This document shows positions 1 through 64,000 of a stretch of DNA of 64,000 bases, piece by piece. Source of the DNA: a virus; the IMG/VR virus record IMGVR_UViG_3300042691_032685, positions 1 to 64,000 of that record; one strand, given 5' to 3'. The notes below the pieces were generated by a model. It saw only the letters and a list, made by a program, of their open reading frames with translations. It was not told where the DNA came from and made no database searches. A program made the position numbers and the translations under genes. Numbering within the stretch: the stretch's first letter is position 1; each line of letters opens with the position of its first letter.

Positions 1-37
1 ATGTTTTATTAAAGTCTCGCTTCGGTGCTGCAAACAT
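1..37 (-). CDS. Possible 5' end of a leftward gene running out of the window
   Basis: An ATG at 37 on the minus strand opens a frame that leaves the window after 12 codons (MFAAPKRDFNKT). The same frame is open back to the TAA that ends the HNH gene upstream, and that stretch also reads like protein. Too short to assign; the start could be elsewhere. Confidence 0.2.
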   Translation of the reverse strand, partial: MFAAPKRDFNKT

Positions 38-88
38 TGGTGCAGCAGCACCAACTAAATTTGACTTACCACGTCTTGCACTTGACTT

Positions 89-337
89 TTAATAGTGTTC
101 AAGCCTGTGACAGTTGCAGCAGAGCGGGATGCACTTCTCAATCTCTTGCTCGACCCTGCTCCAGGCGTAACCATGGTTGACCATGGATGAAATGTTATTG
201 TCCTTATCACCTACATGGTGGAACTCGAGGACACGGTGATCATCCAACCCACACTTCTTGCATTGCAAAGTCTTCTTGTAATCCAGAAGCTTCTGTCGAT
301 TCTTATCGATACGTTTTTTGGCATCAGCCCAAGCCAC
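89..337 (-). CDS. Small HNH endonuclease-like protein
   Basis: An 82-residue protein with the zinc-finger HNH layout: C26-x2-C29, the pair H40-H41 in an LEFHH stretch, and C73-x2-C76 followed by H77. In this superfamily the central histidine acts in metal-dependent DNA cleavage and the cysteines bind structural zinc. The N-terminal 25 residues are basic and helical. The frame opens with GTG at 337. It lies beside two tRNA-type genes, a common place for mobile or homing nucleases. Activity is inferred from motifs only; a packaging-associated HNH protein is an alternative. Confidence 0.7.
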   Translation of the reverse strand: MAWADAKKRIDKNRQKLLDYKKTLQCKKCGLDDHRVLEFHHVGDKDNNISSMVNHGYAWSRVEQEIEKCIPLCCNCHRLEHY

Positions 338-410
338 GTATAGTTTTTATCAGACGTAAATATAATTTATCAGTATTCTTGATAAATGCAATTTATTGGG
401 AATCCTGATA

Positions 411-486
411 GCACCTGGGTAGGATTCGAACCTACATCGTCCTGCAGCGGCAGTAACCGTCTTATCCAATTAGCTCGGACCAGGTG
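411..486 (-). tRNA. tRNA-like gene with an irregular anticodon arm
   Basis: The acceptor stem CACCTGG/CCAGGTG and the T arm GTAGG-TTCGAAT-CCTAC are perfect, and the total length is tRNA-like. The middle does not fold normally. The D stem is at best 3 bp (CCG/CGG), and the best anticodon stem (TACTG/CAGGA) encloses a six-base loop with no U33. The amino acid identity cannot be read. It starts one base after the tRNA-Pro gene, so the two are probably co-transcribed. It may be a decayed tRNA or an attachment-site remnant. Confidence 0.55.
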
Positions 487-487
487 A

Positions 488-561
488 TCGGAGATGCAGG
501 ATTTGAACCTGCGGCCCTCTGCTCCCAAAGCAGATGCGCTACCAAACTGCGCTAATCCCCG
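488..561 (-). tRNA. tRNA-Pro (anticodon TGG)
   Basis: A complete cloverleaf on the minus strand. The acceptor is CGGGGAT/ATCTCCG with one G-U pair and the C1-G72 pair typical of bacterial tRNA-Pro. The D stem is GCGC/GCGC, the anticodon stem TCTGC/GCAGA holds loop TTTGGGA, and the T arm is GCAGG-TTCAAAT-CCTGC. The discriminator is A and CCA is not encoded. It reads CCN proline codons, which fits the proline-rich virion proteins nearby. Confidence 0.93.
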
Positions 562-702
562 AATAGATGGAGCAAGCGTGATACACCTCAAGGATATAAC
601 AGTGGCTTGCCCTCTATCACGCAATCAGCTAGTACAGATGCTTGAATCAGAGGCAACCCCCACTAATTGCGGTGGCCCCATCAAAAGAGAGGGGGAACAG
701 AT

Positions 703-1380
703 TTATTTTACATCGTTTTCGTTTGGTGTCTTCCAGAAATAATCGTCACATTCCCCAAGACGACCCCACTTGGGGGCGTGTTCAACATCAAAGTATCTTG
801 TTGATACCTTAAAGTCTGGGGTTTTAAGGTTATGGTTGCTCAGTGATGGATCAACCATGCGGCAACGGTTATTGGGATAAGCGCCAATTTGACCGTTGTC
901 CAGAGCCACAATGTTATGGGATTTGTGCTCATCAGGAAACTCCGCAAAGTAAAAGTCAGGTTCGTTCCTATGCGGATGATAGTTGTCAATCGTAAATAAG
1001 TATGTGCCCGTCATTACACCAGCACTGCGTGTCATAACCTGAAACTCCATGTTATAGATCAGGTTCTTTTCGATTACCGTCAGACCGGTATCAAAACCAT
1101 TCCAAAACTGCAGGTCAGTTAGCTCCAGGTCTGGTGTTGGACTTTCTGGTTTTTCCGGATGGTTGGGATCCCACGCAAGAAATGCACTGATGGGAAGCTT
1201 GTCGTACAGCGCACCGTACTCAGTTAAGTAAGTTTCAAAATATAAAGCACGTCCGGTTAGCGACTTGCAGGTTACCCAATACCCTGGTGTGTATTCACCA
1301 TGGCCATCACGCAAGTCACGCAGGTACTCACGCCGTACCCAAACCTTGACTGGTGGTACGTTGGCTACAAGAGTAGTCAC
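703..1380 (-). CDS. Conserved phage protein of unknown function (225 aa)
   Basis: A soluble, aromatic-rich protein whose N-terminal segment KVWVRREYLRDL resembles conserved phage hypotheticals I recall; I know no function. The frame begins with GTG at 1380, immediately after the U-tract of a terminator and without a Shine-Dalgarno sequence, so the start and the promoter are uncertain. A downstream start would remove the conserved-looking N-terminus, so GTG is kept. Confidence 0.7.
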   Translation of the reverse strand: MTTLVANVPPVKVWVRREYLRDLRDGHGEYTPGYWVTCKSLTGRALYFETYLTEYGALYDKLPISAFLAWDPNHPEKPESPTPDLELTDLQFWNGFDTGLTVIEKNLIYNMEFQVMTRSAGVMTGTYLFTIDNYHPHRNEPDFYFAEFPDEHKSHNIVALDNGQIGAYPNNRCRMVDPSLSNHNLKTPDFKVSTRYFDVEHAPKWGRLGECDDYFWKTPNENDVK

Positions 1381-1407
1381 AAAAAATCCCGGTGGTTATA
1401 CCGGGAT
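1381..1407 (-). terminator. Rho-independent terminator, leftward
   Basis: A perfect 8-bp stem ATCCCGGT/ACCGGGAT with a six-base loop, followed on the minus strand by six or more T. It closes the leftward unit of small basic proteins upstream. Confidence 0.85.
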
Positions 1408-1440
1408 CATAACTTCCTTCTCGCTCAGCTGCCGTAAGCA

Positions 1441-1481
1441 CCACGTTCGTAACGTGGAGGGACTTTTCGACTATTAGTCCC
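1441..1481 (-). other. Two adjacent hairpins
   Basis: CCACGTT-cgt-AACGTGG (1441-1457) and GGGACT/AGTCCC with an 11-base loop (1459-1481) lie between the stop of the Lys/Pro/Ala-rich gene and the terminator. Neither has a U-tract. They may be structured 3' RNA, or coding if the frame shifts at 1516. Confidence 0.45.
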
Positions 1482-1512
1482 AGAGCTGAATTGCTCCGGT
1501 GTCAGGATATCA

Positions 1513-1686
1513 CTATTTTTTCTTGGGTGGGATAGGTTTTTTTGCTCCTGGTTTAGCGGCAGGTGCACCTTTCTTTGGTGGTACGGGGGCTCCCTTTTTG
1601 GGAGGTACCGCTTCTTTCTTTGCAGCTGCTGCTTTGCCAGCAGGAACCATGCCCTTACCGGGCACAAACTTTTTGCCTTCAGCCAT
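1513..1686 (-). CDS. Lys/Pro/Ala-rich small basic protein (57 aa)
   Basis: Starts MAEGKKFVPGKGMVPAG and continues with repeats of the PPKKGAP type, ending PPKKK. It has no fold signature and resembles histone-H1-like tails, so nucleic-acid binding is a reasonable inference. A TATAAT box lies 22 bases before the start. It ends at an A6 run followed by TAG; in the +1 frame the sequence stays open for about 30 more codons. Confidence 0.7.
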   Translation of the reverse strand: MAEGKKFVPGKGMVPAGKAAAAKKEAVPPKKGAPVPPKKGAPAAKPGAKKPIPPKKK

Positions 1687-1707
1687 GAGAGTAATGTATC
1701 TTAATTG

Positions 1708-1713
1708 ATTATA
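1708..1713 (-). promoter_or_regulatory. TATAAT box, leftward (late-type)
   Basis: TATAAT on the minus strand, 22 bases before the start at 1686; one of a recurring series before leftward genes. Confidence 0.5.
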
Positions 1714-1716
1714 AAG

Positions 1717-1917
1717 TTACTTACTGTCTCTGTAACGACGTGCTGCTCTTCCTGCTTTCTTGGCTTGTTCGGTATTAGAAACAAACTGTTTTCCTTCCCT
1801 GCTGCCAGCTCTTTTCTTTTGATCTGTCTCCTGACGTTCTTCTTTAGATAAAGAAGCCCACGCACTTTCTGGCAGATAACGCTTTGTATATCCCTTTTGT
1901 ATAGCTTTGTCTGCCAT
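1717..1917 (-). CDS. DUF5872-like protein, C-terminal type (66 aa)
   Basis: A basic protein with the elements TKRYLPESAW, SKEERQETDQKKRAGS and GKQFVSNTEQAKKAG, which match my memory of the C-terminal half of DUF5872 proteins. Function unknown. Its ATG overlaps the stop of the preceding gene, which carries the N-terminal half of the same family, so the two look like a split version of one protein that may act as a pair. Confidence 0.7.
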   Translation of the reverse strand: MADKAIQKGYTKRYLPESAWASLSKEERQETDQKKRAGSREGKQFVSNTEQAKKAGRAARRYRDSK

Positions 1918-2201
1918 TACTTATTGTCCTGATACTTCTTTGCAGCAGACTTGGCTTTACTACGTTTCTCGTATTCATCTTTTGTCATCCACTTCTCTTT
2001 GCCCCACTTCTCTAAAGACTTCTGCTTCTCGCCTTTCCCACCTTTGTAGCCGCCGCCTGCCTCCTTGTACTCCTGCGCCACAAGCTGAGCCTTGCGTGCA
2101 GACCACTGACCAGGCTTGCCACCCTTAGAACCAGCCATCACACGGTCTTTAATCCGCTCACGTAACTCTGGCTTGGAATACTTGCTATCATCCTGGGCCA
2201 T
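1917..2201 (-). CDS. DUF5872-like protein, N-terminal type (94 aa)
   Basis: Carries the elements YSKPELRERIKDRVMAGSKG, GKPGQWSARKAQL and QEYKEAGGGYKGG, recalled as the first half of DUF5872 proteins. It is very lysine-rich and no enzymatic residues stand out. It overlaps the next gene by one base (TAATG), giving translational coupling, and overlaps its upstream neighbour by 14 bases. Confidence 0.7.
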   Translation of the reverse strand: MAQDDSKYSKPELRERIKDRVMAGSKGGKPGQWSARKAQLVAQEYKEAGGGYKGGKGEKQKSLEKWGKEKWMTKDEYEKRSKAKSAAKKYQDNK

Positions 2202-2385
2202 CAGGATTCTTTTTTCTTTCTTCTAATATTTTAGCCCACTTACATGGCGCAGCATTCTTCTCCCAATCCTTTGGTGGATTAGGAAATTCACGCCGCAACA
2301 TATCAAAGTATTTATCTAGGCGCTCTTCTTCTGTCGGTGGTTTCCAATCACCCAAGGTTTGATGGAAGCTCGCGTGGTCTACCAA
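2188..2385 (-). CDS. Small hypothetical protein (65 aa)
   Basis: A charged, helical protein with DKYFDMLRREFPNPPKDW at its centre; family not recognised. It overlaps the next gene by 14 bases and the previous by 38, typical of the tightly packed late cluster here. The start at 2385 is the first ATG. Confidence 0.6.
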   Translation of the reverse strand: MVDHASFHQTLGDWKPPTEEERLDKYFDMLRREFPNPPKDWEKNAAPCKWAKILEERKKNPDGPG

Positions 2386-2554
2386 ACTTATCCATAAGAT
2401 CTTCTATTTGATCCAGGGATTCAAGGCGTACAAGAATATCTGTCAGGCTTGAAATAACAACGGGGTGTTCAGTACGTGCAGCAAAAGCCAATGCTTCACG
2501 CAACGTTCCCGCTGCTTGGCTCACTGATTCCTTCACCTGATTCGATAGAGCCAT
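2348..2554 (-). CDS. Small helical protein (68 aa)
   Basis: Starts MALSNQVKESVSQAAGTL and is predicted almost fully alpha-helical by its heptad-like hydrophobic pattern. The frame is open further upstream, but the ATG at 2554 gives a natural protein start and limits overlap with the neighbouring gene to 59 bases. Function unknown. Confidence 0.6.
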   Translation of the reverse strand: MALSNQVKESVSQAAGTLREALAFAARTEHPVVISSLTDILVRLESLDQIEDLMDKFGRPRELPSNLG

Positions 2555-2690
2555 TTCCGATTCCTTCGGTGTTCTCACTATAGGACTGATTAGCAGCATT
2601 TTGCCGAGACAGTAATAAACTTTGGAGAAGTTGCGCGTGATTGGAAAGAAACTCTTCGCCCCCTTCTGGCGCTTGTTGATATTCTGACAT
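2496..2690 (-). CDS. Small hypothetical protein (64 aa)
   Basis: A Ser/Gln/Glu/Asn-rich protein beginning MSEYQQAPEGGEEF. Its 3' part overlaps the next leftward gene by 59 bases in another frame. No family recognised; probably a disordered virion-associated peptide by analogy with similar short genes in the late region. Confidence 0.5.
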   Translation of the reverse strand: MSEYQQAPEGGEEFLSNHAQLLQSLLLSRQNAANQSYSENTEGIGNGSIESGEGISEPSSGNVA

Positions 2691-2746
2691 GATGACTTAG
2701 CTATAAAAAGGTAAAGAACCGTACACAAAAGTAGTGCTATCTAGAA

Positions 2747-4003
2747 CTATAACAAAAAACCGTAACTGTAACCATCAATAGCAATGGGGGTTTCCACCAT
2801 GAAAGAGTGGATCATCTCTCCTACGTAATGAATGTCATCATATGTAAGAGCTGGAGATGTACCCAAGAAGAAGACACGTTTGAGGACTTCATAAGCATTG
2901 GGATAATCTTTGGCGTTGCCAAGATGACGGTAAGCTGGATGCAGTAATAAATTACCAGCAAAATAATTACGCGTTTGTATTCCGTTGCTTTCCAGATGCT
3001 GCTGTAATGCTTGCTTAACTTTTGGATTGTCGCAAACAATTGGGACGCCAAACCAAGACGTTTCTGCTTGTGGCTTTTCTCCAACGATCTTAACTTCATC
3101 GGGATAGTCCTGGAAATAATCAACAATGGTCTTGTAGTTCAAACGACGAATCGTATGGACTTCATCAAACTTTTCTAGTTGAACCAAACCAACAGCGCCC
3201 TGCAAGTCCAACGGCTTGAGGTTGTAACCGATCTGGCTGAACACATATTTGTGATCAACCACTACATCATAATCAGGTAGCCAGGTATCAAAGCGTTTAC
3301 CGCACATACCCTTAGCCAGCATGTTGCACTCACCAACGCAATAACAATCGCGTCCCCACCAGGCAAACTGACGAGCCAACGTCGTTAGTCCTGGCAAGTT
3401 GGAAGACACCATCCCCCCTTCAAGGGTAGTGATGTGGTGTGCAGGATAAAAAGAACAAGAAGCAGCAACGGCTTCCTTGGTCAAGTAATCATCCTTCCAT
3501 TTGGAACCAAGGGAGTCACAATTGTCTGCGATGTACTTCAGTGAATGCCGATCACAGATATCGAGTAGACGATCCAGATCGTAACTATTGCCCAGAACAG
3601 GGCTACTAAAGACAGCAACTGTTTGACTCGTAATGGCATTTTCAACTTGATCCAAATCCCAGTTCAGGTCATCCCAAGTGATGTCAACAAACTTAGGAGT
3701 CAGTCCGTTCTGGATGATGGGGTTAATTGTAGTGGGGAAGCCAACAACACTGACAATAATCTCGGCTCCGTCTGGCCATTCAAAATACTTTTTGAGGGCG
3801 GCAATCATCACCAGGTTGGCTGAACTGCCGCTATTCACCATCAAGGAAGAATCAAAACCAAACTTCTTGGAGAAAGCACGCTCAAATTTGGCAACCTCCT
3901 TACCAGCTGGGTACCAGGCCCCTTCTTGAAGCGTCGCAACCGCAGCTTCTATTTCACGGCCGTCAAAGTACGGACCGGAGTACAGAACTTTTGATCGCGA
4001 CAT
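2747..4003 (-). CDS. RfbH/E1-like sugar 3-dehydratase (DegT aminotransferase fold, PMP and Fe-S dependent)
   Basis: A 418-residue protein of the DegT/DnrJ/EryC1/StrS fold. The usual PLP lysine is replaced by His190 in SFYPAHHITTLEGG, and Cys220, Cys222, Cys226 and Cys234 follow in a WGRDCYC...CGKRF region. This combination is the hallmark of CDP-4-dehydro-6-deoxyglucose 3-dehydratase (E1, RfbH), which removes the C3 hydroxyl of a nucleotide sugar using pyridoxamine phosphate and a [2Fe-2S] centre. D160 in ADNCDS matches the cofactor-binding aspartate. The start at 4003 is preferred to the upstream open frame. It is the last gene of the glycan operon and overlaps the epimerase gene by 55 bases. 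The exact sugar is unknown. Confidence 0.88.
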   Translation of the reverse strand: MSRSKVLYSGPYFDGREIEAAVATLQEGAWYPAGKEVAKFERAFSKKFGFDSSLMVNSGSSANLVMIAALKKYFEWPDGAEIIVSVVGFPTTINPIIQNGLTPKFVDITWDDLNWDLDQVENAITSQTVAVFSSPVLGNSYDLDRLLDICDRHSLKYIADNCDSLGSKWKDDYLTKEAVAASCSFYPAHHITTLEGGMVSSNLPGLTTLARQFAWWGRDCYCVGECNMLAKGMCGKRFDTWLPDYDVVVDHKYVFSQIGYNLKPLDLQGAVGLVQLEKFDEVHTIRRLNYKTIVDYFQDYPDEVKIVGEKPQAETSWFGVPIVCDNPKVKQALQQHLESNGIQTRNYFAGNLLLHPAYRHLGNAKDYPNAYEVLKRVFFLGTSPALTYDDIHYVGEMIHSFMVETPIAIDGYSYGFLL

Positions 4004-4806
4004 AGGTCTTCTAACCCTTCTTGTAATGTCAGCATTGGCTTGAAACCAAGGTTGTACAACTTGGTGCAATCAAGGCTGAATCTGATGGCTTGATTATAGT
4101 CTTCTTGCGGAACGATTCGCTCAACTTTGCTGCGTGATTTCAAAATATTTTTGGCATCAACAATGCAATCAAACAGTCTTGTTTCAATGCCGGTGCCAAC
4201 ATTGTAGATCTGGTTTAGTTCTCCTTTGTTACACAGAAAGTTCATGGCACGGCACGTGTCCATGATGTGGATGTAATCCCTGGAAAGGTCTCGGTAAATA
4301 TTAATGTCTTCATCTTTCCTTAAGGATTCAATAAGTCGGTGGAGGGCGTTGCGCTTTTCTGTACCCTTATCCGGTCCGCCATAAACATTCCCTAGACGGA
4401 ATATCCGCCAGTTCATTCCATGGGCTTGGCAGTATTCCATGACCAACTTCTCGGCTGCATACTTGGTCACTGAATAGAACCCGTTGGGATTGCAGATGGA
4501 ACGCTCGGTAGGCTTCACATGACTGGGGCCATACACAAACCAGCTGCTGACAAAGTTAAACGTACTGATACCAAAGTCGCGGCAGTAATCCAGGCGGTTG
4601 GCAAGTACCGATAAGTTGGTGTGGATATCCAACTGGGGACTGGTATAGATATTGGTATTGTCAGTGGTGCTAATTAGGTACAACACATCTTCAGTCAACG
4701 GGCAACAGTGGTCCCGCTCTACATACTGCGATGGGTACATCCCTCTGTAGTAAGTTCCAATGATGCCAGTGCCACCATACAGCGTGAGCTTTGCATCATT
4801 TGACAT
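3949..4806 (-). CDS. NAD-dependent sugar epimerase/dehydratase (extended SDR)
   Basis: A Rossmann N-terminus with GGTGIIG near residues 11-17, and the catalytic pair YSVTK (Tyr-x3-Lys) around the middle, preceded by an SSWFVYG strand where the SDR serine sits. These enzymes oxidise and reduce C4 or C2 of nucleotide sugars. At 285 residues it is a little short for the family. The start MSNDAKLTL at 4806 is preferred over an ATG 27 bases upstream. It overlaps the genes on both sides and presumably supplies or modifies the sugar handled by the RfbH-like enzyme. Confidence 0.85.
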   Translation of the reverse strand: MSNDAKLTLYGGTGIIGTYYRGMYPSQYVERDHCCPLTEDVLYLISTTDNTNIYTSPQLDIHTNLSVLANRLDYCRDFGISTFNFVSSWFVYGPSHVKPTERSICNPNGFYSVTKYAAEKLVMEYCQAHGMNWRIFRLGNVYGGPDKGTEKRNALHRLIESLRKDEDINIYRDLSRDYIHIMDTCRAMNFLCNKGELNQIYNVGTGIETRLFDCIVDAKNILKSRSKVERIVPQEDYNQAIRFSLDCTKLYNLGFKPMLTLQEGLEDLCRDQKFCTPVRTLTAVK

Positions 4807-5512
4807 ACAAATTCCGGGTGTACCAGAGTTCATTGTAGTTGTTCACACCAGTTGCGCCAAGTGCAGTTAAATCGCCACCAACGGATGTTTTCTTCATAGC
4901 AAAAATAGTTCCATCCGGTAGGACTAACGCTTTATTTTTGTTCATGTGATCGGGCGTTAACTCAATAGAGTCACCAAAGATAACCTTGTCATCAACCATG
5001 CGATGTTCTAAGGCAATTGCTTTGCCCCATACGGTTGGGCCTGTAGGACACAAAGGCGTCATTCCGTAGTATTCAGCTTCAATATTGTGGACAATCTGAA
5101 AAATTGCTTCATCAAGAATGGGGCTATCTGCTGGACTGTAAAAGACCGCACCATCGCACGCCCATGACACACGCGTGTATCGGTTGATGTCCCTGAACGC
5201 AAGCAACGTGCAATTAGCGGGTAACTCAACTCCAACAAGGCAGCGAATCGTTACGTCAAAGTACCAACCGCCAACAATATTGGTAATGCAATAGCGAGCC
5301 AGATCGCACTTGTATGAATAAGGCTTGGCTTTGTGATACGCATTGATGACACTATCGTCATAGTGCTCCTCCAGGAATTCTTCAACTTCTTTGTTACGGT
5401 AAATGCGGTGATCAAGCTTGGGGAAAGAACGCCTGACACTGGCAGTTGCCTCCTGAAGAAACGGACTCATCTCAGAGTCGTCGTCAGTTAAAAAGATTTG
5501 AGTGACTTGCAT
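4796..5512 (-). CDS. GT32-like (OCH1-type) glycosyltransferase
   Basis: A 238-residue protein with the GT32 core: KPYSYKCDLARYCITNIVGG followed by WYFDVT. The canonical metal-binding DXD is read as D-V-T, so the second aspartate is missing. A downstream GPTVWGKAI element fits the acceptor side. The family transfers sugars such as mannose or galactose to glycans. The gene begins two bases after its upstream neighbour ends and overlaps the epimerase gene by 11. The changed DXD leaves catalytic metal use uncertain. Confidence 0.75.
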   Translation of the reverse strand: MQVTQIFLTDDDSEMSPFLQEATASVRRSFPKLDHRIYRNKEVEEFLEEHYDDSVINAYHKAKPYSYKCDLARYCITNIVGGWYFDVTIRCLVGVELPANCTLLAFRDINRYTRVSWACDGAVFYSPADSPILDEAIFQIVHNIEAEYYGMTPLCPTGPTVWGKAIALEHRMVDDKVIFGDSIELTPDHMNKNKALVLPDGTIFAMKKTSVGGDLTALGATGVNNYNELWYTRNLYVK

Positions 5513-5514
5513 TG

Positions 5515-6177
5515 TCAGCGATAAATAACGAAAGGAATTTCTTCGATCTTTTGGCTTCCAAAGAAATGCTCCTTATTCAAGAACACTGCTGTCAGAAGGC
5601 GTTCCATCAAGAAAGCGGGGCCGCGTTTATTGTAACCACTGCGGCTCATAAAGTAATCTTTGCCTTCCTCCCAAATCGGGAGCAGGATGTCAAACACAAC
5701 ATCAAAATACTTTTGCATCACTTCATTTGGACCCATTACCTGCAGAGTCTCAAAGAATTTTGGTTGGTTCCACATCTCAAGAAGCATTTCTTCCGTTAAT
5801 GGAATCTTTTTGTCACGTGCTAGTTCCAGTGAAAGTTCAACTGTTTCATCCAAGCCGCCACCATGGCCTTGAGAAAACTGTTGTTGGATAGAAAAAGGAA
5901 AGGTGACGTGACGAGGAATGTACAACGTATCGTCCTTCGCTTGACTTAAGCAGCGTTCTTCCCAATTCCGCCGGTAATTAACAACACCAAAGAAAGAATT
6001 CTCGCATTCATTCCATAAGGTGTACATGCACGTCAACTCAGCCCAGTAGGGATTAACGTCGGCATGCTCTCCTTGATCTCCGTAAAACGGAATAACTTTT
6101 GCGTTGGAATCAAACCGTACTGGCGAACCCTCTAAGCACACGGCATAAAGAGTAATGTCGCTGGCTTGTAACTTCAT
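5515..6177 (-). CDS. DUF4422 capsule-type glycosyltransferase-like protein
   Basis: Matches the DUF4422 pattern: NPYWAELTCMYTLWNE, then FGVVNYRRNW, the segment that in family members recognises a neighbouring residue on a polysaccharide. DUF4422 proteins occur in capsule and LPS clusters and are regarded as glycosyltransferases. 220 residues is near the usual size. Its start overlaps the stop of the oxygenase gene by ATGA. Confidence 0.75.
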   Translation of the reverse strand: MKLQASDITLYAVCLEGSPVRFDSNAKVIPFYGDQGEHADVNPYWAELTCMYTLWNECENSFFGVVNYRRNWEERCLSQAKDDTLYIPRHVTFPFSIQQQFSQGHGGGLDETVELSLELARDKKIPLTEEMLLEMWNQPKFFETLQVMGPNEVMQKYFDVVFDILLPIWEEGKDYFMSRSGYNKRGPAFLMERLLTAVFLNKEHFFGSQKIEEIPFVIYR

Positions 6178-6839
6178 TTGATAATCTCGCTGGAGAAGTA
6201 AGCCCCAGGGCGGAATTCAGACTTGGTGTTGATACTAGCAGCTTCTTCTGCTTCGTAATATAAAGAAACGGGAGCAATACGAAAGTCCATTGACACCATT
6301 GTCTTATCTGTTTGGTTTGGCTCAGAGCCGTGCAAACAATCAATGTGATCAAATGAAAACAACGTGCCGTATGGACACTCAAGTGTGACGTACTCTCCAG
6401 AGCCTGGTTTAGTTTCAGTGCGCAAACCTGCTTCACCTACGTAATTGGCAAGACCTAGGTTGAAATTGACTTCATAAGCTTGGTGTTTATAGTACGAATC
6501 TTTGTGATACTCGCCTACAAAACAATTACCGGGTAAACCGATACGAAAAGTAGGAATTGTTTGATAGTAAAAAGGTTCACCAATGATCGGGCGTATACAG
6601 TCGTTGATTAAATTCCTGTATAGATAACCAATGCTCTGTTGAAAGTTCGCATAAAAGACCCGGTGTGCCAGGGTCTTTTGGCAAGTTTGTAGGTTTACGC
6701 GTTCAAAGGTGCCAAGCTGCTCATGCAAATCTTCTAAGGGGCAGCCGAATAGCTTTTCAATCTCCTGTTTAAAGCAATAGAAAGACTTGTCATAAGCAAA
6801 CGTCTTGCAGTGCAGCTGTTTACGCAGCTTATTTTCCAT
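6174..6839 (-). CDS. 2-oxoglutarate/Fe(II) dioxygenase, StrG-like
   Basis: A 221-residue double-stranded beta-helix enzyme. The iron triad reads H112-x-D114 (EYHKDSYY) and H170 (DCLHGSEPN), with R187 in MVSMDFRI as the 2-oxoglutarate anchor. StrG-like members sit in aminoglycoside and surface-glycan clusters. Position at the head of the glycan genes suggests hydroxylation of a sugar or its precursor. It is coupled by ATGA to the DUF4422 gene. A protein hydroxylase is possible but less supported. Confidence 0.75.
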   Translation of the reverse strand: MENKLRKQLHCKTFAYDKSFYCFKQEIEKLFGCPLEDLHEQLGTFERVNLQTCQKTLAHRVFYANFQQSIGYLYRNLINDCIRPIIGEPFYYQTIPTFRIGLPGNCFVGEYHKDSYYKHQAYEVNFNLGLANYVGEAGLRTETKPGSGEYVTLECPYGTLFSFDHIDCLHGSEPNQTDKTMVSMDFRIAPVSLYYEAEEAASINTKSEFRPGAYFSSEIIK

Positions 6840-6847
6840 TGCTCAAA

Positions 6848-7009
6848 TTACAGATCTATCCGAGTATACGAAATTTCTTTCTTTTGTAAATCGGTTTCGT
6901 AATCGTCGGCCTCAATGGTTTCTACATCCTCGAACGCAAGGTCCTTAAAACAACCAGTGCGACAGTCATCATCAAAATCAAAATAGAATCTCGTTAAGTT
7001 TGATCCCAT
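6848..7009 (-). CDS. Acidic small protein downstream of hli (53 aa)
   Basis: Begins MGSNLTRFYFDFDDDCRTG and is strongly acidic with two cysteines. It overlaps the end of the hli gene by 32 bases and ends eight bases before the oxygenase start, so it belongs to the same transcript. Family not recognised; the coupling argues for a real gene. Confidence 0.5.
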   Translation of the reverse strand: MGSNLTRFYFDFDDDCRTGCFKDLAFEDVETIEADDYETDLQKKEISYTRIDL

Positions 7010-7220
7010 GGGTTGCGCACCAAATAAGAAGAAAAGTCAGTGTCAGCATGGCAAGACGGCCATTGACGCGTTCGGCGTACCAGAGGTGATCATCAAAGTT
7101 AGTGTGCCACTTCCAGAAGCGGAGATCAGGTGACATCTCCAGGACCCACTCCCAAAAGGCAGGAAGCAGCCACCCAAGACAAGAAACGTAGCCTTGGATG
7201 CTGAGAAAAAATTTATTCAT
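6978..7220 (-). CDS. hli: High-light-inducible protein (chlorophyll a/b-binding-like)
   Basis: An 80-residue protein with the signature A49-E50-R51-x-N53-G54-R55-x-A57-M58 at the start of its C-terminal transmembrane helix (to about residue 70). The E and N/R residues of this motif bind chlorophyll in HLIPs. Cyanophages carry hli genes to protect photosystem assembly and photochemistry during infection. The N-terminal 40 residues are longer than in the shortest HLIPs and include a second hydrophobic stretch (LGWLLPAFWEWV). Its ATG overlaps the stop of a membrane microprotein gene. Confidence 0.93.
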   Translation of the reverse strand: MNKFFLSIQGYVSCLGWLLPAFWEWVLEMSPDLRFWKWHTNFDDHLWYAERVNGRLAMLTLTFLLIWCATHGIKLNEILF

Positions 7221-7321
7221 TGCCGGGAAGCAACTTCCATGAAGAACAGGTATGCATCCATGCTAATAACCACTAACATTGCCCCAAGGATCGAGGCAAT
7301 CGCGTAATTAAAACCGTCCAT
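7217..7321 (-). CDS. Single-span membrane microprotein coupled to hli (34 aa)
   Basis: Reads MDGFNYAIASILGAMLVV and ends EVASRQ: one transmembrane helix with short polar ends. Its TGA overlaps the hli ATG (ATGA), so the two proteins are likely made in step. The size and topology recall small photosystem subunits, but I cannot match it to PsaI/J/M, PsbM/N/T or PetG/L/N. It heads the leftward operon. Confidence 0.55.
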   Translation of the reverse strand: MDGFNYAIASILGAMLVVISMDAYLFFMEVASRQ

Positions 7322-7371
7322 ACACAACCTTGATTTATATGTTAAGTTAGCAGCAATATACAAAACCATCA

Positions 7372-8226
7372 ATGGTTGCTAAACTGAATACATCAGATCC
7401 TTGGATTCAAGCCAAGGAAGAGCAACCAGAGATGATGCGGTCGCTAAACAAGACCGCAGCCAGAATTACGCTTAACGGAAAACGTCACTATACAACTCCG
7501 TTACCTACTGGGCCTGCGCCGTCCGTAACTACAATCATTAGCGAAACAGCTTCCGAAGCAAACAAACGGAAGCTCGAAATGTGGTCGAAAGCAAATCCAG
7601 GCGTCAAAGAACAAGCGGCTGAACGAGGCACTGCCATTCACTATGGTATGGAGCAGTACCTCAAAGGGAATAAAAATCCGGAAATCAAAGATGAATATGC
7701 AGACTTTTGGGCAGGCATGCCACCAATCCTGGATCAATTTCAGGAGGTGCTGTGGGCCGAGTCGCCAGTGCTTGATAAGTTTGACTTTACTATTGGTGCT
7801 GATGACGTTGCACGCGTCTGGGGTTGTGACAGCGAAGGCCGTGCTTGGGCTGGCGCTCCTGATATTATTGCTGTCGCCAACAACAAACTGACGCTTGCTG
7901 ACTTAAAGACCAGCGTCAAACCATACAGCCGTAAGTGGCCAAAAGATTTGGAGAAGGGGTCCCAGGAGTGGAGGGATCTTCTCGGTGGTCACATGAAATT
8001 CAAGAAGACCTGCAAACAGCTTGCGGCTTATGACATTGCCATTGAGCAAACTCTTGGCATGACTGTACAGCAAGCAGCAATCTTGGTTTCGACGCCTGTG
8101 CGTACTCAAATATTTAAAATCTCCCGAAGATTTTTAGATTCTCTTCGGGAGGATTGGTTGAAGATTGTAGAGGAGTATTACACGCAGATTGAGAACTGCA
8201 ATGCCTACGATCCTGACCTTATCTAA
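7372..8226 (+). CDS. PD-(D/E)XK exonuclease (RecB/Cas4-like)
   Basis: A 284-residue nuclease with the RecB-type order: RGTAIH near residues 85-90, E130, P163-D164 and D177-L-K179. Related cyanophage proteins act as exonucleases in recombination and host DNA breakdown. The start at 7372 follows a 50-base divergent promoter region shared with the hli operon. It stands alone on the plus strand and ends four bases into the convergent proline-rich gene. Confidence 0.8.
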   Translation: MVAKLNTSDPWIQAKEEQPEMMRSLNKTAARITLNGKRHYTTPLPTGPAPSVTTIISETASEANKRKLEMWSKANPGVKEQAAERGTAIHYGMEQYLKGNKNPEIKDEYADFWAGMPPILDQFQEVLWAESPVLDKFDFTIGADDVARVWGCDSEGRAWAGAPDIIAVANNKLTLADLKTSVKPYSRKWPKDLEKGSQEWRDLLGGHMKFKKTCKQLAAYDIAIEQTLGMTVQQAAILVSTPVRTQIFKISRRFLDSLREDWLKIVEEYYTQIENCNAYDPDLI

Positions 8227-8930
8227 AAATTAAAGATCGAAGGATTCAACGACGTACGTGTTGGAAACTTATCAATAATTGCTTTAGGTGTAGTCATTGG
8301 AGGCACATAGCCAGGAGGCTTCTGTCCTGGAGCAACGCCGCCACCAATTCCAGGCATCGTTCCGCCAACCGCAGAAGAAGCGGGGAAACTAGGGACTGGT
8401 GATCCAATGGGACGAGTTGGTGCTGGGAATCCAGCGGTTGGAGAACCGATTGGAGAAGAGGGAGGGAATGCTGGGGTTGGTGATCCAATAGGACGAGTCG
8501 GCGCAGGGAAAGCTGGAGTAGGTGAACCAATCGGACGTGTTGGTGCTGGGAAGCCAGAAGTGGGAGAACCGATTGGAGAGGAAGGTGGGAAACTAGGAGT
8601 TGGAGAGCCGATAGGACGAGTTGGTGCGGGGAACCCAGCAGTAGGCGACCCAATCGGAGAAGATGGTGGCATTGCTGGAGTAGGCGAACCCACTGGACGC
8701 GTCGGCGCAGGAGCAGGGGCTGGTCGTCCTGCAACAGGAGTTGGACGTGCAGCTGGAGCTGGTGCTGCCTTCGATGCGGCTTTGCTAGCTTGAAGATTAT
8801 TTAAAACAGATTTATAAGTATCTAAAGCAAAATTAGGAGTGTTTGCTCTTGCTGCAGGTGCGGGTGCGGGTGCAGAAGGTTTCTTTGCTGCAGGCGCAGG
8901 AGCTGCAGGTTTTTTGGGTGCCGCTGGCAT
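8223..8930 (-). CDS. Proline/alanine-rich repeat protein (235 aa)
   Basis: The N-terminus is Ala/Pro/Lys-rich, a short ordered segment NFALDTYKSVLNNLQASK follows, and then about ten copies of a 12-14 residue repeat of type PIGSPTPxFPAPTR. The C-terminus is glycine-rich. Low complexity suggests a flexible virion or fibre linker; no enzyme features. The start MPAAPKKP at 8930 is chosen because a TATAAT box lies 23 bases upstream and the longer frame would run into the divergent gene. Confidence 0.7.
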   Translation of the reverse strand: MPAAPKKPAAPAPAAKKPSAPAPAPAARANTPNFALDTYKSVLNNLQASKAASKAAPAPAARPTPVAGRPAPAPAPTRPVGSPTPAMPPSSPIGSPTAGFPAPTRPIGSPTPSFPPSSPIGSPTSGFPAPTRPIGSPTPAFPAPTRPIGSPTPAFPPSSPIGSPTAGFPAPTRPIGSPVPSFPASSAVGGTMPGIGGGVAPGQKPPGYVPPMTTPKAIIDKFPTRTSLNPSIFNF

Positions 8931-8952
8931 AATAAATATATTACTTTTGTTA

Positions 8953-8958
8953 ATTATA
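8953..8958 (-). promoter_or_regulatory. TATAAT box, leftward (late-type)
   Basis: TATAAT on the minus strand 23 bases before the start at 8930. Confidence 0.45.
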
Positions 8959-8963
8959 AGTCC

Positions 8964-9275
8964 ATGATTAATACTCTTTTTGCGCAGATAATTCAAGAAA
9001 TTATTAGGTGGTGGAATCGTGTTTGGTTTGAAGCCAAGCTAAAGGCCAGGCTTGATATGATCGAATTTGATAATCGGATCCAAGCTGAGTTAGAACGGGA
9101 ACAACAAAACAAACCGATCTACCGCGAATATCCAATCGACCCTGTGCTCCAAACCGGTGAATCACAAAAGCTAGGTGGGGCAATGGAACTACGCGCACCT
9201 TGGTACACTGATGGCTTACAACCCGAACGGCAAGATGGAGTGCAGGAAGCGCCTGGCATGGACGATCGCCTGTGA
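8964..9275 (+). CDS. Hypothetical protein with amphipathic N-terminus (103 aa)
   Basis: Begins with a Trp-rich amphipathic helix (IIQEIIRWWNRVWFEAKLKA), then a charged helix and a disordered Pro/Gln-rich tail. This could be a membrane-contacting peptide. It overlaps the next gene by 65 bases in another frame. No family recognised. Confidence 0.5.
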   Translation: MINTLFAQIIQEIIRWWNRVWFEAKLKARLDMIEFDNRIQAELEREQQNKPIYREYPIDPVLQTGESQKLGGAMELRAPWYTDGLQPERQDGVQEAPGMDDRL

Positions 9276-9393
9276 GCAAGCGGTTGTAACAAAAGAAGAT
9301 GCTGTACAGATTTACAACAAACTCATGAGAGAGTTTGAGGCAATGGATAAACGCAAGCAATACAAAGAACTTGAGTCCAATAAGACTCGGTGA
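9211..9393 (+). CDS. Small helical protein (60 aa)
   Basis: Starts MAYNPNGKMECRKRLAWTIA and is helical and basic. The ATG at 9211 is preferred to an upstream ATG at 9175 because the intervening segment looks like an out-of-frame reading of the previous gene. Function unknown; it precedes the replication genes. Confidence 0.5.
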   Translation: MAYNPNGKMECRKRLAWTIACEQAVVTKEDAVQIYNKLMREFEAMDKRKQYKELESNKTR

Positions 9394-9465
9394 TTTAATT
9401 ATTTCTTGATGGGCTCTTCAGATTGGCAGCCGTAGGATAAGGAGATACACAACCAGGCCCTCCCC

Positions 9466-9657
9466 ATGGACGTACACGTCATTGGCATGGGTGAGTGGAT
9501 GAATAGTCTCATGAGTCGCATGATGAATGCGGTGGATGGGGACTGTTTTTATCTGCCCACACCGATGCACCTCCATGCTTTTCTTCTATTAAAGGAGGGC
9601 TCATTCCCGGAGCGAGACTTTAAAGTAACAGTAAAAGACCCCGTATCTCCCCAATGA
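9466..9657 (+). CDS. Small protein coupled to the primase gene (63 aa)
   Basis: Met-rich N-terminus (MDVHVIGMGEWMNSLMSRMM). It overlaps the primase-helicase start by ATGA, so it is co-translated. An AAGGAG sequence lies about 20 bases upstream. Family not recognised. Confidence 0.6.
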   Translation: MDVHVIGMGEWMNSLMSRMMNAVDGDCFYLPTPMHLHAFLLLKEGSFPERDFKVTVKDPVSPQ

Positions 9658-12290
9658 CGCAAAATCAATACGCCTTAAAACCTGGTGAAATCCGTCTTGA
9701 CCTCATTCCGCTGGATTGGCCACTCACACCGCTTGGGCCTAGGAAAGATCCATACCTCTCCGGTTGGCAAAACAAACCCCTTAGCGTTCAAGACATTGAA
9801 CAAGAACTCGTCTCTGGTGATTGCAAAGCTGTTGGTCTACTCGGTGGGCCTGTCTACAATCATCCTTATGGTTTGGTGTGGGTTGACGTTGATGGACCAA
9901 GCGTATACCCACTTGTGGAAGAAATCTCAGGTCTTCCGTTCAACAATGCTCTTCCTCCAACACTGACGATTCTCAGTGGAAAAATCGGACGTGAACGAAA
10001 GCTTTACCGTTTAAACCGAGATAAACACAAGCATTTCCTGCGTAACAAATACACCTGGCACGGGGAAGAAAATAAAGAGAAACTTGAGATCCTCTGGAAG
10101 CGTCACCAAGGCGTGCTAATGGGGTTGCATCCAGAAACAGATGGATACTTCACCGACGAAAATCAAGGGTTTGAATGGGTTGACAAACTACCTGAATTCC
10201 CTGATTGGCTGCTGAATGCAATCATCAATAAAAATGTCAAGCAAGGGAAGCCGGCCCGTGAAGTAACACGGATGGTTACACCAACATCTGTTGTTCAAAC
10301 CGTTATTGAGCTGGATCGCGACATCCAGGTAGCCAAAGAGGCTATGTGGGGTATGCCTCCAGAAGCCTGTGATGACTACGACATCTGGATCACAGTTGGT
10401 CAGTCGCTTCATTCACTGGATGAAAGCCTGTTGGATGAGTGGGATAACTGGTCTCGGCAATCAGATAAGTATCAAGAAGGTGAGTGTCATCGGCGCTGGC
10501 TTTCCTTTAGTCGTGGTGGTGGACGAACTCTTGGTTCTTTGATTCATGTTGCTCAGGAGAATGGGTGGCAGCAATCAAAAGATCACCTGGCAATGAATGT
10601 TGATGACGCAACGCTGGAGCACGTTGCTGAACTGGCAAAACAAATTGACGAAGATTTAAAACAAATGGCGCTTTCTCAGAAAACATTTGATCAAAACACT
10701 GTTGATAGCTGGAATACAAAGAGCCGTACGCTGGAGCAGCGCACGAGTAAAAAGCAAGAACAAGAAAAAAAGGAAAGGATTTCATCTGACCTGGTATCGG
10801 ATAAAGTGTTTGCCATGTATACCGGCAATCTCCGGTACAGTCAACCCCATGGTCAGTTCTTCTTATATAACTACCGCAAAGGACTTTGGGAGCCTCTGAC
10901 CAAGATTGAAATGCTTGGTGACATCAGGGAAAAACTTAAAGTCCTTGTGGAAACAGAAGAAAACTTTAAGGGTTTCAGCACAAACCTAATGAATGATGTA
11001 TATGCTCAACTGCAATCCATCATTCCTTTTGATGAATGGTACGACGGTTCGGACTACCTTCTCTTCACAAACGGTGTCTTGGATGTGGGTACCAGGCAGC
11101 TACTGCCTTTTGATAAAAATCTGTACCTTATTCAGCAGATGCCCTATGAATACGATCCGTCTGCTACATGTGAAGACATCATTAAATGGCTGAAACATAC
11201 GCAACACGACAGCTGGCATCGTGCTCAAGTTCTTCGTGCGTGGCTGCGGGCAACACTGCTTGGACGCTATGAAATCCAAAAGTTTGTTGAGATTGTGGGT
11301 CCTGGTAAATCGGGCAAATCCACCTATGCAAACCTCGCAGTAGCACTGGTTGGTAAACAAAATACTTACTCAACGGACTTTGAAAACCTGGAGAAAAACC
11401 GCTTTGAAGCAGCAAGCTATATGGGTAAAAAGCTTCTGCTGTTCCAAGATGCAGACCGCTGGGGTGGTTCCGTTTCCAAACTAAAAGCCATCACCGGTAA
11501 CGACTGGATCCGTTCGGAACGCAAGTACCAAAGCGAAAGTCAAGATCCATTCCAGTACCACGGGATGGTGATGATCACAGCCAATGAAGCAATTCAGTCC
11601 ACTGATTACACTTCTGGTCTCGCTCGCCGTCGTCTCACTATTCCGTTTGATCGTCCATTTACTGGAGGGCAAGCCGAACAAAAAGAACTCATTAAATTTG
11701 ACTCCAAGGGGAATCCAGAGGGTGTCTTTGCTCCCTTGCTGCCAGGTCTTGTGAACTGGCTTCTGGATATGCAAGAGGAGGATATGCGTTCCTACCTCAT
11801 GGAAACCGGCAAAAACGTCAGCTTCTTTCAGAAGTACGAGAAGACGCAAAGTCTGCGTTCCAACCCGCTGCTTGATTGGATGGATCACAAGGTTGTCTTT
11901 GATCCGGACATCTCGACACCGGTTGGTTTCTGTAAGATCCAGGCCGGTGGTGGATCTGGTTACTACACCAACTGGAACAAATGGCTGTACGCAAGCTATG
12001 CAGAATTCTGCCGTAGCTGTAACGTTGGCATCATGTCACGTGGTCGTTTTGAACCACTCTTCCTTGACATCTGCCGTCACCAGCTGAAGATCAATGTCTA
12101 CGGCACCAAAAACAGCAAGGGTCTCCGCATCATCAATGCTGCCGTACGTGAATCCAATGAGACCAAGTACGACGGCTATCCGTCCATCGTTGAAGTCGCC
12201 GCAAATCCTGAAAAATACAAGGAGTTCTACGGAACCGTGCTAACAACAACTACGGATGAGATAATGGATGAAAACGCACCAGACATGTGA
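9654..12290 (+). CDS. Prim-pol / PriCT-2 / D5-type SF3 primase-helicase
   Basis: An 878-residue replication protein. Residues about 15-200 form a prim-pol-like domain (WPLTPLGPRKDPYLSGWQ; VWVDVDG with the acidic pair). About 225-305 is a PriCT-2 domain with DYDIWITVGQSLH and the conserved Trp/Phe pattern. The C-terminal half is a D5/SF3 helicase with Walker A GPGKSGKST near 549-557 and Walker B LLLFQDAD near 600. Such proteins make primers and unwind the fork on phage and plasmid genomes. It is joined by 4-base overlaps to genes on both sides. Confidence 0.92.
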   Translation: MTQNQYALKPGEIRLDLIPLDWPLTPLGPRKDPYLSGWQNKPLSVQDIEQELVSGDCKAVGLLGGPVYNHPYGLVWVDVDGPSVYPLVEEISGLPFNNALPPTLTILSGKIGRERKLYRLNRDKHKHFLRNKYTWHGEENKEKLEILWKRHQGVLMGLHPETDGYFTDENQGFEWVDKLPEFPDWLLNAIINKNVKQGKPAREVTRMVTPTSVVQTVIELDRDIQVAKEAMWGMPPEACDDYDIWITVGQSLHSLDESLLDEWDNWSRQSDKYQEGECHRRWLSFSRGGGRTLGSLIHVAQENGWQQSKDHLAMNVDDATLEHVAELAKQIDEDLKQMALSQKTFDQNTVDSWNTKSRTLEQRTSKKQEQEKKERISSDLVSDKVFAMYTGNLRYSQPHGQFFLYNYRKGLWEPLTKIEMLGDIREKLKVLVETEENFKGFSTNLMNDVYAQLQSIIPFDEWYDGSDYLLFTNGVLDVGTRQLLPFDKNLYLIQQMPYEYDPSATCEDIIKWLKHTQHDSWHRAQVLRAWLRATLLGRYEIQKFVEIVGPGKSGKSTYANLAVALVGKQNTYSTDFENLEKNRFEAASYMGKKLLLFQDADRWGGSVSKLKAITGNDWIRSERKYQSESQDPFQYHGMVMITANEAIQSTDYTSGLARRRLTIPFDRPFTGGQAEQKELIKFDSKGNPEGVFAPLLPGLVNWLLDMQEEDMRSYLMETGKNVSFFQKYEKTQSLRSNPLLDWMDHKVVFDPDISTPVGFCKIQAGGGSGYYTNWNKWLYASYAEFCRSCNVGIMSRGRFEPLFLDICRHQLKINVYGTKNSKGLRIINAAVRESNETKYDGYPSIVEVAANPEKYKEFYGTVLTTTTDEIMDENAPDM

Positions 12291-12646
12291 GTAACGGTCG
12301 CCATTTAATCTTGGATCTCTACGACTGCGATCCAGAGATCCTCGATGATTACAAGGAGCTTCAACGATTGCTTGAAGCTTCTCTTGTAATGGCTGGTGCA
12401 AACATCCTTCGGATTATTGGGGAAAAGTTTGAACCGCAAGGCGTTACCCTCTTGGCGCTTCTTGCTGAGTCGCATGCTTCCATTCATACGTGGCCGGAGA
12501 TGAAGTATGCAGCAATCGATCTCTACACCTGTGGTGACAAAACACAAACCCACAAAGCAGCTGAGTTTTTGAAAAGTAAACTCAAAGCGCAAAACATTGA
12601 TGAAAAGGAATTGGTAAGATCAGTTACTCCTTTAAATTGTGTATAG
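12287..12646 (+). CDS. speD: S-adenosylmethionine decarboxylase proenzyme
   Basis: A 119-residue SpeD of the short bacterial type. The self-cleavage site E61-S62 in LLAESHASIHTWPE yields the pyruvoyl group on Ser62; H68 and the later C82 (LYTCGDK) fit the processing and catalytic residues. The product, decarboxylated AdoMet, donates aminopropyl groups for spermidine. It starts with GTG overlapping the primase stop (GTGA). speD is a known cyanophage auxiliary gene, thought to support polyamine supply. Confidence 0.93.
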   Translation: MSNGRHLILDLYDCDPEILDDYKELQRLLEASLVMAGANILRIIGEKFEPQGVTLLALLAESHASIHTWPEMKYAAIDLYTCGDKTQTHKAAEFLKSKLKAQNIDEKELVRSVTPLNCV

Positions 12647-12670
12647 TTAGTCCAGAGAAATCTGGATGAA

Positions 12671-13939
12671 ATGTCTAAAAAACCTAAGCTGCTCTGGTCT
12701 GGCGATATTATTGCCATGACTGGATTTGCTCGTGTCACTGAAAACGTACTTGAACGGATCTGTGATGAGTATGAGGTGGTTGTTCTTGGTAATAACTACT
12801 GGGGTGACCCGCATCCGTTATGCAGTAAATACAAGATCTACCCTTCTTCCAACCGGTTCCAGCAGGCGCCTTTCGGTGAGCAGCGCATTCGTGAGGTTGT
12901 TGAAACTGAAAAGCCAGACCTTGTCTTCGTAATGAATGACCTGTGGATCTTGAACGAGATCTATAGACAAATTGCAGACATCCACAAGACCGGTGCTTTT
13001 AAATTTGTGGGCTACTACCCCATGGACTCCTACGCATGGCTCGGTTGTCTACTTGACACCATGAACGAGTGGGATGCCTCAATCTGTTACACAGAATTTG
13101 GAGCGAAAGAAATTGTACGAGCCGGATACACAAAGCCGATTGCTATCATTCCTCATGGCGTCACTCAAGGTCAGTTTACCCCAGGGGACAAAAAGGAAGC
13201 ACGGAGGCAACTGGGACTAGATGAAAATGATTTCATTGTGTTTAACGGTAACCGTAACCAATTCCGTAAACGTATTGACATCACAGTCGAAGCCTTTGCC
13301 AAATTTGCTGTAGGCCGTCCTGACGCAAAGCTTTACCTACACATGGGACTTAAAGACCAAGGCTGGGACATTATGCCGATGTTTGGTCGTGCCATGAGTC
13401 GTAATGGTCTTGATCCAAATGGTCGCATCGTCATGACTGCGCCTTCTATGCAACCGCCAAACGTACCGGTAGAAGCTTTAAACATCATCTACAACGCTGC
13501 TGACGTTGGCGTTAATACTTGCAAAGGCGAAGGTCATGGTCTTGTCAACCATGAGCACGCATCCTGTCGCGTGGCACAGGTGGTACCTGATCACACGTCC
13601 TGCAAAGAGATCTTTGAGGGCTACGGCAAGCTCATTCGCTGCGAGCACATAGATGTAGATGTCAATTTCGGTCGTGAGATGCCATGCCCCTCGGTTGATC
13701 ACTTGGCTGAGCTTCTTGCTGAACTCTATGAGGACCGTGAAGAGCTGGATCGCGTGGCTCAAGCATGCTATGAACGCTCCACAAGTGAAATTTATAGCTG
13801 GGACGTGGTGGTAAAGCAATTCCAGGAGCTGTTTACTGACGTATTGAAGGGGACTTTCTGTGTAGAGGAGGCCAAGCCAGTGAGCGAAAAGAAAAAGAAA
13901 AAACGCAAACCTAAGGAAACTCTGGCGTTTGCCGTCTAA
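12671..13939 (+). CDS. GT4-family glycosyltransferase (GT-B fold)
   Basis: A 422-residue protein with two Rossmann halves. The N-terminal domain has the glycine-containing loop TGFARVTENVL, and the C-terminal donor domain has FNGNRNQFRKRID and GEGHGLVNHEHASC, the latter standing where GT4 enzymes have GEGFGLPxxEA. That replaces the usual EX7E start with a divergent form, but the fold call is good. The C-terminal tail is lysine-rich and disordered. It may glycosylate DNA, virion or cell surface; position after the primase does not decide this. A strong terminator follows. Confidence 0.85.
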   Translation: MSKKPKLLWSGDIIAMTGFARVTENVLERICDEYEVVVLGNNYWGDPHPLCSKYKIYPSSNRFQQAPFGEQRIREVVETEKPDLVFVMNDLWILNEIYRQIADIHKTGAFKFVGYYPMDSYAWLGCLLDTMNEWDASICYTEFGAKEIVRAGYTKPIAIIPHGVTQGQFTPGDKKEARRQLGLDENDFIVFNGNRNQFRKRIDITVEAFAKFAVGRPDAKLYLHMGLKDQGWDIMPMFGRAMSRNGLDPNGRIVMTAPSMQPPNVPVEALNIIYNAADVGVNTCKGEGHGLVNHEHASCRVAQVVPDHTSCKEIFEGYGKLIRCEHIDVDVNFGREMPCPSVDHLAELLAELYEDREELDRVAQACYERSTSEIYSWDVVVKQFQELFTDVLKGTFCVEEAKPVSEKKKKKRKPKETLAFAV

Positions 13940-13963
13940 ACTGCCGCCGGAGACCTCGGGTGG

Positions 13964-13992
13964 AGACCTCTGCTTCGGCAGGGGTCTTTTTA
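13964..13992 (+). terminator. Rho-independent terminator, rightward
   Basis: Stem AGACCTCTGC/GCAGGGGTCT with one G-T pair, a TTCG tetraloop and a following T run. It ends the primase-speD-GT4 operon. Confidence 0.88.
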
Positions 13993-14055
13993 TGTCCCCT
14001 GGTCTCACCAGTATCACGTAAGTCTTGGTTTAAGGCTTCCAAGGGGGGTGTGGTT

Positions 14056-14268
14056 GGTCGGACTTTGGTCGAACTTTCCGACTTTCGGGGTCGTTTTATC
14101 TTTAATCACACGAGGCCCATACACTTTGGGGGGTCAAGTTGTATGGGGTGTTTCATGATGAGTCTTGCTTTGTCTCACGGTAAGAATCACATACACTTTA
14201 ACCCCCCGAAATGTATGGGGCTTCTTAGAATAAAGATGAAATGGGGGTCAAAGTCGGAAAGTCCGACC
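14056..14268. repeat. Large imperfect palindrome with nested inverted repeats
   Basis: The left arm (about 14056-14150) and the reverse complement of the right arm (about 14171-14268) align over roughly 95 bases, anchored by GGTCGGAC/GTCCGACC at the ends. Inside each arm sits a smaller inverted repeat CATACA...TGTATG whose loop carries a run of six G (left) or six C (right). It lies between a terminator and the next gene and holds no convincing ORF. Candidates are a replication origin, a regulatory or processing site, or an inactive mobile inverted-repeat element. Confidence 0.75.
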
Positions 14269-14293
14269 TCCCCTGCACGCATCATTTCAATTC

Positions 14294-15010
14294 ATGGCAA
14301 ACATTCCCAAAAAGATCGCCTCTCTGGTAAGGGAGCACGAGACTTTTCGCCATGTACCCAACGTGGAGGCGTTAAGCAAGGACGAATTAACGCAGTACGG
14401 CTTGTATCAGGGCTACCCCTGCGCCCATGGACACACCATTCGTTCCGTTGATGAGCACTGGTGTTACCTATGTGCCACAAAGATTCGTGACAATATCTGT
14501 GGCTTTGACCTGAACTACATGCATGAGGAGTACAAACGCAAGTACTCAGAGCTTTGGAGCCAGATTCCCGTAGGCCCGGTGGAGAACTGCTGGGAAGCGC
14601 CCGCACTCACCAAGAAAAGGATCTGCATGCCCTCCTACAGGGCGCTGTACTCAAGGGACAAGTCCACAAACGTCAACGCTCACAAGGCGATTTATCAGTG
14701 CGCCTGGGGCGACGTGGGTTCGATGTTCGTGACGAGGGTCTGCGGGAACAAACACTGTCTCAATCCACTTCACTTAGTCTCAAGTTGGAACCGACTTTTC
14801 CCGCCAACCACGATCAGTCCTTTTGATTACGAGTTCAAACCGGAGAAGCTCATGCAGTTTGCACGGTCTCAAGATGAGTCTCAAATAAAAATACTGAGGG
14901 AGCGTGGGTACAAGCAGACGATCCAGCACCCTTTGGTACACCGGAATTGCCCGGATTATGATGAGGAATACAGGCAGTATTACAACATAGAATGGCAAGA
15001 AACCAAGTAA
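14294..15010 (+). CDS. HNH-like zinc endonuclease (238 aa)
   Basis: Two cysteine pairs (near CYLCATK and CGNKHCLNPLHLV) and an AHKAIYQCAWG segment give the layout of HNH_3-type homing proteins, in which the NPxHL element carries the last histidine. An N-terminal helical region and a C-terminal tail flank the nuclease core. It lies directly after the large palindrome, so the palindrome could be its target or its own regulatory region. The catalytic call is moderate. Confidence 0.65.
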   Translation: MANIPKKIASLVREHETFRHVPNVEALSKDELTQYGLYQGYPCAHGHTIRSVDEHWCYLCATKIRDNICGFDLNYMHEEYKRKYSELWSQIPVGPVENCWEAPALTKKRICMPSYRALYSRDKSTNVNAHKAIYQCAWGDVGSMFVTRVCGNKHCLNPLHLVSSWNRLFPPTTISPFDYEFKPEKLMQFARSQDESQIKILRERGYKQTIQHPLVHRNCPDYDEEYRQYYNIEWQETK

Positions 15011-15900
15011 GTCAACCGCAGCGGACTCAAAATAATCCTTTAAACCTTGGTACTTTCAATACAACTTCAATTCGTTATCTGCATGGCTCCCTTGGTCCGC
15101 AGTACAAGGTTGTAGGTCGTGCTGATACCAACCAGTACTCCAATGGTGGTATTGGAGGAGGTACGTACAACCATTGGTTTGTCGTTAACCTTTCATCTCC
15201 TGCCTGGATTATTGCAACGAAAGGACCCCCGCGTCCCAGGTATATTCAAGTTTCTGCATATGACTTAAACAAAACACCTATCCAAGGGGATCCTATTTTT
15301 GACGCGGATTCTATTCGCGTTGATTCCAACGGTGAGGTTTACATCCCGTATCTCAATACGGTGATGAGTGCTCAGTCTGATCTTTACAACCAATATTCAT
15401 CGATCCGTCTTGATCGAGGAGATGAACGCTATTACCCATTGGAAGCGGGTAGTTACTTGCTCTGTGTCTCATCAACACGTAACGAACCCCTTGATTATCA
15501 CGTTGCTGTTGTCATTGAGTTTCCGCCTACGGAAGGTTTCTTTGAGTTAGAAGACAGTGATGGAAGTTGTTTATTACAAGAAACATCAATTACTGCAGAG
15601 ATTGTTGAAAGCCCAATCACTGCTGATTTAACCATCGGCAATGCCTTTACAGAAACTATTTGCCAAATTAATTTTGGAGTGACAGTTACTGTTGTTGATC
15701 CAGGTGTCTGGTTTATTGGTACTAGTATTCCTCCTGCTGACTATGGCGACTATAAATTCATATTGGAGCCAGGAGATGATGCTTATTTTCAAACAATCCA
15801 CGATCATTCACTGTCAGAATGGAGAAATGCATGGGAGGACGAACATCAAAGCACAGATCCGTTCCCTGATATTCTGATTCCTTTAACCAATAGGCCATGA
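14992..15900 (+). CDS. Predicted virion protein, beta-rich (302 aa)
   Basis: Rich in beta-forming residues with segments such as YLHGSLGPQYKVVGRAD and VYIPYLNTVMSAQ. No enzymatic motif or signal peptide. It overlaps its neighbours on both sides (19 bases and ATGA). Tail or appendage function is inferred from composition and from the nearby lysis and tail-fibre genes. Confidence 0.6.
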   Translation: MARNQVSQPQRTQNNPLNLGTFNTTSIRYLHGSLGPQYKVVGRADTNQYSNGGIGGGTYNHWFVVNLSSPAWIIATKGPPRPRYIQVSAYDLNKTPIQGDPIFDADSIRVDSNGEVYIPYLNTVMSAQSDLYNQYSSIRLDRGDERYYPLEAGSYLLCVSSTRNEPLDYHVAVVIEFPPTEGFFELEDSDGSCLLQETSITAEIVESPITADLTIGNAFTETICQINFGVTVTVVDPGVWFIGTSIPPADYGDYKFILEPGDDAYFQTIHDHSLSEWRNAWEDEHQSTDPFPDILIPLTNRP

Positions 15901-16010
15901 TTAAATATCTCCTTTCTTTGTTTGTAAAACAAACAATAAAACAACACCCTTGGCATCAATATTGCAACGACAATCCGCACGCATCGGGTTGTCGTATTTA
16001 TGATCTTTAA
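15897..16010 (+). CDS. Microprotein (37 aa)
   Basis: Starts inside the stop of the previous gene (ATGA). A hydrophobic, basic N-terminus (MIKYLLSLFVKQTIKQ) is followed by HPWHQYCNDNPHASGCRIYD with two cysteines. I recall similar small cyanophage proteins but no function. Confidence 0.6.
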   Translation: MIKYLLSLFVKQTIKQHPWHQYCNDNPHASGCRIYDL

Positions 16011-16060
16011 AGATCTAAAAACAACACTTACTTTTAGAATAAAAGAAACGGGAGATACCC

Positions 16061-16225
16061 ATGTCTAAACTTAACGAATACATCGAAGTTGCTCTTGCTA
16101 TCCATGCAGCAGCTTCTGCAATCTGTGCACTGACTCCTACGCCAAAGGATGATGACATCCTGCGTAAAGCCTATAAGGTACTGGAGTTCCTTGCACTAAA
16201 TATTGGTCGCGCCAAGCAACGCTGA
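16061..16225 (+). CDS. Small conserved phage protein (54 aa)
   Basis: MSKLNEYIEVALAIHAAASA and LRKAYKVLEFLALNIG form two hydrophobic helices separated by a TPTPKDDD turn. A GGGAGA ribosome site lies 6-10 bases upstream. Similar short proteins occur near lysis genes in cyanophages as I recall; a helper or holin-like role is speculation. It ends one base before the convergent gene. Confidence 0.65.
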   Translation: MSKLNEYIEVALAIHAAASAICALTPTPKDDDILRKAYKVLEFLALNIGRAKQR

Positions 16226-16435
16226 TCAATCAGGTAACGCCTGAAACCAAAAAACAACGCCATCCTGGCTCTCGACCCAATCCCTTGTTTCATATGCGTG
16301 TTCCTTTGGTAAGGTCACGCATTTTTTTTCGTCGCCAATTTGCCAGCACATATTGACGCGGATCCGTGGTTCCTTGTATTTCTTCACGTCAGTAGTCCCA
16401 GCGCACGCGTGGTTTTCCTTCCCTGATGCCGACAT
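16226..16435 (-). CDS. Small protein downstream of the endolysin (69 aa)
   Basis: Carries RVNMCWQIGDEKKCVTLP and DWVESQDGVVFWFQALPD. Two cysteines might form a disulfide. The start at 16435 is the ATG nearest the endolysin end, giving a 47-base overlap. Unknown function; co-transcribed with the endolysin. Confidence 0.55.
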   Translation of the reverse strand: MSASGKENHACAGTTDVKKYKEPRIRVNMCWQIGDEKKCVTLPKEHAYETRDWVESQDGVVFWFQALPD

Positions 16436-17399
16436 GGACAAACCCTTTTGGCGCACCATAGCCTAGCGAGTAAGGCCAATTTTTGTCACACCAATCTTGT
16501 ACGGTATAAACATCAACTCCTTGAATATAAAAATCAATGGCTCCTTTGGAAGGTGCGTTGTAAGTGTGTTCACTATTTTTTGCGCCTCCTACTTGAGTAT
16601 TGATGGGTTCGGGACGAGATGCGCTGGTAATAATGATCGGCTTATTTCCAAACTGCTTACGAACTCTTTCAAGAAACAAACAAATTTCTTTTGTTGTATC
16701 ACACTGATACTGTTTTGTGAAACGACGCGCTTCTTGGTTGAGTGTTAATTCACCATATGTGATGTTTGGCGTCACTTTATAGGTGAATGGGCTCCAGGGG
16801 TTGAAGTTATTGTTGTGTGGATTGGGATCTTCTTTTTCTCCAATGTTTTGGAGCTGACGATCCATGATCTGGATTAATTTTGTCGCATAGTCGGGATCAG
16901 TTGCGTATCCCTCTTTAACCAATAAACGAGCGCATTCATTCCTGCTGGCAGCCCTGTTAACACCTTTGAAGCGACCAAAGTCTTTGTACCATCGATCAAC
17001 GAGGTAACAAACACAGGTTTGTAGGTCGGGAAAATCAAGGAATCCTGCCTTAATTGTGACCCATTGACCGTTGATAAATTCCTGAGTGCTGACTGTAGAG
17101 CCAGATCCTTTTAATCCAAAATAATTATTTTTACCTGATGTGTGTTGGCCCCAACCTGACTCGAGTGCCCACTGTGCAGCAACACATTCAGGCCATTTAC
17201 TACCGGCTGCTTTAGCTGCTGCCACGACACCATCCCAAGTGTTAGCGACTTCAGTAGCAGGCTTGGGTGGGGTGCGGTATTTAGATGCAAATGACTCCAG
17301 GACATCAGGAGATACCTGAGCCTGGAGCCAATTCCAAGCATCGATCTGATGCTTTTCTTCTTTGTAAAACTTAGCTGCGTCCGTGAGTTTGATTGACAT
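16389..17399 (-). CDS. Bifunctional endolysin: glucosaminidase plus M15 peptidase
   Basis: A 336-residue protein. Residues about 55-185 are a glucosaminidase domain with the catalytic glutamate E80 in AQWALESGWGQ and the NNYFGLKG strand. Residues about 250-336 are an M15-type D,D-peptidase with zinc ligands H278, D289 and H322 (SEHTY, AIDFYI, FVHVG). It would cut both the glycan strands and the stem peptides. No signal peptide, so release needs a holin or another route. The domain pair is known in cyanophages as I recall. Confidence 0.88.
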   Translation of the reverse strand: MSIKLTDAAKFYKEEKHQIDAWNWLQAQVSPDVLESFASKYRTPPKPATEVANTWDGVVAAAKAAGSKWPECVAAQWALESGWGQHTSGKNNYFGLKGSGSTVSTQEFINGQWVTIKAGFLDFPDLQTCVCYLVDRWYKDFGRFKGVNRAASRNECARLLVKEGYATDPDYATKLIQIMDRQLQNIGEKEDPNPHNNNFNPWSPFTYKVTPNITYGELTLNQEARRFTKQYQCDTTKEICLFLERVRKQFGNKPIIITSASRPEPINTQVGGAKNSEHTYNAPSKGAIDFYIQGVDVYTVQDWCDKNWPYSLGYGAPKGFVHVGIREGKPRVRWDY

Positions 17400-17443
17400 A
17401 TCGACCTAAAGCTTTTTATTAACTCTAGATCAGGTCAATAAAA

Positions 17444-17626
17444 TCACACAGGTTCGGCTTCTTTTACTTCGTTGGGTTCTTCATTTTCTTCAGGAGCAAA
17501 CTCAAGTGTTTCCAAGAGTTGACCGACAAGAGAAGAAGACAAGCCGATCAAATTTGCATCGCCTGTTGTACAAGCTGCAGCAAACGAATTGAGCCCACTA
17601 ATAAGTTCAGATTTTTTGCAAGCCAT
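17444..17626 (-). CDS. Small conserved protein (60 aa)
   Basis: MACKKSELISGLNSFAAACT and IGLSSSLVGQLLETLEF are helical, and the tail is acidic. The ATG at 17626 is chosen over an upstream ATG because similar cyanophage proteins begin MACKKSEL. Follows the DUF7936-like gene by eight bases. Function unknown. Confidence 0.7.
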   Translation of the reverse strand: MACKKSELISGLNSFAAACTTGDANLIGLSSSLVGQLLETLEFAPEENEEPNEVKEAEPV

Positions 17627-17633
17627 CTTTATT

Positions 17634-17957
17634 TCACCAAGGCGTTCCGTTTGCAGTTTTAGGAGCAATCTTTGCTTCTAGTTCAGTTTGCAAGGCGTTT
17701 TCAATTGCGCCAATCTGATCTTCTCCAATGGTTTTTTTCAGCCATTCAATCACTTGTGTTTCGGTTAAATCTTTGTAAGGAATAAAACCTGATTGATCTG
17801 CCGGTCCTAAATTAGTAGCTCCGTAGCTACTAACACGTTCACCTTGTTCTTCTAAAGCCACTGTCCAATAAACAGTTTTAATTGTACCTTCAGGATATGC
17901 ATCTCCATCTGGTAACGTGCGTTCAAGTGTAGAAATACCCCAAACAGGATCAGCCAT
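17634..17957 (-). CDS. DUF7936-like conserved cyanophage protein (107 aa)
   Basis: Shows the pattern MADPVWGISTLER, WTVALEE, FIPYKDLTETQVIEWLKK and a final NGTPW, which I recall for a family present in many cyanophages next to tail genes. Mostly beta N-terminus, helical C-terminus. Role unknown, probably tail-associated. A TAAAATA box lies 20 bases upstream. Confidence 0.75.
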   Translation of the reverse strand: MADPVWGISTLERTLPDGDAYPEGTIKTVYWTVALEEQGERVSSYGATNLGPADQSGFIPYKDLTETQVIEWLKKTIGEDQIGAIENALQTELEAKIAPKTANGTPW

Positions 17958-17976
17958 GACAAAAAAGATTTTCTTT

Positions 17977-17983
17977 TATTTTA
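17977..17983 (-). promoter_or_regulatory. TAAAATA box, leftward (late-type)
   Basis: TAAAATA followed by AAAG on the minus strand, 20 bases before the start at 17957. Confidence 0.5.
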
Positions 17984-18001
17984 CATGAAAAACAAAGTTG
18001 T

Positions 18002-20866
18002 TTAGCGCACCAGCCACTCTTCAACTTCGCTTGACACATCTCGCATCTTAATCCAACGAGATCCCACAGGCTGCCCCTTTCTTACACGTAGTTTACCAAG
18101 CAAACCGACACAGGCCCATTCAGGTCTGTCTTCGCGAGGGATGTATTCCAAGTCAGGATCAAAAGCGGGATTTAATTTGCGATGTTGTAGTTTCATGCCG
18201 TTATCATCGTGTGATTTAATCACGGCGTCAGGAGGAATGACCACATCGGAAGGTATTGTGTGACTTTCATAGTTATGTGGCTTTTCGGATTTATTGCCAC
18301 GTTGATCAATAATCTCCTCCACCCAAGAAATTGAATCATGATCTTCCATGATATAAGAACCGAAATCATCCTTTAAATACTTTTCGGACCACTTGTTCCA
18401 TGCAGAATCACCAACAACGCTTGGGTTTGCAGAAATAACACCGATGGGCTCTTCCCCCTGGAGAGCTGCCCTTATTTTGTTGCCTGTTAAAACAACACTA
18501 AATCCACGGCGGTCTTCTAAAGAATAATTACCATCTTCCCACTCAAAGAATTCTGCGTAGTCAGCGCCTCCACCCGTCCAGGAACCATCACAAAGTCCTG
18601 TTCCGTCTCCACGAAGATTAAATTCAGTGTCTCCAAGACCGCTACTCCATCCTCTAAAAAATGAATACCCAGAAGAAGCGGCTAACTGACATACATTTGC
18701 TTGGATAGTTGCAGTATATGTGCCAGCATTGGCCCACATATAAACGCCTACTTCATTGTTAAATTGGTTTAATTCATGATAAGCGCCAGCACCATTAATA
18801 TAACCTGCGGTTGAATTGCTAGCTTTAAAATAACCGCTAGTGTTTATTCTTGCTCTTTCTAGGTATCCAGATCCAGCAGAAAACTGCCATTGGAATGCGT
18901 TGTAGTCAAAATAAGCTATTGTACCTATATAGGTTTGAGCTGCATTCTTAGCTTCGATTGCGAAATAAGTTTGCGTGCCGCCTGAAGTGTTATTACCATG
19001 AACAAGGGAAGTGACAGCTTGAGTTGCTGTACCTCCTTTTAAATGTAAACGCGCAGAAGCAAACTGGGCTGTATTTGAGTTTTCAAGTAAGCATGTATTC
19101 GTGTTGTTGCCTAATACATGGAAGGAAGCATTGGTTGGTATTGGCGTTCCAATAGAAACACCAGATGTTGTAGCCCTTAGTCGTTCGGAGTTACCTGCAG
19201 CAAGAAATATGTAGTCAGTGCTTACACCCGTGGCAGCTGCCCTTCCCGCCTGTAAGACTGTGTCACTAGCCGTATAACCATCGTTGATTGTTCTAAGCAG
19301 AAATTCTCCGCCAGTTCCTTGGAGAAATTCCCAAGTTTTTGCGTCAACGCCACCAGATTCTCTTGTAATACCTATGCTCGTTTGACCTGCGCCACCGTCT
19401 CTTGCACTAAAAGCAAATGTATTAGCTATAGCTCTTACTCTGCCATCTACAGTTACCCTCCAACTCGGATCGTTTGATATAGTGCCAATTCCAACTAAAC
19501 CACCAGAAGTAATGGTTGCCCTTACGTTTGAGTTAGTACCTAAATAAAGCGGCCCGTTTTCGTAATTAAAAACATATGCATCTTTTCCTACAAGGCCTGT
19601 AAAATAACCGTTTGCTCCTCCAGATCCCGTTTCTCCGTTTGAGCAACGAAGCACCGACCAGGTGTTACCAGAAGTTCTTGTGTCATGAATGTGAATAGTT
19701 CTTCCTACAGCAGCGTTAAAATTAGGCGCTTGTGTTCCAACACCAATATTTCCACCGTTAGGACACAATAACAAATTAAAATTAGTAGAAAAATCATTAA
19801 TAAAACGAGGCTGAATCCACTGGGTTCCATTGGTTAAACCGCCAATATCCATTGCGACGGAACCACCTTGAAAACGAGTGACGACATTGGGGTCGCTGCC
19901 ATAGCCACCAGTAGTCGCAGGTGATCCTCCCGCTATATCACCGTACACATGTAAAGGTGCACTAGCCTCACCAAAGCCAACGGCAAGATAACCGCTTTTA
20001 TTAAGACGCATTCTTTCAAATAAAGACGCAGGACCACCTGTAGTCGTTAAGAAAGAAATTGCAGATGGGCATTGTCCACTTGCTACAACTTGGCTCGTTG
20101 GTAAATCAACATAAGCTTGAATTAAAGCAGAATATTGAAATTGTGTTCCATCTGTTCCTGCCCATGATAAACGTCCAAGAACATCTCCACCTTGTACTCC
20201 CGTATACGTATTAACTGTATCTCCTCGTGATTTTAAAAACCAGTAATGAGAAGAGGAAGAACTGTTTCCAAAGAAAGAAGCAGAGTAAGCATAAAACGCA
20301 TTGGATTGAACGTTGGAAGCAAATGTAATACCAGTGATAGATGAAGCCGTCCCAAAAAGTGCTTGACCTGCGCTAGTTATTCTTGCTTTTTCTGTGCCAT
20401 TTGTTGCAATAGCAACTGTATTTGTAGCAGGTGAATACAAACCATTGGTTGTAGTGCCAATAGATACTGGGGGCGCCGCTGCGGTACCTGAGGCAAAAAC
20501 ACCGGATGTTAGTGTTGCAACGCCTCCACTAATAGTGGCGCCACTAAGTACAGTAAATCTACCACTTGTAAAATTGGCACTTGTTCCTGTAACAGTAGTT
20601 CCACTAATGGTTACAGCATTAACAGTTGCTCCGCTAACCGTAACAAAATTGCCAGTTGCAGAATTTACTGTTGTTCCAGTGAACGTAATGCCACTAACAG
20701 TGGCACCACTAACAGTGGTACTACCAATAACAACGGAACCAGAGATAGTGCCCGTTACGTTAAGGTTTGAAGTGGTTGATGCATATAAACCAGATACCGT
20801 AACGTTTTGATCGACGCCAGCGTTAGTGAACGTGACGTTATCAACTTTGATAGTTCCGTATGGCAT
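18002..20866 (-). CDS. Tail fibre/spike with C-terminal self-cleaving (peptidase G2-like) domain
   Basis: A 954-residue protein. Residues 1-140 are Thr/Ser/Val-rich repeats of type SGTTVTGTSANF. The centre is a beta-rich receptor-type region. The last about 190 residues match the peptidase G2 intramolecular-chaperone type (GADYAEFFEW, GVISANPSVVGDSAW, IPREDRPEW, VGLLGKLRVR). Such domains drive trimer folding and then cut themselves off. It probably determines host binding together with the following fibre gene. Confidence 0.85.
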   Translation of the reverse strand: MPYGTIKVDNVTFTNAGVDQNVTVSGLYASTTSNLNVTGTISGSVVIGSTTVSGATVSGITFTGTTVNSATGNFVTVSGATVNAVTISGTTVTGTSANFTSGRFTVLSGATISGGVATLTSGVFASGTAAAPPVSIGTTTNGLYSPATNTVAIATNGTEKARITSAGQALFGTASSITGITFASNVQSNAFYAYSASFFGNSSSSSHYWFLKSRGDTVNTYTGVQGGDVLGRLSWAGTDGTQFQYSALIQAYVDLPTSQVVASGQCPSAISFLTTTGGPASLFERMRLNKSGYLAVGFGEASAPLHVYGDIAGGSPATTGGYGSDPNVVTRFQGGSVAMDIGGLTNGTQWIQPRFINDFSTNFNLLLCPNGGNIGVGTQAPNFNAAVGRTIHIHDTRTSGNTWSVLRCSNGETGSGGANGYFTGLVGKDAYVFNYENGPLYLGTNSNVRATITSGGLVGIGTISNDPSWRVTVDGRVRAIANTFAFSARDGGAGQTSIGITRESGGVDAKTWEFLQGTGGEFLLRTINDGYTASDTVLQAGRAAATGVSTDYIFLAAGNSERLRATTSGVSIGTPIPTNASFHVLGNNTNTCLLENSNTAQFASARLHLKGGTATQAVTSLVHGNNTSGGTQTYFAIEAKNAAQTYIGTIAYFDYNAFQWQFSAGSGYLERARINTSGYFKASNSTAGYINGAGAYHELNQFNNEVGVYMWANAGTYTATIQANVCQLAASSGYSFFRGWSSGLGDTEFNLRGDGTGLCDGSWTGGGADYAEFFEWEDGNYSLEDRRGFSVVLTGNKIRAALQGEEPIGVISANPSVVGDSAWNKWSEKYLKDDFGSYIMEDHDSISWVEEIIDQRGNKSEKPHNYESHTIPSDVVIPPDAVIKSHDDNGMKLQHRKLNPAFDPDLEYIPREDRPEWACVGLLGKLRVRKGQPVGSRWIKMRDVSSEVEEWLVR

Positions 20867-20886
20867 TTTTTAGTTACCTTTTCTCT

Positions 20887-20893
20887 TATTTTA
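20887..20893 (-). promoter_or_regulatory. TAAAATA box, leftward (late-type)
   Basis: TAAAATA then AGAG on the minus strand, 21 bases before the start at 20866. Confidence 0.5.
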
Positions 20894-20909
20894 ACTGAAC
20901 GAACTATGT

Positions 20910-23201
20910 TCAGGGAAGAATAATAAGTGGACCTTGGATCACGAACCCAGATACGCTACCAGAAACAACGCCGGAACAAACAATTGCTGCTGTTGCACCA
21001 GACGGTTGGGTAATGCTGAGTGTTTGTCCAGTGATGTTTGTAAATCTGGCCGTATTTCCAGTGACGGTTGCGCCAGAAACTTGTGCAGTGAAAACACCAC
21101 TATTGAAGTTAGCGGTACTACCTGTAATTGTAGTTCCTGTTAACGTCGTAAAACCAGCGATATTACCAGTAATTTGATTAAATAAACCACTGGTTCCTGT
21201 GATCGTTACGCCCGTCAAGCTTGTAAAACCTGCAGTATTACCAGTAATTACTGCACCGCTGAGCAGAGAAGTAAATACTCCAGTTGCTCCAGTAACGCTG
21301 GTAAATTGGCCAACGGCGACAGATAAATTAGTAAATTGTCCTGTGTTTCCAGTAATTGTTGTACCAGAAAGCTGTGTTGTAAAAACACCGCTGATGCCAG
21401 TAATGCTGGAACCTTGAATCGTATTGCCAGTAACTGTCTGGCCGCTTAGCTGAATAAATTGCCCGGAAGTTCCTTGGATCGTATTGCCTGTAATTGATGC
21501 TCCAGAAATTGTTGTTGTTCCGACAACTGATCCGCCTGTAATAACGGTTGCCTGAACAGCTTGTCCTGTAAATGTTGATGCTGTTACCGTGCCGGTGATA
21601 TTAATACCGGAACTGAAATAACCCGAACCAAAAACAAAAAGATCGCTAAGAACAATACCAGTGCTAAATGTCTGGTTTGCTGCAGACAGTGTTTGGAAAA
21701 CACCAGTTGTAAAACTAGCCGTTGTACCTGTGACAGTCTCACCTGAAACACGAGACGTAAATGTACCAGAAACCCCGGTAATAACTGTTGCTTGAATTGT
21801 GTTTCCAGTGACAGTTGCGCCACTTAAAGAAGTTGTGAATACGCCAGAAGTACCACTAAAAGTAACACCTGAAATACTACCTTCTGGTACGGTAAGTCCT
21901 GATTGAATAGTGGCTGTTTGGCCAACTGTCAGTCCGCCACTTGTTGAGATGTTTCCAGTGACGGTGATGTTTTGTCTAACAATACCGGTGGTAAAAGTCG
22001 CAGTCTCTGCGGTAAGTGTGGTGAAGTTTGCTGTATTACCAGTGATGACAAGTCCAGAAACCTGACCGGTAAAAACGCCTGATGTTCCTGTAAGCGTGAC
22101 AAGATTTGCAACAGTTCCTGTCAACGACTGGAACGACCCACTCGTGAAATTACTATTTGTTCCTGTGATAGTTGTGCCGCTTAATGTTCCAGTGACCTGA
22201 ACACCTGAAGCAAAGAAACCACTTCCTTTAACGTCAAGGTTGCCGGACAATGTCATGTTGCCGGTAGTCGTATGGCTACCCGCAATAATTGTCTGGAATG
22301 TGCCGGTGGTGAAGTTTGCGTTTGTACCGGTGACTGTGGCGCCAGAAAGAGTATCAGTAAACGTACCGCTAGTGCTGGTTAAATTCTGACCACTAACAAC
22401 AAAACCACTAACGTTAACGGCGGCAATAGCAATTGCAGCTAAAGATGTAAAACCACCTTCCGTAAATAAACCACTGGCACCAGTGACTGTTACTCCACTA
22501 ACAACAGTTGTCCCACGGATGGTTGGTGCTGTGATTGTGGAACTGCCTGTGATGGTTCCAGTGACTGACAAGCCATTCCGTAAGTAAGCGGATGATGCAC
22601 CAGTGAATACACCAGAAACCGTCAGGCTGTCAGAGATAACAAGATCATCCTGAACGGTAAGGCCGCTAGCAATCAGAGACCGGAAAACACCACTGGTCCC
22701 ACTGATTGTGTTTCCTGTGATTAGAGCTCCAGATAAAGCAGTTGTAAAGACGCCGGAGACACCTGTTAAAGAAGTAAATTGACCTGTATTTCCAGTGATT
22801 GTTGCACCAGAAAGCTGGGTAAAGACACCACTAACACCTGAAAGGTTGGCAAAACGTCCCGAATCTCCGGTGATTGTTGCGCCACTGATGGTTCCGCTTG
22901 TTGTCAGATTATTTTGAACAACAAAACCACTGAAAGTACCAAGCCCTGTTGAAGTTACTGTATTAAAGAAAGAAGCACCACCAACGGTTAAAGAACCTGT
23001 GATGGTGACATTACCTAAGAAGGTCTCGCCAGAAAGATTGGCGTAATACTGATCTAGATATTGGCGAAACTGCGTAAAAGTAATCTTTTTATTGCGCAGT
23101 ACCGGGTCCACCTCAAAAACGTGGACCAACGTCATGAGGTCTAGCTCATTAATGTCGGTTCCATTAATAGATGGAAACTCCGATATTCTTCTGTTAGCCA
23201 C
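20910..23201 (-). CDS. Repeat-rich tail fibre (763 aa)
   Basis: The N-terminus ANRRISEFPSINGTDINELD is typical of cyanophage fibre anchors. The rest is dozens of degenerate repeats of the form SGVFTTxLSGATITGNTxxF, which suggest a triple beta-helix or beta-prism shaft. No C-terminal enzyme domain. The paralogous repeat style links it to the 18002-20866 gene, and the DNA repeats invite recombination and length variation. Confidence 0.82.
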   Translation of the reverse strand: MANRRISEFPSINGTDINELDLMTLVHVFEVDPVLRNKKITFTQFRQYLDQYYANLSGETFLGNVTITGSLTVGGASFFNTVTSTGLGTFSGFVVQNNLTTSGTISGATITGDSGRFANLSGVSGVFTQLSGATITGNTGQFTSLTGVSGVFTTALSGALITGNTISGTSGVFRSLIASGLTVQDDLVISDSLTVSGVFTGASSAYLRNGLSVTGTITGSSTITAPTIRGTTVVSGVTVTGASGLFTEGGFTSLAAIAIAAVNVSGFVVSGQNLTSTSGTFTDTLSGATVTGTNANFTTGTFQTIIAGSHTTTGNMTLSGNLDVKGSGFFASGVQVTGTLSGTTITGTNSNFTSGSFQSLTGTVANLVTLTGTSGVFTGQVSGLVITGNTANFTTLTAETATFTTGIVRQNITVTGNISTSGGLTVGQTATIQSGLTVPEGSISGVTFSGTSGVFTTSLSGATVTGNTIQATVITGVSGTFTSRVSGETVTGTTASFTTGVFQTLSAANQTFSTGIVLSDLFVFGSGYFSSGINITGTVTASTFTGQAVQATVITGGSVVGTTTISGASITGNTIQGTSGQFIQLSGQTVTGNTIQGSSITGISGVFTTQLSGTTITGNTGQFTNLSVAVGQFTSVTGATGVFTSLLSGAVITGNTAGFTSLTGVTITGTSGLFNQITGNIAGFTTLTGTTITGSTANFNSGVFTAQVSGATVTGNTARFTNITGQTLSITQPSGATAAIVCSGVVSGSVSGFVIQGPLIILP

Positions 23202-23232
23202 CTACTTTTACTGCGCAATTCTTTCCTTCAAT

Positions 23233-23238
23233 TATAGA
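23233..23238 (-). promoter_or_regulatory. TATAAT box, leftward (late-type)
   Basis: TATAAT on the minus strand, 32 bases before the start at 23201, with GAAGGAAAG in between as a ribosome site. Confidence 0.45.
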
Positions 23239-23247
23239 TCGGCTTAT

Positions 23248-23547
23248 TTACCGGGCTTTTATTTCAATCCTCGGCATTACGTTTGTAATTACATTCCAAG
23301 ACCATTGAATTCCTGTTACAATTCCGCAAGAGAGCAGGATCACAAGCAAAAGTTCCGCAACAGTCAAGTTGCGTCGGACATAAACCACCTGAGGTTGTTG
23401 TTGCTGGAAAGCAGCTTGCTGAGCGATAGCTTGTTGAACTGCAAGTTCCCTGGCCCTTGCTTTCATCTCTGCCAGCATCTCAGGCGTGATCTGACCTTCC
23501 AGGGGTTGTTGGACAGGTGCCTGGCTCGGGGGAATCTGTTCTTCCAT
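23248..23547 (-). CDS. Small membrane protein with Gln-rich N-terminus (99 aa)
   Basis: A helical Gln/Ala-rich region (QQAIAQQAAFQQQQPQ) precedes one transmembrane helix (VAELLLVILLSCGIVTGI) near the C-terminus. ATG at 23547 chosen; an in-frame GTG lies 24 bases upstream. It could be a holin or spanin-like lysis factor given endolysin genes nearby, but this is inference from topology. Confidence 0.55.
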   Translation of the reverse strand: MEEQIPPSQAPVQQPLEGQITPEMLAEMKARARELAVQQAIAQQAAFQQQQPQVVYVRRNLTVAELLLVILLSCGIVTGIQWSWNVITNVMPRIEIKAR

Positions 23548-23597
23548 GAAACGCAAAACGTTTTCCCACACCTTAGCATTTTAAAAAAGTTATTGCT

Positions 23598-24023
23598 ATG
23601 AACTACGGGGTAAGGAAAGGATTTGAGGATGTTGCCCACGAATTGAAGGGTATTAAAAACATCCTCGCTTCCATGTGGCACAGTCGTTATTCACAAGGTG
23701 AAACCGACGTACTCAATCCCGAAGCATACTCAGATGAATACATCTCTACTGAGGAGTGTGGCCGGAGGCTTGGGGTATCGGACCAAACCATCCGAAACTG
23801 GATTGCCATCGGTAGGAAAGCACCTGAGAAGGGATGGGTAGAAGGCATCCATTACGTCAATGTCTCACCCGATCACAAACGTAAAGCCTTAATCCGAATC
23901 CCTTGGAACACACTGGTTAAGTCCTTTGCCAAAAACAAGGAAGTTGATCAAAGCGATATCCGTGGACCAGAGAATACAAACTCAACCATGTATCAAACAC
24001 GAACCTTTGGACGTTTGGAATAA
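23598..24023 (+). CDS. Excisionase/MerR-type HTH DNA-binding protein (141 aa)
   Basis: A central winged-helix segment reads ISTEECGRRLGVSDQTIRNW followed by a GWVEGIHYVNV wing. The flanks are charged. Heads a rightward operon (HTH, two unknowns, Dam-like protein) with one-base or longer overlaps. Likely a transcription regulator or a directionality factor. Confidence 0.75.
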   Translation: MNYGVRKGFEDVAHELKGIKNILASMWHSRYSQGETDVLNPEAYSDEYISTEECGRRLGVSDQTIRNWIAIGRKAPEKGWVEGIHYVNVSPDHKRKALIRIPWNTLVKSFAKNKEVDQSDIRGPENTNSTMYQTRTFGRLE

Positions 24024-24550
24024 TGGCTCATCGTTTCCAAGGGGTTGATATTGATTCTGTCACTATCGATAACCATTTACAACTATTGCCAGAATCATTG
24101 GTCAATCAGGTGGAAATGTTTCTTCCGCCGGAGGGATCATTTGACGATGGGTGCCTACGTCGTTATTTGGAAAACCTAAAGAACTACGAAGAAGAGGATG
24201 CCAATTCTGGGATGACATTGGCAAATCGTCTGAGGCTGGCCTTTAAGGACATGCAGTCAGACACCATTTGCGGTAAATTCCCACAAGCAGAGCTCCCTTT
24301 GAAAAGAAGGCTTCGTTGCGTTGCTGAATATCTGATTCGTTCTGGAGAATTTGATAAAGTACGTGATGAGAAAGGAAAGCTTGTCAAGAAACGTGGTGTT
24401 CTTGGTAAGTTGGTGGTCTTGTACCAGCCAACAGAAAAACTACTTGTCTCCTTACAACGCCAAGGATTGTTAGAAAATGAGCCGTCGAGAACAGTTGATC
24501 GCATCAGTGATCGGTCCGGAGATGGACCAGACGAAAGCACGCATGCTTGA
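24023..24550 (+). CDS. Hypothetical protein (175 aa)
   Basis: A mostly helical protein with RLRLAFKDMQS, a basic centre (KRRLRCVAEYLIR) and a disordered tail. Unrecognised. Its last 74 bases overlap the next gene. Replication or regulation by context. Confidence 0.6.
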   Translation: MAHRFQGVDIDSVTIDNHLQLLPESLVNQVEMFLPPEGSFDDGCLRRYLENLKNYEEEDANSGMTLANRLRLAFKDMQSDTICGKFPQAELPLKRRLRCVAEYLIRSGEFDKVRDEKGKLVKKRGVLGKLVVLYQPTEKLLVSLQRQGLLENEPSRTVDRISDRSGDGPDESTHA

Positions 24551-24866
24551 TGCAACGGTCCGTGTCATCCTTGGTGATATGGGTCAACAATATTGCAAAT
24601 TCTGGGATGCGGAAGGTCCTGGTGTTCTTGTTTTCCAACCACAAAACAAAGAACGATCCATGTTCTTCTTAACTCTTAAAGAGATGCACGCTGCACAGGA
24701 AGAATGTGAGCGCAGCGACGACGGAGATATGGCAGAAAGTTTCCGTAGGATTCTGGCAGCTGCTCAACGAATTGATCCAACTGAAAAAGCAGGTTATATC
24801 ATCAACGATCAAGACGGAATGCGTTATTTTGAAATCGATTACAACCAAGTAGCAGATAAAAAATGA
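24477..24866 (+). CDS. Hypothetical protein (129 aa)
   Basis: Starts MSRREQLIASVIGPEMDQTK; helical N-terminus and a small beta region (GVLVFQPQNKERSMFFLTL). Overlaps both neighbours, the downstream one by ATGA. Not recognised. Confidence 0.6.
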   Translation: MSRREQLIASVIGPEMDQTKARMLDATVRVILGDMGQQYCKFWDAEGPGVLVFQPQNKERSMFFLTLKEMHAAQEECERSDDGDMAESFRRILAAAQRIDPTEKAGYIINDQDGMRYFEIDYNQVADKK

Positions 24867-25450
24867 CAGTATTTGCTGTAGGCGCTCGCCGAGAAGATGC
24901 TGAAATGATTACCAGCAGTGACTTGGCGTCTTCTGCTAATGCTCTGCTGGGCGGCATTGATTTAGATGTTGCCAGCTCAAAAGTTGCAAACGAGTACGTC
25001 GGTGCAAAGCAGTTCTACTCTCCGTCTGATGACGGATTAAATTGTCAACCGTGGTTTGGAAAGGTCTACCTTTTCCCACCAAGTGGTTGTTACTTTTGGG
25101 ACAAGAAGAGTGATCGCTGGAAGATGACGCGTTCTTCTGCAATCACTTTGACATCTTCTCATGCGGTTTGGTTTCGTCGTTTGTATCGGGAATGGATGGC
25201 TGGAGAAGTAGAGCAAGGTCTTTACTTCACCAACTGCCCCGACATGATTCGTTACGAACAGAAAATCTTTGATTTTCCCATGTGCATTTTGAAAACTGCA
25301 CCCTTTTTGCTGCGGCGAATCGGAGATGAAGTAAAGAAACACAAAACATGTACCTCATTTTTGGTGTATCTACCGCCAATGGACGATGTGACTGCAGCCA
25401 CCGAACGTTTTATCGACATCTACTCGGAAAAGGGGCGTATTCTTTGTTGA
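24863..25450 (+). CDS. Dam-like phage methyltransferase fold lacking the (D/N)PPY motif
   Basis: Shows the phage N6-adenine methyltransferase pattern: GIDLDVASSKVANEYVGA, FYSPSDDGLNCQPWFGKVYL, then hydrophobic strands. Where active enzymes have NPPY or DPPW it reads FPPSGCYF. The motif change suggests a non-catalytic or changed enzyme, perhaps a DNA-binding or blocking protein. It sits in the HTH operon just before dCTP deaminase. Confidence 0.65.
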   Translation: MTVFAVGARREDAEMITSSDLASSANALLGGIDLDVASSKVANEYVGAKQFYSPSDDGLNCQPWFGKVYLFPPSGCYFWDKKSDRWKMTRSSAITLTSSHAVWFRRLYREWMAGEVEQGLYFTNCPDMIRYEQKIFDFPMCILKTAPFLLRRIGDEVKKHKTCTSFLVYLPPMDDVTAATERFIDIYSEKGRILC

Positions 25451-25456
25451 TTTCGG

Positions 25457-25462
25457 TATACT
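25457..25462 (+). promoter_or_regulatory. Possible -10 element for the dCTP deaminase gene
   Basis: TATACT within CGGTATACTG, 22 bases before the ATG; no clear -35. A CGGTATAC sequence also precedes the rightward gene at 57965. Confidence 0.3.
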
Positions 25463-25483
25463 GAAGGACGATTACAGGGAACC

Positions 25484-26071
25484 ATGAGCGTCCTAGCCGA
25501 CTGGGAGATTAAGCAACTTGCGGAAGAAGAGCAGATGATTGAGCCCTTTGTTGATCATTTGATCAATAAAGAAGATGGACGCAAGCTCCTTAGCTATGGC
25601 TTAAGTTCTTACGGCTACGACATTCGCCTTTCTCCTACACAATGTTTAATCTTTGGCAAGGTACAGGCTGGGGATTGTGATCCAAAGGATTTTGATCCAG
25701 ACATTTTGAAGCCTGCAGATCTTTTGGAAGACGAGAGGGGACAATATTTTCTTCTGCCCCCATACGGCTATTGTCTTGGGGTTGCGCAAGAACGGTTAAA
25801 ACTTCCTCGCGACGTTACTGTCGTTGCAGTAGGAAAATCAACGTATGCACGTTCCGGTATCCTGGTAAATATCACGCCAGCTGAAAGCGGATGGGAAGGC
25901 TATCTAACACTGGAGATCAGTAATTGCACTGGTCTTTTCAACAGGATCTATGCCAATGAAGGAATCACACAGCTTCTCTTCTATCGAGGCAATCCATGCC
26001 ATGTGACTTATCAAGACCGCAAGGGTAAATACCAAGACCAACCAAGTAACGTGGTGTTTTCCCAGGTCTAA
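25484..26071 (+). CDS. dcd: dCTP deaminase
   Basis: A 195-residue protein with the family segments SSYGYDIRLSP, GKSTYARSGI and ITPAESGWEGYLTLE, where the glutamate pair and the SGI loop form the active site of the trimer. It converts dCTP to dUTP, feeding dTTP synthesis. An AGGGA ribosome site lies just upstream. Common in phages for nucleotide supply. Confidence 0.92.
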   Translation: MSVLADWEIKQLAEEEQMIEPFVDHLINKEDGRKLLSYGLSSYGYDIRLSPTQCLIFGKVQAGDCDPKDFDPDILKPADLLEDERGQYFLLPPYGYCLGVAQERLKLPRDVTVVAVGKSTYARSGILVNITPAESGWEGYLTLEISNCTGLFNRIYANEGITQLLFYRGNPCHVTYQDRKGKYQDQPSNVVFSQV

Positions 26072-26439
26072 AATCCCTTGCCAAATTGAGCTGCTGGTTT
26101 ACGGGCGTATCCAACACTACCGGTGCGCCCACCGGAATCACCTGTTGAAGGAAGCTCGGTTCCAGCAATCACAGCTTGCGTGCGTGGCGTCTTTCCACGA
26201 ATGGTTGGTTCGTCGATACTAGCCCTCTGCTGGTACGCGCCAGCTGTCTTTGCTGCTCGCATGAACTTTGCAACACGTTCCTGGTTGCGATTCAAAGATT
26301 CAGCTGAGAAGCGCTCGACAGGTTCGACGCGACGTAGGTCGGTATCGTATGCCTGTTCCGGTCTTAGGTCGGAAACTTCAGCTCCGGACGTACCAGAGTT
26401 GTTCCTAGGATCGTAAGTAGACTGGAATATGTTTGCCAT
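26068..26439 (-). CDS. Hypothetical disordered protein (123 aa)
   Basis: Begins MANIFQSTYDPRNNSG; Arg/Gly/Ser-rich with one helix (NRNQERVAKFMRAAKTA). ATG at 26439 chosen over a start nine codons upstream. Convergent with dcd, overlapping it by four bases. Probably a virion-associated peptide. Confidence 0.5.
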   Translation of the reverse strand: MANIFQSTYDPRNNSGTSGAEVSDLRPEQAYDTDLRRVEPVERFSAESLNRNQERVAKFMRAAKTAGAYQQRASIDEPTIRGKTPRTQAVIAGTELPSTGDSGGRTGSVGYARKPAAQFGKGF

Positions 26440-26457
26440 CTTATTATTGTAAAAGAA

Positions 26458-26820
26458 GTGAATCAATCAACTGTCGTGATGCATTCCGCCGCAGGCTTTC
26501 TAGATAGCTTTGTTCAAGACGAACTGAAGTGCCGTTATCTTGATGAAGAAGATTTTGGTGCTCCTCTCGATAATGAAGAAAATGATGTACCCTTATATGA
26601 CATGTACAACAGAGGTTTAGTTGCATGCGAACAGGGACTCGAAAGGAATCCGTTGAATCTCGAGGGAGCACGGCCTGGAATGACGGGTTACATTCCGTCG
26701 ATGGAACAGGGCTTAGCAATGGGAGCATCACCAAAACCCCGGACCCTGGTTTTGGAACTGGAGGAGCCGGAGGAAAAGGAACGGACGCTGTCGGCAAAAC
26801 GACGTGGTTTACTCCGGTAG
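26458..26820 (+). CDS. Hypothetical acidic protein (up to 120 aa)
   Basis: Acidic N-terminal region (FLDSFVQDELKCRYLDEEDF) and a less regular C-terminus. The frame opens with GTG at 26458; an ATG follows at 26479. Its last 196 bases overlap the DUF3310 gene in another frame, which is unusually long, so one N- or C-terminus may be mis-set or joined by frameshifting. Confidence 0.45.
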   Translation: MNQSTVVMHSAAGFLDSFVQDELKCRYLDEEDFGAPLDNEENDVPLYDMYNRGLVACEQGLERNPLNLEGARPGMTGYIPSMEQGLAMGASPKPRTLVLELEEPEEKERTLSAKRRGLLR

Positions 26821-27152
26821 AAGACATAATTCCTAGTCTTCTTGAGGAAAACACATTGCAGTTAAGTGAGTGTCCAGGTGGTGTGTGCCCAGTTCCCTGG
26901 GCCACCAAAGAAGAAACTCCTGTGGTCCAAGAAGATACAGTTAATCATCCATCTCATTACACAGATGGTGGTATTGAATGTATCGAGGCTATTGAAGCAG
27001 CTTTAACCAACGAAGAGTTTCGTGGTTATTGCAAAGGAAACTGCATCAAATATATTTGGCGTGAAAAACTGAAAGGCGGTACGGAGTCACTGAAAAAAGC
27101 GCAGTGGTACTTGGATCGCCTTATCCAACTAGACGAAGCTCAAAAGGGCTGA
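26625..27152 (+). CDS. DUF3310 (phage nucleotide-kinase-like) protein
   Basis: The C-terminal about 65 residues are DUF3310: VNHPSHYTDGGIECIEAIEA, CKGNCIKYIWREKLKGG and LKKAQWYLDRLI. The domain is widespread in phages and is sometimes labelled nucleotide kinase without proof. The first 100 residues are low complexity and may not all be translated, since 196 bases overlap the upstream gene. It ends 13 bases into the convergent NblA-like gene. Confidence 0.75.
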   Translation: MRTGTRKESVESRGSTAWNDGLHSVDGTGLSNGSITKTPDPGFGTGGAGGKGTDAVGKTTWFTPVEDIIPSLLEENTLQLSECPGGVCPVPWATKEETPVVQEDTVNHPSHYTDGGIECIEAIEAALTNEEFRGYCKGNCIKYIWREKLKGGTESLKKAQWYLDRLIQLDEAQKG

Positions 27153-27430
27153 AGATCGTCTTCGTCCTCGTCCTCGTCGTCGTATGTACATGCGGCGGCG
27201 AGTTCTGCTAGCTCAAGATCCGTAGGGAAATCAAAGTCAATAGAAACGTTCTCGTCTTCCATCAAGGATTTGATTGCGTACCATTCCATAAGTCGCTGGT
27301 GGTACAGATTCAGCAAAGCGTAATACAGCTCATCCCACGTCATCTCTTGCGCCGTGAGTTCTGCTTTACGCATCGAGAATTGCAGCTCAAGAGGAAGCTC
27401 GAACTCCCGTGGTTCAACAGACCGTTCCAT
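27140..27430 (-). CDS. nblA: NblA-like phycobilisome-degradation adaptor with acidic tail
   Basis: Residues about 10-60 follow the NblA pattern: FELPLELQFSMRKAELTAQE, a central helix MTWDELYYALLNLYHQRLM, then EWYAIKSLM. NblA dimers bind phycobiliproteins and bring them to Clp protease, so the antenna is dismantled. Canonical NblA is about 60 residues; this one adds a C-terminal extension ending in a run of Asp/Glu. An ATG start at 27430 is preferred to an upstream GTG. Phage nblA genes are known from cyanophages such as Ma-LMM01. Identification is by pattern and should be tested by profile search. Confidence 0.72.
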   Translation of the reverse strand: MERSVEPREFELPLELQFSMRKAELTAQEMTWDELYYALLNLYHQRLMEWYAIKSLMEDENVSIDFDFPTDLELAELAAACTYDDEDEDEDDLQPF

Positions 27431-27460
27431 TCCGCTTTGCACGTTTTCAATGCAATTATT

Positions 27461-28135
27461 CTAATCGTAGCCGTCAAATGTCATAATGCGTGCATCTGCT
27501 TCCATGAGATCAAAGTCCATCCAAGGGTTTTCATCGATTCGGAAGTTGTTGGCAAACTCGGAAAGGATGTAAGGACTGATGCGTTCTTCCAGTGAACGGA
27601 TAGCACGGACTTCGTGGGGAGCGGCTGTGTAATTACGGAACGCTGTCAACAAGATCTCAGTTGAGGCCCAAGGATTAGCGTCAACTTCCTGGAGGAAAAG
27701 ATTCATTTCTTCTCGCCGTCTATCCAGGAGGCCGCCAACAACCTTATGGTCTTGGTCAAAGATCCAACGACCCATTTCTTCGGTGGCACCAGAGAAATTT
27801 TCAACCTCTAGGTAGTCAATGACGCGACTATAGAGGAATGGCTCCCAGCCGATGGAATGGATGAAAGACACAAGTGCCTGGCGCATGCTGTCATCGAGTC
27901 CCAGGTTCAAGCGAAGCAACTGAACTTCGATGACGTTGACCTCATGGAAGAGGTACTCTAAAGCCTTCTCCTGGCTGCAACGCTGGCCTTTCTTGACGGG
28001 TGAGCCATCGGGGTAGAACTGTGTCCCAAACCCGATGGTATAGGGCTCTGCACCTGTGTGCGGATCTGGGTACGCCTTCTCGTTAAACCCTTCGTATTTA
28101 CGAATGAGATTAACAGCACGCGAAAGATCCGACAT
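27461..28135 (-). CDS. GH24 (T4-type) lysozyme
   Basis: The N-terminal catalytic region has E15 (RKYEGF), D24 (AYPDPHTG) and T33 (YTIGFGT), the E-8-D-x-T triad of phage lysozymes. Residues about 45-150 complete the helical domain. The C-terminal 70 residues are extra and of unknown role. Hydrolyses the MurNAc-GlcNAc bond. With the 16389-17399 endolysin this gives the phage two separate lysis enzymes. Confidence 0.85.
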   Translation of the reverse strand: MSDLSRAVNLIRKYEGFNEKAYPDPHTGAEPYTIGFGTQFYPDGSPVKKGQRCSQEKALEYLFHEVNVIEVQLLRLNLGLDDSMRQALVSFIHSIGWEPFLYSRVIDYLEVENFSGATEEMGRWIFDQDHKVVGGLLDRRREEMNLFLQEVDANPWASTEILLTAFRNYTAAPHEVRAIRSLEERISPYILSEFANNFRIDENPWMDFDLMEADARIMTFDGYD

Positions 28136-28171
28136 AGGGGTAACAATTATTACCCCTAATATACATAATTT

Positions 28172-28294
28172 TTATTTACCTTGGCCCCTCATTTTTTTAC
28201 GGCCATGATTAGCTAAAGAATTGCGACCCTGGCCTTGTCTTGTTTTCTTGGGTTTGGACTCAAGACGGACTGTGGTTGATTTGGGTTTTGCCAT
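28172..28294 (-). CDS. Very basic microprotein (40 aa)
   Basis: MAKPKSTTVRLESKPKKTRQ and GRNSLANHGRKKMRGQGK: over a third Lys/Arg. Probably binds nucleic acid; similar short cyanophage proteins are familiar but unnamed to me. Lies between the lysozyme and another basic gene. Confidence 0.65.
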   Translation of the reverse strand: MAKPKSTTVRLESKPKKTRQGQGRNSLANHGRKKMRGQGK

Positions 28295-28332
28295 GCTGGT
28301 AAAGAATCAGCTCACGCAGTTTAGCGAGAAAA

Positions 28333-28632
28333 TCACCACTTGACTTTATGGCTCCAGTAGCGAGCTGACATCTTATCAGGGTTGGGATCTTGAGCGTTAT
28401 GGCGGGCGTAGTACGAACGCTTACGGGCTTTATCCTTTTCCGTCTTGGGATTCTTTCCGGCCCCTTCAACGCCTTGCTGACCGAAACGAATGATCTTCTC
28501 CTCTCCTCCTTCGCATGCTTTGACGACGTGACTCTTGGTCGGATGGCTTGGAGTCCGTTGAGGTTTGTTGCATGCCATTTTGTCTTTGGCAATTTTTGCC
28601 GCCTTGGCTGCTTTTTTACGTTGCTCCGCCAT
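28333..28632 (-). CDS. Conserved basic phage protein (99 aa)
   Basis: Contains ACNKPQRTPSHPTKSHVVKA, EKIIRFGQQGVEGAGKNP and MSARYWSHKVKW, a pattern I recall as a conserved phage hypothetical. Lys-rich, probably DNA-binding. Its start overlaps the stop of the giant virion gene (TAATG), so expression is coupled. Confidence 0.75.
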   Translation of the reverse strand: MAEQRKKAAKAAKIAKDKMACNKPQRTPSHPTKSHVVKACEGGEEKIIRFGQQGVEGAGKNPKTEKDKARKRSYYARHNAQDPNPDKMSARYWSHKVKW

Positions 28633-31613
28633 TAACTAAATCCTTTAAAGAATGAAGTAAATTCGCCGAGAATTTTCTGTCCAGTCTTAGACTTGTAATC
28701 CTCGTCTTCTTTGTCGTCTCCAAATATATTAAAATAACTAGGCGCAGAAGTTGCCTCTGTTGTAGTTTTTGCTTGATCAACTTCATCATCAAACAAACCC
28801 TGAATAGAAGTCAACGCTGCAAACGGATCTCTACTTGTCAGCCCGGCGTAAGCTCCTCCGAGTTGTAATCCTTTTTGACCTTGAGTCAATAACTCCATTT
28901 CACCTCGATCAATATCTGTCATAAAGTTGGTGTAAAACTCATCTTCACTCCCTTGGTAACCAGCGTTTTTGAAGATCTTATAAAGCTCCGTTTGATTTGG
29001 TGAGTCAGTAGGCTTGTAATCTTCTGGACGCTCAATATATTCAACACCAATCCTCTCTTGTGTAGGCCTTAATTTCTTCTCATTTAAATACTTAATTGTC
29101 TCTCGTATTTCCTTGGCGGCCCCTGTGCGAAACGCATCGATAATATATTGTTTAACCTCTTCAACACCCATCTCTTTCCCGCTAAGTCCCAGGGTTTCCA
29201 GAAGCTTGTCCCACTGTTCTTTTTGCTGGTCTGGACTTAAACCTTCTAAAAGCTTGTCAGCATATTCTTCTGGCGTAACAAAATTCAAGAATGTGATGTC
29301 ACCTATCTTTAATTTTTCATCACTGATTTCTGGAATAATTTTCTCTTGGATATAATCTTCTGCATCTTTTAATGTGATTAAATCTTTTGCAGGGTCAAAT
29401 CCGTTAGCTGCACCTTTGACTTGATAGTGGAGTTTGGCAAATTGATTTTTATCATTCGGATCAAGTCCGTAATAATAAGCCCATTGGCTCCAGGTCCAAT
29501 CAGTACCTGGTACTACAGTTGTGTTCCCTGCAGTTTTGGCAGCTTCCCAGTCCTTAGCTAGCTCATCTTTTTGTTGTTGATATCGAGTAATTTTGGGGTC
29601 ATCTGCACTAAAGTTTCCAGTCGGATCCCAATAAAAATTAACATCGAAATTTAATGGGTCTTTACTTCTTACACCATCAAGATAAGCTTTCGCTCTTACG
29701 TCTGCAATATCACGCAAAGAATCTAGAGCGCTTTGTGTTTGAAAAACGTTCTGCTCGTTTTGTTTTACGTCCATATAACTGACGAATTCAGTCATGGAAC
29801 GAGACGTGTCAAATCGTGGCTTCAAGTAACGATCAATATAATCTTTAGCAAAAGCCGCATCAACGTTATATTCAATTGATGGGTCCAGGGGGTCTTTAAC
29901 TGTTAGTCCTCCTTCGTATCCTTTTACTAATTGGTTATCAAACCACTGTTGCCAGTTGTAAATAGTATTGCTTCGGCTAGGAATACCTGTTGCTTTAGAC
30001 AGAGAAGCTTCTAGACTTTCTTTTGCTTTCTCTGGATCCCCACTAAAACCAAGGATCCCACCAAAGCCAGAATCACCCAAGATCGAATTGGATAAGCTCT
30101 CATTCAACGAAACAATTTCATTGAATCCTTCCAAGCCTTTGTAAAATTCAAACTGTCGTTCTTGGAGCTTCATCTTCTGAAGCTGTTCTGCAGCCTTTTT
30201 TAAAGAGTCTTGTGTCAGTGCTCCAAAGACTTGTTGTTGCTGTTTTTCTTTAGCGCCCAAGACTGGGCTTAGTGTTCCTTCCAGGATTGTCATGCCCTTA
30301 TCCATGACAATCTGACTACGCAAACGATCAGGAATGTTGTCTAATGTTGGAACGGGTAATGTTCCGGCATCGTATTCTTTCTTTTGATCAGAAGGAAGAC
30401 TGTTATACCATTCTTTAAGAACGGTTGGGTCTTGTGCATCCGCCCAATCTTTTAAGTTATCAAAACGATCAGCAAGACCTAAAACTCTGTCCCGATAAAG
30501 TTGGTAGTCCGAATCAGTTAAATACTCACTGTATTGCTCCGGTAGACCAGCAAGCTCAGCTGCATTTCCGCGTTCACCAGCGGCTTTCCCTTGTGTGGTG
30601 TAATACCAATGCAGGTACGTATCTCTGTTGTACCGACCAACAACATCTAGATCAGGTAGATATTGATCACCAACATTAACGGAAGCTTGTGCATTATTCC
30701 ATTGATTTAAAGCTTCTCCTCCCCCTCTGGTATTAAGCCTGTAATAGTCAGGATCAAAACCACCTGTTGGAGGCTGAGCGCCTAATGCCATGCTATCCCA
30801 GGCGCTGACCTTGTTGCCTGCGTAATAACCAGACAACGTATCGAGATCACCGCTGCTAACCAAGTCACCGAAAGCCTGTGGCGTTAAGGATGCCTCCAGG
30901 CCCTCCATTAATCCTTTGTAGTTACCACCAGTTGATTTGTTAAAAACTTTGATGATGTCATTGAAATTTTGCTGGAGACCAGTGCCAACTGGTGAGCCGA
31001 TACCTTCGTACTCAGCTAAACCAAGATTGCCATTTTCATCAAGAGTAAACTTTGGTCCAGGAAGAATTCGTGCCTCATTTTTGCCACTTTGTTCCCAGTG
31101 CTGTTGGCCCCAGCCATCCGGTCCATCTACGGCAACAACTTTTCCATCAGATTTCTGAAAGACGTTTGGAATATAACTATCTCCATACAGCTGCGAATGG
31201 CGTATTACATATTGACTGCTGTTCCAAAGAACGGTATCTAACGCATTGAAAGGAACTTCTCTATTTTCTTTTTGTCCATTGCTTTCGTAATGAGCTTTAC
31301 CCCAAGCTGCTTTATTGTTGTTGTAAGCTTTTCTTAAATTAGCGTCTGAGTTCCAGGCATTATCAAGATCTGATGGACCATCAGAAGGTTGCCATACAGA
31401 ACTACCGCCTGTCCAGACGTAATGTTCCCAGTTTCTGTTGTTGGCCCTTGCGTTTTGAAAGTCTTCTAGTGTTCCAGCAAGTTGATGATATACATCCTGA
31501 CGCAGTGGATTAATGACACTGCGCCCTTGAGAATTAGTCGTATCTCTGTTTTGTGCATTAAAAGAATCTACAAGATCCTGGTATAACCCAACGTAATCAC
31601 CAAATACAGCCAT
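28632..31613 (-). CDS. Large virion protein (993 aa) with HYxxxGxxExR repeats
   Basis: Two early repeats read WGKAHYESNGQKENR and WGQQHWEQSGKNEAR; later LHWYYTTQGKAAGER and FAKLHYQVKGAANGF are degenerate copies. The HYxxxGxxEGR type occurs in large surface and structural proteins. The rest alternates helical and mixed segments; no catalytic motif seen. Size and place in the late region suggest a tail or internal ejection protein. ATG at 31613 overlaps the HNH stop (TAATG). Confidence 0.7.
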   Translation of the reverse strand: MAVFGDYVGLYQDLVDSFNAQNRDTTNSQGRSVINPLRQDVYHQLAGTLEDFQNARANNRNWEHYVWTGGSSVWQPSDGPSDLDNAWNSDANLRKAYNNNKAAWGKAHYESNGQKENREVPFNALDTVLWNSSQYVIRHSQLYGDSYIPNVFQKSDGKVVAVDGPDGWGQQHWEQSGKNEARILPGPKFTLDENGNLGLAEYEGIGSPVGTGLQQNFNDIIKVFNKSTGGNYKGLMEGLEASLTPQAFGDLVSSGDLDTLSGYYAGNKVSAWDSMALGAQPPTGGFDPDYYRLNTRGGGEALNQWNNAQASVNVGDQYLPDLDVVGRYNRDTYLHWYYTTQGKAAGERGNAAELAGLPEQYSEYLTDSDYQLYRDRVLGLADRFDNLKDWADAQDPTVLKEWYNSLPSDQKKEYDAGTLPVPTLDNIPDRLRSQIVMDKGMTILEGTLSPVLGAKEKQQQQVFGALTQDSLKKAAEQLQKMKLQERQFEFYKGLEGFNEIVSLNESLSNSILGDSGFGGILGFSGDPEKAKESLEASLSKATGIPSRSNTIYNWQQWFDNQLVKGYEGGLTVKDPLDPSIEYNVDAAFAKDYIDRYLKPRFDTSRSMTEFVSYMDVKQNEQNVFQTQSALDSLRDIADVRAKAYLDGVRSKDPLNFDVNFYWDPTGNFSADDPKITRYQQQKDELAKDWEAAKTAGNTTVVPGTDWTWSQWAYYYGLDPNDKNQFAKLHYQVKGAANGFDPAKDLITLKDAEDYIQEKIIPEISDEKLKIGDITFLNFVTPEEYADKLLEGLSPDQQKEQWDKLLETLGLSGKEMGVEEVKQYIIDAFRTGAAKEIRETIKYLNEKKLRPTQERIGVEYIERPEDYKPTDSPNQTELYKIFKNAGYQGSEDEFYTNFMTDIDRGEMELLTQGQKGLQLGGAYAGLTSRDPFAALTSIQGLFDDEVDQAKTTTEATSAPSYFNIFGDDKEDEDYKSKTGQKILGEFTSFFKGFS

Positions 31614-31951
31614 TAGCACTCACCAAAAATAAAAACTGATTCTTGCTTGATCCAGGCTTCAATCCTACCAAGAGTTTCAGGAGAAAAGAATGCTTGTTTC
31701 TCAAACCAATTCCTCATATCCTCTGACCCCTTGTGAGCATTACAACGACGACAGCAAGGAAGGAGATTGTGACGGTTGGAAGAACCTGATTTAAACCTTG
31801 GAACAATATGATCCAGGCTTGTTGCGGTGTCGCCGCAATATCCACATTTGTGATTCCAGGCTTGGTATATACTTTCTCTAAATCGTTTCTTTGCAAGTTT
31901 TGGTGTTAATTCAACTAGCAGGGCGAGGGGCTCGTGCTCGTTGCAAAACAT
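31613..31951 (-). CDS. HNH endonuclease (112 aa)
   Basis: A clean HNH: CGYCGDTATSLDHIVPRFKS, then HNLLPCCRRCNAHKG, with zinc cysteines in CxxC pairs and the DH catalytic element. A C-terminal helix follows. It is inserted among virion genes, coupled to the 993-residue gene by TAATG. Could be homing or packaging-related. Confidence 0.85.
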   Translation of the reverse strand: MFCNEHEPLALLVELTPKLAKKRFRESIYQAWNHKCGYCGDTATSLDHIVPRFKSGSSNRHNLLPCCRRCNAHKGSEDMRNWFEKQAFFSPETLGRIEAWIKQESVFIFGEC

Positions 31952-32035
31952 GCTATTTAATTGCCGTTGATTTATTCTAATTTCCCCTTACAATTTCCAT
32001 CGCAAAGAAAAGAGATAAAACTTTTCTTAAATCCG

Positions 32036-32069
32036 TTGACAGGCCCTTGACTCAGGATAAGGTATATGA
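32036..32069 (+). promoter_or_regulatory. Possible promoter for the excisionase-like gene
   Basis: A consensus -35 TTGACA at 32036-32041 is followed 16-22 bases later by AT-rich hexamers (TAAGGT, TATATG), none a good -10. The gene start is at 32088. Confidence 0.3.
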
Positions 32070-32087
32070 GTAACGACCGCCACTTCA

Positions 32088-32306
32088 ATGGCTAAGCATC
32101 CAGGTTGGGTCTCTGCCCAGCAAGCAGAAGAGCTTTTGGGCATTGACCGCAAGACTCTCTTCAAGTACCGCGACAACGGCACCCTAAAGCTAGGCCCCCA
32201 CTTCGCGGCATTCCCGGAGACTCGTTCCAGGGACAGCTATCGTTGGAATGTAAAAGCCGTCAGGAAACACCTGCAAAAGCAGGGTATGATGCCGATTGCT
32301 GCTTGA
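32088..32306 (+). CDS. Excisionase-like winged HTH protein (72 aa)
   Basis: HPGWVSAQQAEELLGIDRKT followed by LFKYRDNGTLKLGPHF and a final helix YRWNVKAVRKHLQ: the MerR/excisionase fold as found beside phage integrases. It converges on the integrase-like gene, overlapping its 3' end by 47 bases. Likely remnant or working part of a lysogeny module. Confidence 0.7.
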   Translation: MAKHPGWVSAQQAEELLGIDRKTLFKYRDNGTLKLGPHFAAFPETRSRDSYRWNVKAVRKHLQKQGMMPIAA

Positions 32307-32682
32307 TCTGCCTATAGTGATTCTTACGGATTCTATGGGCAAGGACTAAGTCAGTAATGTTGAGTTCAACGTTCTGAAAAGCCATTGCTTCATAGAGGGA
32401 TGAGCAAAGGGACGATAAGCAGCTCTGCAGGGTGCGGGGCTGCTTTTCTTTTAGGCTGAAAAGAACTGCCCACTGTGGATGAAAAGGGCGAACGACACGT
32501 TTCTTGCTGGAGACAGAGATGGAAGCATCAGGCCCCCAGTCAAGATTGCAAAGCTCTTCCGGCTTAAGGCCATAGGTAGCAACCATGCCATAGAGCCAGG
32601 CAATGTCTTTTGTTTTTCTGCTGGATGCTAAGCGGAAATACTCATCCACAATCCGCTGATCCAGGGGCGGTTGGTGGGTCAT
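32260..32682 (-). CDS. Degenerate tyrosine-recombinase-like protein (140 aa)
   Basis: Resembles the catalytic half of tyrosine integrases: ATYGLKPEELCNLDW has Lys where the box I arginine should be, FHPQWAVLFSLKE follows, and AHRIRKNHY recalls the HxxR box. No convincing nucleophile tyrosine follows and the N-terminal core-binding domain is missing (about 140 of a usual 300-400 residues). ATG at 32682 chosen. Probably inactive or repurposed. Confidence 0.5.
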   Translation of the reverse strand: MTHQPPLDQRIVDEYFRLASSRKTKDIAWLYGMVATYGLKPEELCNLDWGPDASISVSSKKRVVRPFHPQWAVLFSLKEKQPRTLQSCLSSLCSSLYEAMAFQNVELNITDLVLAHRIRKNHYRQIKQQSASYPAFAGVS

Positions 32683-32793
32683 TAGTCGTATGAGCTGAGT
32701 GCCCGAACCATATCGAACGGTGGGGACTACTCGCAAGGGCTAAAGGAATCCTTAATAAGTCTTGTGAGACTTATTATAAGTATACCTTAATTG

Positions 32794-34323
32794 TTATGGT
32801 TTGTAAGGAAACCCATCTTTATCAAACATCGTAAAGCCTTGCATCACAATGAATTGTGTCGGCACATTAAATAGTTTTTGCATCATTGGCATCATCATGG
32901 GCGATTGACAGTTATATGGTGGTACGTCCATTTGGGATAAAGAGAACCTATTTAAGATTGATGATTTAAGCTCTTGTTGTTCGTTTTCTGTTTGGTCAAC
33001 AAGACGTTGTTCCCATGCAGCCATACTTCCGACACCTACTGGGAAGTCAGAAGGTTCAGGCGGGAATGTATTGTCTGCAAACTTAAGTGCATAAATATGT
33101 TTGCAGTATCTCAACTCATCAAGCAATGGCTCCCAGTTATCCGTTAATGACGTGACAACATTCTGGTCACTTGTGTAGTCTTCATACGATGGCATGCCAT
33201 CTGCTGTTGTGCCCGGTATGGCAGGGGTTCCTGTTTTTCTTGTGTACGTAGCGCCAAAGTCGCGATAAACACCTGGATTATCACGTGTTGCGTTGCGGTC
33301 TACCACAGATGGAGCAACGTTAAAGGGAACGGTATAACCACTAGGACCATAAACCGTCATTTGTCTATTCACGGACGCAACAGTCATCGCACTGTTGTTC
33401 AAAATTCCAGCCAGTGTTGTTCTTTCGTATCGACCAGGTTTGATAGAAGATGCTCCACTACGTGGATACAACTTACGCACTGATTTTGTAATGTCACGTA
33501 TGAAAGCAAAATCACGATGCGTAAAGTCCTGGCAGGAACAACAGAAACGTGCGCCTGTAATTAGGAAACGACCAACAGTAAAAGGTTGTGGTGCTGGAGA
33601 AATGTACTGTTTGTCAGGTGTGTTTTGAACTGAACCTGACTTGCGTACAGTCAATACACCAGTGAATGGATTGGTGGCAACCAAAACAGCTTGCGTATAG
33701 CCATATCTCTTTTGAGTTTGAGGATTGATCGTATCGCGATCAATAATCTCACCACTAACAGTAATAACCCTATCCTCCAGGATCTCACTATTCAATGGTG
33801 TCAATCCACCTGGCACGCCAGGAACAGCCACGTAGAAAGGAGGTGGCAATGGATTGCTTGTGCTCCAGGAGCCAGCGAGTTTTACATACCAGTAAGTTGC
33901 GTCTTCTGTGATTGATTCAATGAATAAACGTTGACCACTACTTGGATCAAGTAGCTTGTCACTACGCATTGAACCGGCATATCGCCAGCCTGCCCAATGC
34001 ATTCCCATCTCTTTATTCTTGGTTGGGAAACCAACAAAGGTACCGGAGATAATAGGAGCTGGATTTGCTACTGAACTTGGTGTTCCAGATGGAACAGGAA
34101 TCTGGTATTGAAACGGATAGTTATAGCTGTTGTCATAGAACGTAGCCGTAGCTAATTCGTATCCTCTGCGCCAACGAGACCAGGCTGATTCTCTGTTGAC
34201 AGCATAAAGGGAGTCTGGTACAGACCCCCGTGAGAACTCAGTCGTAATCGGCTTTACAGGGCGGGGATCAAAAACTTCCGCCCGATTGAAGTTTCCAAAA
34301 GAGCTTCCACTCTTTTTGGCCAT
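32794..34323 (-). CDS. Predicted virion structural protein (509 aa)
   Basis: Beta-rich with long loops; segments such as GARFCCSCQDFTHRDFAFIR hold a CCxC cluster, and the C-terminus is Met-rich (CQSPMMMPMMQKLF). No enzyme motif. Separated from the next gene by two bases, so co-translated. Likely tail or portal-vertex component. Confidence 0.6.
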   Translation of the reverse strand: MAKKSGSSFGNFNRAEVFDPRPVKPITTEFSRGSVPDSLYAVNRESAWSRWRRGYELATATFYDNSYNYPFQYQIPVPSGTPSSVANPAPIISGTFVGFPTKNKEMGMHWAGWRYAGSMRSDKLLDPSSGQRLFIESITEDATYWYVKLAGSWSTSNPLPPPFYVAVPGVPGGLTPLNSEILEDRVITVSGEIIDRDTINPQTQKRYGYTQAVLVATNPFTGVLTVRKSGSVQNTPDKQYISPAPQPFTVGRFLITGARFCCSCQDFTHRDFAFIRDITKSVRKLYPRSGASSIKPGRYERTTLAGILNNSAMTVASVNRQMTVYGPSGYTVPFNVAPSVVDRNATRDNPGVYRDFGATYTRKTGTPAIPGTTADGMPSYEDYTSDQNVVTSLTDNWEPLLDELRYCKHIYALKFADNTFPPEPSDFPVGVGSMAAWEQRLVDQTENEQQELKSSILNRFSLSQMDVPPYNCQSPMMMPMMQKLFNVPTQFIVMQGFTMFDKDGFPYKP

Positions 34324-34325
34324 GA

Positions 34326-35105
34326 TTAGAAGAAACCGCCTTGAGCAGTGATGTGAACCCCTGGACCATAACCAGAAACGTTAGGTCCATCAGGGAAAAC
34401 GCCAACATAAATACGATCGCCGCGTTCCAAGTAAATACCTTTGTTGCGTAAAGGCGCTGTTGCGCCAAGACCTGCGGTGTTGCCTGCTTGTGGCACTGGA
34501 GCAGCCAGCTGAGGCATCAAATCGGAACAGTCGACAGTTCCACTGTTTGCTGGAAGAGTCTTGGCGAATAGAACGCGATAATCACCGGAAGCTGGAATCG
34601 GTACCGTTGTTCCACGCGTCTGGTAAAACACAAAAGTCACTGCAGGCTGATAGCCGTAAGCAACGCCGTTAAACACAAAACCACTGGTAGTACCACCGGA
34701 GTAAACAAGCGATGTGTTAACGCCTGTTAATGTCGTTGCTCCGGTGTAGGTGTAGTAACCATAACCACTTGCAGAAGGATTTGCTAAGACCCCAGTGGAA
34801 GTAACAAACACAACCTGACCACTGACAAGAGATATAACAGTGCCAGAAGTCGATGCATTAACGGTGTAATCAACTCCACGGTAAAAATCGTTGCGACTAA
34901 TCGTGATGGAATCGACTACACCACCGTTGTTGTTGTCCTCTTCCAGAGCTGCATCCATATCCACAAGGATCGATGGAGCCTGGCCACCTTGTACAAATAA
35001 GGTGTTTGCAGTTGCACTACCTACCGTCTGAGTAGTGACACGAACAGAATCAAATAACGGACGGTCAATAAGCAGTGGTTGCTTATTTGTACTTGTAGAG
35101 CTCAC
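34326..35105 (-). CDS. Predicted virion structural protein (259 aa)
   Basis: Thr/Ser/Gly/Val-rich beta protein with SITISRNDFYRGVDYTVNAS and a C-terminal GDRIYVGVFPDGPNVSGYG. GTG start at 35105 with AGGAAG upstream. Likely a head-surface or tail protein. Confidence 0.6.
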   Translation of the reverse strand: MSSTSTNKQPLLIDRPLFDSVRVTTQTVGSATANTLFVQGGQAPSILVDMDAALEEDNNNGGVVDSITISRNDFYRGVDYTVNASTSGTVISLVSGQVVFVTSTGVLANPSASGYGYYTYTGATTLTGVNTSLVYSGGTTSGFVFNGVAYGYQPAVTFVFYQTRGTTVPIPASGDYRVLFAKTLPANSGTVDCSDLMPQLAAPVPQAGNTAGLGATAPLRNKGIYLERGDRIYVGVFPDGPNVSGYGPGVHITAQGGFF

Positions 35106-35126
35106 TTTAACTTCCTGTTTTTACTT

Positions 35127-35132
35127 ATTATA
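35127..35132 (-). promoter_or_regulatory. TATAAT box, leftward (late-type)
   Basis: TATAATAAG on the minus strand, 22 bases before the GTG at 35105. Confidence 0.5.
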
Positions 35133-35136
35133 AAGG

Positions 35137-35790
35137 TTATTGGCCAACGGCCCCAAACATACTTAAAAACTTAGAAAAAGGAGACTCTGCAGGTTGCTGT
35201 GCTTGCAATAGAGGCTGCAGGATAGGAGCCGCCATTTGTTGTGCAAGCATCAAAAGAACAGGGTCTTTCTCACCAGCGAGTTTGGGTTGTTCCTGCTGCT
35301 GTGGTTGAGGTTGTGGTGAGCCGGCCACTGACGCATTTGTTGGAATATCTCCCAGAACACGGCGTGCGTTTTCGTACAAGTCACCGCCCTTTTTGAAGCG
35401 GCGTGCGGCACCTGCCACTGAAGTGCCAAATAAATCCTTTGCATTCAAAGAAACATTTGGATTTCCTCCAAGGACTGTTGCATAGGCACGCTCAATGCCC
35501 ATACCAGGTTTGTATCCACGATCCTGAAAATACTGAAGCACCGCTGGCATTTGACCTGCACGAGTTTGTGCACCCGGCTTTAAATACCGTTGCTGTTCAG
35601 GTTGACCAAATTGAATCAAACCTTTGTGCCTTCCTCCTGCTCCTCCAACAATATTGGGATCCATATTAGGGCCGGATTCCAGGGAAAGGAATCCACCAAA
35701 CTCATAAGGATCTAAACCAAGACGTTGTGCGCCTTGGATGATTGCCATTCTCTCTTCTTGTGGAAGAATACCAATACGTGGAGTAGCCAT
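35137..35790 (-). CDS. Virion lysozyme-like/transglycosylase-like protein (217 aa)
   Basis: The first 110 residues recall a lysozyme-like SLT core: LGLDPYEFGGFLSLESGPN, a GGRHKGLIQFG turn and a later ERAYATVLGGNPN. The glutamate in SLESG could be catalytic. The C-terminus is Gln/Pro-rich with a hydrophobic helix (LLMLAQQMAAPILQPLLQ). Fits a virion muralytic protein. Good ribosome site AAGGAAA. Confidence 0.6.
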   Translation of the reverse strand: MATPRIGILPQEERMAIIQGAQRLGLDPYEFGGFLSLESGPNMDPNIVGGAGGRHKGLIQFGQPEQQRYLKPGAQTRAGQMPAVLQYFQDRGYKPGMGIERAYATVLGGNPNVSLNAKDLFGTSVAGAARRFKKGGDLYENARRVLGDIPTNASVAGSPQPQPQQQEQPKLAGEKDPVLLMLAQQMAAPILQPLLQAQQPAESPFSKFLSMFGAVGQ

Positions 35791-35803
35791 GAGACTTGTT
35801 TCC

Positions 35804-35920
35804 TTATTCTCCTACCCAATTTGAATTTGCCTTAAGACCGGGAGTGAAGACAGCTTGTGTCACTGCAACAAGACTGATGGTTGTAGCAAGGCGTTTAACA
35901 AAATTGGGGCAGAGAATCAT
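35804..35920 (-). CDS. Signal-peptide-like microprotein (38 aa)
   Basis: MILCPNFVKRLATTISLVAV followed by TQAVFTPGLKANSNWVGE: a basic n-region, hydrophobic core and an AxA-like exit, so it looks exported or membrane-held. Lies between a terminator and the lysozyme-like gene. No strong ribosome site; low support. Confidence 0.35.
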   Translation of the reverse strand: MILCPNFVKRLATTISLVAVTQAVFTPGLKANSNWVGE

Positions 35921-36000
35921 GGTTTTAAAGCAACAACACTGGCCCCCGTGAATCAAAAGATTCGTGTCCAGTTGGTTGGTCTTACATGCAAAGCAATGCC

Positions 36001-36025
36001 AAAAAAATCAGGCTTTAGTCTGATT
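36001..36025 (-). terminator. Rho-independent terminator overlapping a stop codon
   Basis: AATCAG/CTGATT with an eight-base loop and a T7 tract on the minus strand; the TGA of the 36008-36850 gene lies inside the hairpin. Confidence 0.7.
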
Positions 36026-36850
36026 GAGAAGAGCTTGGAATTTCTTCGCCATCTCAGGGTCAATTTCTAGGCCCTGTGCTCCGTAGGTAGAAGTCGGGCT
36101 AAATGACTGTACTGCTGGTAAACCTTGAGGAGCATTGACGCCAGGGGGAGGCGTCGTCATGATTTGCTGTGGCATTTGAAAGCCATAGCCCTGAGCAGCT
36201 GCTTGACCAGCCAGGGTGCCTTGGACGACATCATAGCCTGCTTGACCAGGCTTGACCTTGGCCGCAAGCTGAGGATTAGCACGTGCCCACATGGCCATGC
36301 CAATATCTTCCGCGGATTGCACTTGCTCAGGCGTTGCATTAGGGCCAACGGCTAGCTGGCGTGCTTTTTCGTAACGCTGAAACTCAGGATCTTGTGCGGT
36401 TAACTGCGCCACACGAGATTTCTCTGATTCATAAGCACGATCTGCAGCAGAAGATCCTCCTCCCACCAGGCTAGAACCAGAACCTGCTCCAGCACCAAGG
36501 CTGGTGCTCGACTTGGCAGGATAGAGAAGGCGTCCGCTTACGGCATCATAAATATTGCCTTGTGCATCTTGATAGCTAGGCTGAACAGCTGGACGACCAC
36601 CTCCCCTCGAATAACCAAAACCACCTCCTTGTGGAGCATTGAGACTATCGGGAATAGTTCCCCAGCTCTGTGCTAATTTTTGTCTGCCTGTGGGCTGAGG
36701 TTTGGCTTGTGGTTTGTTGGTTAAAGCACTAACGCCAGCACCGATGCCAGCCATTCCAAGCCCAATACCTGCCTGCTGAAGAAGTGGAATACCAACACGT
36801 CCAATAAGGCTAGCGCCCTGTAAAGCAGGTCCAACGAATCCGATTGGCAT
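36008..36850 (-). CDS. Internal virion-type protein with glycine zipper (280 aa)
   Basis: N-terminal hydrophobic GxxxG segment (GIPLLQQAGIGLGMAGIGAG), then disordered Gly/Ser/Gln-rich sequence, and a helical region (SEKSRVAQLTAQDPEFQRYE). ATG at 36850 with a GGAGG site, just after the preceding gene ends. Such architecture suits proteins injected into or crossing membranes. Confidence 0.65.
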   Translation of the reverse strand: MPIGFVGPALQGASLIGRVGIPLLQQAGIGLGMAGIGAGVSALTNKPQAKPQPTGRQKLAQSWGTIPDSLNAPQGGGFGYSRGGGRPAVQPSYQDAQGNIYDAVSGRLLYPAKSSTSLGAGAGSGSSLVGGGSSAADRAYESEKSRVAQLTAQDPEFQRYEKARQLAVGPNATPEQVQSAEDIGMAMWARANPQLAAKVKPGQAGYDVVQGTLAGQAAAQGYGFQMPQQIMTTPPPGVNAPQGLPAVQSFSPTSTYGAQGLEIDPEMAKKFQALLNQTKA

Positions 36851-36852
36851 AA

Positions 36853-37314
36853 TTACCTCCAAGCCTCATTTAAATAAATACGTGAACCAACAGCAGTGTC
36901 GGCGGGGCCAGGCAAAGCCTGAATGAATTCAGCGCCAGAACGTTCGTAGCGATACCTTGCTTGGAATGGATCCTTATAGTTCGGGACGTAAAGGATTCCA
37001 GCTAAACGATTTGTTTCGTAGAGATAAATCTCATCCCAAACTTTTAAAGCTTCTTTAGCATTGCTGGAACGAATCGTACGATCAACGTCACCAATAATGC
37101 TTTCCAAGCGAGTAGACGGCGAAGTTGCAACTTCCGTCTTCTTCTCTGCAGTATCACAGCGACCAAGCTGGATAACAATCTTGTTATAGAAATACGAATC
37201 TGGGACCGTATTCATCGCTTCTTCCAGCCTGGCATAGTCGCCCGCTGGCACGGAAACCGTGAAGTAGCCCAGGTGATACCGGACCCTACTCTTGTCAAAA
37301 TCGCTGAGTTGCAC
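36853..37314 (-). CDS. Hypothetical structural protein (153 aa)
   Basis: Compact and mixed: RVRYHLGYFTVSVPAGDYAR, VIQLGRCDTAEKK and a final RSGAEFIQALPGPADTAVG. Possibly a head-tail adaptor by size and position, but no family recognised. Ends two bases before the next start. Confidence 0.6.
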   Translation of the reverse strand: MQLSDFDKSRVRYHLGYFTVSVPAGDYARLEEAMNTVPDSYFYNKIVIQLGRCDTAEKKTEVATSPSTRLESIIGDVDRTIRSSNAKEALKVWDEIYLYETNRLAGILYVPNYKDPFQARYRYERSGAEFIQALPGPADTAVGSRIYLNEAWR

Positions 37315-37336
37315 AGCCTATTTCCGTATGTTTTTA

Positions 37337-37342
37337 ATTATA
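37337..37342 (-). promoter_or_regulatory. TATAAT box, leftward (late-type)
   Basis: TATAATTAA on the minus strand, 23 bases before the start at 37314. Confidence 0.5.
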
Positions 37343-37349
37343 AAGTACG

Positions 37350-38024
37350 TCAACCAAGCAAAGGATTTGTGATTCCAGGCTGTACAAATTGCTGGTACAT
37401 TTGCTGAAATTTTGCCATTGGATCGCTACGTTTTTGCGGTGTTAATAATCCTTGGAGCAGCCCTGCTTCCACGTAGTCATTAATGTAAGCATTTAAAAAA
37501 TCTTTAGCGTTTTCTTCTTTATCCGCTGTCTCAGTTGTTTCGGTAGTTTGAGTAGGGGATTCTTTTCCTCGTGTTGTTGATGCTTGCGGTAATTCACTTA
37601 AATGAAAAGTTTGTAATTCATAGGGTCCCGTACGCAAGCTAGATACATTCCCTGCACCACCAAGGTTTGAATGTGTTGCAACAGAACCTTGACCGAGGAA
37701 ACGTAATTGAGTTCCTTCCGGTAGCCCATAATCTTCTCCTCTGTGTTCACGCATGTCTCCATGGACTGGATGCTTGCGCATGCCCATGGGACTGGTTAGT
37801 ACGGCTGTTGGATTGAGAGCGAATCCGTCACCTTGCTTTGAATAAAAAGACTGCCAATCCTCTTTACCTGGCAATCGAAATTGAAGATATTGTCCAATAT
37901 CAGTGCGAGCCGTTGAGAAAGGAATGAGCTTGCCATTCTTCCTTAACTCAAAGTGCGCATGCGGACCACTGGATACACCAGTAGAACCAACCTTTCCTTT
38001 GTATAGGGCGGGACCGGAATACAT
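37350..38024 (-). CDS. M23 (LytM) metallopeptidase with permuted motif order
   Basis: All M23 elements are present but in circularly permuted order. The C-terminal motif comes first (GVSSGPHAHFELRKNG, H22 and H24), then the N-terminal metal motif (GMRKHPVHG, H94-R-G-E-D98), a GQGSV strand and a late FHLSEL (H141). In ordinary LytM proteins the HxxxD precedes the HxH. The last 75 residues are a disordered linker and a helix. Probably a virion-borne endopeptidase that cuts peptidoglycan cross-links at entry. No signal peptide. Confidence 0.75.
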   Translation of the reverse strand: MYSGPALYKGKVGSTGVSSGPHAHFELRKNGKLIPFSTARTDIGQYLQFRLPGKEDWQSFYSKQGDGFALNPTAVLTSPMGMRKHPVHGDMREHRGEDYGLPEGTQLRFLGQGSVATHSNLGGAGNVSSLRTGPYELQTFHLSELPQASTTRGKESPTQTTETTETADKEENAKDFLNAYINDYVEAGLLQGLLTPQKRSDPMAKFQQMYQQFVQPGITNPLLG

Positions 38025-38053
38025 ATCTTTCTTTTTATTTTTAATTGTAAGAC

Positions 38054-38079
38054 TAAAAAACCCCTGGTTTCCCAGGGGC
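38054..38079 (-). terminator. Rho-independent terminator, leftward
   Basis: Perfect 7-bp stem CCCCTGG/CCAGGGG with a GAAA tetraloop and T6 on the minus strand, between the HhH gene and the M23 gene. Confidence 0.92.
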
Positions 38080-38098
38080 TATTTATTGGAGATGAATA

Positions 38099-38542
38099 TC
38101 AGACTCGAATGAGATCTGCTGCAAGAACTGCGTCCCAATCAACGCGTTTAATTTGTTTCAGTTGTTCGAGATTGTTAAACCTTTCACCCGATAAGGACAT
38201 TTGAAGATCTTTAATCTCTCGGGCTGTTTTCAATCCGATACCCTTGATATGATCAGCGATCATTTGGGCAGTAGCCGAATTGATATTTAAACGGTTGTCC
38301 GGGGGAAAAGTGCGAGGTTCTTCCTGCGCCGCTTTATCTTTTACCTGAAGGGTTTGCACCTTCTTGGTAGCTGCTTCATCAGGAGTGAGTTCAGTTCGAT
38401 AAGCGGTATAAAGGCGACCGTCCTGGTCTTCAACCATGAACCAATCGCCGTTATCCCATTCGCTAACAACCTTTACTCGTGCACCTGTCTTTTTGTGCTG
38501 ATAAAGCATTGCTGGAATAGTTGTCATAGGACCAGAGATCAT
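38099..38542 (-). CDS. Helix-hairpin-helix protein (147 aa)
   Basis: A small beta N-terminal domain (GARVKVVSEWDNGDWFMVED) is linked to a C-terminal ComEA-like HhH pair: RLNINSATAQMIADHIKGIG and LEQLKQIKRVDW. HhH motifs bind DNA non-specifically. A place in the head gene block suggests contact with packaged DNA. ATG at 38542 with AGGA upstream. Confidence 0.7.
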   Translation of the reverse strand: MISGPMTTIPAMLYQHKKTGARVKVVSEWDNGDWFMVEDQDGRLYTAYRTELTPDEAATKKVQTLQVKDKAAQEEPRTFPPDNRLNINSATAQMIADHIKGIGLKTAREIKDLQMSLSGERFNNLEQLKQIKRVDWDAVLAADLIRV

Positions 38543-38562
38543 CTGGTCCTAGTTTAACTTAC

Positions 38563-39354
38563 TCAGCTAACAGTGCGGCCAAGAAGATAACCATCGATAT
38601 CTTCGTAACCAGCTGCATTGTCGGGCTGGATGTAGCACACTTCAACCACGAAGTAACCGGTGCGGCCGGCACTTGCGTCGCCGCTGGAGATGTACCAACC
38701 ACCAGAGGTGGAGGTAGCGGTCTGCGATTCGCGGGCCTGAACGGTGTAAGTGGTGGCGCCAGTGATGCTCTTGTAGACGTTGTTAACGGCCACACCAGCA
38801 GCACCGGTGGCGGTTAGGAAGGGGTTGGCGCTGTAAGCCTCGGTACCACCAGCAAAGAAGATTTCGCCAGGCTGAGAGCCAGAGGTGGTGGAGGTCAGGT
38901 TTGCCTGAGCAACAGCTTCGCCCACGGTACCGGTCGAGGTCAGACCAGGACCGAAGGTGATCACGTTACCGGTGGCGGCATACACACCAGAAGCAACGCG
39001 ACCGTCACCCCAACCAGAGGCCACGGATGCAGTGGCGCGATAGATGTAAGCAGGGTTGGTGGCATTACCAGAGATCACCATGCCGGTGATGTCAGGACGG
39101 GTGTCGTCATTCCGGTAAGGGGAAGGAACGATCACGCTGCCGGAAGCGACTGCACCAGCACCAGAGGTAGCGGTCACAGCCACGTAACCACGCTGCTGGA
39201 AGTAGCGGTAGCCAGGGATGGCCAGCACCGAAGTAGGGCCACCCTTGGAACCTTCGTTGGTACCATCGCCATTATTGTCGATGTTCTTGTACCAACCGTT
39301 CAGAGGCTCTGCCCAGTTACCTGGGAAGATCTTTTTAGCGGACAAATAGGTCAT
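38563..39354 (-). CDS. Predicted capsid-associated/decoration protein (263 aa)
   Basis: Lies directly downstream of the capsid gene and shares its higher-GC, biased codons, as expected for an abundant virion protein. Gly/Ser/Thr/Ala-rich beta sequence, with RDxGYFVVEVCYIQPDN-like strands near the end. Head decoration is inferred from location. Confidence 0.65.
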   Translation of the reverse strand: MTYLSAKKIFPGNWAEPLNGWYKNIDNNGDGTNEGSKGGPTSVLAIPGYRYFQQRGYVAVTATSGAGAVASGSVIVPSPYRNDDTRPDITGMVISGNATNPAYIYRATASVASGWGDGRVASGVYAATGNVITFGPGLTSTGTVGEAVAQANLTSTTSGSQPGEIFFAGGTEAYSANPFLTATGAAGVAVNNVYKSITGATTYTVQARESQTATSTSGGWYISSGDASAGRTGYFVVEVCYIQPDNAAGYEDIDGYLLGRTVS

Positions 39355-39374
39355 TTATCTTTTCCTATGTTGTT

Positions 39375-39381
39375 GTTTATA
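39375..39381 (-). promoter_or_regulatory. TATAAAC box, leftward (late-type)
   Basis: TATAAAC on the minus strand, 21 bases before the start at 39354. Confidence 0.4.
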
Positions 39382-39390
39382 GGTTAATTA

Positions 39391-40554
39391 TCAGACGGTG
39401 CCGTCATCAGACACGAAGCTGAATGCGGTGGTCACGAAGTCCTTGTTCAGGATCTCGAAGCCAGCGTACAGTTGCCAGATCAGGATGATGAAACGGCTGA
39501 AGTCATCGTTGTTATTGATCAGCACCTGAGCGTTCGGGCCGCCGATACCAACACCGATTGCCTGAGGACCGAAGAAGTAACCCTGAGCAACTTCTTGAGA
39601 GGTGTAGCTGGAACCACCGTTGAAGGAGGCACTCACGTTCTTGGTCGGGAAGTTGGTCGACTCGAAGAACTTAACGCCTTCAAACTGCACACCAGTCGGC
39701 ATTACAGGCTCACCAGCCAGGAAGTAGCCCTGACCAGCTTGGGGACCCATGTAGAAGCTGGCGTTGTTAGGCATCATGGGGTTACCCATGTACATGCCTT
39801 GACCAGGGTTGCCGCTGTAACGTGCGATCTCACGGAAGTCAGGATCACGACGCAGGTGCATCATGAAAGTGGGATCGCAAATGCAACGATACAGACCATC
39901 AGCGAAGGTCGGCACGTTGCGCTTACGCAGGTCCTTAACAACGGTCAGCAGGTCGGTACGAACCTGGAACTGTTGAACTTCGTTGCCGTACTCAGTGGCG
40001 CTGTAGCTAACTTGACCAGAAGCGTTCTTAGTCTTGCCACCAGCGAAGTAGTAACCACCTTGGGTGGTAGAAGCGGCACCGTTTGCTTCGGCTTTGGCCA
40101 GTTCGTCAATGAAGACGCGGTCACGCCAACGGCGGTAGTCGTCCAGCAGAGTCAGGCTGCCGATCGACTGGTGGAACATATTCAGGTTACCGGTGTCCAG
40201 CAGCAGACGCTGGGCGGTAATCAGAGTTTCACGAGCAATCTTGAAGGTCGAAGGCTGGGTCGGATCGCCCGGATCAGCAGGACCGGTGTATTCCTTAAGC
40301 ACCACCAGGACCTTCTCCTTGGTGATGTTCCGGCTGTTGGCCGTACCGATGGTCTGGTCGGACACGCGCTCACGGCTGTCCTTGGTACCAGGGGTACCCC
40401 AGAACTTATAGCGGTCTAACTGAACGGTTTGACCAGGCTGACGGGTGAAGTCGTGAACCACCACAGGCTCCACTGCCATTTCGGCAATGTAAGCAGGGTG
40501 AGGACGGTAAAGTTCCGCACCCAGAATCTTTGGAAAGTCGTTATCAATGAACAC
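39391..40554 (-). CDS. Major capsid protein (N4-gp56-like HK97 fold)
   Basis: A 387-residue protein. N-terminal arm, then RKRNVPTFADGLYRCICDPT with HLRRDPDFREIARY, the P-domain style strand and helix that I associate with N4-gp56-type capsids. The stretch NASFYMGPQAGQGYFLAG recurs in part in a small protein at 43964. Codon use is strongly biased, fitting high expression. GTG start at 40554 with GGAGG upstream. Located after portal and scaffold genes, the usual head order. Confidence 0.85.
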   Translation of the reverse strand: MFIDNDFPKILGAELYRPHPAYIAEMAVEPVVVHDFTRQPGQTVQLDRYKFWGTPGTKDSRERVSDQTIGTANSRNITKEKVLVVLKEYTGPADPGDPTQPSTFKIARETLITAQRLLLDTGNLNMFHQSIGSLTLLDDYRRWRDRVFIDELAKAEANGAASTTQGGYYFAGGKTKNASGQVSYSATEYGNEVQQFQVRTDLLTVVKDLRKRNVPTFADGLYRCICDPTFMMHLRRDPDFREIARYSGNPGQGMYMGNPMMPNNASFYMGPQAGQGYFLAGEPVMPTGVQFEGVKFFESTNFPTKNVSASFNGGSSYTSQEVAQGYFFGPQAIGVGIGGPNAQVLINNNDDFSRFIILIWQLYAGFEILNKDFVTTAFSFVSDDGTV

Positions 40555-40631
40555 TTTGTTTTATCCTCCAGTGTCGCAGGAAGTGTTTTATCGGGTGAAA
40601 GATTCAGACACCGTGTGTCTTATCTAACACA

Positions 40632-40638
40632 AATTTTA
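40632..40638 (-). promoter_or_regulatory. TAAAATT box upstream of the capsid gene
   Basis: TAAAATT on the minus strand, 78 bases before the capsid start; weaker placement than the other boxes, implying a longer leader. Confidence 0.3.
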
Positions 40639-40656
40639 GCAGTCCGTAATTTAATA

Positions 40657-41214
40657 TCACACGTACTGCATAGTCGTGGCACCAAGACCACGGGGATTTT
40701 GTGAAACGTAAGGCGATTCAGGGTCAATTGCACCACCTTGTTGGAAACCAGGTACACCCATGGCGCCAGGAATAGCGCCAAGTGCTACACCACCAAGGGC
40801 CGCCGTTAAAGCACTGGCAGGAACTAAACCTGCAGCAGCAGCTTTGCCAAGACCTCGTTCAAATTGGCCTTGTTGAGGAATCGGTAAATTAGCCGAGCCT
40901 GAAAGCAAGGCCTCAAGTCCCTTTTGTTCAAGAGATTTAGGCATACCTTCAGCTTTCTGACGTGTTTCTAGTTGAACAGCTTTGTTTAAAAGCTCCAAAT
41001 CAGCTGCTTGTTTTCCCGAAAGACCTGCTTTATACAGACCTGGAGCATACTTACCAGCAAGTGCACGAGCACCTAACAAGCCAGCACGACCACCAAGAGC
41101 ACCGGCACCTGCAGCAAGAGCAGCAGACCCTGGATCTTCACCTTGAGAAAGGGCGTACCCACCGGTCGCTAAACCAGCAGCGGCAGGTACACCATACTTA
41201 AGAAGTGGACGCAT
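40657..41214 (-). CDS. Ala/Gly-rich membrane-active-type protein (185 aa)
   Basis: Two hydrophobic Gly/Ala segments (VPAAAGLATGGYAL; AALGGVALGAIPGAMGV) flank a charged helix. No catalytic motif. One of a group of glycine-zipper proteins in the late region; may be an internal head protein released with DNA. Confidence 0.6.
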   Translation of the reverse strand: MRPLLKYGVPAAAGLATGGYALSQGEDPGSAALAAGAGALGGRAGLLGARALAGKYAPGLYKAGLSGKQAADLELLNKAVQLETRQKAEGMPKSLEQKGLEALLSGSANLPIPQQGQFERGLGKAAAAGLVPASALTAALGGVALGAIPGAMGVPGFQQGGAIDPESPYVSQNPRGLGATTMQYV

Positions 41215-41218
41215 GGTC

Positions 41219-42181
41219 TCACTCCATCACAAACAGCTTGTTTGCAACAACTTGAGGCTGGGCGTGATTCAGAAGACGCCAGGCGTTTGCAGGATCCACA
41301 TCCATTTGCTGCTTAAAGCTGCCCCAGAAATTCTCGGGCTGCTGAGGAGCAGAAGCAGAAGGAGGTGCAGGGAATTGGCCCAGCATGGGATTCACTGCTT
41401 CGGTGCGATAACCAGGGGTCTCCAGTTCAACTTCGCTCTCATACACAGGGTATGGACCTTCAGGACCGAAGAACTTCAGGGTGTAATCACTGAGGACATC
41501 GGGGTTGGTCAGGATCTCGTTATAAGCCAGGTTCTCTTGGTGCTCATTGACCGCAAACTCGGCATAGCCTTCGATCAGACCTTTGGCTTGAGTGCCCCAG
41601 GCAACTGCACTATCCAGCATATTTTCCAGCTGGAGGGCGTAGTTGTTGAGGATGGCTGGTGCTTCAACGCCGTACGCGCTTACCACGTGGCGGGTTTCGT
41701 TGCTCCACTGGAGCAGATTGGCTACGTCCTCCAACGAGGGATTCGAGGAGGTTGGGGAAGAGTTGGGCGAGTATGCCTGGTTGGCTTGCCAGGTCTGCTG
41801 AGCCGATTGTTGCGTAGCTGGGCTGGCTTGCTGGCCGTAGTTCGCCGGGGCGTACTGAATCGTCGGTGCTGACGGTTGACCCTGGAACGGGGATTGAACT
41901 GGTGCGCTCAGCAGGTTCACCACCTTGTTGAACGCCGATTCCCATGGGTTGCCCTGACTCTCCGATGGGGATTGGGGGGCGTACTGAGTAGGGGCGGATT
42001 GGTAGCTGGGGGCCGCCTGAGGTACTGCCTGGGGGTAGCTGGTACCCACCTGATACGCCACTGGAGCCTGAGCCGGAGCTGCTTGGTAGCTGCTGGGAGC
42101 CGGTGCCACGTAGCTGCTCGGAGCCACCGCTGCCGGAACTTGGCTCGTCTGTGGGATCGATTGGACGGTAGCGTCCTGCAT
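41219..42181 (-). CDS. Scaffolding-type protein (320 aa)
   Basis: The N-terminal 170 residues are Pro/Gln/Ala/Ser-rich and disordered; the rest is helical (LENMLDSAVAWGTQAKGLIE) and ends with a compact basic tail. Composition and place between portal and capsid fit a scaffold. Its AAAGGAGA ribosome site lies inside the portal gene, and its first 518 bases overlap the portal gene in another frame. Confidence 0.7.
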   Translation of the reverse strand: MQDATVQSIPQTSQVPAAVAPSSYVAPAPSSYQAAPAQAPVAYQVGTSYPQAVPQAAPSYQSAPTQYAPQSPSESQGNPWESAFNKVVNLLSAPVQSPFQGQPSAPTIQYAPANYGQQASPATQQSAQQTWQANQAYSPNSSPTSSNPSLEDVANLLQWSNETRHVVSAYGVEAPAILNNYALQLENMLDSAVAWGTQAKGLIEGYAEFAVNEHQENLAYNEILTNPDVLSDYTLKFFGPEGPYPVYESEVELETPGYRTEAVNPMLGQFPAPPSASAPQQPENFWGSFKQQMDVDPANAWRLLNHAQPQVVANKLFVME

Positions 42182-43928
42182 AACTCATCTCCTTTTGTAG
42201 AGCTTCTAATGTTCGATACAGATATGGCGTTAAATCCAATCTTGGATCCGCAGCCATCGGAAGATCCGGTGCTTGCGGGTGGGGAGTCTGCATCATTCCC
42301 CCCACTAGTTTAGCGAATGCGGAGTATGCACCCTGCAATTCGTTCACCATCCTGAACGGGAACCCAGATAACATCTCGGCCCGTTCCTCATCCGTCTTAG
42401 ACGGGAAGAGGTATTTCAGTGCTTCAATGCTATCAACACCTAATTCCTGCAAGTTTCTGACAACAATGGAGTTGTTCAAGATGTCCTGCGTGGAATCTTC
42501 GTATACGGGTCCCAGCCAACGCCAAAGAACCGTAATATCTCCGTCAGGAATAAGACCCATGACTCCTGGTGGAATCATTTGAGTCTCAATGCACGCCATC
42601 ATAATGCGCTTTAGTTTTTCGTTGTATTGATCTAATGCTTGCTCGTATGCAGTTTCAGCTTCCGGTGGGGCACCTGGCTCAAGATCCACTGGTTTTTCAA
42701 GTCCTGCAGCAGCTGCAAGTGTTGTCTTGAACAGCTGTTCTTCTTGATAAATAATTAGTTCAAGGCACCTACAAATGCCATGAGTGTAAATAGCATTTGC
42801 TTTTTTCTTAGATGTTGCAGACACACGTCCAAACAAGGACTTGTATTCTGTAGCGGTAACACCTGCGGAAATAGAAAGTTCGTCAACACCGCCAAGAGCT
42901 GTACGAATCTCTTCCCTGTATTGACGAGCAAACGCGTTTTGGTCGCCAGTGATTGCATCTGGGACGATGTAACCGACTCGGTCGTTAGGTTCCAGGTTTG
43001 CGATCACCCGTGGCACCCTGAGCTGTCCATCGACGCCACGACTGACGGGATCAGCCTTGAACATTGAACGGCTCAACGGTGCTGGACTCGTAAAGCCTGA
43101 GTTTGCAGCAATGGAAGGACGCTGAACAGAAACATCGCTTCCTGCTTCCATCAGGTCTGTTTTAGGACGAGAAGAAAGCAGTGTTGGATTCCCAAAGAAT
43201 GTGATGTTTTTGCGGATGGTACGCATCAAATCATCATGGGTGCAGATGTGATTAGCCATCGCATCAAACTCACCCACACCCTCGGTCGAGAAACCTTGTG
43301 GATTATTGAGAATCTCGACACAAGGAATGAAGCCAAGACTGTTTTTAAACTGACGAGTATTACCAGTTAATGCGTACGTTGGCATGTCGAATGACATCTC
43401 GCCATCCGAGTGCGTTTCTTCAATTTCTTGTGATTTAATTGACAGACGAATATAACGTTTTGCCCCAGGGCTATATGTGCTTTTAGTCCCTGTTAGGTTG
43501 GTTGTGTTTAACTGATCACCAAAACCCTGGCCCCGACGAACCTTGTAGCTATAGATAATGATTACTTCATCAAGCTCACCGTCAACGTTGTAGTACGTCC
43601 TGTACTCGTGTTCACGGAAGTAATAAAGTCTATAACTCTGCTTGGTTGGACGAATATAAAAAAGACCTTTGCCATCACAAAGGAAATACTCCCAGATGGA
43701 ATCAAGGCGTGTATCTAATTTGTTGTACTTGATAACACGGTCAAGAAAGTCTTTTCTCTGCGCACCAAAATTATCTTGAGACGGAAAGAACTCGACACCC
43801 TGACGTATGCCGAATAACTTCATCTGAGCAATATGCGATGCGACAACGCTGGTATCTACAACAATGTTGCTATCTTTATCAAGATAGGCATTGATGATCT
43901 CCTGTAGACGACCTTTTGCGTCGGACAT
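41664..43928 (-). CDS. Portal protein (754 aa)
   Basis: A long portal-like core: an N-terminal helical region, a beta wing (YRLYYFREHEYRTYYNVDGE), a VEILNNPQGFSTEGVGEFDA segment and a helical crown with ALGGVDELSISAGVTATEYK. The C-terminal about 170 residues are Gly/Ser/Pro-rich, poorly ordered, and read out of frame against the scaffold gene. The core would end near SYAGRYRPIDPTD. Forms the dodecameric DNA gate of the head. Confidence 0.82.
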   Translation of the reverse strand: MSDAKGRLQEIINAYLDKDSNIVVDTSVVASHIAQMKLFGIRQGVEFFPSQDNFGAQRKDFLDRVIKYNKLDTRLDSIWEYFLCDGKGLFYIRPTKQSYRLYYFREHEYRTYYNVDGELDEVIIIYSYKVRRGQGFGDQLNTTNLTGTKSTYSPGAKRYIRLSIKSQEIEETHSDGEMSFDMPTYALTGNTRQFKNSLGFIPCVEILNNPQGFSTEGVGEFDAMANHICTHDDLMRTIRKNITFFGNPTLLSSRPKTDLMEAGSDVSVQRPSIAANSGFTSPAPLSRSMFKADPVSRGVDGQLRVPRVIANLEPNDRVGYIVPDAITGDQNAFARQYREEIRTALGGVDELSISAGVTATEYKSLFGRVSATSKKKANAIYTHGICRCLELIIYQEEQLFKTTLAAAAGLEKPVDLEPGAPPEAETAYEQALDQYNEKLKRIMMACIETQMIPPGVMGLIPDGDITVLWRWLGPVYEDSTQDILNNSIVVRNLQELGVDSIEALKYLFPSKTDEERAEMLSGFPFRMVNELQGAYSAFAKLVGGMMQTPHPQAPDLPMAADPRLDLTPYLYRTLEALQKEMSYAGRYRPIDPTDEPSSGSGGSEQLRGTGSQQLPSSSGSGSSGVSGGYQLPPGSTSGGPQLPIRPYSVRPPIPIGESGQPMGIGVQQGGEPAERTSSIPVPGSTVSTDDSVRPGELRPASQPSYATIGSADLASQPGILAQLFPNLLESLVGGRSQSAPVEQRNPPRGKRVRR

Positions 43929-43963
43929 TACCTATTCCTCTTTTCTTTTAATGGTAGCAGTTT

Positions 43964-44296
43964 TCAGGAAACAAACTTGTTCTGAAAACCTGCTGGCATC
44001 TGACCTGCTTGTGGCCCCATGTAAAACTGTGCGTTATCAATAAGAGCTCCCGTATTGCCCATTGGAGCCATGCCGGGCATTCCTTGTGCTTGCTGAAAAG
44101 GGAATGTACCGTTCTTAAGCTGCTCCCGAACACGCTGGATATTTTCCTGCAGTTTTTGTCCTTGAGGAGTTTGTTGAAAACGTTCTTGGAAACGCTGTTG
44201 AATTTCAGCTTCTGGCATGAAATAACCAGGGCTACCAGCCATCAGAGTTTGTCCAGGTGCACCTGGAACATTGCTCTCGCCGTAATATCGAATCAT
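43964..44296 (-). CDS. Small head-associated protein sharing a capsid peptide (110 aa)
   Basis: A Gln-rich helix (EAEIQQRFQERFQQTPQGQK) followed by a Met/Gly/Pro-rich tail with DNAQFYMGPQAGQ. The nine residues FYMGPQAGQ are identical in the capsid protein. It lies just upstream of the portal. Possibly interacts at the same site as the capsid loop during assembly; function unknown. Confidence 0.65.
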   Translation of the reverse strand: MIRYYGESNVPGAPGQTLMAGSPGYFMPEAEIQQRFQERFQQTPQGQKLQENIQRVREQLKNGTFPFQQAQGMPGMAPMGNTGALIDNAQFYMGPQAGQMPAGFQNKFVS

Positions 44297-44316
44297 TGGT
44301 GTACCTCTAATCTTTT

Positions 44317-44323
44317 TATTTTA
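44317..44323 (-). promoter_or_regulatory. TAAAATA box, leftward (late-type)
   Basis: TAAAATAAAAAG on the minus strand, 21 bases before the start at 44296. Confidence 0.5.
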
Positions 44324-44431
44324 CTATTTATTTTCTTGCTCTTCTTGCTTTGGGGTAGGCTCTTGAGGATTGTTTTGTTCTTCTAAAAGCTTTTCCAGTA
44401 AAGACTGGGCTTTGGTTTGCGGATCTTCCAT
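44324..44431 (-). CDS. Acidic Gln-rich microprotein (35 aa)
   Basis: Reads MEDPQTKAQSLLEKLLEEQ and then PQEPTPKQEEQENK: one short amphipathic helix with a disordered tail. A TAGAATA box lies 20 bases upstream. Unknown role. Confidence 0.5.
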   Translation of the reverse strand: MEDPQTKAQSLLEKLLEEQNNPQEPTPKQEEQENK

Positions 44432-44450
44432 AAATCTAAGGCGTTGTTTT

Positions 44451-44457
44451 TATTCTA
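44451..44457 (-). promoter_or_regulatory. TAGAATA box, leftward (late-type)
   Basis: TAGAATAAAAAC on the minus strand, 20 bases before the start at 44431. Confidence 0.45.
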
Positions 44458-44464
44458 TAGCAAA

Positions 44465-46900
44465 TTATGGCTTGCCCTTATTGGCAATCTGATTCATAAC
44501 ATTGCCCCAATTGACACTCTTGCCTGCGTTGTTAATGGAGTTCAAGTAGTCCTGGAACAAACCGCCAATTACTTTTTGAGTCGCTTTAAAGACTTTTTCT
44601 TTATCCCATTGCTCTTCGTTTGTTGCTTTGATGCCAAGCAGTTTTGGATTGCGCTTTAAATAAGACTCAAACCAAACTGGGCCAGCGGATAGTACGCCTC
44701 CTCCCATGATTGTTTCACGTAATTGCGGGTTTGCAAAACGATGAGGAACCGGAACGCTATAAATACGATTCTGGCCGGGGATTAAAGTCGGCTTCCACCA
44801 AGGATAACGTTCTAAAGCTTGTTGAGCCAGATAAGAATCAATACTGCTTGACCCATACAGCCAAGAAACCATGTCTTCTACTTCCCCTGTAGATTTGTAA
44901 TATGGACCTCCACTCCACATACCACTTAAAATCCACTCCTTTTCTTCTAATGGACCTTCTTCAAAGGGGTAAGGAAGACCCATCTTGTCAAGGATTTTCG
45001 TCAGAAGATTTTGGGCACCTTTGGCTGCTTCTGTAAGACCACCTGTTAATGCATCTTTGGCTTGTGCTGCTGAATAAAGTGCTGGGATGGCGTATTTAAG
45101 AACTTGAGATAGACCTGTTAATACCTGTTTGGCAATCGTTTCTGGGCTGGCGCCAAGAGCAATATCAATTGCAAATTCCTTCCTGGGAATACCCAGTTGC
45201 TCCATCGCATCTAAAACATCAGAAGCGCCAGGGAGACCAGCAGCATCTACCTTATAAGAGCCGCCTTGTCCACGGTCAAACATGTACACGCCAGGTTTTC
45301 CGGTGTACTTACCATCTTTAATCGTTGGATTTCCGTCTTTATCTTTGGTATCTGTAATGCGCAAATTACCGTTTTGATCTTTATAAACAACCGCAGATTC
45401 TCCCATGGCCATTGCCACACGGTATTCATCACCACCAGAAGCGCCACCTAAATAAACAGTAACGGCTTCTCCTGGTTTGAGACCGTCAATCTTGCTTTTG
45501 TTTTGTGGCTGGCTTAATAATTTATCTAAACCAAAAAGGAATGGAAGGCCTACATCAGCCTCCGTGACCATATCTTTACCACTGTTAGTTAAATAATTCG
45601 TAAACCAAGTTGCTGGTTCACCTGTGACAACATTCAATTGATCAAGACCCTGACCCAATCTGTCACCGATTGGTTTTATGTAATTGCTCCAGACATTACT
45701 GACAGAAGAGCCAAGGCCGGTCAATCCGTTTAAATAACCGCCTGTCTGCATCACAAAGTCAGACAAGAAAGAGGTTGCTGCTTTTTCTCTTTCTTCCTTT
45801 GGTAAAGAAGAAAAGGCAGATGTGGCTACATTGGCAACCTTATCAATTGTTTTGTCATCTGCTAAAGCTGTATCTGCAACAGATGAATTGAACCGTTGAA
45901 TATCGTTGGCAGGAGCATTGACACTTTGTTGGATGCTCTGCTTCATTGCAGTAACACCCGTAAGGTTCTCTAAGTTTTGCTGAGAAGAAGTTGAAAGCTG
46001 AGAGATATTGATAGGAAGTGGGTTTGATTTAACCGGAGTGATAGATGTCGCCTGTGCTTCAAGTTTGCCAGTAGACGCTGGAGCAGAGACGGCAGTAACA
46101 GAAGAAGGTTGGAAATAAGATTGCTCAACCTTCGTGTCATTAACAGCGGTAGTGTATTTATCCGTGTTAGCAAGAGAAGAACTTCCAGCTTGCTGTGCGG
46201 CAGCAATCGCTTGACTCTGTGCGTTACCAATATTTTGCTTGAACGTATCGTAAATGGTCGGTGCAGAAGCAGATGCAACAACTGGCTTGCCAAGTAGATT
46301 GCTTAAGCTTGATTGCGCACCTCCTTGAATTGATTTGGAAATATCTCCAATATATTGATCAAGAAATTTTGTTGAGGGGGCTCCAGGTTGTGGCGCTGCT
46401 TCTGTCGCTACTGTTGCAGAAGGGGTAGGTTGAGTAGATAAATCCTGAAGAGATTGACCAAAATAAGTCTTGGTTTGTTCCTCCAGAGTTTTGTAAGCTT
46501 CCGTATCAGTTGGGGTTTCCTGAGCCGTCTGCTTTAATTCCTGCAGAACTTCTTGCTGTTTCTGTTGGGCGCCTTGCTGGAGACTGCCAAGAAGCCCGCC
46601 CAGGAGGGATTGAGCACCTGAAACAGACGAACCCTTCTCAGCCTTAATTTCTTGCGTGGGTTGAGTTTCAATTGCCGTCAGAAGATCAGACTTGGTTTCC
46701 TCTTTGACAACAGGCGTCTCTTCTGAAACGTATTTATCCAGGAAAGCGGTAGGTGTTTCCTTGGGCTCTGTCGTTTTTGCTTCAGTGGTTGTAGTTGTGG
46801 TTTCTTTATCTTCTTCTGTCTTTTTAGTAGGTACAACAATATCTTCTTCGTCATCCGCACCAGAAACGTAATTATCTAAAAACGCTGTTGCGGTCGCCAT
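44465..46900 (-). CDS. Large internal virion protein with TxFLDxY repeats (811 aa)
   Basis: The N-terminal 170 residues are disordered and acidic and carry three copies of a short motif: TAFLDNYVS, TAFLDKYVS and TKFLDQYIG. Helical and low-complexity segments follow, with an ordered beta region (GEAVTVYLGGASGGDEYRVA) and a C-terminal tryptophan-rich part (LERYPWWKPTLIPGQ). Size and place match an ejection or tail-tube protein. No catalytic motif seen. Confidence 0.65.
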   Translation of the reverse strand: MATATAFLDNYVSGADDEEDIVVPTKKTEEDKETTTTTTEAKTTEPKETPTAFLDKYVSEETPVVKEETKSDLLTAIETQPTQEIKAEKGSSVSGAQSLLGGLLGSLQQGAQQKQQEVLQELKQTAQETPTDTEAYKTLEEQTKTYFGQSLQDLSTQPTPSATVATEAAPQPGAPSTKFLDQYIGDISKSIQGGAQSSLSNLLGKPVVASASAPTIYDTFKQNIGNAQSQAIAAAQQAGSSSLANTDKYTTAVNDTKVEQSYFQPSSVTAVSAPASTGKLEAQATSITPVKSNPLPINISQLSTSSQQNLENLTGVTAMKQSIQQSVNAPANDIQRFNSSVADTALADDKTIDKVANVATSAFSSLPKEEREKAATSFLSDFVMQTGGYLNGLTGLGSSVSNVWSNYIKPIGDRLGQGLDQLNVVTGEPATWFTNYLTNSGKDMVTEADVGLPFLFGLDKLLSQPQNKSKIDGLKPGEAVTVYLGGASGGDEYRVAMAMGESAVVYKDQNGNLRITDTKDKDGNPTIKDGKYTGKPGVYMFDRGQGGSYKVDAAGLPGASDVLDAMEQLGIPRKEFAIDIALGASPETIAKQVLTGLSQVLKYAIPALYSAAQAKDALTGGLTEAAKGAQNLLTKILDKMGLPYPFEEGPLEEKEWILSGMWSGGPYYKSTGEVEDMVSWLYGSSSIDSYLAQQALERYPWWKPTLIPGQNRIYSVPVPHRFANPQLRETIMGGGVLSAGPVWFESYLKRNPKLLGIKATNEEQWDKEKVFKATQKVIGGLFQDYLNSINNAGKSVNWGNVMNQIANKGKP

Positions 46901-46925
46901 TATTACATCGAGATTTAAGTATTTT

Positions 46926-46932
46926 TATTCTA
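46926..46932 (-). promoter_or_regulatory. TAGAATA box, leftward (late-type)
   Basis: TAGAATAAAAAT on the minus strand, 26 bases before the start at 46900. Confidence 0.45.
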
Positions 46933-47112
46933 CTCTTCTACAACCATGTATCCTGCTGGGTCACTGACTTTGGAAATGACAATGCCTTCTCCTCGTACAT
47001 CCCAATTCAGAACATCACCTTCCTGCCAGCCAAGCTCTTCGATGATCTCGTCTGGAAAAACAATGAATTGATCTCCGTTTTCGTCCTCTTGGACTTCAAG
47101 GATATAACTCAT
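46930..47112 (-). CDS. AbrB/SpoVT-like swapped-hairpin protein (60 aa)
   Basis: YILEVQEDENGDQFIVFPDE and IIEELGWQEGDVLNWDV match the AbrB/MazE fold that binds DNA as a dimer. Very acidic for a DNA binder, so protein binding is possible. Start overlaps the stop of the next-upstream gene by ATGA. Confidence 0.7.
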   Translation of the reverse strand: MSYILEVQEDENGDQFIVFPDEIIEELGWQEGDVLNWDVRGEGIVISKVSDPAGYMVVEE

Positions 47113-47411
47113 TTTGACTCAAGTAATTTCTCCATTAGCTTATCAAGCTTATTATTGATTTGATTAAAATTATCATGCATCTGTTGAATTTCTCTTAAGA
47201 AGTCAACTTTAAGGACGTACTCCAACGGCATTCGTTTTAGATCGTCTTCCAAAATGTCAATCCTTCTTTTCTGAGAACCAATATAATTAAAAGCTTGTTG
47301 GATTTGGTCGTTTTGCCTGCCGAGGATTTTTCCGGCTACCCAACTGCCACCGGTAACAGCGGATACTACGGCTGTCAAGCCGATTGCAATGTATTCGGGT
47401 CCCACGTCCAA
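47109..47411 (-). CDS. Membrane-anchored coiled-coil protein (about 98-100 aa)
   Basis: An N-terminal membrane span (IAIGLTAVVSAVTGGSWVAG) and a long charged coiled coil (MHDNFNQINNKLDKLMEKLL). Topology recalls holins of the pinholin or spanin type. The frame opens with TTG at 47411, with a GTG two codons later; neither has a good ribosome site. Coupled to the AbrB-like gene. Confidence 0.6.
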   Translation of the reverse strand: MDVGPEYIAIGLTAVVSAVTGGSWVAGKILGRQNDQIQQAFNYIGSQKRRIDILEDDLKRMPLEYVLKVDFLREIQQMHDNFNQINNKLDKLMEKLLESK

Positions 47412-47434
47412 AAAGCTTTTTTCTAATTCTAAAA

Positions 47435-48961
47435 TCAGTAATCAATATGCAATTGTCCTTTTCTCATTAAACCGGTAATTAACCAGACCAACGCATCAAC
47501 ACAGTCGTCGTGACTACTCACGCCAAAGTTTGTCATCTCTTCAAACATGGCTGTGAAATTACGATAACGATTAAAGAGAACTTTACGTTCTTCAAATAAA
47601 CCCATCACACCACGGAAACGTGCGAGCTTATCGGAGCGGAAGCCTTTGACTGGATGCCAGATCAAATTCCATAGGCCTTCACCGTTTAGGCAGACGCGCC
47701 TGAAGTCTGCTTCAAGGGATGCCTGGTACTGAACTGCCTCACTCCAGATATCGCACGTTGAATGGGTTGGATAATACAAGCCGTTTTCATCCTTGCCAAG
47801 GATGGACCAGTCATTTAAAAGTTCTTTGAGTTGATCAAGTTTCTCAAGGTTACCCATGACGCGAATGCGCCTGTAATCAATGATGTGAATCTGATCTCCT
47901 ATCCTTCCGCCAAGCACCATCACGGTGTAATCATTCTTCTCTTTAGTACCAGCAGATAAGTCAACTCCTACTCCAAGAGCATCAAACTCAGTTGAAATTT
48001 CTGCTTTAACGATAAGTTCAGGCGCAAGCGACAACTCGTTTTGCCTGATGACTTGATTCATGTACTGGAAAGAAAAAGCAATCGGTGCCTGCCGTTTCTT
48101 TTCCTTGAGGTAATCAAGCGACCACATCTCAGGCCAATAAGACGTTTCTTCCCCTGTCTTGGGATCATTCAAGATGGCAGAAAGAACAATCTGCTGCCAA
48201 TTGTTTTGTTCGTTGAACGTTGTTGCATGAATATCGTCATGCCTGAAGCGAGTACCAAGACAGATAGCCCTGGCGCCTTCAAACATAGTTGGTGCAATAA
48301 CTGCGTTCCAGTTCTCCTGCATTTGTTTACGAATGTCTGGGTTCGCAATATCAGCTGCAGATTTAATTGCGTCATCAATCATGACAAGATGAGAACGCTT
48401 GGATGTCACAGAACCTTTAAGGCCTGCAGCGCACAAAGTAAATTGTTCCTCACCTGTGGTATCAATGCCAGCAAATTTATGGTCAATTGACCAGTACTCA
48501 TTGCTGGTTACATTTTTTAGCAACCTTACCTTGGGAAAGACTTCTTGATACCGTTTGCTTTCAATAATGCGTTTAATTGTTGCTGATTTAGAACGTGCAA
48601 TATCAACCGTATAAGACAGATAAAGAATCTGCAGAGGCTTCTGGGCATGTGTATGGATACCAATAGCCCATGCTGTCAATAAACCCAAGACTGTGGACTT
48701 TGCCGACCCACGAGGTGCGAGAAGATCAACGTTTGGTCCAGCAATCTTAATAAGGCAACTACTATCTTCTTCAGTTACAAAATGCCTATGCCAATGTTTA
48801 TGATGATTGGCAGGAGGTTTATCCGCCACGTATTCACAAAAGAAGCCAAAGTCATCGCGTGCGCGTTGGATGCTTTCGGCGTTCTTTGCTGGACGTAACT
48901 GTTGTCTTTGTGCCGCTGCCCTAGCATTACGACGGTATGCAAGGTGTTGATAAGCAGGCAC
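47435..48961 (-). CDS. terL: Terminase large subunit
   Basis: A 508-residue packaging motor. Walker A at 82-90 (APRGSAKST), Walker B at 191-198 (HLVMIDDA), a coupling-type segment CLGTRFRHDD, then the RNase H-like nuclease with D334 (GVGVDLSAG), a middle acidic residue, and D488/D491 in SSHDDCVDAL. Cuts and pumps DNA into the prohead. GTG start at 48961. The preceding gene 49360-49896 is the likely small subunit. Confidence 0.95.
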   Translation of the reverse strand: MPAYQHLAYRRNARAAAQRQQLRPAKNAESIQRARDDFGFFCEYVADKPPANHHKHWHRHFVTEEDSSCLIKIAGPNVDLLAPRGSAKSTVLGLLTAWAIGIHTHAQKPLQILYLSYTVDIARSKSATIKRIIESKRYQEVFPKVRLLKNVTSNEYWSIDHKFAGIDTTGEEQFTLCAAGLKGSVTSKRSHLVMIDDAIKSAADIANPDIRKQMQENWNAVIAPTMFEGARAICLGTRFRHDDIHATTFNEQNNWQQIVLSAILNDPKTGEETSYWPEMWSLDYLKEKKRQAPIAFSFQYMNQVIRQNELSLAPELIVKAEISTEFDALGVGVDLSAGTKEKNDYTVMVLGGRIGDQIHIIDYRRIRVMGNLEKLDQLKELLNDWSILGKDENGLYYPTHSTCDIWSEAVQYQASLEADFRRVCLNGEGLWNLIWHPVKGFRSDKLARFRGVMGLFEERKVLFNRYRNFTAMFEEMTNFGVSSHDDCVDALVWLITGLMRKGQLHIDY

Positions 48962-48991
48962 GGTATTAGGTATTCAATATGTTATTGAATA

Positions 48992-49342
48992 CTACATTAC
49001 TTTTCGTCGGAACGGGTTTTCTTCTGTTCCTGGTACTTGCGAGCCTTGTCTAAAGCGGCCTTGCGCTTCTCCTTGTCCGACATCTCGCTGCCGTCCTCGT
49101 TCTTGGCCTCCTTCTTCTTGAAGTGCTCCAGGAGCTCCGGCGGCATTTTGTTCTTGCTCATTTTGTTTCTTATTACGAAGTGCGTTTAATACGCTTGCTC
49201 CTTCAGAAGCCGAACCCGCCATCGGCGATGCAGAGGGATCAAATCCTTTACGTCGGTTCCTTTGAAGCTGTTGCACCAGCCCCATAAGGCCTCCCGCTAG
49301 GCGTTCATCTCCTGCTGGTATTGCCGGTAGATTAGGATTCAT
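48992..49342 (-). CDS. Hypothetical Arg/Gln/Gly-rich protein (116 aa)
   Basis: The N-terminal half (LAGGLMGLVQQLQRNRRKGF) looks like a natural protein; the C-terminal half is Gln/Gly/Arg-rich and may reflect the other frame, which holds a nested gene. Ends five bases before that nested gene does. Virion role inferred from place. Confidence 0.5.
   Translation of the reverse strand: MNPNLPAIPAGDERLAGGLMGLVQQLQRNRRKGFDPSASPMAGSASEGASVLNALRNKKQNEQEQNAAGAPGALQEEGGQERGRQRDVGQGEAQGRFRQGSQVPGTEENPFRRKVM
48997..49161 (-). CDS. Nested basic small protein (54 aa)
   Basis: Lies wholly inside the 48992-49342 gene in another frame. Reads MSKNKMPPELLEHFKKKEAK and DKEKRKAALDKARKYQEQKK: charged helices of a type I recall from other cyanophages. 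An in-frame TAA lies just upstream and no strong ribosome site is seen. Its codons prefer AAG and GAG. Confidence 0.6.
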   Translation of the reverse strand: MSKNKMPPELLEHFKKKEAKNEDGSEMSDKEKRKAALDKARKYQEQKKTRSDEK

Positions 49343-49359
49343 TACTAACTAACTCTAAC

Positions 49360-49896
49360 TTAACCTTCTTCAAATTGAATTTTAGCCCAGACACTCATTG
49401 AAGCTTCTTCAAGAGGAATTTCAATTGGATCGTCTTTAAAGATGAGCATTAATTCGCGGATAGATCGGTCTGCCCCAGCCAGGAGCAAGCCTTTCTTGTC
49501 GCGTCCAGAAGTGAATTGTTCAATCTGAGCAATCGTCCCACGAAGCTCTTTTTGCATGGAAGCAATACGAGCGACGCCTGCATCACGTTTAACAACACCG
49601 TTATCTACGTCTTCACGTAGCTTACGGATGTCCTCTTGCATTTCATCGATTTCATACAAGAGTGTTTTCCTGTGATCAGGTTTTGGATACCTTTCTTTAA
49701 TCCATAACTCACATGGAATGATGCTACCTCTATACCCAAGGAAACGGGCATAAAGATAACACTCAATAAATGAGTAAGTATCTTCGGCAAAGACAAGGAA
49801 AGCTTCCTGTTCAGCAGCTGTTAAGTTATCGACCCACTGGTCAAATAACTCAATATCGATACGCTCGTTGGGCCTGACCGTAGTCTCTGGCTTCAT
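49360..49896 (-). CDS. Probable terminase small subunit (178 aa)
   Basis: N-terminal helical region with FDQWVDNLTAAEQEAFLVF and ELWIKERYPKPDHRK, then a coiled coil (IDEMQEDIRKLREDVDNG) suited to ring oligomers. Two genes upstream of the large terminase. ATG at 49896 is chosen; the frame is open to a GTG at 49980. The call rests on order and shape, not on a family match. Confidence 0.55.
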   Translation of the reverse strand: MKPETTVRPNERIDIELFDQWVDNLTAAEQEAFLVFAEDTYSFIECYLYARFLGYRGSIIPCELWIKERYPKPDHRKTLLYEIDEMQEDIRKLREDVDNGVVKRDAGVARIASMQKELRGTIAQIEQFTSGRDKKGLLLAGADRSIRELMLIFKDDPIEIPLEEASMSVWAKIQFEEG

Positions 49897-50098
49897 CCGA
49901 TTGCTTGAACTGCTGAGCCTGTTCTGCAGACGTGCGCTGTTCTTGGGCGCCTTTACCGATGGTTTCTCGTTCTTGTGCACCGGTATCCTCCAATTTCTTC
50001 TTAGAGAAACTATAAGCCACTTCCGCAGCTTGCTTGTACTTATCTAGATCAAACCAGTCATCAACATCGGTTTGACCTGTGGGCACGCTACTGGTCAT
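49850..50098 (-). CDS. MTxSVPTGQ-family small protein, copy 1 (82 aa)
   Basis: Begins TSSVPTGQTDVDDWFDLDKY, paralogous to the gene immediately upstream (50120-50299). A Gln/Arg-rich helical tail follows. Overlaps the terminase-small-like gene by 47 bases. Unknown function. Confidence 0.65.
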   Translation of the reverse strand: MTSSVPTGQTDVDDWFDLDKYKQAAEVAYSFSKKKLEDTGAQERETIGKGAQEQRTSAEQAQQFKQSDEARDYGQAQRAYRY

Positions 50099-50119
50099 GG
50101 CTTATACCTCTCTAAGAGA

Positions 50120-50299
50120 TCAGAAATTGCTCATCATGCTGGCAAGGCCTTGAGCAAAGATGTTGCGGCGGCTTTCCAGGGATTCCTGGCGCTTTTGGCG
50201 ACCTTTGGAACCTTCCAGCTTATCGAGCAGTTGCTGGAACTTATCAATATCAAAATAATCTTCGGTACCGGATTGGCCGGTAGGAACAGAAGCGGTCAT
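50120..50299 (-). CDS. MTxSVPTGQ-family small protein, copy 2 (59 aa)
   Basis: Begins TASVPTGQSGTEDYFDIDKF, matching copy 1 over the first 22 residues, then a basic helix (GSKGRQKRQESLESRRN). A TAAAATA box lies 25 bases upstream. Tandem duplication is the simplest explanation. Confidence 0.7.
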   Translation of the reverse strand: MTASVPTGQSGTEDYFDIDKFQQLLDKLEGSKGRQKRQESLESRRNIFAQGLASMMSNF

Positions 50300-50323
50300 G
50301 TTGATAACACTTGGTTATGTATC

Positions 50324-50330
50324 TATTTTA
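50324..50330 (-). promoter_or_regulatory. TAAAATA box, leftward (late-type)
   Basis: TAAAATAGAT on the minus strand, 25 bases before the start at 50299. Confidence 0.45.
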
Positions 50331-50337
50331 AACAGTA

Positions 50338-51030
50338 TTAACCGAAGGCAGCACCAAGTAAACCGTACATTGATCCAGCGAGTTGCATCTTGCCAATGCG
50401 CTCATCAGCGGCTGTACGAGCCCTGGTGGACTCAAGGCCATACTTGCCAGTGGTCTCAGCTACATCACGCTGCGCTTGGGCCTCGATACCAGCAACGCGC
50501 TCAAGGCCTGCATTGATGATTGGCTGCAGATCAAGTTTGCCTTTTACTTCGATGTTGGCAACGGCTTGACGCCATTCAGACTCTTTGTCAGCGCCGTATT
50601 TAACGCCCTGAAGACCAAGCTCGGAACCATACCTTTGTGCGTCGGCATAAGCACGTGCAACTTCTTTATCAGCGTCGGCACGAAGGCCTGCAGCAGCTAC
50701 AGAAGCATTAGCGCCAATACCAGCGGCTTGGACGCTGTAACCACCTTGAATGTGCGCAAGGTTCTCCTGAGCCCGTGCCAGGTTTTCAAAAATTGAAGTG
50801 TAGTCTCCGCCAAAACTTTCAGGTGCGTTGTATCCGCCGCCGCCAGGGGGAGAAGAAGGTGGTTCTGCTGCTTTATTTCTCCAGGTTAATGTATAACCTT
50901 TGTTTTGAGCAGTTTGCCTAAGATCAGAACCTGTTGCATTTCCATACTGTTTATTGATTTGTTTAATTTCTTTTTTTGTAATGCCACCGCCTGATTGGTT
51001 GGCTTTTTTTAGGTCTTTCTTCCAGCCCAT
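50338..51030 (-). CDS. Helical internal virion-type protein (230 aa)
   Basis: Lys-rich N-terminus (KKEIKQINKQYGNATGSDLR), a glycine loop, then a long Ala-rich coiled coil (GLRADADKEVARAYADAQRY) and a short hydrophobic C-terminus (AGSMYGLLGAAFG). No family recognised. Nine bases separate it from the upstream gene's end. Confidence 0.6.
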   Translation of the reverse strand: MGWKKDLKKANQSGGGITKKEIKQINKQYGNATGSDLRQTAQNKGYTLTWRNKAAEPPSSPPGGGGYNAPESFGGDYTSIFENLARAQENLAHIQGGYSVQAAGIGANASVAAAGLRADADKEVARAYADAQRYGSELGLQGVKYGADKESEWRQAVANIEVKGKLDLQPIINAGLERVAGIEAQAQRDVAETTGKYGLESTRARTAADERIGKMQLAGSMYGLLGAAFG

Positions 51031-51039
51031 GGGTCTACC

Positions 51040-51711
51040 TCACGCGTTTTGTTTGTAGTTGATATTAAACGTATATTCGTTATTGTCGTTTCGCGGAATC
51101 ATCTGCGCCATAGAGGAAGGATCAAACTTTGGAATGGCCTTGTAAAGATTCGTGATCCGCCCGGACTGATCTCGGGAAGGAGTTCCAAACATGTAAGAGA
51201 GCTGCTCTTGTTGTGGCGTCATGATCTTGCCAGAGGCAATCAAGTCCTGACGGAGCATGTCCTGGAAAGCCTGAGGACTACGGATGCCACGGGCCTTTGC
51301 ACGATCTACAAAACTGCTATATTCGTCTCCCGAAAATCCAACGCCTGCCTGATTATAAATTTGATCAGCAATATCAAAATACGTGGGGCGGTTGTAATCA
51401 ATATCTTTGCTATAGCTACGACCTAACGTTTTTTCAATAAACTTAGGATTCGAGAAGCGTCCGCGATAAGCCTCAAGAAAAGCTTCAGCACCTCCACGGT
51501 TGCCGCCTTCGGACATCCGTTTGAACTGAGACTTTAGGCTTTTTTTAAGGGATTTATCTGCTTTGATTTGGCCTAGGCCATACTCAGATAAAGCCTCCAT
51601 CGTTGGTGATGGCTCATAAGTGGGGCCGCTGCCACCCATGCCACCAAACAAACTGCCGGCCAAGGAGCCGCCAATACCAGTTGCTAGTCCTCCAAGGATT
51701 GCGGGCAGCAT
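51040..51711 (-). CDS. Glycine-zipper virion-type protein (223 aa)
   Basis: Starts MLPAILGGLATGIGGSLAGS, a GxxxG membrane-type segment, followed by a soluble helical domain and a beta C-terminus (NDNNEYTFNINYKQN). No catalytic motif. Likely an internal protein. Confidence 0.62.
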   Translation of the reverse strand: MLPAILGGLATGIGGSLAGSLFGGMGGSGPTYEPSPTMEALSEYGLGQIKADKSLKKSLKSQFKRMSEGGNRGGAEAFLEAYRGRFSNPKFIEKTLGRSYSKDIDYNRPTYFDIADQIYNQAGVGFSGDEYSSFVDRAKARGIRSPQAFQDMLRQDLIASGKIMTPQQEQLSYMFGTPSRDQSGRITNLYKAIPKFDPSSMAQMIPRNDNNEYTFNINYKQNA

Positions 51712-51741
51712 TTAATACACCTGACTATTGCTCTTGTTTTT

Positions 51742-51748
51742 TATTTTA
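51742..51748 (-). promoter_or_regulatory. TAAAATA box, leftward (late-type)
   Basis: TAAAATAAAAAAC on the minus strand, 31 bases before the start at 51711. Confidence 0.45.
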
Positions 51749-51760
51749 GCTGATTAGCAC

Positions 51761-52162
51761 TTACGAAACAAAAGCACCAAATCGGCCATAACGACCAGCC
51801 AGTTCTGGAAGGCCCTGCATCAAACGCTGTTGACGCATGTAAGGATCATTGACAGAAGCTTTGGCTGCCCACATGGGCGCATCTTTTTGACGGAAATAAT
51901 CCATGTTGGATGCGAATAGATCTTTGCCAAAGTTGGCATCGAACATTGCATTTGCAGCAGCAAGTTGATTCTCGGCAGATTGCTGAGCGTTTGCTTGACC
52001 AATACCAGAAAACACAGCATTGGCAGCCGTAAGGAAGCCCAAGCCACCACCACCGCTTAAGAAGCTACCAAACCCACCGCCGCCACCACCAAGGGCACCA
52101 GCTGCACCAGGGGCAAGGTTGATGCCTTGGCCGGCAAGATCAAAACCCAACATTGGATTCAT
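51761..52162 (-). CDS. Glycine-rich virion-type protein (133 aa)
   Basis: An N-terminal Gly run (GGGGGGFGSFLSGGGGLGF) leads into a helical Ala/Asn/Gln region and a Met/Arg-rich C-terminus. Follows the 52173-52646 gene by ten bases. Function unknown. Confidence 0.58.
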   Translation of the reverse strand: MNPMLGFDLAGQGINLAPGAAGALGGGGGGFGSFLSGGGGLGFLTAANAVFSGIGQANAQQSAENQLAAANAMFDANFGKDLFASNMDYFRQKDAPMWAAKASVNDPYMRQQRLMQGLPELAGRYGRFGAFVS

Positions 52163-52172
52163 GATTTACTCC

Positions 52173-52646
52173 TCAAAGATTGATGTACTGACGATTTGCA
52201 AACTGGGTGCCAGGACGAATGCCTTGCGCCACAACTTCCATGGTTTCTGGGAAGTAACGATAACGCTCTGCCATGGCACGGGAGAATTGGTTAGGCAGAT
52301 TCATGATGCCAGCAAAAACGTTGGCTTCCATTGCACGCTTCTGTGCAGCGTCAGCCATCTCGTTCATCAAGCTCTTGAAGTATTCCCCTTGTTCTTTGAT
52401 TGTTCCCATATCACTTTCTTGGGAACGTTGAAGAAGATTGATGGCCAGCGCACTACCAATTGGAGTAGACGTATCCACTCCAAGTTCATCCAGCTGTTCT
52501 TTAATTTTTTGCGTCTTGCTTGGTGCAGCTAAAGTTTCGCCGTACTTACCAGCAAGTTGGCCACTAATCTGAAAAGGTGTGGTACCTGTTACAGGACCAC
52601 CTTTAAAGGCAGCAGCAGCATAATTGGGGAATTGATACTGTGCCAT
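52173..52646 (-). CDS. Hypothetical virion-type protein (157 aa)
   Basis: Starts MAQYQFPNYAAAAFKGG; helical centre (GTIKEQGEYFKSLMNEMADA). ATG at 52646 preferred to one three codons upstream, since it just clears the previous gene. Unrecognised. Confidence 0.58.
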   Translation of the reverse strand: MAQYQFPNYAAAAFKGGPVTGTTPFQISGQLAGKYGETLAAPSKTQKIKEQLDELGVDTSTPIGSALAINLLQRSQESDMGTIKEQGEYFKSLMNEMADAAQKRAMEANVFAGIMNLPNQFSRAMAERYRYFPETMEVVAQGIRPGTQFANRQYINL

Positions 52647-52651
52647 GGGAA

Positions 52652-53479
52652 TCAACCGAAGCGAATTTGAGGAGCCTGGAGAACAGAACCAGCGTAAGGA
52701 GCAGACGTTAAGGCAGTGCGCAGTGTGGCGCCAGTCTCAGCTTGTGCGCCTTGAGCCAATGCACCAGCGGTGGCAAGAACACCCAGCTGACTTTGCAGTT
52801 GACCTTGAGTATTCATCAAAGCTTGTTGACGCACCAGCTCGCTATTCTTCATCTTCTCGATGAGAGGAATATTGCGCTGCAGATCGTAATACTGTTGATC
52901 CGAATAATGCTTCGAGAGATCCTTCATGGCACTGGTGTAAGTGCCCATCTGAGTACGATACTGCGTAGCACCAAGCTCGCCCATTTGCTGAGCCATTGCC
53001 ATTTGAGTGGAGAACTCACCTTCTTTACCTTTGGTGGGTTCGCCCGTTGCTTTCTGACGAACAGACTCAGACGCCTGGGCAGCAACAGGAGCACCTAACA
53101 TGCCACCGATGGTTGGCAAGACGGCACCAGCGATCTTGCCATAAGGACCAGGGAGCATCTTCGCGATGCCGGCGCCCAATGCTGCGCCACCAGCACCACC
53201 AGCTAATGCACCTAACGCACCCGTTGGACGACCGGCTTGCGCTTCCTCTACCGCAGTCATGGTGGGAGCAATCATGCCGCCCAGTAAGCCAAGACGGCCA
53301 GTGGGAAGACCACCAAGAGTGTTGCCAAGTACGCTTAAACCTGCCTGCGCTTTCTCACCTGCTTTACCGGCAATGTCCTTGCCACGCGTCATGAAAGACT
53401 GAAGGAACTCCTGTCCAGAAGGGGCACCTCCTGCTTGCGCTCCTGGTGGGATAGGCCTACCGTATTGATCGACAAGCAT
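52652..53479 (-). CDS. Glycine-zipper virion-type protein (275 aa)
   Basis: Centre is a long Gly/Ala hydrophobic stretch (GALGALAGGAGGAALGAGIA; then VLPTIGGMLGAP), followed by Gln-rich helices. Similar in plan to the 51040 and 53508 products. A TAAAATA box lies 25 bases upstream. Confidence 0.6.
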   Translation of the reverse strand: MLVDQYGRPIPPGAQAGGAPSGQEFLQSFMTRGKDIAGKAGEKAQAGLSVLGNTLGGLPTGRLGLLGGMIAPTMTAVEEAQAGRPTGALGALAGGAGGAALGAGIAKMLPGPYGKIAGAVLPTIGGMLGAPVAAQASESVRQKATGEPTKGKEGEFSTQMAMAQQMGELGATQYRTQMGTYTSAMKDLSKHYSDQQYYDLQRNIPLIEKMKNSELVRQQALMNTQGQLQSQLGVLATAGALAQGAQAETGATLRTALTSAPYAGSVLQAPQIRFG

Positions 53480-53503
53480 TTTACTCGCCTTACTGTTGAT
53501 TTA

Positions 53504-53510
53504 TATTTTA
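53504..53510 (-). promoter_or_regulatory. TAAAATA box, leftward (late-type)
   Basis: TAAAATATAA on the minus strand, 25 bases before the start at 53479. Confidence 0.45.
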
Positions 53511-53759
53511 GATTCTATCAGCACCCAATGCTTCATATTGAGCAGAAGTTGGCATCGTTTGTTGTGTTGCTTTAGAAGCAAGTAAAGAGTTGGCAAGATT
53601 GCCAAGCATGACGCCACCAACTGATCCAGCAGCTGCACCAGCAAGACCACGACGGAAAGAATTACGAATTGTTGGTGCTGTACGAATAGCCGCCGCTGCG
53701 CCAGCAACGCCGCCTACCGCAGCCGTAACGGCAGGAACAGTTACCGGATAACCAAGCAT
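53508..53759 (-). CDS. Glycine-zipper membrane-type protein (83 aa)
   Basis: Hydrophobic and Ala/Gly-rich: TVPAVTAAVGGVAGAAAAIR and GLAGAAAGSVGGVMLGNLAN. The frame is open for 24 protein-like codons upstream, directly after the TAA of the preceding gene, with no ATG among them. A GAGG lies five bases before the chosen ATG. Confidence 0.58.
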   Translation of the reverse strand: MLGYPVTVPAVTAAVGGVAGAAAAIRTAPTIRNSFRRGLAGAAAGSVGGVMLGNLANSLLASKATQQTMPTSAQYEALGADRI

Positions 53760-53831
53760 CCTGGCCTCAGGTACACCTTCTAAATTCTCAGGTGTAAATT
53801 TAACAACACCAAGAAGACCTTTGTCTTGGTA

Positions 53832-54503
53832 TTAATTACGGAGATAATTACCGTAACGTTCTGGGGTTAAAGAAGGGATATCTTGTTTTGCAGTTTCATA
53901 GTTCAATGGACGACCAGTGCGTCCTAAGAAAAAGCGCTCAAAGAGTTCTGGTACTGGTTGAGAAGTTTCTCTACGATCTTCTGAACCTTCTTCTGCATAA
54001 GCTTGTGCAAAACCCTTTGGCCTAAACATCTCACCTGGATTGAAAATGTTATAGGCACCAGCAGCTGCTGTTGCTGGTACGGTGATTGCCGCCGCAATTA
54101 AACCTGTTTTTGCTGGGCCAAGCTCTTCGTAAGCTTCCTTGCCAATCGCCTTCTTCGCACCTGCTTCAAAGATGGCAAGCGGATGGTTGTATCGCCAATA
54201 GATGCCACGCGTTCCATCATTGGTTAAGTCGGTCATTAACCGCGTACCTAAGGCCCCCATCGCCTCCACGGGGGTTTCAGAGAACGAGACACCTAATGAA
54301 CGCAGTTCGTCGTGGTAGCGCCCACGGAGACCTGGGATCTCTTTTAAGACACTGGGGTTGCGTTCAATTTTTTGGTTAAACTCGGGCGGTAAATCTGGAT
54401 TGTATAAAGCAGCACGTTTACTAGCTTCTGCACTTGCGCGAGCACCTGTTTTAAGTTTCTCCCCAACAGAAGTAACTTTATTTAGAAATTCTTGAAACGC
54501 CAT
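53832..54503 (-). CDS. Virion-type protein with hydrophobic segment (223 aa)
   Basis: Helical, basic N-terminus (AFQEFLNKVTSVGEKLKTG), a middle GTKLMTDLTND-like region, a hydrophobic segment (GLIAAAITVPATAAAGAYNI) and a charged end. ATG at 54503 follows the upstream stop by two bases. Its TAA is in frame with the next gene. Confidence 0.58.
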   Translation of the reverse strand: MAFQEFLNKVTSVGEKLKTGARASAEASKRAALYNPDLPPEFNQKIERNPSVLKEIPGLRGRYHDELRSLGVSFSETPVEAMGALGTRLMTDLTNDGTRGIYWRYNHPLAIFEAGAKKAIGKEAYEELGPAKTGLIAAAITVPATAAAGAYNIFNPGEMFRPKGFAQAYAEEGSEDRRETSQPVPELFERFFLGRTGRPLNYETAKQDIPSLTPERYGNYLRN

Positions 54504-54505
54504 TT

Positions 54506-55024
54506 CTATAAGCCCCGCGCTTGCTGAAGTAAAGCCTGGTCTTCTGGTGAAAGGTAACTCGTCCAATTACCTTGTTGATTTAAAAACTGCTCAAATTGCT
54601 TGGCATCTGGAAGACCAACTGTTTGGAATTGAGTGCCAGGGGCAACCTGTTGCTCTTGTAAGGGTAAATGATTAACAGCAGAACGTTGTTCAACTTGTTG
54701 CGCTACTTGTGCAGCTTGCGGAGCTAATGCTGAATTGTCATAAATTAAATTACTGGCCGCAATAGTTGAGCCAAGAGAAGCACCGATGTTGGCGACATTT
54801 TCTGCGGTGCTGCGTACCAGGGGATTCTTGACGTTACGCGTCAAGCCTCGTGCCAACATTGTTGCGGGGTAGGCTGCAGCGAAGTCCATTAAGCCATACG
54901 TGGCTGCTGCAGCTGGGCCTTCCAGTAAACCAAAGCCAGCTGCCAACGCACTACCTGGGGCAACAGCCTTTGCTACATCCCCTGTATTACGACGCGCAAA
55001 ATTTAAAAGGCGTTGGAAGTTCAC
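54506..55024 (-). CDS. Virion-type protein with hydrophobic segments (172 aa)
   Basis: GTG start at 55024. Two weak hydrophobic helices (ALAAGFGLLEGPAAAATYGL; NIGASLGSTIAASN) and a Gln-rich C-terminus. Belongs to the same group as its neighbours. No family known. Confidence 0.55.
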   Translation of the reverse strand: MNFQRLLNFARRNTGDVAKAVAPGSALAAGFGLLEGPAAAATYGLMDFAAAYPATMLARGLTRNVKNPLVRSTAENVANIGASLGSTIAASNLIYDNSALAPQAAQVAQQVEQRSAVNHLPLQEQQVAPGTQFQTVGLPDAKQFEQFLNQQGNWTSYLSPEDQALLQQARGL

Positions 55025-55042
55025 TTATTTATCTTTTTTTTC

Positions 55043-55048
55043 ATTATA
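55043..55048 (-). promoter_or_regulatory. TATAAT box, leftward (late-type)
   Basis: TATAATGAA on the minus strand, 19 bases before the GTG at 55024. Confidence 0.45.
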
Positions 55049-55052
55049 AACG

Positions 55053-55592
55053 TTACGCTTTTTTCTCTTCTTGATTACCTTGAAGAAGTTGAGAAACGGA
55101 CTTATTATCTTCCACTTCGTTTTCTGCTTTCTTCTCAGCAATTGCCATGAGGTAACCACGGGGGTCTGGATTAGACGCTCGCGGCATTGGATTAGAAATA
55201 CGGTTGTCTGGTTTTAAAGTTGGGCTAAGGTCATATGCTTCTTTCCAGAAGGGTGTATAGCCTGGTTGATTCTCTGGACGTAAAGAAGTATTTGGGCGGC
55301 CAGTAGTGAAGTCGTAGTCATCCTTGCGGCGGAACCGTCCAAGGCCTGCAAACACCTCGTACTCTTCTGGTTGGTCACCAACAAAGTTAAGTCCTGGGTT
55401 AAGTTGCAACTTGCGCGTCTGTAATCGACGCACTAAGTCATTGCCCTCAAAGCGGCTTGGCATCCAGGGGGATGCACCTGTTGATGCCTTAGCAGAAAAG
55501 AGCTCATCAAAGTTGAGTTTCTTTTTCTTGGCAAAAATATCTTTGGTGTAATCAATATAACGACCAAGATCAAGACGAAAATCTTTTGCCAT
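55053..55592 (-). CDS. Hypothetical virion-type protein (179 aa)
   Basis: Starts MAKDFRLDLGRYIDYTKDIF. Basic, proline-containing, little regular structure in the middle (RRKDDYDFTTGRPNTSLRPE). Start overlaps the previous stop (TAATG). Unknown. Confidence 0.58.
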   Translation of the reverse strand: MAKDFRLDLGRYIDYTKDIFAKKKKLNFDELFSAKASTGASPWMPSRFEGNDLVRRLQTRKLQLNPGLNFVGDQPEEYEVFAGLGRFRRKDDYDFTTGRPNTSLRPENQPGYTPFWKEAYDLSPTLKPDNRISNPMPRASNPDPRGYLMAIAEKKAENEVEDNKSVSQLLQGNQEEKKA

Positions 55593-55816
55593 TAGCCCTC
55601 GGTTTCTTTGCTATCTTTCTTCTTTTTTAAACTTACCAGAGTTTTACGTAACCGTGCTTGCTTCACAGTTTTTTCATCATATTTATCTGGGTTGGAAAGC
55701 ACGTTTTCCTGCAGTTGAGCAGAAGTGATTCCTTTCTTCCTGGCCTTGGCAGTGAAGGCACCCTCCTTCATCTCCATGCCTTGAATCCACTTTTTGTCTT
55801 TCTTTTTTTCAGTCAT
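55592..55816 (-). CDS. Lys-rich small phage protein with KWIQ motif (74 aa)
   Basis: TEKKKDKKWIQGMEMKEGAF and KTVKQARLRKTLVSLKKK: the pattern KWIQ...GA...K..RLA.TLKK recalls a small conserved phage protein family of unknown role. ATG at 55816 chosen over one two codons upstream. Confidence 0.65.
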   Translation of the reverse strand: MTEKKKDKKWIQGMEMKEGAFTAKARKKGITSAQLQENVLSNPDKYDEKTVKQARLRKTLVSLKKKKDSKETEG

Positions 55817-55818
55817 GA

Positions 55819-57843
55819 TCAAGAAGTAAAGCGCCCTTGACGATTAATGCGTTGACGTAAAGGCTGCGAAGAGCCTAACGCAGAAATTTGCCTTTCTTCC
55901 ATCATTTTATCAAGAAAAGCTTGCGCAGCTTCTGGACCTTGTTCTTTTTGTAAACGCAATAGTTCAGAAGAAACATTCAGGGATTCTGTTGCTGCTGCTT
56001 TGGGTGTTGGTGGCTGGCTTCCATATTTTTTATAACCGCCGCTAGCTCGCGTTGGTTTTACCATGGCCTCTTCCGTGTATACAAAGCCCTCTGGTGTTTC
56101 AGTTTCAGGAGCGTCTAAACCAGGAATAAATTTTCTTGGTGTTGTAATACCACGAGTTTCTCCTTCATTTTTAATTTCTTTTGCTGCTTCTACAGCTCCT
56201 GCGCCAAACACAGGTGTTCCTGCGCGACCGCCCGCTTGCTCACCATAAATGCCATAACCAGGGCGACCAATCACACCCCGATAACTTGTTTTAGAGGCTG
56301 GAGAAATCATGACGCCTCTACGCACTTGACGCGGTTCACCACGCAGTTCACCAGGATCAACTTGTTGCTCTAAGAAACCACCTTGCTCTAAAGACTCAAG
56401 TCGACCTGATTTGGAGGACATCTCCTCTGTGAAACGTTCAGCAGCTGTAATGTCACCATAAGCTTTTAAGCCAGGCTGACTCATTACATCTTCTGGAGAA
56501 TAAGTTGGCAATAATACTTCAAGAGCTTCCTGCTGGCTTGGTGTAATTTGAACATTACGGCGTGCACGAGCTTCGTTTAAACCACGCTCCATTGCATTAG
56601 CAATCTGCAAGTTTTTGCTAGTTTCGAATTCAGTTAACTTTGCAAGTGCAGTTTCGGGAGTTAATGGAACTGCAGGAGAAGCAGGAGTAAAACGAAAACC
56701 TTCTGTTAAGCGTCCGGCTGGCAAAGCAGTGTACCTCGCAGGCAACCCAGCGATGCGACCTTCAACAGGAGTAATTTCTAAGCCTCCACGGCGAACAACG
56801 TTTGAAACTCCACCATGGGCTGGAGTAAATGTGACAAGATCTTCTGCGCTTGTACCAAGAGCTCCTGGGAAACGGCCAATATTTTGTGGGTCTTCAGCAG
56901 ATGCTGGATATTTAGCAATTAAAGAAACGGGCGTAGGCGTTTGATATCTTGAAACTGTTTTTGCACGCTGCTGCAAAAGTGGTCCAGGTGATAGAAATTG
57001 TTTTTCAGTAGCAAAGTAAGTTAAATCTGTTTGATCAACGGGAACACCGTCTGGTGTCATTGATGCAGCAACGTTTGCGCTTCCCGTTTGCCGAGCAACA
57101 CTATTGACTTCTGCAAGATCCAAGTCTTCATTGCGTTGCGTACCACGCATGGTTCGGCCAGTGATTTGATCTTCTCCGGATTCCAGGGCACCAATGGTTT
57201 GTGCTACAACGATGGCAGCGTCTTCCTGGCGTTGTTGCGCAAAATGCAAAAGATCTTGCGTTGCTTGCTCACGACGTGCAGCCGCAACTTCTTTTGAGAC
57301 CGGACCAAAGCGTTGATAGTTGATATCCTTGGGATCTGGACGATATTGAGGTAACGTTCCTAAATTGGCAAGGATTTTACTGGTACGAGACGGAGCATTT
57401 AATGCTTCCATCTCAAATACCGTAGGCTCTGGGAATTTTTCTGCTAATTGACGCCCGTACTGCGCCATTGCTTCTGCTTCTGTTGGAATTAAGCTGCGAG
57501 GAGCAATTTGAGACGGTGCAGGCTCCGCAATTTTTGCAACATTAACGTCACGTACGTCCGCTTTGCTTAAATCAGTGAGGGTAATGCCGCCTTTTCGTCC
57601 ACCAACTGGAGCTTTGCCACCAAAACCCCTGCGTGCTGCAAGGCCAAGACCAATTGCTCCTAGGCCCAGGGCTGCAAGACCTGCGATGGTTGGTAAGGAA
57701 GAGCTTGATTCCTGTTGACGGAGTTGATTTTGGCGGAACTCACGCACTTGCGGCGTTAATGCTGCCCTTTCTTCTGGATCTTCTGGGTATGGGATACCAG
57801 CAGCTTGGCTATAGGCGGCAAAATCGGCAGGAGATAACGCCAT
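55819..57843 (-). CDS. Large virion-type protein with membrane segment (674 aa)
   Basis: An N-terminal helical part, then a glycine-rich membrane span (SLPTIAGLAALGLGAIGLGL at about 49-68), and a long, mostly disordered, Pro/Arg-rich body. Resembles ejection proteins by size and arrangement. First gene of the leftward late cluster; a TAAAATA box lies 36 bases upstream. Confidence 0.6.
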   Translation of the reverse strand: MALSPADFAAYSQAAGIPYPEDPEERAALTPQVREFRQNQLRQQESSSSLPTIAGLAALGLGAIGLGLAARRGFGGKAPVGGRKGGITLTDLSKADVRDVNVAKIAEPAPSQIAPRSLIPTEAEAMAQYGRQLAEKFPEPTVFEMEALNAPSRTSKILANLGTLPQYRPDPKDINYQRFGPVSKEVAAARREQATQDLLHFAQQRQEDAAIVVAQTIGALESGEDQITGRTMRGTQRNEDLDLAEVNSVARQTGSANVAASMTPDGVPVDQTDLTYFATEKQFLSPGPLLQQRAKTVSRYQTPTPVSLIAKYPASAEDPQNIGRFPGALGTSAEDLVTFTPAHGGVSNVVRRGGLEITPVEGRIAGLPARYTALPAGRLTEGFRFTPASPAVPLTPETALAKLTEFETSKNLQIANAMERGLNEARARRNVQITPSQQEALEVLLPTYSPEDVMSQPGLKAYGDITAAERFTEEMSSKSGRLESLEQGGFLEQQVDPGELRGEPRQVRRGVMISPASKTSYRGVIGRPGYGIYGEQAGGRAGTPVFGAGAVEAAKEIKNEGETRGITTPRKFIPGLDAPETETPEGFVYTEEAMVKPTRASGGYKKYGSQPPTPKAAATESLNVSSELLRLQKEQGPEAAQAFLDKMMEERQISALGSSQPLRQRINRQGRFTS

Positions 57844-57878
57844 TGGATATTTATGAGCTATAAATTTCTTGTTATTTG

Positions 57879-57885
57879 TATTTTA
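57879..57885 (-). promoter_or_regulatory. TAAAATA box, leftward (late-type)
   Basis: TAAAATACAA on the minus strand, 36 bases before the start at 57843, in the divergent region. Confidence 0.45.
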
Positions 57886-57964
57886 AGGGGAAGAATTTAG
57901 AAAAATACGGTATACGGTAGACTATTACCAAGAAATAACAACGCTGTTAAAGGAAAAAGCGGCA

Positions 57965-58174
57965 ATGAACCCTAAGAACCGCATGGAAAAAGCAATTGCA
58001 TTAACTGCGATTGCTGATGCAGCCGACAAATTAAGTTCGGAAGGTGTTGATGATATGGAAGTTAAGAACTTTATTCTTGGTGCACGTAATAAACTTGCGG
58101 AAGAACGTCCAGATCCAGAGAATTACGCCAAGGCAACCGTTGCGGCGTCCCGTTGGGGCAAGCAAAACCTGTAA
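57965..58174 (+). CDS. Small helical protein (69 aa)
   Basis: NRMEKAIALTAIADAADKLS and a C-terminal AKATVAASRWGKQNL. Has a classical ribosome site (AAAGGA), unlike the genes that follow. Divergent from the late cluster and closed by a strong terminator, so it forms its own unit. Unknown. Confidence 0.65.
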   Translation: MNPKNRMEKAIALTAIADAADKLSSEGVDDMEVKNFILGARNKLAEERPDPENYAKATVAASRWGKQNL

Positions 58175-58204
58175 ATCAAATAACAAAAGTAAGTTTTAAG
58201 TACA

Positions 58205-58230
58205 GCCGGGGATAAAACCCCGGCATTTTT
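58205..58230 (+). terminator. Rho-independent terminator, rightward
   Basis: GCCGGGG/CCCCGGC with a six-base loop, then ATTTTT. Confidence 0.9.
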
Positions 58231-58695
58231 GTCTGTTTTCTTGGGCAAAACCCTCGACATACCTACACTTTTTACAAAAGACCGGCCCTATATAGGCCAA
58301 AAAAGGGAATAGAATTTGCTGACGCTTCTCCACCACCCCCCGCGAAGGGGAATGTGTATAGAAAAAAAAGAAAGGAGGGGGTACCCCTATTAAATGAGCT
58401 GGAATTTGGAGGAGTATAACACGAACTTAACTGAATTTGAGACGAAGATCTTATCAATGTCTCTCTAATTGTTATGATTTCGTGACAAACTCCTCCTATA
58501 GTCCGGCATATAAGGGGCAAATCTCCCCGTCACAATAGGCTTCATGTAAGACAGTAGCTTTGATTAGCTGACGACAGTAGCTCAGTTGTATCACAACAAC
58601 AGCTCTGACGGAACGAAGCAAGTGCCTTTGTTTCTACATCAATCAACGTCAAGCTGGACGTTAAACGTAGCAACGTTACATTCCACTTCAACACC
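58231..58695. other. Non-coding region with several short inverted repeats
   Basis: No credible gene in about 460 bases. It holds a near-palindrome GGCCCTATATAGGCC (58283-58297), a long purine tract leading into the palindrome GGGGTACCCC near 58380, a GGGG/CCCC hairpin near 58514-58528, a duplicated GACAGTAGCT near 58550 and 58573, and GTTGT-atc-ACAAC near 58590. It lies between two terminator-bounded units and opens the small-gene array: a candidate promoter or origin region. Confidence 0.5.
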
Positions 58696-58875
58696 ATGAA
58701 CATTTACTGCACCATCAGCACCACAACAGCTGTCTACTTCTTCGTGGTTAACCACAACATCAACCTTGCACGTATCACTAAGCAGATCCGTAAGGGTCAG
58801 AAGGGATACGACTGCAGCACCACGATGTCAGTGGATCAAGCACGTAAGTTTGCTAAGCAGCTTCAAGCCAGGTGA
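58696..58875 (+). CDS. Small protein (59 aa)
   Basis: Reads NIYCTISTTTAVYFFVVNHN, then a basic helix (LARITKQIRKGQKGYDC) and DQARKFAKQLQAR. No Shine-Dalgarno; the leader is TTCAACACC before the ATG, as in other genes of this array. Unrecognised. Confidence 0.6.
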   Translation: MNIYCTISTTTAVYFFVVNHNINLARITKQIRKGQKGYDCSTTMSVDQARKFAKQLQAR

Positions 58876-58889
58876 GTGATAGCTCCCAT

Positions 58890-58934
58890 GCCAGGTGCAA
58901 TGCCTGGCTCTGGTTATTGCCACAATCAGTGGCA
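58890..58934 (+). repeat. Double-hairpin intercistronic element, copy 1
   Basis: GCCAGG/CCTGGC around a TGCAATG loop (58890-58908), then TTATTGCC leading into TGCCAC-aatca-GTGGCA (58918-58934). The next ATG is 16 bases downstream. A related element occurs at 59173. Confidence 0.65.
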
Positions 58935-58950
58935 TCTACTTCACACCATC

Positions 58951-59157
58951 ATGACACTACTTGAAATTGCTAACAAGGTTATGGCAAACGATGAGCTTGG
59001 TTCCGTGCCTGTGTACGGTGCCGATGCTCAATGGTTTGTTACCCAGTTCCAGGAGGTGATCAGGCTTTATCCCGAAGCGGAAGCTTGGGATGAACACAAG
59101 ATTTACACAGCTATGTGTTTTCTTTACCTCATGGATCCTGAAGATTTCGTTAGCTGA
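58951..59157 (+). CDS. Small acidic protein (68 aa)
   Basis: TLLEIANKVMANDELGSVPV, then WFVTQFQEVIRLYPEAEAW. The ATG at 58951 is preferred to one at 58876 because the longer form would run through the hairpins. No ribosome site. Unknown. Confidence 0.6.
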   Translation: MTLLEIANKVMANDELGSVPVYGADAQWFVTQFQEVIRLYPEAEAWDEHKIYTAMCFLYLMDPEDFVS

Positions 59158-59172
59158 TCCGTTAAAGCGGGA

Positions 59173-59221
59173 GGCAGGGTGCAATCCCCTGCCCAGTTAT
59201 TGCCAGGTCATCAGGCCTGGC
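59173..59221 (+). repeat. Double-hairpin intercistronic element, copy 2
   Basis: GGCAGGG/CCCTGCC around TGCAATC (59173-59193), then TTATTGCC and GCCAGG/CCTGGC (59202-59221). Same order and shared TGCAAT and TTATTGCC elements as copy 1. Confidence 0.65.
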
Positions 59222-59244
59222 TTATCAATCACACCATACCAATC

Positions 59245-59424
59245 ATGAACGAGTCAGCATTTGCCGCACTGATTGTTTGGGCTTTCTCTCTTGGCACTGT
59301 CCCTCTTGTTGCCATGCATTTCATTGACAAGGCAACAGCAGATCAGTGCAAGAATCATGAGTGGCCCAAGCATCGTGACCAGATCCACCGTGACTGGTGC
59401 ATCGGCAACGGCTACAAGATCTGA
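59245..59424 (+). CDS. Small membrane-anchored protein (59 aa)
   Basis: An N-terminal span (FAALIVWAFSLGTVPLVAMH) followed by a His/Asp/Cys-rich tail (DQCKNHEWPKHRDQIHRDWC) that could bind metal. ATG at 59245 follows the double hairpin by 23 bases. Confidence 0.6.
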   Translation: MNESAFAALIVWAFSLGTVPLVAMHFIDKATADQCKNHEWPKHRDQIHRDWCIGNGYKI

Positions 59425-59448
59425 GTTCATTCATTACTATTCATTGCC

Positions 59449-59682
59449 ATGATGATCTATCAACCCAAGTACGAGCATCTGCACAGAGTCGTATGGTACG
59501 GAGGTGAGTCCACTCAACTGCACTTCGAGAAGAAGGTTGCAGGTGAATGGAAGGACATCGACGTACGCACACTCGGCTCTGGGCTACCAGATGGAGTCAA
59601 GCAGCTCTATGAAGAGATGCGTGACTATCTCGACTACTGCATCACACAAGACTACGACTCACTTATCGGTACTATCTTCTGA
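59449..59682 (+). CDS. Small protein (77 aa)
   Basis: MIYQPKYEHLHRVVWYGGES, a beta N-terminus, then DGVKQLYEEMRDYLDYC helix. Two adjacent ATGs; no ribosome site. Unrecognised. Confidence 0.6.
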   Translation: MMIYQPKYEHLHRVVWYGGESTQLHFEKKVAGEWKDIDVRTLGSGLPDGVKQLYEEMRDYLDYCITQDYDSLIGTIF

Positions 59683-59685
59683 ATC

Positions 59686-59892
59686 ATGACTAACAATCAC
59701 ATGTTTGATTCTGTTATTGCCATCACACTTGGCACAGGACTTGGCATGATTCTTTCTGTCATCGGACAGAAGGCACTTAACAAGCATTACATCAACACAT
59801 GCCACGACAAACCAGGTCATAACCTGGTACTAACACGTGGCTTTCTTGGCGATACCTACTTCTGTATCAACAGTCAGTACATCGTCAAGTAA
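59686..59892 (+). CDS. Small membrane protein (68 aa)
   Basis: One N-terminal transmembrane helix (FDSVIAITLGTGLGMILSVI) and a soluble tail with two cysteines. Begins three bases after its neighbour. Unrecognised. Confidence 0.58.
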   Translation: MTNNHMFDSVIAITLGTGLGMILSVIGQKALNKHYINTCHDKPGHNLVLTRGFLGDTYFCINSQYIVK

Positions 59893-59905
59893 GACTCCTG
59901 CACTT

Positions 59906-59967
59906 AACCCTTCCATCTAGTACGTATGTACTACGACGGTGGGTTTTCTGCAGGACTCAACATCCTG
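59906..59967 (+). other. Intercistronic hairpins
   Basis: AACCC/GGGTT encloses TAGTAC-gtat-GTACTA (59918-59933), followed by TTTT and then CAGGA-ctcaaca-TCCTG (59951-59967). The first resembles a weak terminator; the second recurs at 60412. Confidence 0.55.
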
Positions 59968-59992
59968 TACATCAATTCAACTCAGCTCAACC

Positions 59993-60376
59993 ATGTTCTC
60001 TAACACCATCATTGGCAACGTTACTTACATGGAAATTGCGACCCATGAGGGTCGTGAATTCCTTGCAATTACAGTTGCAGTCAATGATACCTACGACAGA
60101 TCCTGTCGGATTAAATTTAACAATTCCAATGGATTGTTAACTGCCTATCGCAACGGTACGTTTGTGATAGGACAACAACTTATCCTCAGTCAATATGACG
60201 TACGAATCTCTAGCATCCGTACGCATTACACCAAGGACAATCAACTCCTTCCACTCAAGTATCCTGAGATTGCACTGACGAATGTCCGAGCAACCATCGG
60301 TTCTTCACCTAAGCCCAAAGCTTTGGTGGAATCCAGGGCACAAGTGGAACCTACCCTGGAAGAAATTCCTTTCTGA
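59993..60376 (+). CDS. SSB-like OB-fold protein (127 aa)
   Basis: The order of strands (FSNTIIGNVTYMEI, GREFLAITVAVND, VIGQQLILSQYDVRI, then EIALTNVRAT) recalls a single-stranded-DNA-binding OB fold, and the final residues LEEIPF resemble the SSB acidic tip DDDIPF that recruits partners. No Shine-Dalgarno; the ATG follows CAACTCAGCTCAACC. A replication role fits. Sequence identity to known SSBs is low, so a profile search is needed. Confidence 0.6.
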   Translation: MFSNTIIGNVTYMEIATHEGREFLAITVAVNDTYDRSCRIKFNNSNGLLTAYRNGTFVIGQQLILSQYDVRISSIRTHYTKDNQLLPLKYPEIALTNVRATIGSSPKPKALVESRAQVEPTLEEIPF

Positions 60377-60390
60377 CAGAGCTCTGCTCT

Positions 60391-60429
60391 AAGGGCCTTC
60401 GGGCCTTTACTGCAGGACTCACCTCCTGC
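60391..60429 (+). other. Intercistronic hairpin pair
   Basis: AAGGGCC-TTCG-GGCCTTT (60391-60408) and GCAGGA-ctcacc-TCCTGC (60412-60429). The second matches the CAGGA/TCCTG hairpin at 59951. Confidence 0.6.
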
Positions 60430-60448
60430 ATCCATCACATACAACACT

Positions 60449-60652
60449 ATGCAACACACAACCAGGCTCGGACGAAACCGTTACATCAGACTTGATTCGT
60501 ACGGTCAGTCTCTCCAAGCACGACGTACGAATTTCATCTGCGCTCTCTTCGTCATTGCCATCTCGGTTATGACGGCATGCGCAATGGTTGGCGTCGACCT
60601 CACAAACATCAACACTCAAAGCAATGGGACTACACATCGCACTGGTCGCTGA
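60449..60652 (+). CDS. Small membrane protein (67 aa)
   Basis: A basic N-terminus, then one span (NFICALFVIAISVMTACAMV). Overlaps the next gene by 29 bases. Unknown. Confidence 0.52.
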   Translation: MQHTTRLGRNRYIRLDSYGQSLQARRTNFICALFVIAISVMTACAMVGVDLTNINTQSNGTTHRTGR

Positions 60653-60851
60653 TCTCACTGGGCGTTATGCCCACGTCTGGGGCAACGCACGTACCTTCAA
60701 GCAATTCTCTGATCAGCTCGAAGACATCGGCTGCGAGGTGATCGAGGATCAAAGCATTGAATGGGACGGCTGCACCAGAGATGAGATCGCAGAGGACTGC
60801 CTGTCAGTCCATCAACTCCTCAACGACTCTGACTTCGTACCCCACGACTAG
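60624..60851 (+). CDS. Small acidic protein (75 aa)
   Basis: GLHIALVADLTGRYAHVWGN, then a mixed domain with two Cys (DIGCEVIEDQ; WDGCTRDEIAEDC). ATG at 60624 chosen; an upstream start reads through the previous gene's frame. Unknown. Confidence 0.58.
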   Translation: MGLHIALVADLTGRYAHVWGNARTFKQFSDQLEDIGCEVIEDQSIEWDGCTRDEIAEDCLSVHQLLNDSDFVPHD

Positions 60852-60876
60852 TGTCCCGTAAGACCACGACACTACG

Positions 60877-60906
60877 GCTGGTACTTGCATCCCTGTACGT
60901 ACCAGC
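60877..60906 (+). other. Leader hairpin
   Basis: Perfect 8-bp stem GCTGGTAC/GTACCAGC with a 14-base loop, 43 bases before the HTH gene. Confidence 0.6.
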
Positions 60907-60948
60907 TATTCTCTATCTGCATCCATCGCACTCACTCCAATCAAAGCC

Positions 60949-61446
60949 ATGGAACCCCTCAGCCAACTCGACGTTCAAAGTCCTGACCATGTCTCTGTCA
61001 TCACTCGGGATGGCAAGATTACTGTCTCAGTAACCAAGGACGGAGCATCAGTCACACTGGGCTTCCCCATCAAGAACGTCTTCAACACCACTCCCCCCGT
61101 CCCCCTTCAACAGCCGGCACCACAGATGATGGCTGTTAAGGAGGCTGATTCCAGAGCTAAGTATGAACGAGAAGCAGGCCTTGCCTATCTCGAGAAACTT
61201 GCTACCAAGGATCAGAGGGTTACAACTAATCAATCACCGAAGAAGCTTGTACCGCATGTCGGTAACTACAAGCTCAACAATGAGTCTGTACGTGAGATTA
61301 AACTCATGCTGTCTGATAAAGACATCATGAATAAGTTCAAGTCACGTCAGCAAGCTTACGAAGAGATTGCACGTGTGTACAACGTAAGTCACCACACAAT
61401 CTCCAATATTCACAAGGGTACATCCTGGACCCACGTGAAGATCTAA
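60949..61446 (+). CDS. C-terminal HTH protein (165 aa)
   Basis: The last 60 residues form an HTH of the kind found in phage regulators and HNH proteins: NNESVREIKLMLSDKD, then QQAYEEIARVYNVSHHTISN and IHKGTSWTHVKI. The N-terminal half is a small beta domain (HVSVITRDGKITVSVTKDGA) and a linker. Probable early regulator. Leader has a hairpin and no ribosome site. Confidence 0.7.
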   Translation: MEPLSQLDVQSPDHVSVITRDGKITVSVTKDGASVTLGFPIKNVFNTTPPVPLQQPAPQMMAVKEADSRAKYEREAGLAYLEKLATKDQRVTTNQSPKKLVPHVGNYKLNNESVREIKLMLSDKDIMNKFKSRQQAYEEIARVYNVSHHTISNIHKGTSWTHVKI

Positions 61447-61451
61447 CTAAC

Positions 61452-61501
61452 GCAGTAGTACATACTTACCATTCATGGACCTGAGTATGTCCTTAAACTG
61501 C
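61452..61501 (+). other. Long nested hairpin before the acidic gene
   Basis: GCAGT/ACTGC enclose ACATACT/AGTATGT and an inner CCATTCATGG. It lies 25 bases before the next ATG. Confidence 0.55.
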
Positions 61502-61526
61502 TCAATCCTTTTATCTAATTCAAACC

Positions 61527-61676
61527 ATGACTCAACTCGACAACAACTACGAGGCTGACTTGCTTGACGCCATGGCTGATCGTGCAGACGAACTAGAAGA
61601 AGCCATGCGTGAAGCAGATCAATCCGAATTTCAACTCATCGAACCAATGGAGGACTTTCACGATGACCAAAGCTAA
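61527..61676 (+). CDS. Acidic helical microprotein (49 aa)
   Basis: TQLDNNYEADLLDAMADRAD and EELEEAMREADQSEF: about a third Asp/Glu. Could mimic DNA, as phage antirestriction proteins do, but this rests on charge only. Overlaps the next frame by 14 bases. Confidence 0.6.
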   Translation: MTQLDNNYEADLLDAMADRADELEEAMREADQSEFQLIEPMEDFHDDQS

Positions 61677-62271
61677 GCACATACAACAAGATGACATCGA
61701 CATCATTCTGCATGTCCTTGTCATCATCTCAATTCTCATTGAAATCCTCATAGACGCACTCAAATGTCTTACGTCTCTGAACTCCGCAAGTTCTACCCAC
61801 GCACTTGGAAAGCAAGACTTGCCATCCAAAGGTATCAAGTCCACCAAGAGTGGGAGTACCAAGACCCAACAACAATCACCATCCATGAAACGACGCTCAA
61901 CTACGGCGGTCCAGAGGAAGGTGGCTGGTGGTACCAAGCAGGACTCCCAGTCCTCACCCACTGCGTCTTCTCCAAGAAGCAAGCAGTCCAAACCTTCATC
62001 CAGTACTACGACGAATATGAGATCGCCGAGCAACCAAGCCTCGGCATCTCAACGACGTACTCAAACTACGAAGTCAACTTCTCCAATGACTTCGCTAAGG
62101 TCTACCCTCAATCCAAACCACACTACTGCTGATGACACTCACAGCCACACCACCCGTTGGACTGAGCATCAACCAACGGAACCTTTACATGTACTTCCTG
62201 AACCACAGGAAGAAGTACAAGAACACACCGTGTTACGTACCAAGGTGTCCCGGTCAAAACTCAAGGGTTGA
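61663..62271 (+). CDS. Possible overprinted membrane protein (202 aa)
   Basis: Begins with one membrane span (IILHVLVIISILIEILIDAL) and then reads Ser/Thr/Gln/Lys-rich sequence for 165 codons across two other genes (61764-62132 and 62132-62401) in a different frame. The N-terminus looks real; the tail may be only a by-product of codon bias. Confidence 0.3.
   Translation: MTKAKHIQQDDIDIILHVLVIISILIEILIDALKCLTSLNSASSTHALGKQDLPSKGIKSTKSGSTKTQQQSPSMKRRSTTAVQRKVAGGTKQDSQSSPTASSPRSKQSKPSSSTTTNMRSPSNQASASQRRTQTTKSTSPMTSLRSTLNPNHTTADDTHSHTTRWTEHQPTEPLHVLPEPQEEVQEHTVLRTKVSRSKLKG
61764..62132 (+). CDS. Hypothetical protein (122 aa)
   Basis: SYVSELRKFYPRTWKARLAI, GGPEEGGWWYQAGLPVLTHC and a C-terminal aromatic region. 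Starts behind CTCAA-ATG, a start context repeated at 63105 and 63194. One-base overlap (TGATG) with the next gene. Unrecognised. Confidence 0.6.
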   Translation: MSYVSELRKFYPRTWKARLAIQRYQVHQEWEYQDPTTITIHETTLNYGGPEEGGWWYQAGLPVLTHCVFSKKQAVQTFIQYYDEYEIAEQPSLGISTTYSNYEVNFSNDFAKVYPQSKPHYC

Positions 62272-62401
62272 ACAATATCTCAACGCACTGATCAAGCTGG
62301 AACAATACGGCTTGATACGTGTAGACAGAAGCAGTGCCAACTACACAAGTTGGATCATGCTTCCACCAAGACTGGCCCATGACTGTACAATACTTCCGTA
62401 G
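62132..62401 (+). CDS. Small winged-helix-like protein (89 aa)
   Basis: NQRNLYMYFLNHRKKYKNTP, VEQYLNALIKLEQYGLIRVD and a beta wing: the plan of a LexA or wHTH domain. A regulator is plausible. Coupled to the previous gene. Confidence 0.58.
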   Translation: MTLTATPPVGLSINQRNLYMYFLNHRKKYKNTPCYVPRCPGQNSRVEQYLNALIKLEQYGLIRVDRSSANYTSWIMLPPRLAHDCTILP

Positions 62402-62404
62402 TAT

Positions 62405-62497
62405 ATTCGCTATTTGCGAATGGCGAATACATGCCAATACATCAGTCATAGCCTGGGCTTTACCGACGTAAGTACGGTATGTAAGTCCCAGGTTTTA
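62405..62497 (+). promoter_or_regulatory. Leader with inverted repeats and 16-base repeat, copy 1
   Basis: ATTCGC...GCGAAT inverted repeats near 62405-62428, then CCTGGG (62452-62457) able to pair with CCCAGG inside TAAGTCCCAGGTTTTA (62482-62497). The pairing followed by TTTTA looks like a terminator or attenuator. Next ATG at 62522. Confidence 0.6.
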
Positions 62498-62521
62498 CTG
62501 TCACTTCACACCAAACAACTC

Positions 62522-62758
62522 ATGGAACAAGCCAAGTCCTACCCAACCATTGACTGGAAGAAGAATGAGTACCACCAGCTGAAAGAGGTGGTAAACCTTC
62601 TGAAAGCAATCCAAGAACGTGAGAGCAAGCGTCATGAAATGGATGCACATCTCAACTATCAAACCGCTGATGTCATCACAGAAGTGATTGGCATGCTTGA
62701 AGATGAGATCGACTACGATCCAACACCTCGATACGATCCAAGCCTGGCAGGCATCTAA
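62522..62758 (+). CDS. Small helical protein (78 aa)
   Basis: EQAKSYPTIDWKKNEYHQLK, then KAIQERESKRHEMDAHLNYQ. ATG at 62522 chosen because the longer frame crosses the leader repeat. Followed by a terminator. Unknown. Confidence 0.6.
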   Translation: MEQAKSYPTIDWKKNEYHQLKEVVNLLKAIQERESKRHEMDAHLNYQTADVITEVIGMLEDEIDYDPTPRYDPSLAGI

Positions 62759-62761
62759 GCA

Positions 62762-62802
62762 ATCCCCCACACCCCCGCAGGGAGTACCAGGGGGATCCTT
62801 TT
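62762..62802 (+). terminator. Rho-independent terminator, rightward
   Basis: ATCCCCC/GGGGGAT with a 21-base, partly paired interior and CCTTTT downstream. Confidence 0.75.
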
Positions 62803-62898
62803 ATATACATAAGAACTATCTATGTATAACCTTTACTTATCCACCAATCAATCCTTGACATCCCTGATAGACTTCATCAGTTACTCAACTCAACACCA

Positions 62899-63108
62899 AT
62901 GACCAAGCCCAACACTCCTCGCATACCAGACTCTCTGGATATGCAAAGACTTCAAGCCATGCAATTAGTTGCACGCATGAAGGAAACATCAGATCGTCTC
63001 GGAATGGGATTCATCGGGGGCTTTATATCCCCCGATGGACAGAAGTTTGTTATGACAAACATGGACGACGACGATTCCCAAGCACTCCTACCAGACGATC
63101 TCAAATGA
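62899..63108 (+). CDS. Small protein (69 aa)
   Basis: MQRLQAMQLVARMKETSDRL and a GMGFIGGFISPDGQKFVMTN beta hairpin, acidic tail. Leader ACTCAACTCAACACCA, no Shine-Dalgarno. Overlaps the next gene by ATGA. Confidence 0.6.
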   Translation: MTKPNTPRIPDSLDMQRLQAMQLVARMKETSDRLGMGFIGGFISPDGQKFVMTNMDDDDSQALLPDDLK

Positions 63109-63197
63109 TTACTTGGCAAGTAACAATCATTATCATTGTTAGTATTTTGTGCTTCACAATTACTCTCAATGAAATCATTCACAAGTTACTCAAATGA
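63105..63197 (+). CDS. Membrane microprotein (30 aa)
   Basis: ITWQVTIIIIVSILCFTITL then NEIIHKLLK: a single span. Joined at both ends by ATGA overlaps, strong support for translation despite its size. Confidence 0.6.
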   Translation: MITWQVTIIIIVSILCFTITLNEIIHKLLK

Positions 63198-63391
63198 CTA
63201 AGAAATCACTCATTAGTTTTGATCGCACCATTCATGGTGTGAACATCACCGAACACGGTGTCAAATCACTGACCAAAGCAATCAAGCTTGGTCCATTCCA
63301 GCTAACTCTCAACGCCAATCCCAATGGCGTCAAAGGATCAGTCAGTATCCCTGGCACTGGACTAAGCATTCCAAACATTAAATTAATCTAA
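63194..63391 (+). CDS. DUF4236-like small protein (65 aa)
   Basis: IKLGPFQLTLNANPNGVKGS followed by VSIPGTGLSIP matches the beta pattern of DUF4236 (GP.G...S.GLPGTGLSY). Role unknown. Third gene of the ATGA-linked trio. Confidence 0.6.
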   Translation: MTKKSLISFDRTIHGVNITEHGVKSLTKAIKLGPFQLTLNANPNGVKGSVSIPGTGLSIPNIKLI

Positions 63392-63395
63392 AGAA

Positions 63396-63457
63396 CTGGG
63401 CGTCTGTACTCGTTGTGCAAACAGCACAGAAGGAGACAGTATAAGTCCCAGGTTTTA
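63396..63457 (+). promoter_or_regulatory. Leader with 16-base repeat, copy 2
   Basis: CTGGG (63396-63400) pairs with CCCAG in TAAGTCCCAGGTTTTA (63442-63457), enclosing TGTGC-aaaca-GCACA. Same arrangement as copy 1 at 62452. Next ATG at 63479. Confidence 0.62.
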
Positions 63458-63478
63458 TCCACCTACTCAACTCAGCTC

Positions 63479-63664
63479 ATGTCTGCTTACTACGACAACA
63501 TCAACTTGTTTGATCGAATTAATCTTGCTGCCTGCGCTATGCGCAGAGCACAAGACAACATACTTGATGAACAACGTTTTCATGGCGAGTTTAAAACTGC
63601 TCGCCTATGGAACAAGTACAAGTGTGTCATTACCAAGTCTTATTCCTACATCGATGAAGGCTAA
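63479..63664 (+). CDS. Small basic protein (61 aa)
   Basis: SAYYDNINLFDRINLAACAM, then RRAQDNILDEQRFHGEFK. ATG at 63479 lies behind CTACTCAACTCAGCTC. Its TAA and the next ATG overlap (TAATG). Unknown. Confidence 0.6.
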   Translation: MSAYYDNINLFDRINLAACAMRRAQDNILDEQRFHGEFKTARLWNKYKCVITKSYSYIDEG

Positions 63665-63924
63665 TGACTAACTACTGTTCAGTCCTTGCTATCGAAGACA
63701 CTCAATTCACCGACACTCATGTCACTGTTACAGCAGTTGTTGACGAAATGCGCCTGCTCTATCGGGCGACTTATCTCGATCCTGAAGAGTGGGCTCCAGC
63801 ACTTTGTACAACAACTATCGAATTGGATCCAGACGAACCAATCCCTCTTGACGAAGATGGCTTCGCTGAGTATCTTGATCGGCTCGATCCACAGTGGCAA
63901 CTTGTTGACACCTCAGACGAATGA
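63664..63924 (+). CDS. Small acidic protein (86 aa)
   Basis: Beta N-terminus (NYCSVLAIEDTQFTDTHVTV) and acidic C-terminus (ELDPDEPIPLDEDGFAEYL). Overlaps the next gene by ATGA. Unknown. Confidence 0.6.
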   Translation: MTNYCSVLAIEDTQFTDTHVTVTAVVDEMRLLYRATYLDPEEWAPALCTTTIELDPDEPIPLDEDGFAEYLDRLDPQWQLVDTSDE

Positions 63925-64000
63925 TTGGATTCTCAATTGAATTCAAACGTTGGTACTTTGTACTACGTGGTCCTAAAGGTCGTGTCTATTTAGCTACGGG
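63921..64000 (+). CDS. 5' end of a gene cut by the window
   Basis: Starts with ATGA overlap and reads IGFSIEFKRWYFVLRGPKGR before leaving the window after 26 codons. Basic beta-like sequence; no assignment possible. Confidence 0.5.
   Translation, partial: MIGFSIEFKRWYFVLRGPKGRVYLAT

Follow-up and report, generated by a model that had tools for sequence, protein, structure and literature searches.

An NblA homologue with an acidic tail, usually ending in Pro-Phe, in S-EIV1-like cyanophages

What does a short reverse-strand gene of an S-EIV1-like phage encode, and what might the strongly acidic end of its product be for? We examined this gene in the window, that is, the whole 64,000-nucleotide stretch of DNA analysed here, which is part of a 69,529-base IMG/VR virus record (Table 1). 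The open reading frame is a real gene, beyond chance: it has more than 500 relatives in IMG/VR among the matches listed, and the pN/pS of its core is 0.18. The ATG start (M5) is invariant across the 27-row family alignment; an alternative in-frame start, a GTG at 27442, would give a protein of 100 amino acids (27442..27140, reverse strand), and positions marked below as 100-aa numbering refer to this longer form. Among phage records, only that of Synechococcus phage S-EIV1 gave a good match. Its copy, annotated as "hypothetical protein", is 63% identical to the window protein, and the gene order is shared with the window, with the lysozyme gene upstream and a convergent gene downstream. The TTAGAATA motif in front of the gene is a possible phage promoter element, and the same motif also precedes ATGs near 16034 (forward strand) and 31980 (reverse strand).

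Table 1. Features of the nblA-like locus and its immediate neighbours in the window.
Feature	Position	Strand	Basis
nblA-like coding sequence, 96 aa from ATG	27140..27430	-	ORF list
NblA-like core, residues 12-62	27257..27409	-	PF04485 match; hhalign, 57 columns; AlphaFold2
Third predicted helix, residues 75-86, absent from cyanobacterial NblA	27185..27220	-	AlphaFold2, moderate confidence; alignment; NblA lengths 54-74 aa
Acidic run DDEDEDEDD, residues 88-96 (100-aa numbering), predicted disordered	27155..27181	-	Sequence; low pLDDT
C-terminal tip LQPF	27143..27154	-	34 of the 40 distinct relatives have a final PF
Phage lysozyme (endolysin), directly upstream of nblA-like gene	27461..28135	-	PF00959, 3e-19; S-EIV1 annotation
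DUF3310 gene, convergent, overlaps nblA-like 3′ end by 13 nt	26625..27152	+	PF11753, 3e-20; overlap survey
TTAGAATA motif, possible -10-like promoter element	27457..27464	-	Present upstream of most relatives inspected

Relationship to NblA

The initial annotation proposed an NblA-like protein, with a profile search as the check, and the profile comparisons bear this out: the protein is almost certainly homologous to NblA. PF04485 (NblA) is the best Pfam match of the window protein at 18.8 bits (E = 0.0023), which lies under the curated cut-off of 25 bits; one family member exceeds this cut-off, with 25.6 bits in the record search. The profile matches each of the 27 aligned family members with E < 0.05, the best E-value being 6.4e-6. 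DUF4030 and PHF12, which also gave weak Pfam matches, were rejected, as their best E-values were poorer and they matched fewer members than NblA did. In the reverse search, a profile built from the phage family alone was run against 194 cyanobacterial genomes (threshold E <= 0.01), and all 21 places that it hit are places where PF04485 finds NblA. A profile of 44 sequences from the phage family was also aligned, with hhalign, to a profile of 104 other NblAs; almost all of these are cyanobacterial, and the NblAs of phages Ma-LMM01 and PaV-LD are included. The alignment has a probability of 96% and an E-value of 4.8e-9 over 57 gapless columns; none of the 21 controls (one reversed profile and 20 with shuffled columns) exceeded a probability of 2.8%. 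The only PDB sequence match of the core profile is Anabaena NblA, 1ojh (E = 0.0011). PHROGs and NCBIfam gave neither NblA nor any other significant match for the protein, and a tblastn search of phages with an Anabaena NblA fragment found no match; the latter is a failure of sensitivity, because Ma-LMM01 and PaV-LD carry NblA by profile.

In the full-length AlphaFold2 model, the core is a helix-loop-helix (predicted helices 18-33 and 36-63); a third helix follows it, and the end of the protein is disordered. Modeled as a separate construct, the core is predicted to be a helix-loop-helix monomer with a pLDDT of 86 and helices at 14-28 and 32-59. A homologous helix-loop-helix, aligned without gaps, is found in cyanobacterial NblA (Anabaena sp. 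PCC 7120, 1ojh), which is a dimer forming a four-helix bundle and a Clp adaptor (PMC7966870). Foldseek searches with the full and core models, the PDB included, returned no significant match and no NblA structure, a null result that we treat as uninformative for a short helical hairpin, the search having had no positive control.

The window protein and Anabaena NblA have in common an N-terminal L-x-L-E-x-Q-F-x-x-R and a central L-Y-x-Q. The NblA spacing that had been claimed for the core holds for the ELxLExxFxxR motif (E15-L-P-L18-E19-L-Q21-F22-S-M-R25), for the central Leu-Tyr (L46-Y47), and for the third element (P73TDLELAELAAAC85; all in 100-aa numbering), but conservation is poorest at the end reported to bind phycobilisomes. 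In published accounts, ClpC contacts NblA close to the N-terminus, and phycobiliproteins contact it close to the C-terminus (PMC4103541; PMC7760959). The majority residues of the phage family and of NblA agree at 7 of the 10 Anabaena positions 7-16, at about 7 of the 27 positions 17-43, and at 2 of the 14 positions 44-57; thus, conservation is higher in the motif on the ClpC side than at the end facing the phycobilisome. In the N-terminal motif, the phage family keeps L, L, Q, F, and R, has E at the position of E10 in 63%, and has L or M in place of Q11. At L51 and K53 of Anabaena NblA, which we take to be the C-terminal residues reported to bind phycobilisomes, the family has I, L or M and A, E or Q, respectively; W56-G57 is likewise not kept, and the C-terminal end has turned acidic. 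The NblA of PaV-LD is also without W-G, so that phycobilisome binding may well persist despite divergence at the C-terminal end.

NblA is typically small, at about 60 aa, and without extension (54-74 aa among the other NblAs collected here), whereas the window protein has 96 amino acids, the additions being the third helix, the acidic run, and the PF tip. Similar to the window's phage, the freshwater phages Ma-LMM01 and PaV-LD carry NblA homologues that are matched by the same Pfam profile (52 and 45 bits), but these have only 65 and 54 amino acids, carry no tail, and are not matched by the S-EIV1-family profile. The marine phage S-SCSM1 likewise has an NblA (QFG06501.1), assigned by remote homology (PMC9602691); it is 54 amino acids long, without a tail, and is missed by PF04485, which does detect the S-EIV1 type. 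Other phage NblAs have been reported to cause pigment loss (PMC9602691).

The acidic tail and its tip

The D/E tail had been described in the initial annotation as absent from canonical NblA, and we agree: it is kept across the phage lineage and has no counterpart in the other NblAs examined, which have 54-74 amino acids. That description omitted the LQPF end following the acidic run. The window protein ends DDEDEDEDDLQPF, with acidic residues leading up to a C-terminal Pro-Phe. Counted from position 82 of the 96-aa form, the tail is 14-24 residues long in the phage lineage, and D and E make up 75% of it across relatives, not counting the last four residues. Those of the 40 distinct relatives that do not end in PF end in VF (two relatives, both SVF) or in FG (four, all from PFFG and belonging to one clade). 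PF is encoded by six synonymous codon pairs at a pS of about 0.7-0.8, near saturation, and therefore the PF residues are under selection. The overlap with the DUF3310 gene extends over 13 nt in the window's subgroup and over only 4 nt (the stop codon only) in other subgroups; PF as a by-product of this overlap was rejected, since PF is retained where the overlap is 4 nt. The initial annotation had supposed that the tail may change Clp delivery or phycobilisome contact; what is kept across the lineage, a D/E run plus usually a terminal Pro-Phe, suggests another kind of partner.

The tail resembles the C-terminal tip of single-stranded DNA-binding protein (SSB), which in bacteria (E. coli MDFDDDIPF) is a docking site for numerous proteins of DNA repair and replication (PMC7913777): both have a disordered acidic stretch, Pro-Phe, and a free C-terminus. 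Cyanobacterial SSB tips include EDEIPF and LDDIPF; in S-EIV1-like phages, the SSBs (PF00436) have DEPF, LEEAPF, LEEVPF, LDEIPF, DEPPF or KEPF at the end. Our scan of four phage genomes found a strongly acidic PF-type end on no open frame other than the nblA-like one. Unlike SSB, however, the nblA-like protein has no OB-fold (there is no Pfam SSB match, PF00436, and the helical core is NblA-like), and in contrast to the SSB tip, PF is mostly preceded by Q, S, A or T, apart from the relatives ending in SVF or PFFG. We looked in the PFFG clade for co-variation between this tip and that of the phage's own SSB and found none; the SSB there ends in KEPF, which argues against a strict equivalence of the tips.

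A second SSB-tip-like end occurs in S-EIV1-like phages: a 145-aa protein at 59939..60376 (forward strand) ends in PTLEEIPF, and its homologues in related phages end in EEVPF, EEIPF, EEIAF or EPVAF. It has no Pfam, PHROG or PDB match. We rejected it as the phage SSB, since relatives carry a separate PF00436 SSB.

Occurrence in S-EIV1-like phages and their hosts

Contigs were chosen by their terminase, which avoids selection by the nblA-like gene itself. The gene is present in 9 of the 11 contigs obtained in this way and in all seven of those of at least 64 kb; the two contigs that lack it are both about 39 kb long, and all nine copies end in PF. The gene therefore looks like a core gene of the S-EIV1-like lineage, a widespread lineage of cyanophages. 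Although phage NblA is already known, its core-gene status in S-EIV1-like phages and the tailed form appear to be new: a 2017 survey of the S-EIV1 group has hli and ptoX among its photosynthesis genes and not nblA (PMC5332604), and within our partial coverage of the viral NblA literature we found no publication crediting these phages with NblA.

The host of the window's phage, and the presence of phycobilisomes in it, we infer from S-EIV1 alone. Of 61 genomes in one family of small cyanobacterial genomes, probably picocyanobacteria to judge from their size, only two gave a PF04485 match, and a weak one; a recognisable NblA may therefore be missing from such hosts. Among the other cyanobacteria sampled that have larger genomes, most have a clear NblA.

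Possible function of the tailed NblA

We consider it probable that the protein is a phage NblA acting as an adaptor for phycobilisome degradation, with a docking tail specific to the lineage. By homology, the helix-loop-helix core would form the NblA dimer, and this dimer would link the host's phycobiliproteins with its ClpC chaperone. Breakdown of the antenna in the infected cell would then free amino acids and lower the absorption of excess light. What the S-EIV1-like phages have added to this core is the third helix, an acidic linker that is flexible, and in most cases the C-terminal Pro-Phe tip, through which the protein most likely docks on a partner. Since the tip has an SSB-like form, SSB-tail-binding pockets would be the first partner candidates. 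If the protein works as an NblA, antenna destruction would be a core strategy of the S-EIV1-like lineage, and a partner for the tail would give this NblA a second interaction of its own.

Other explanations differ from this one mainly in what the tail does. It may be a flexibly linked peptide that docks on an AAA+ protein, similar to the C-terminal tail of the SspB adaptor, which docks on ClpX, and may thereby strengthen the delivery of phycobilisomes to the protease, in line with the effect on Clp delivery raised in the initial annotation. A folded core, a disordered linker, and a conserved tip are indeed the layout of a tethering adaptor, and NblA is a Clp adaptor already; but cyanobacterial NblAs work without a tail, and the tip resembles no Clp-docking peptide known to us, so we regard this role as rather unlikely. 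The tail may instead have no specific partner and tune solubility or charge, PF having arisen by chance or from the overlapping DUF3310 gene. The acidic runs are simple in composition and variable in length, as such a role would allow, and in the subgroup of the window the DUF3310 gene ends antisense to the final codons of the nblA-like gene. The retention of PF through near-saturated synonymous divergence, and in the subgroups with the shorter overlap, argues against it, and we find this explanation quite improbable.

A larger departure would be an adaptor that has kept the ClpC end of NblA and lost the phycobilisome end, its SSB-like tail bringing SSB-binding proteins to ClpC or, in a variant, simply occupying the SSB pockets of host proteins (RecO, RecQ, PriA, and RecJ are examples). 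Such a protein would act on host DNA metabolism instead of the antenna, and would link Clp proteolysis to the takeover of that metabolism, with repair and replication proteins recruited or blocked. The better conservation of the N-terminal motif than of the C-terminal end is what it would lead one to expect, as are the match of the acidic run and PF-COOH to cyanobacterial and own-phage SSB tips, the selection on PF, and the singular acidic PF-type frame in the four genomes scanned. We nevertheless hold this retargeting to be unlikely, given the PFFG and SVF ends, the missing co-variation with the KEPF-ending SSB, and the example of PaV-LD, in which the W-G pair is lacking as well.

The initial annotation had paired the protein with Hli as two light-harvesting effectors, with no psbA. 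The absence of psbA is supported, no match to PF00124 (psbA/psbD) being found in the 69.5 kb record, which may be incomplete. The Hli assignment is tentative: the product of 6978..7220 (reverse strand) contains an AERVNGRLAM motif and matches the Hli PHROG at E = 0.02, but gives no Pfam hit. In addition, we observed a SpeD-like S-adenosylmethionine decarboxylase at 12287..12646 (forward strand; PF02675, E = 2e-36) and, at 8223..8996 (reverse strand), a proline-rich repeat protein with units like PAPTRPIGSPTPAF.
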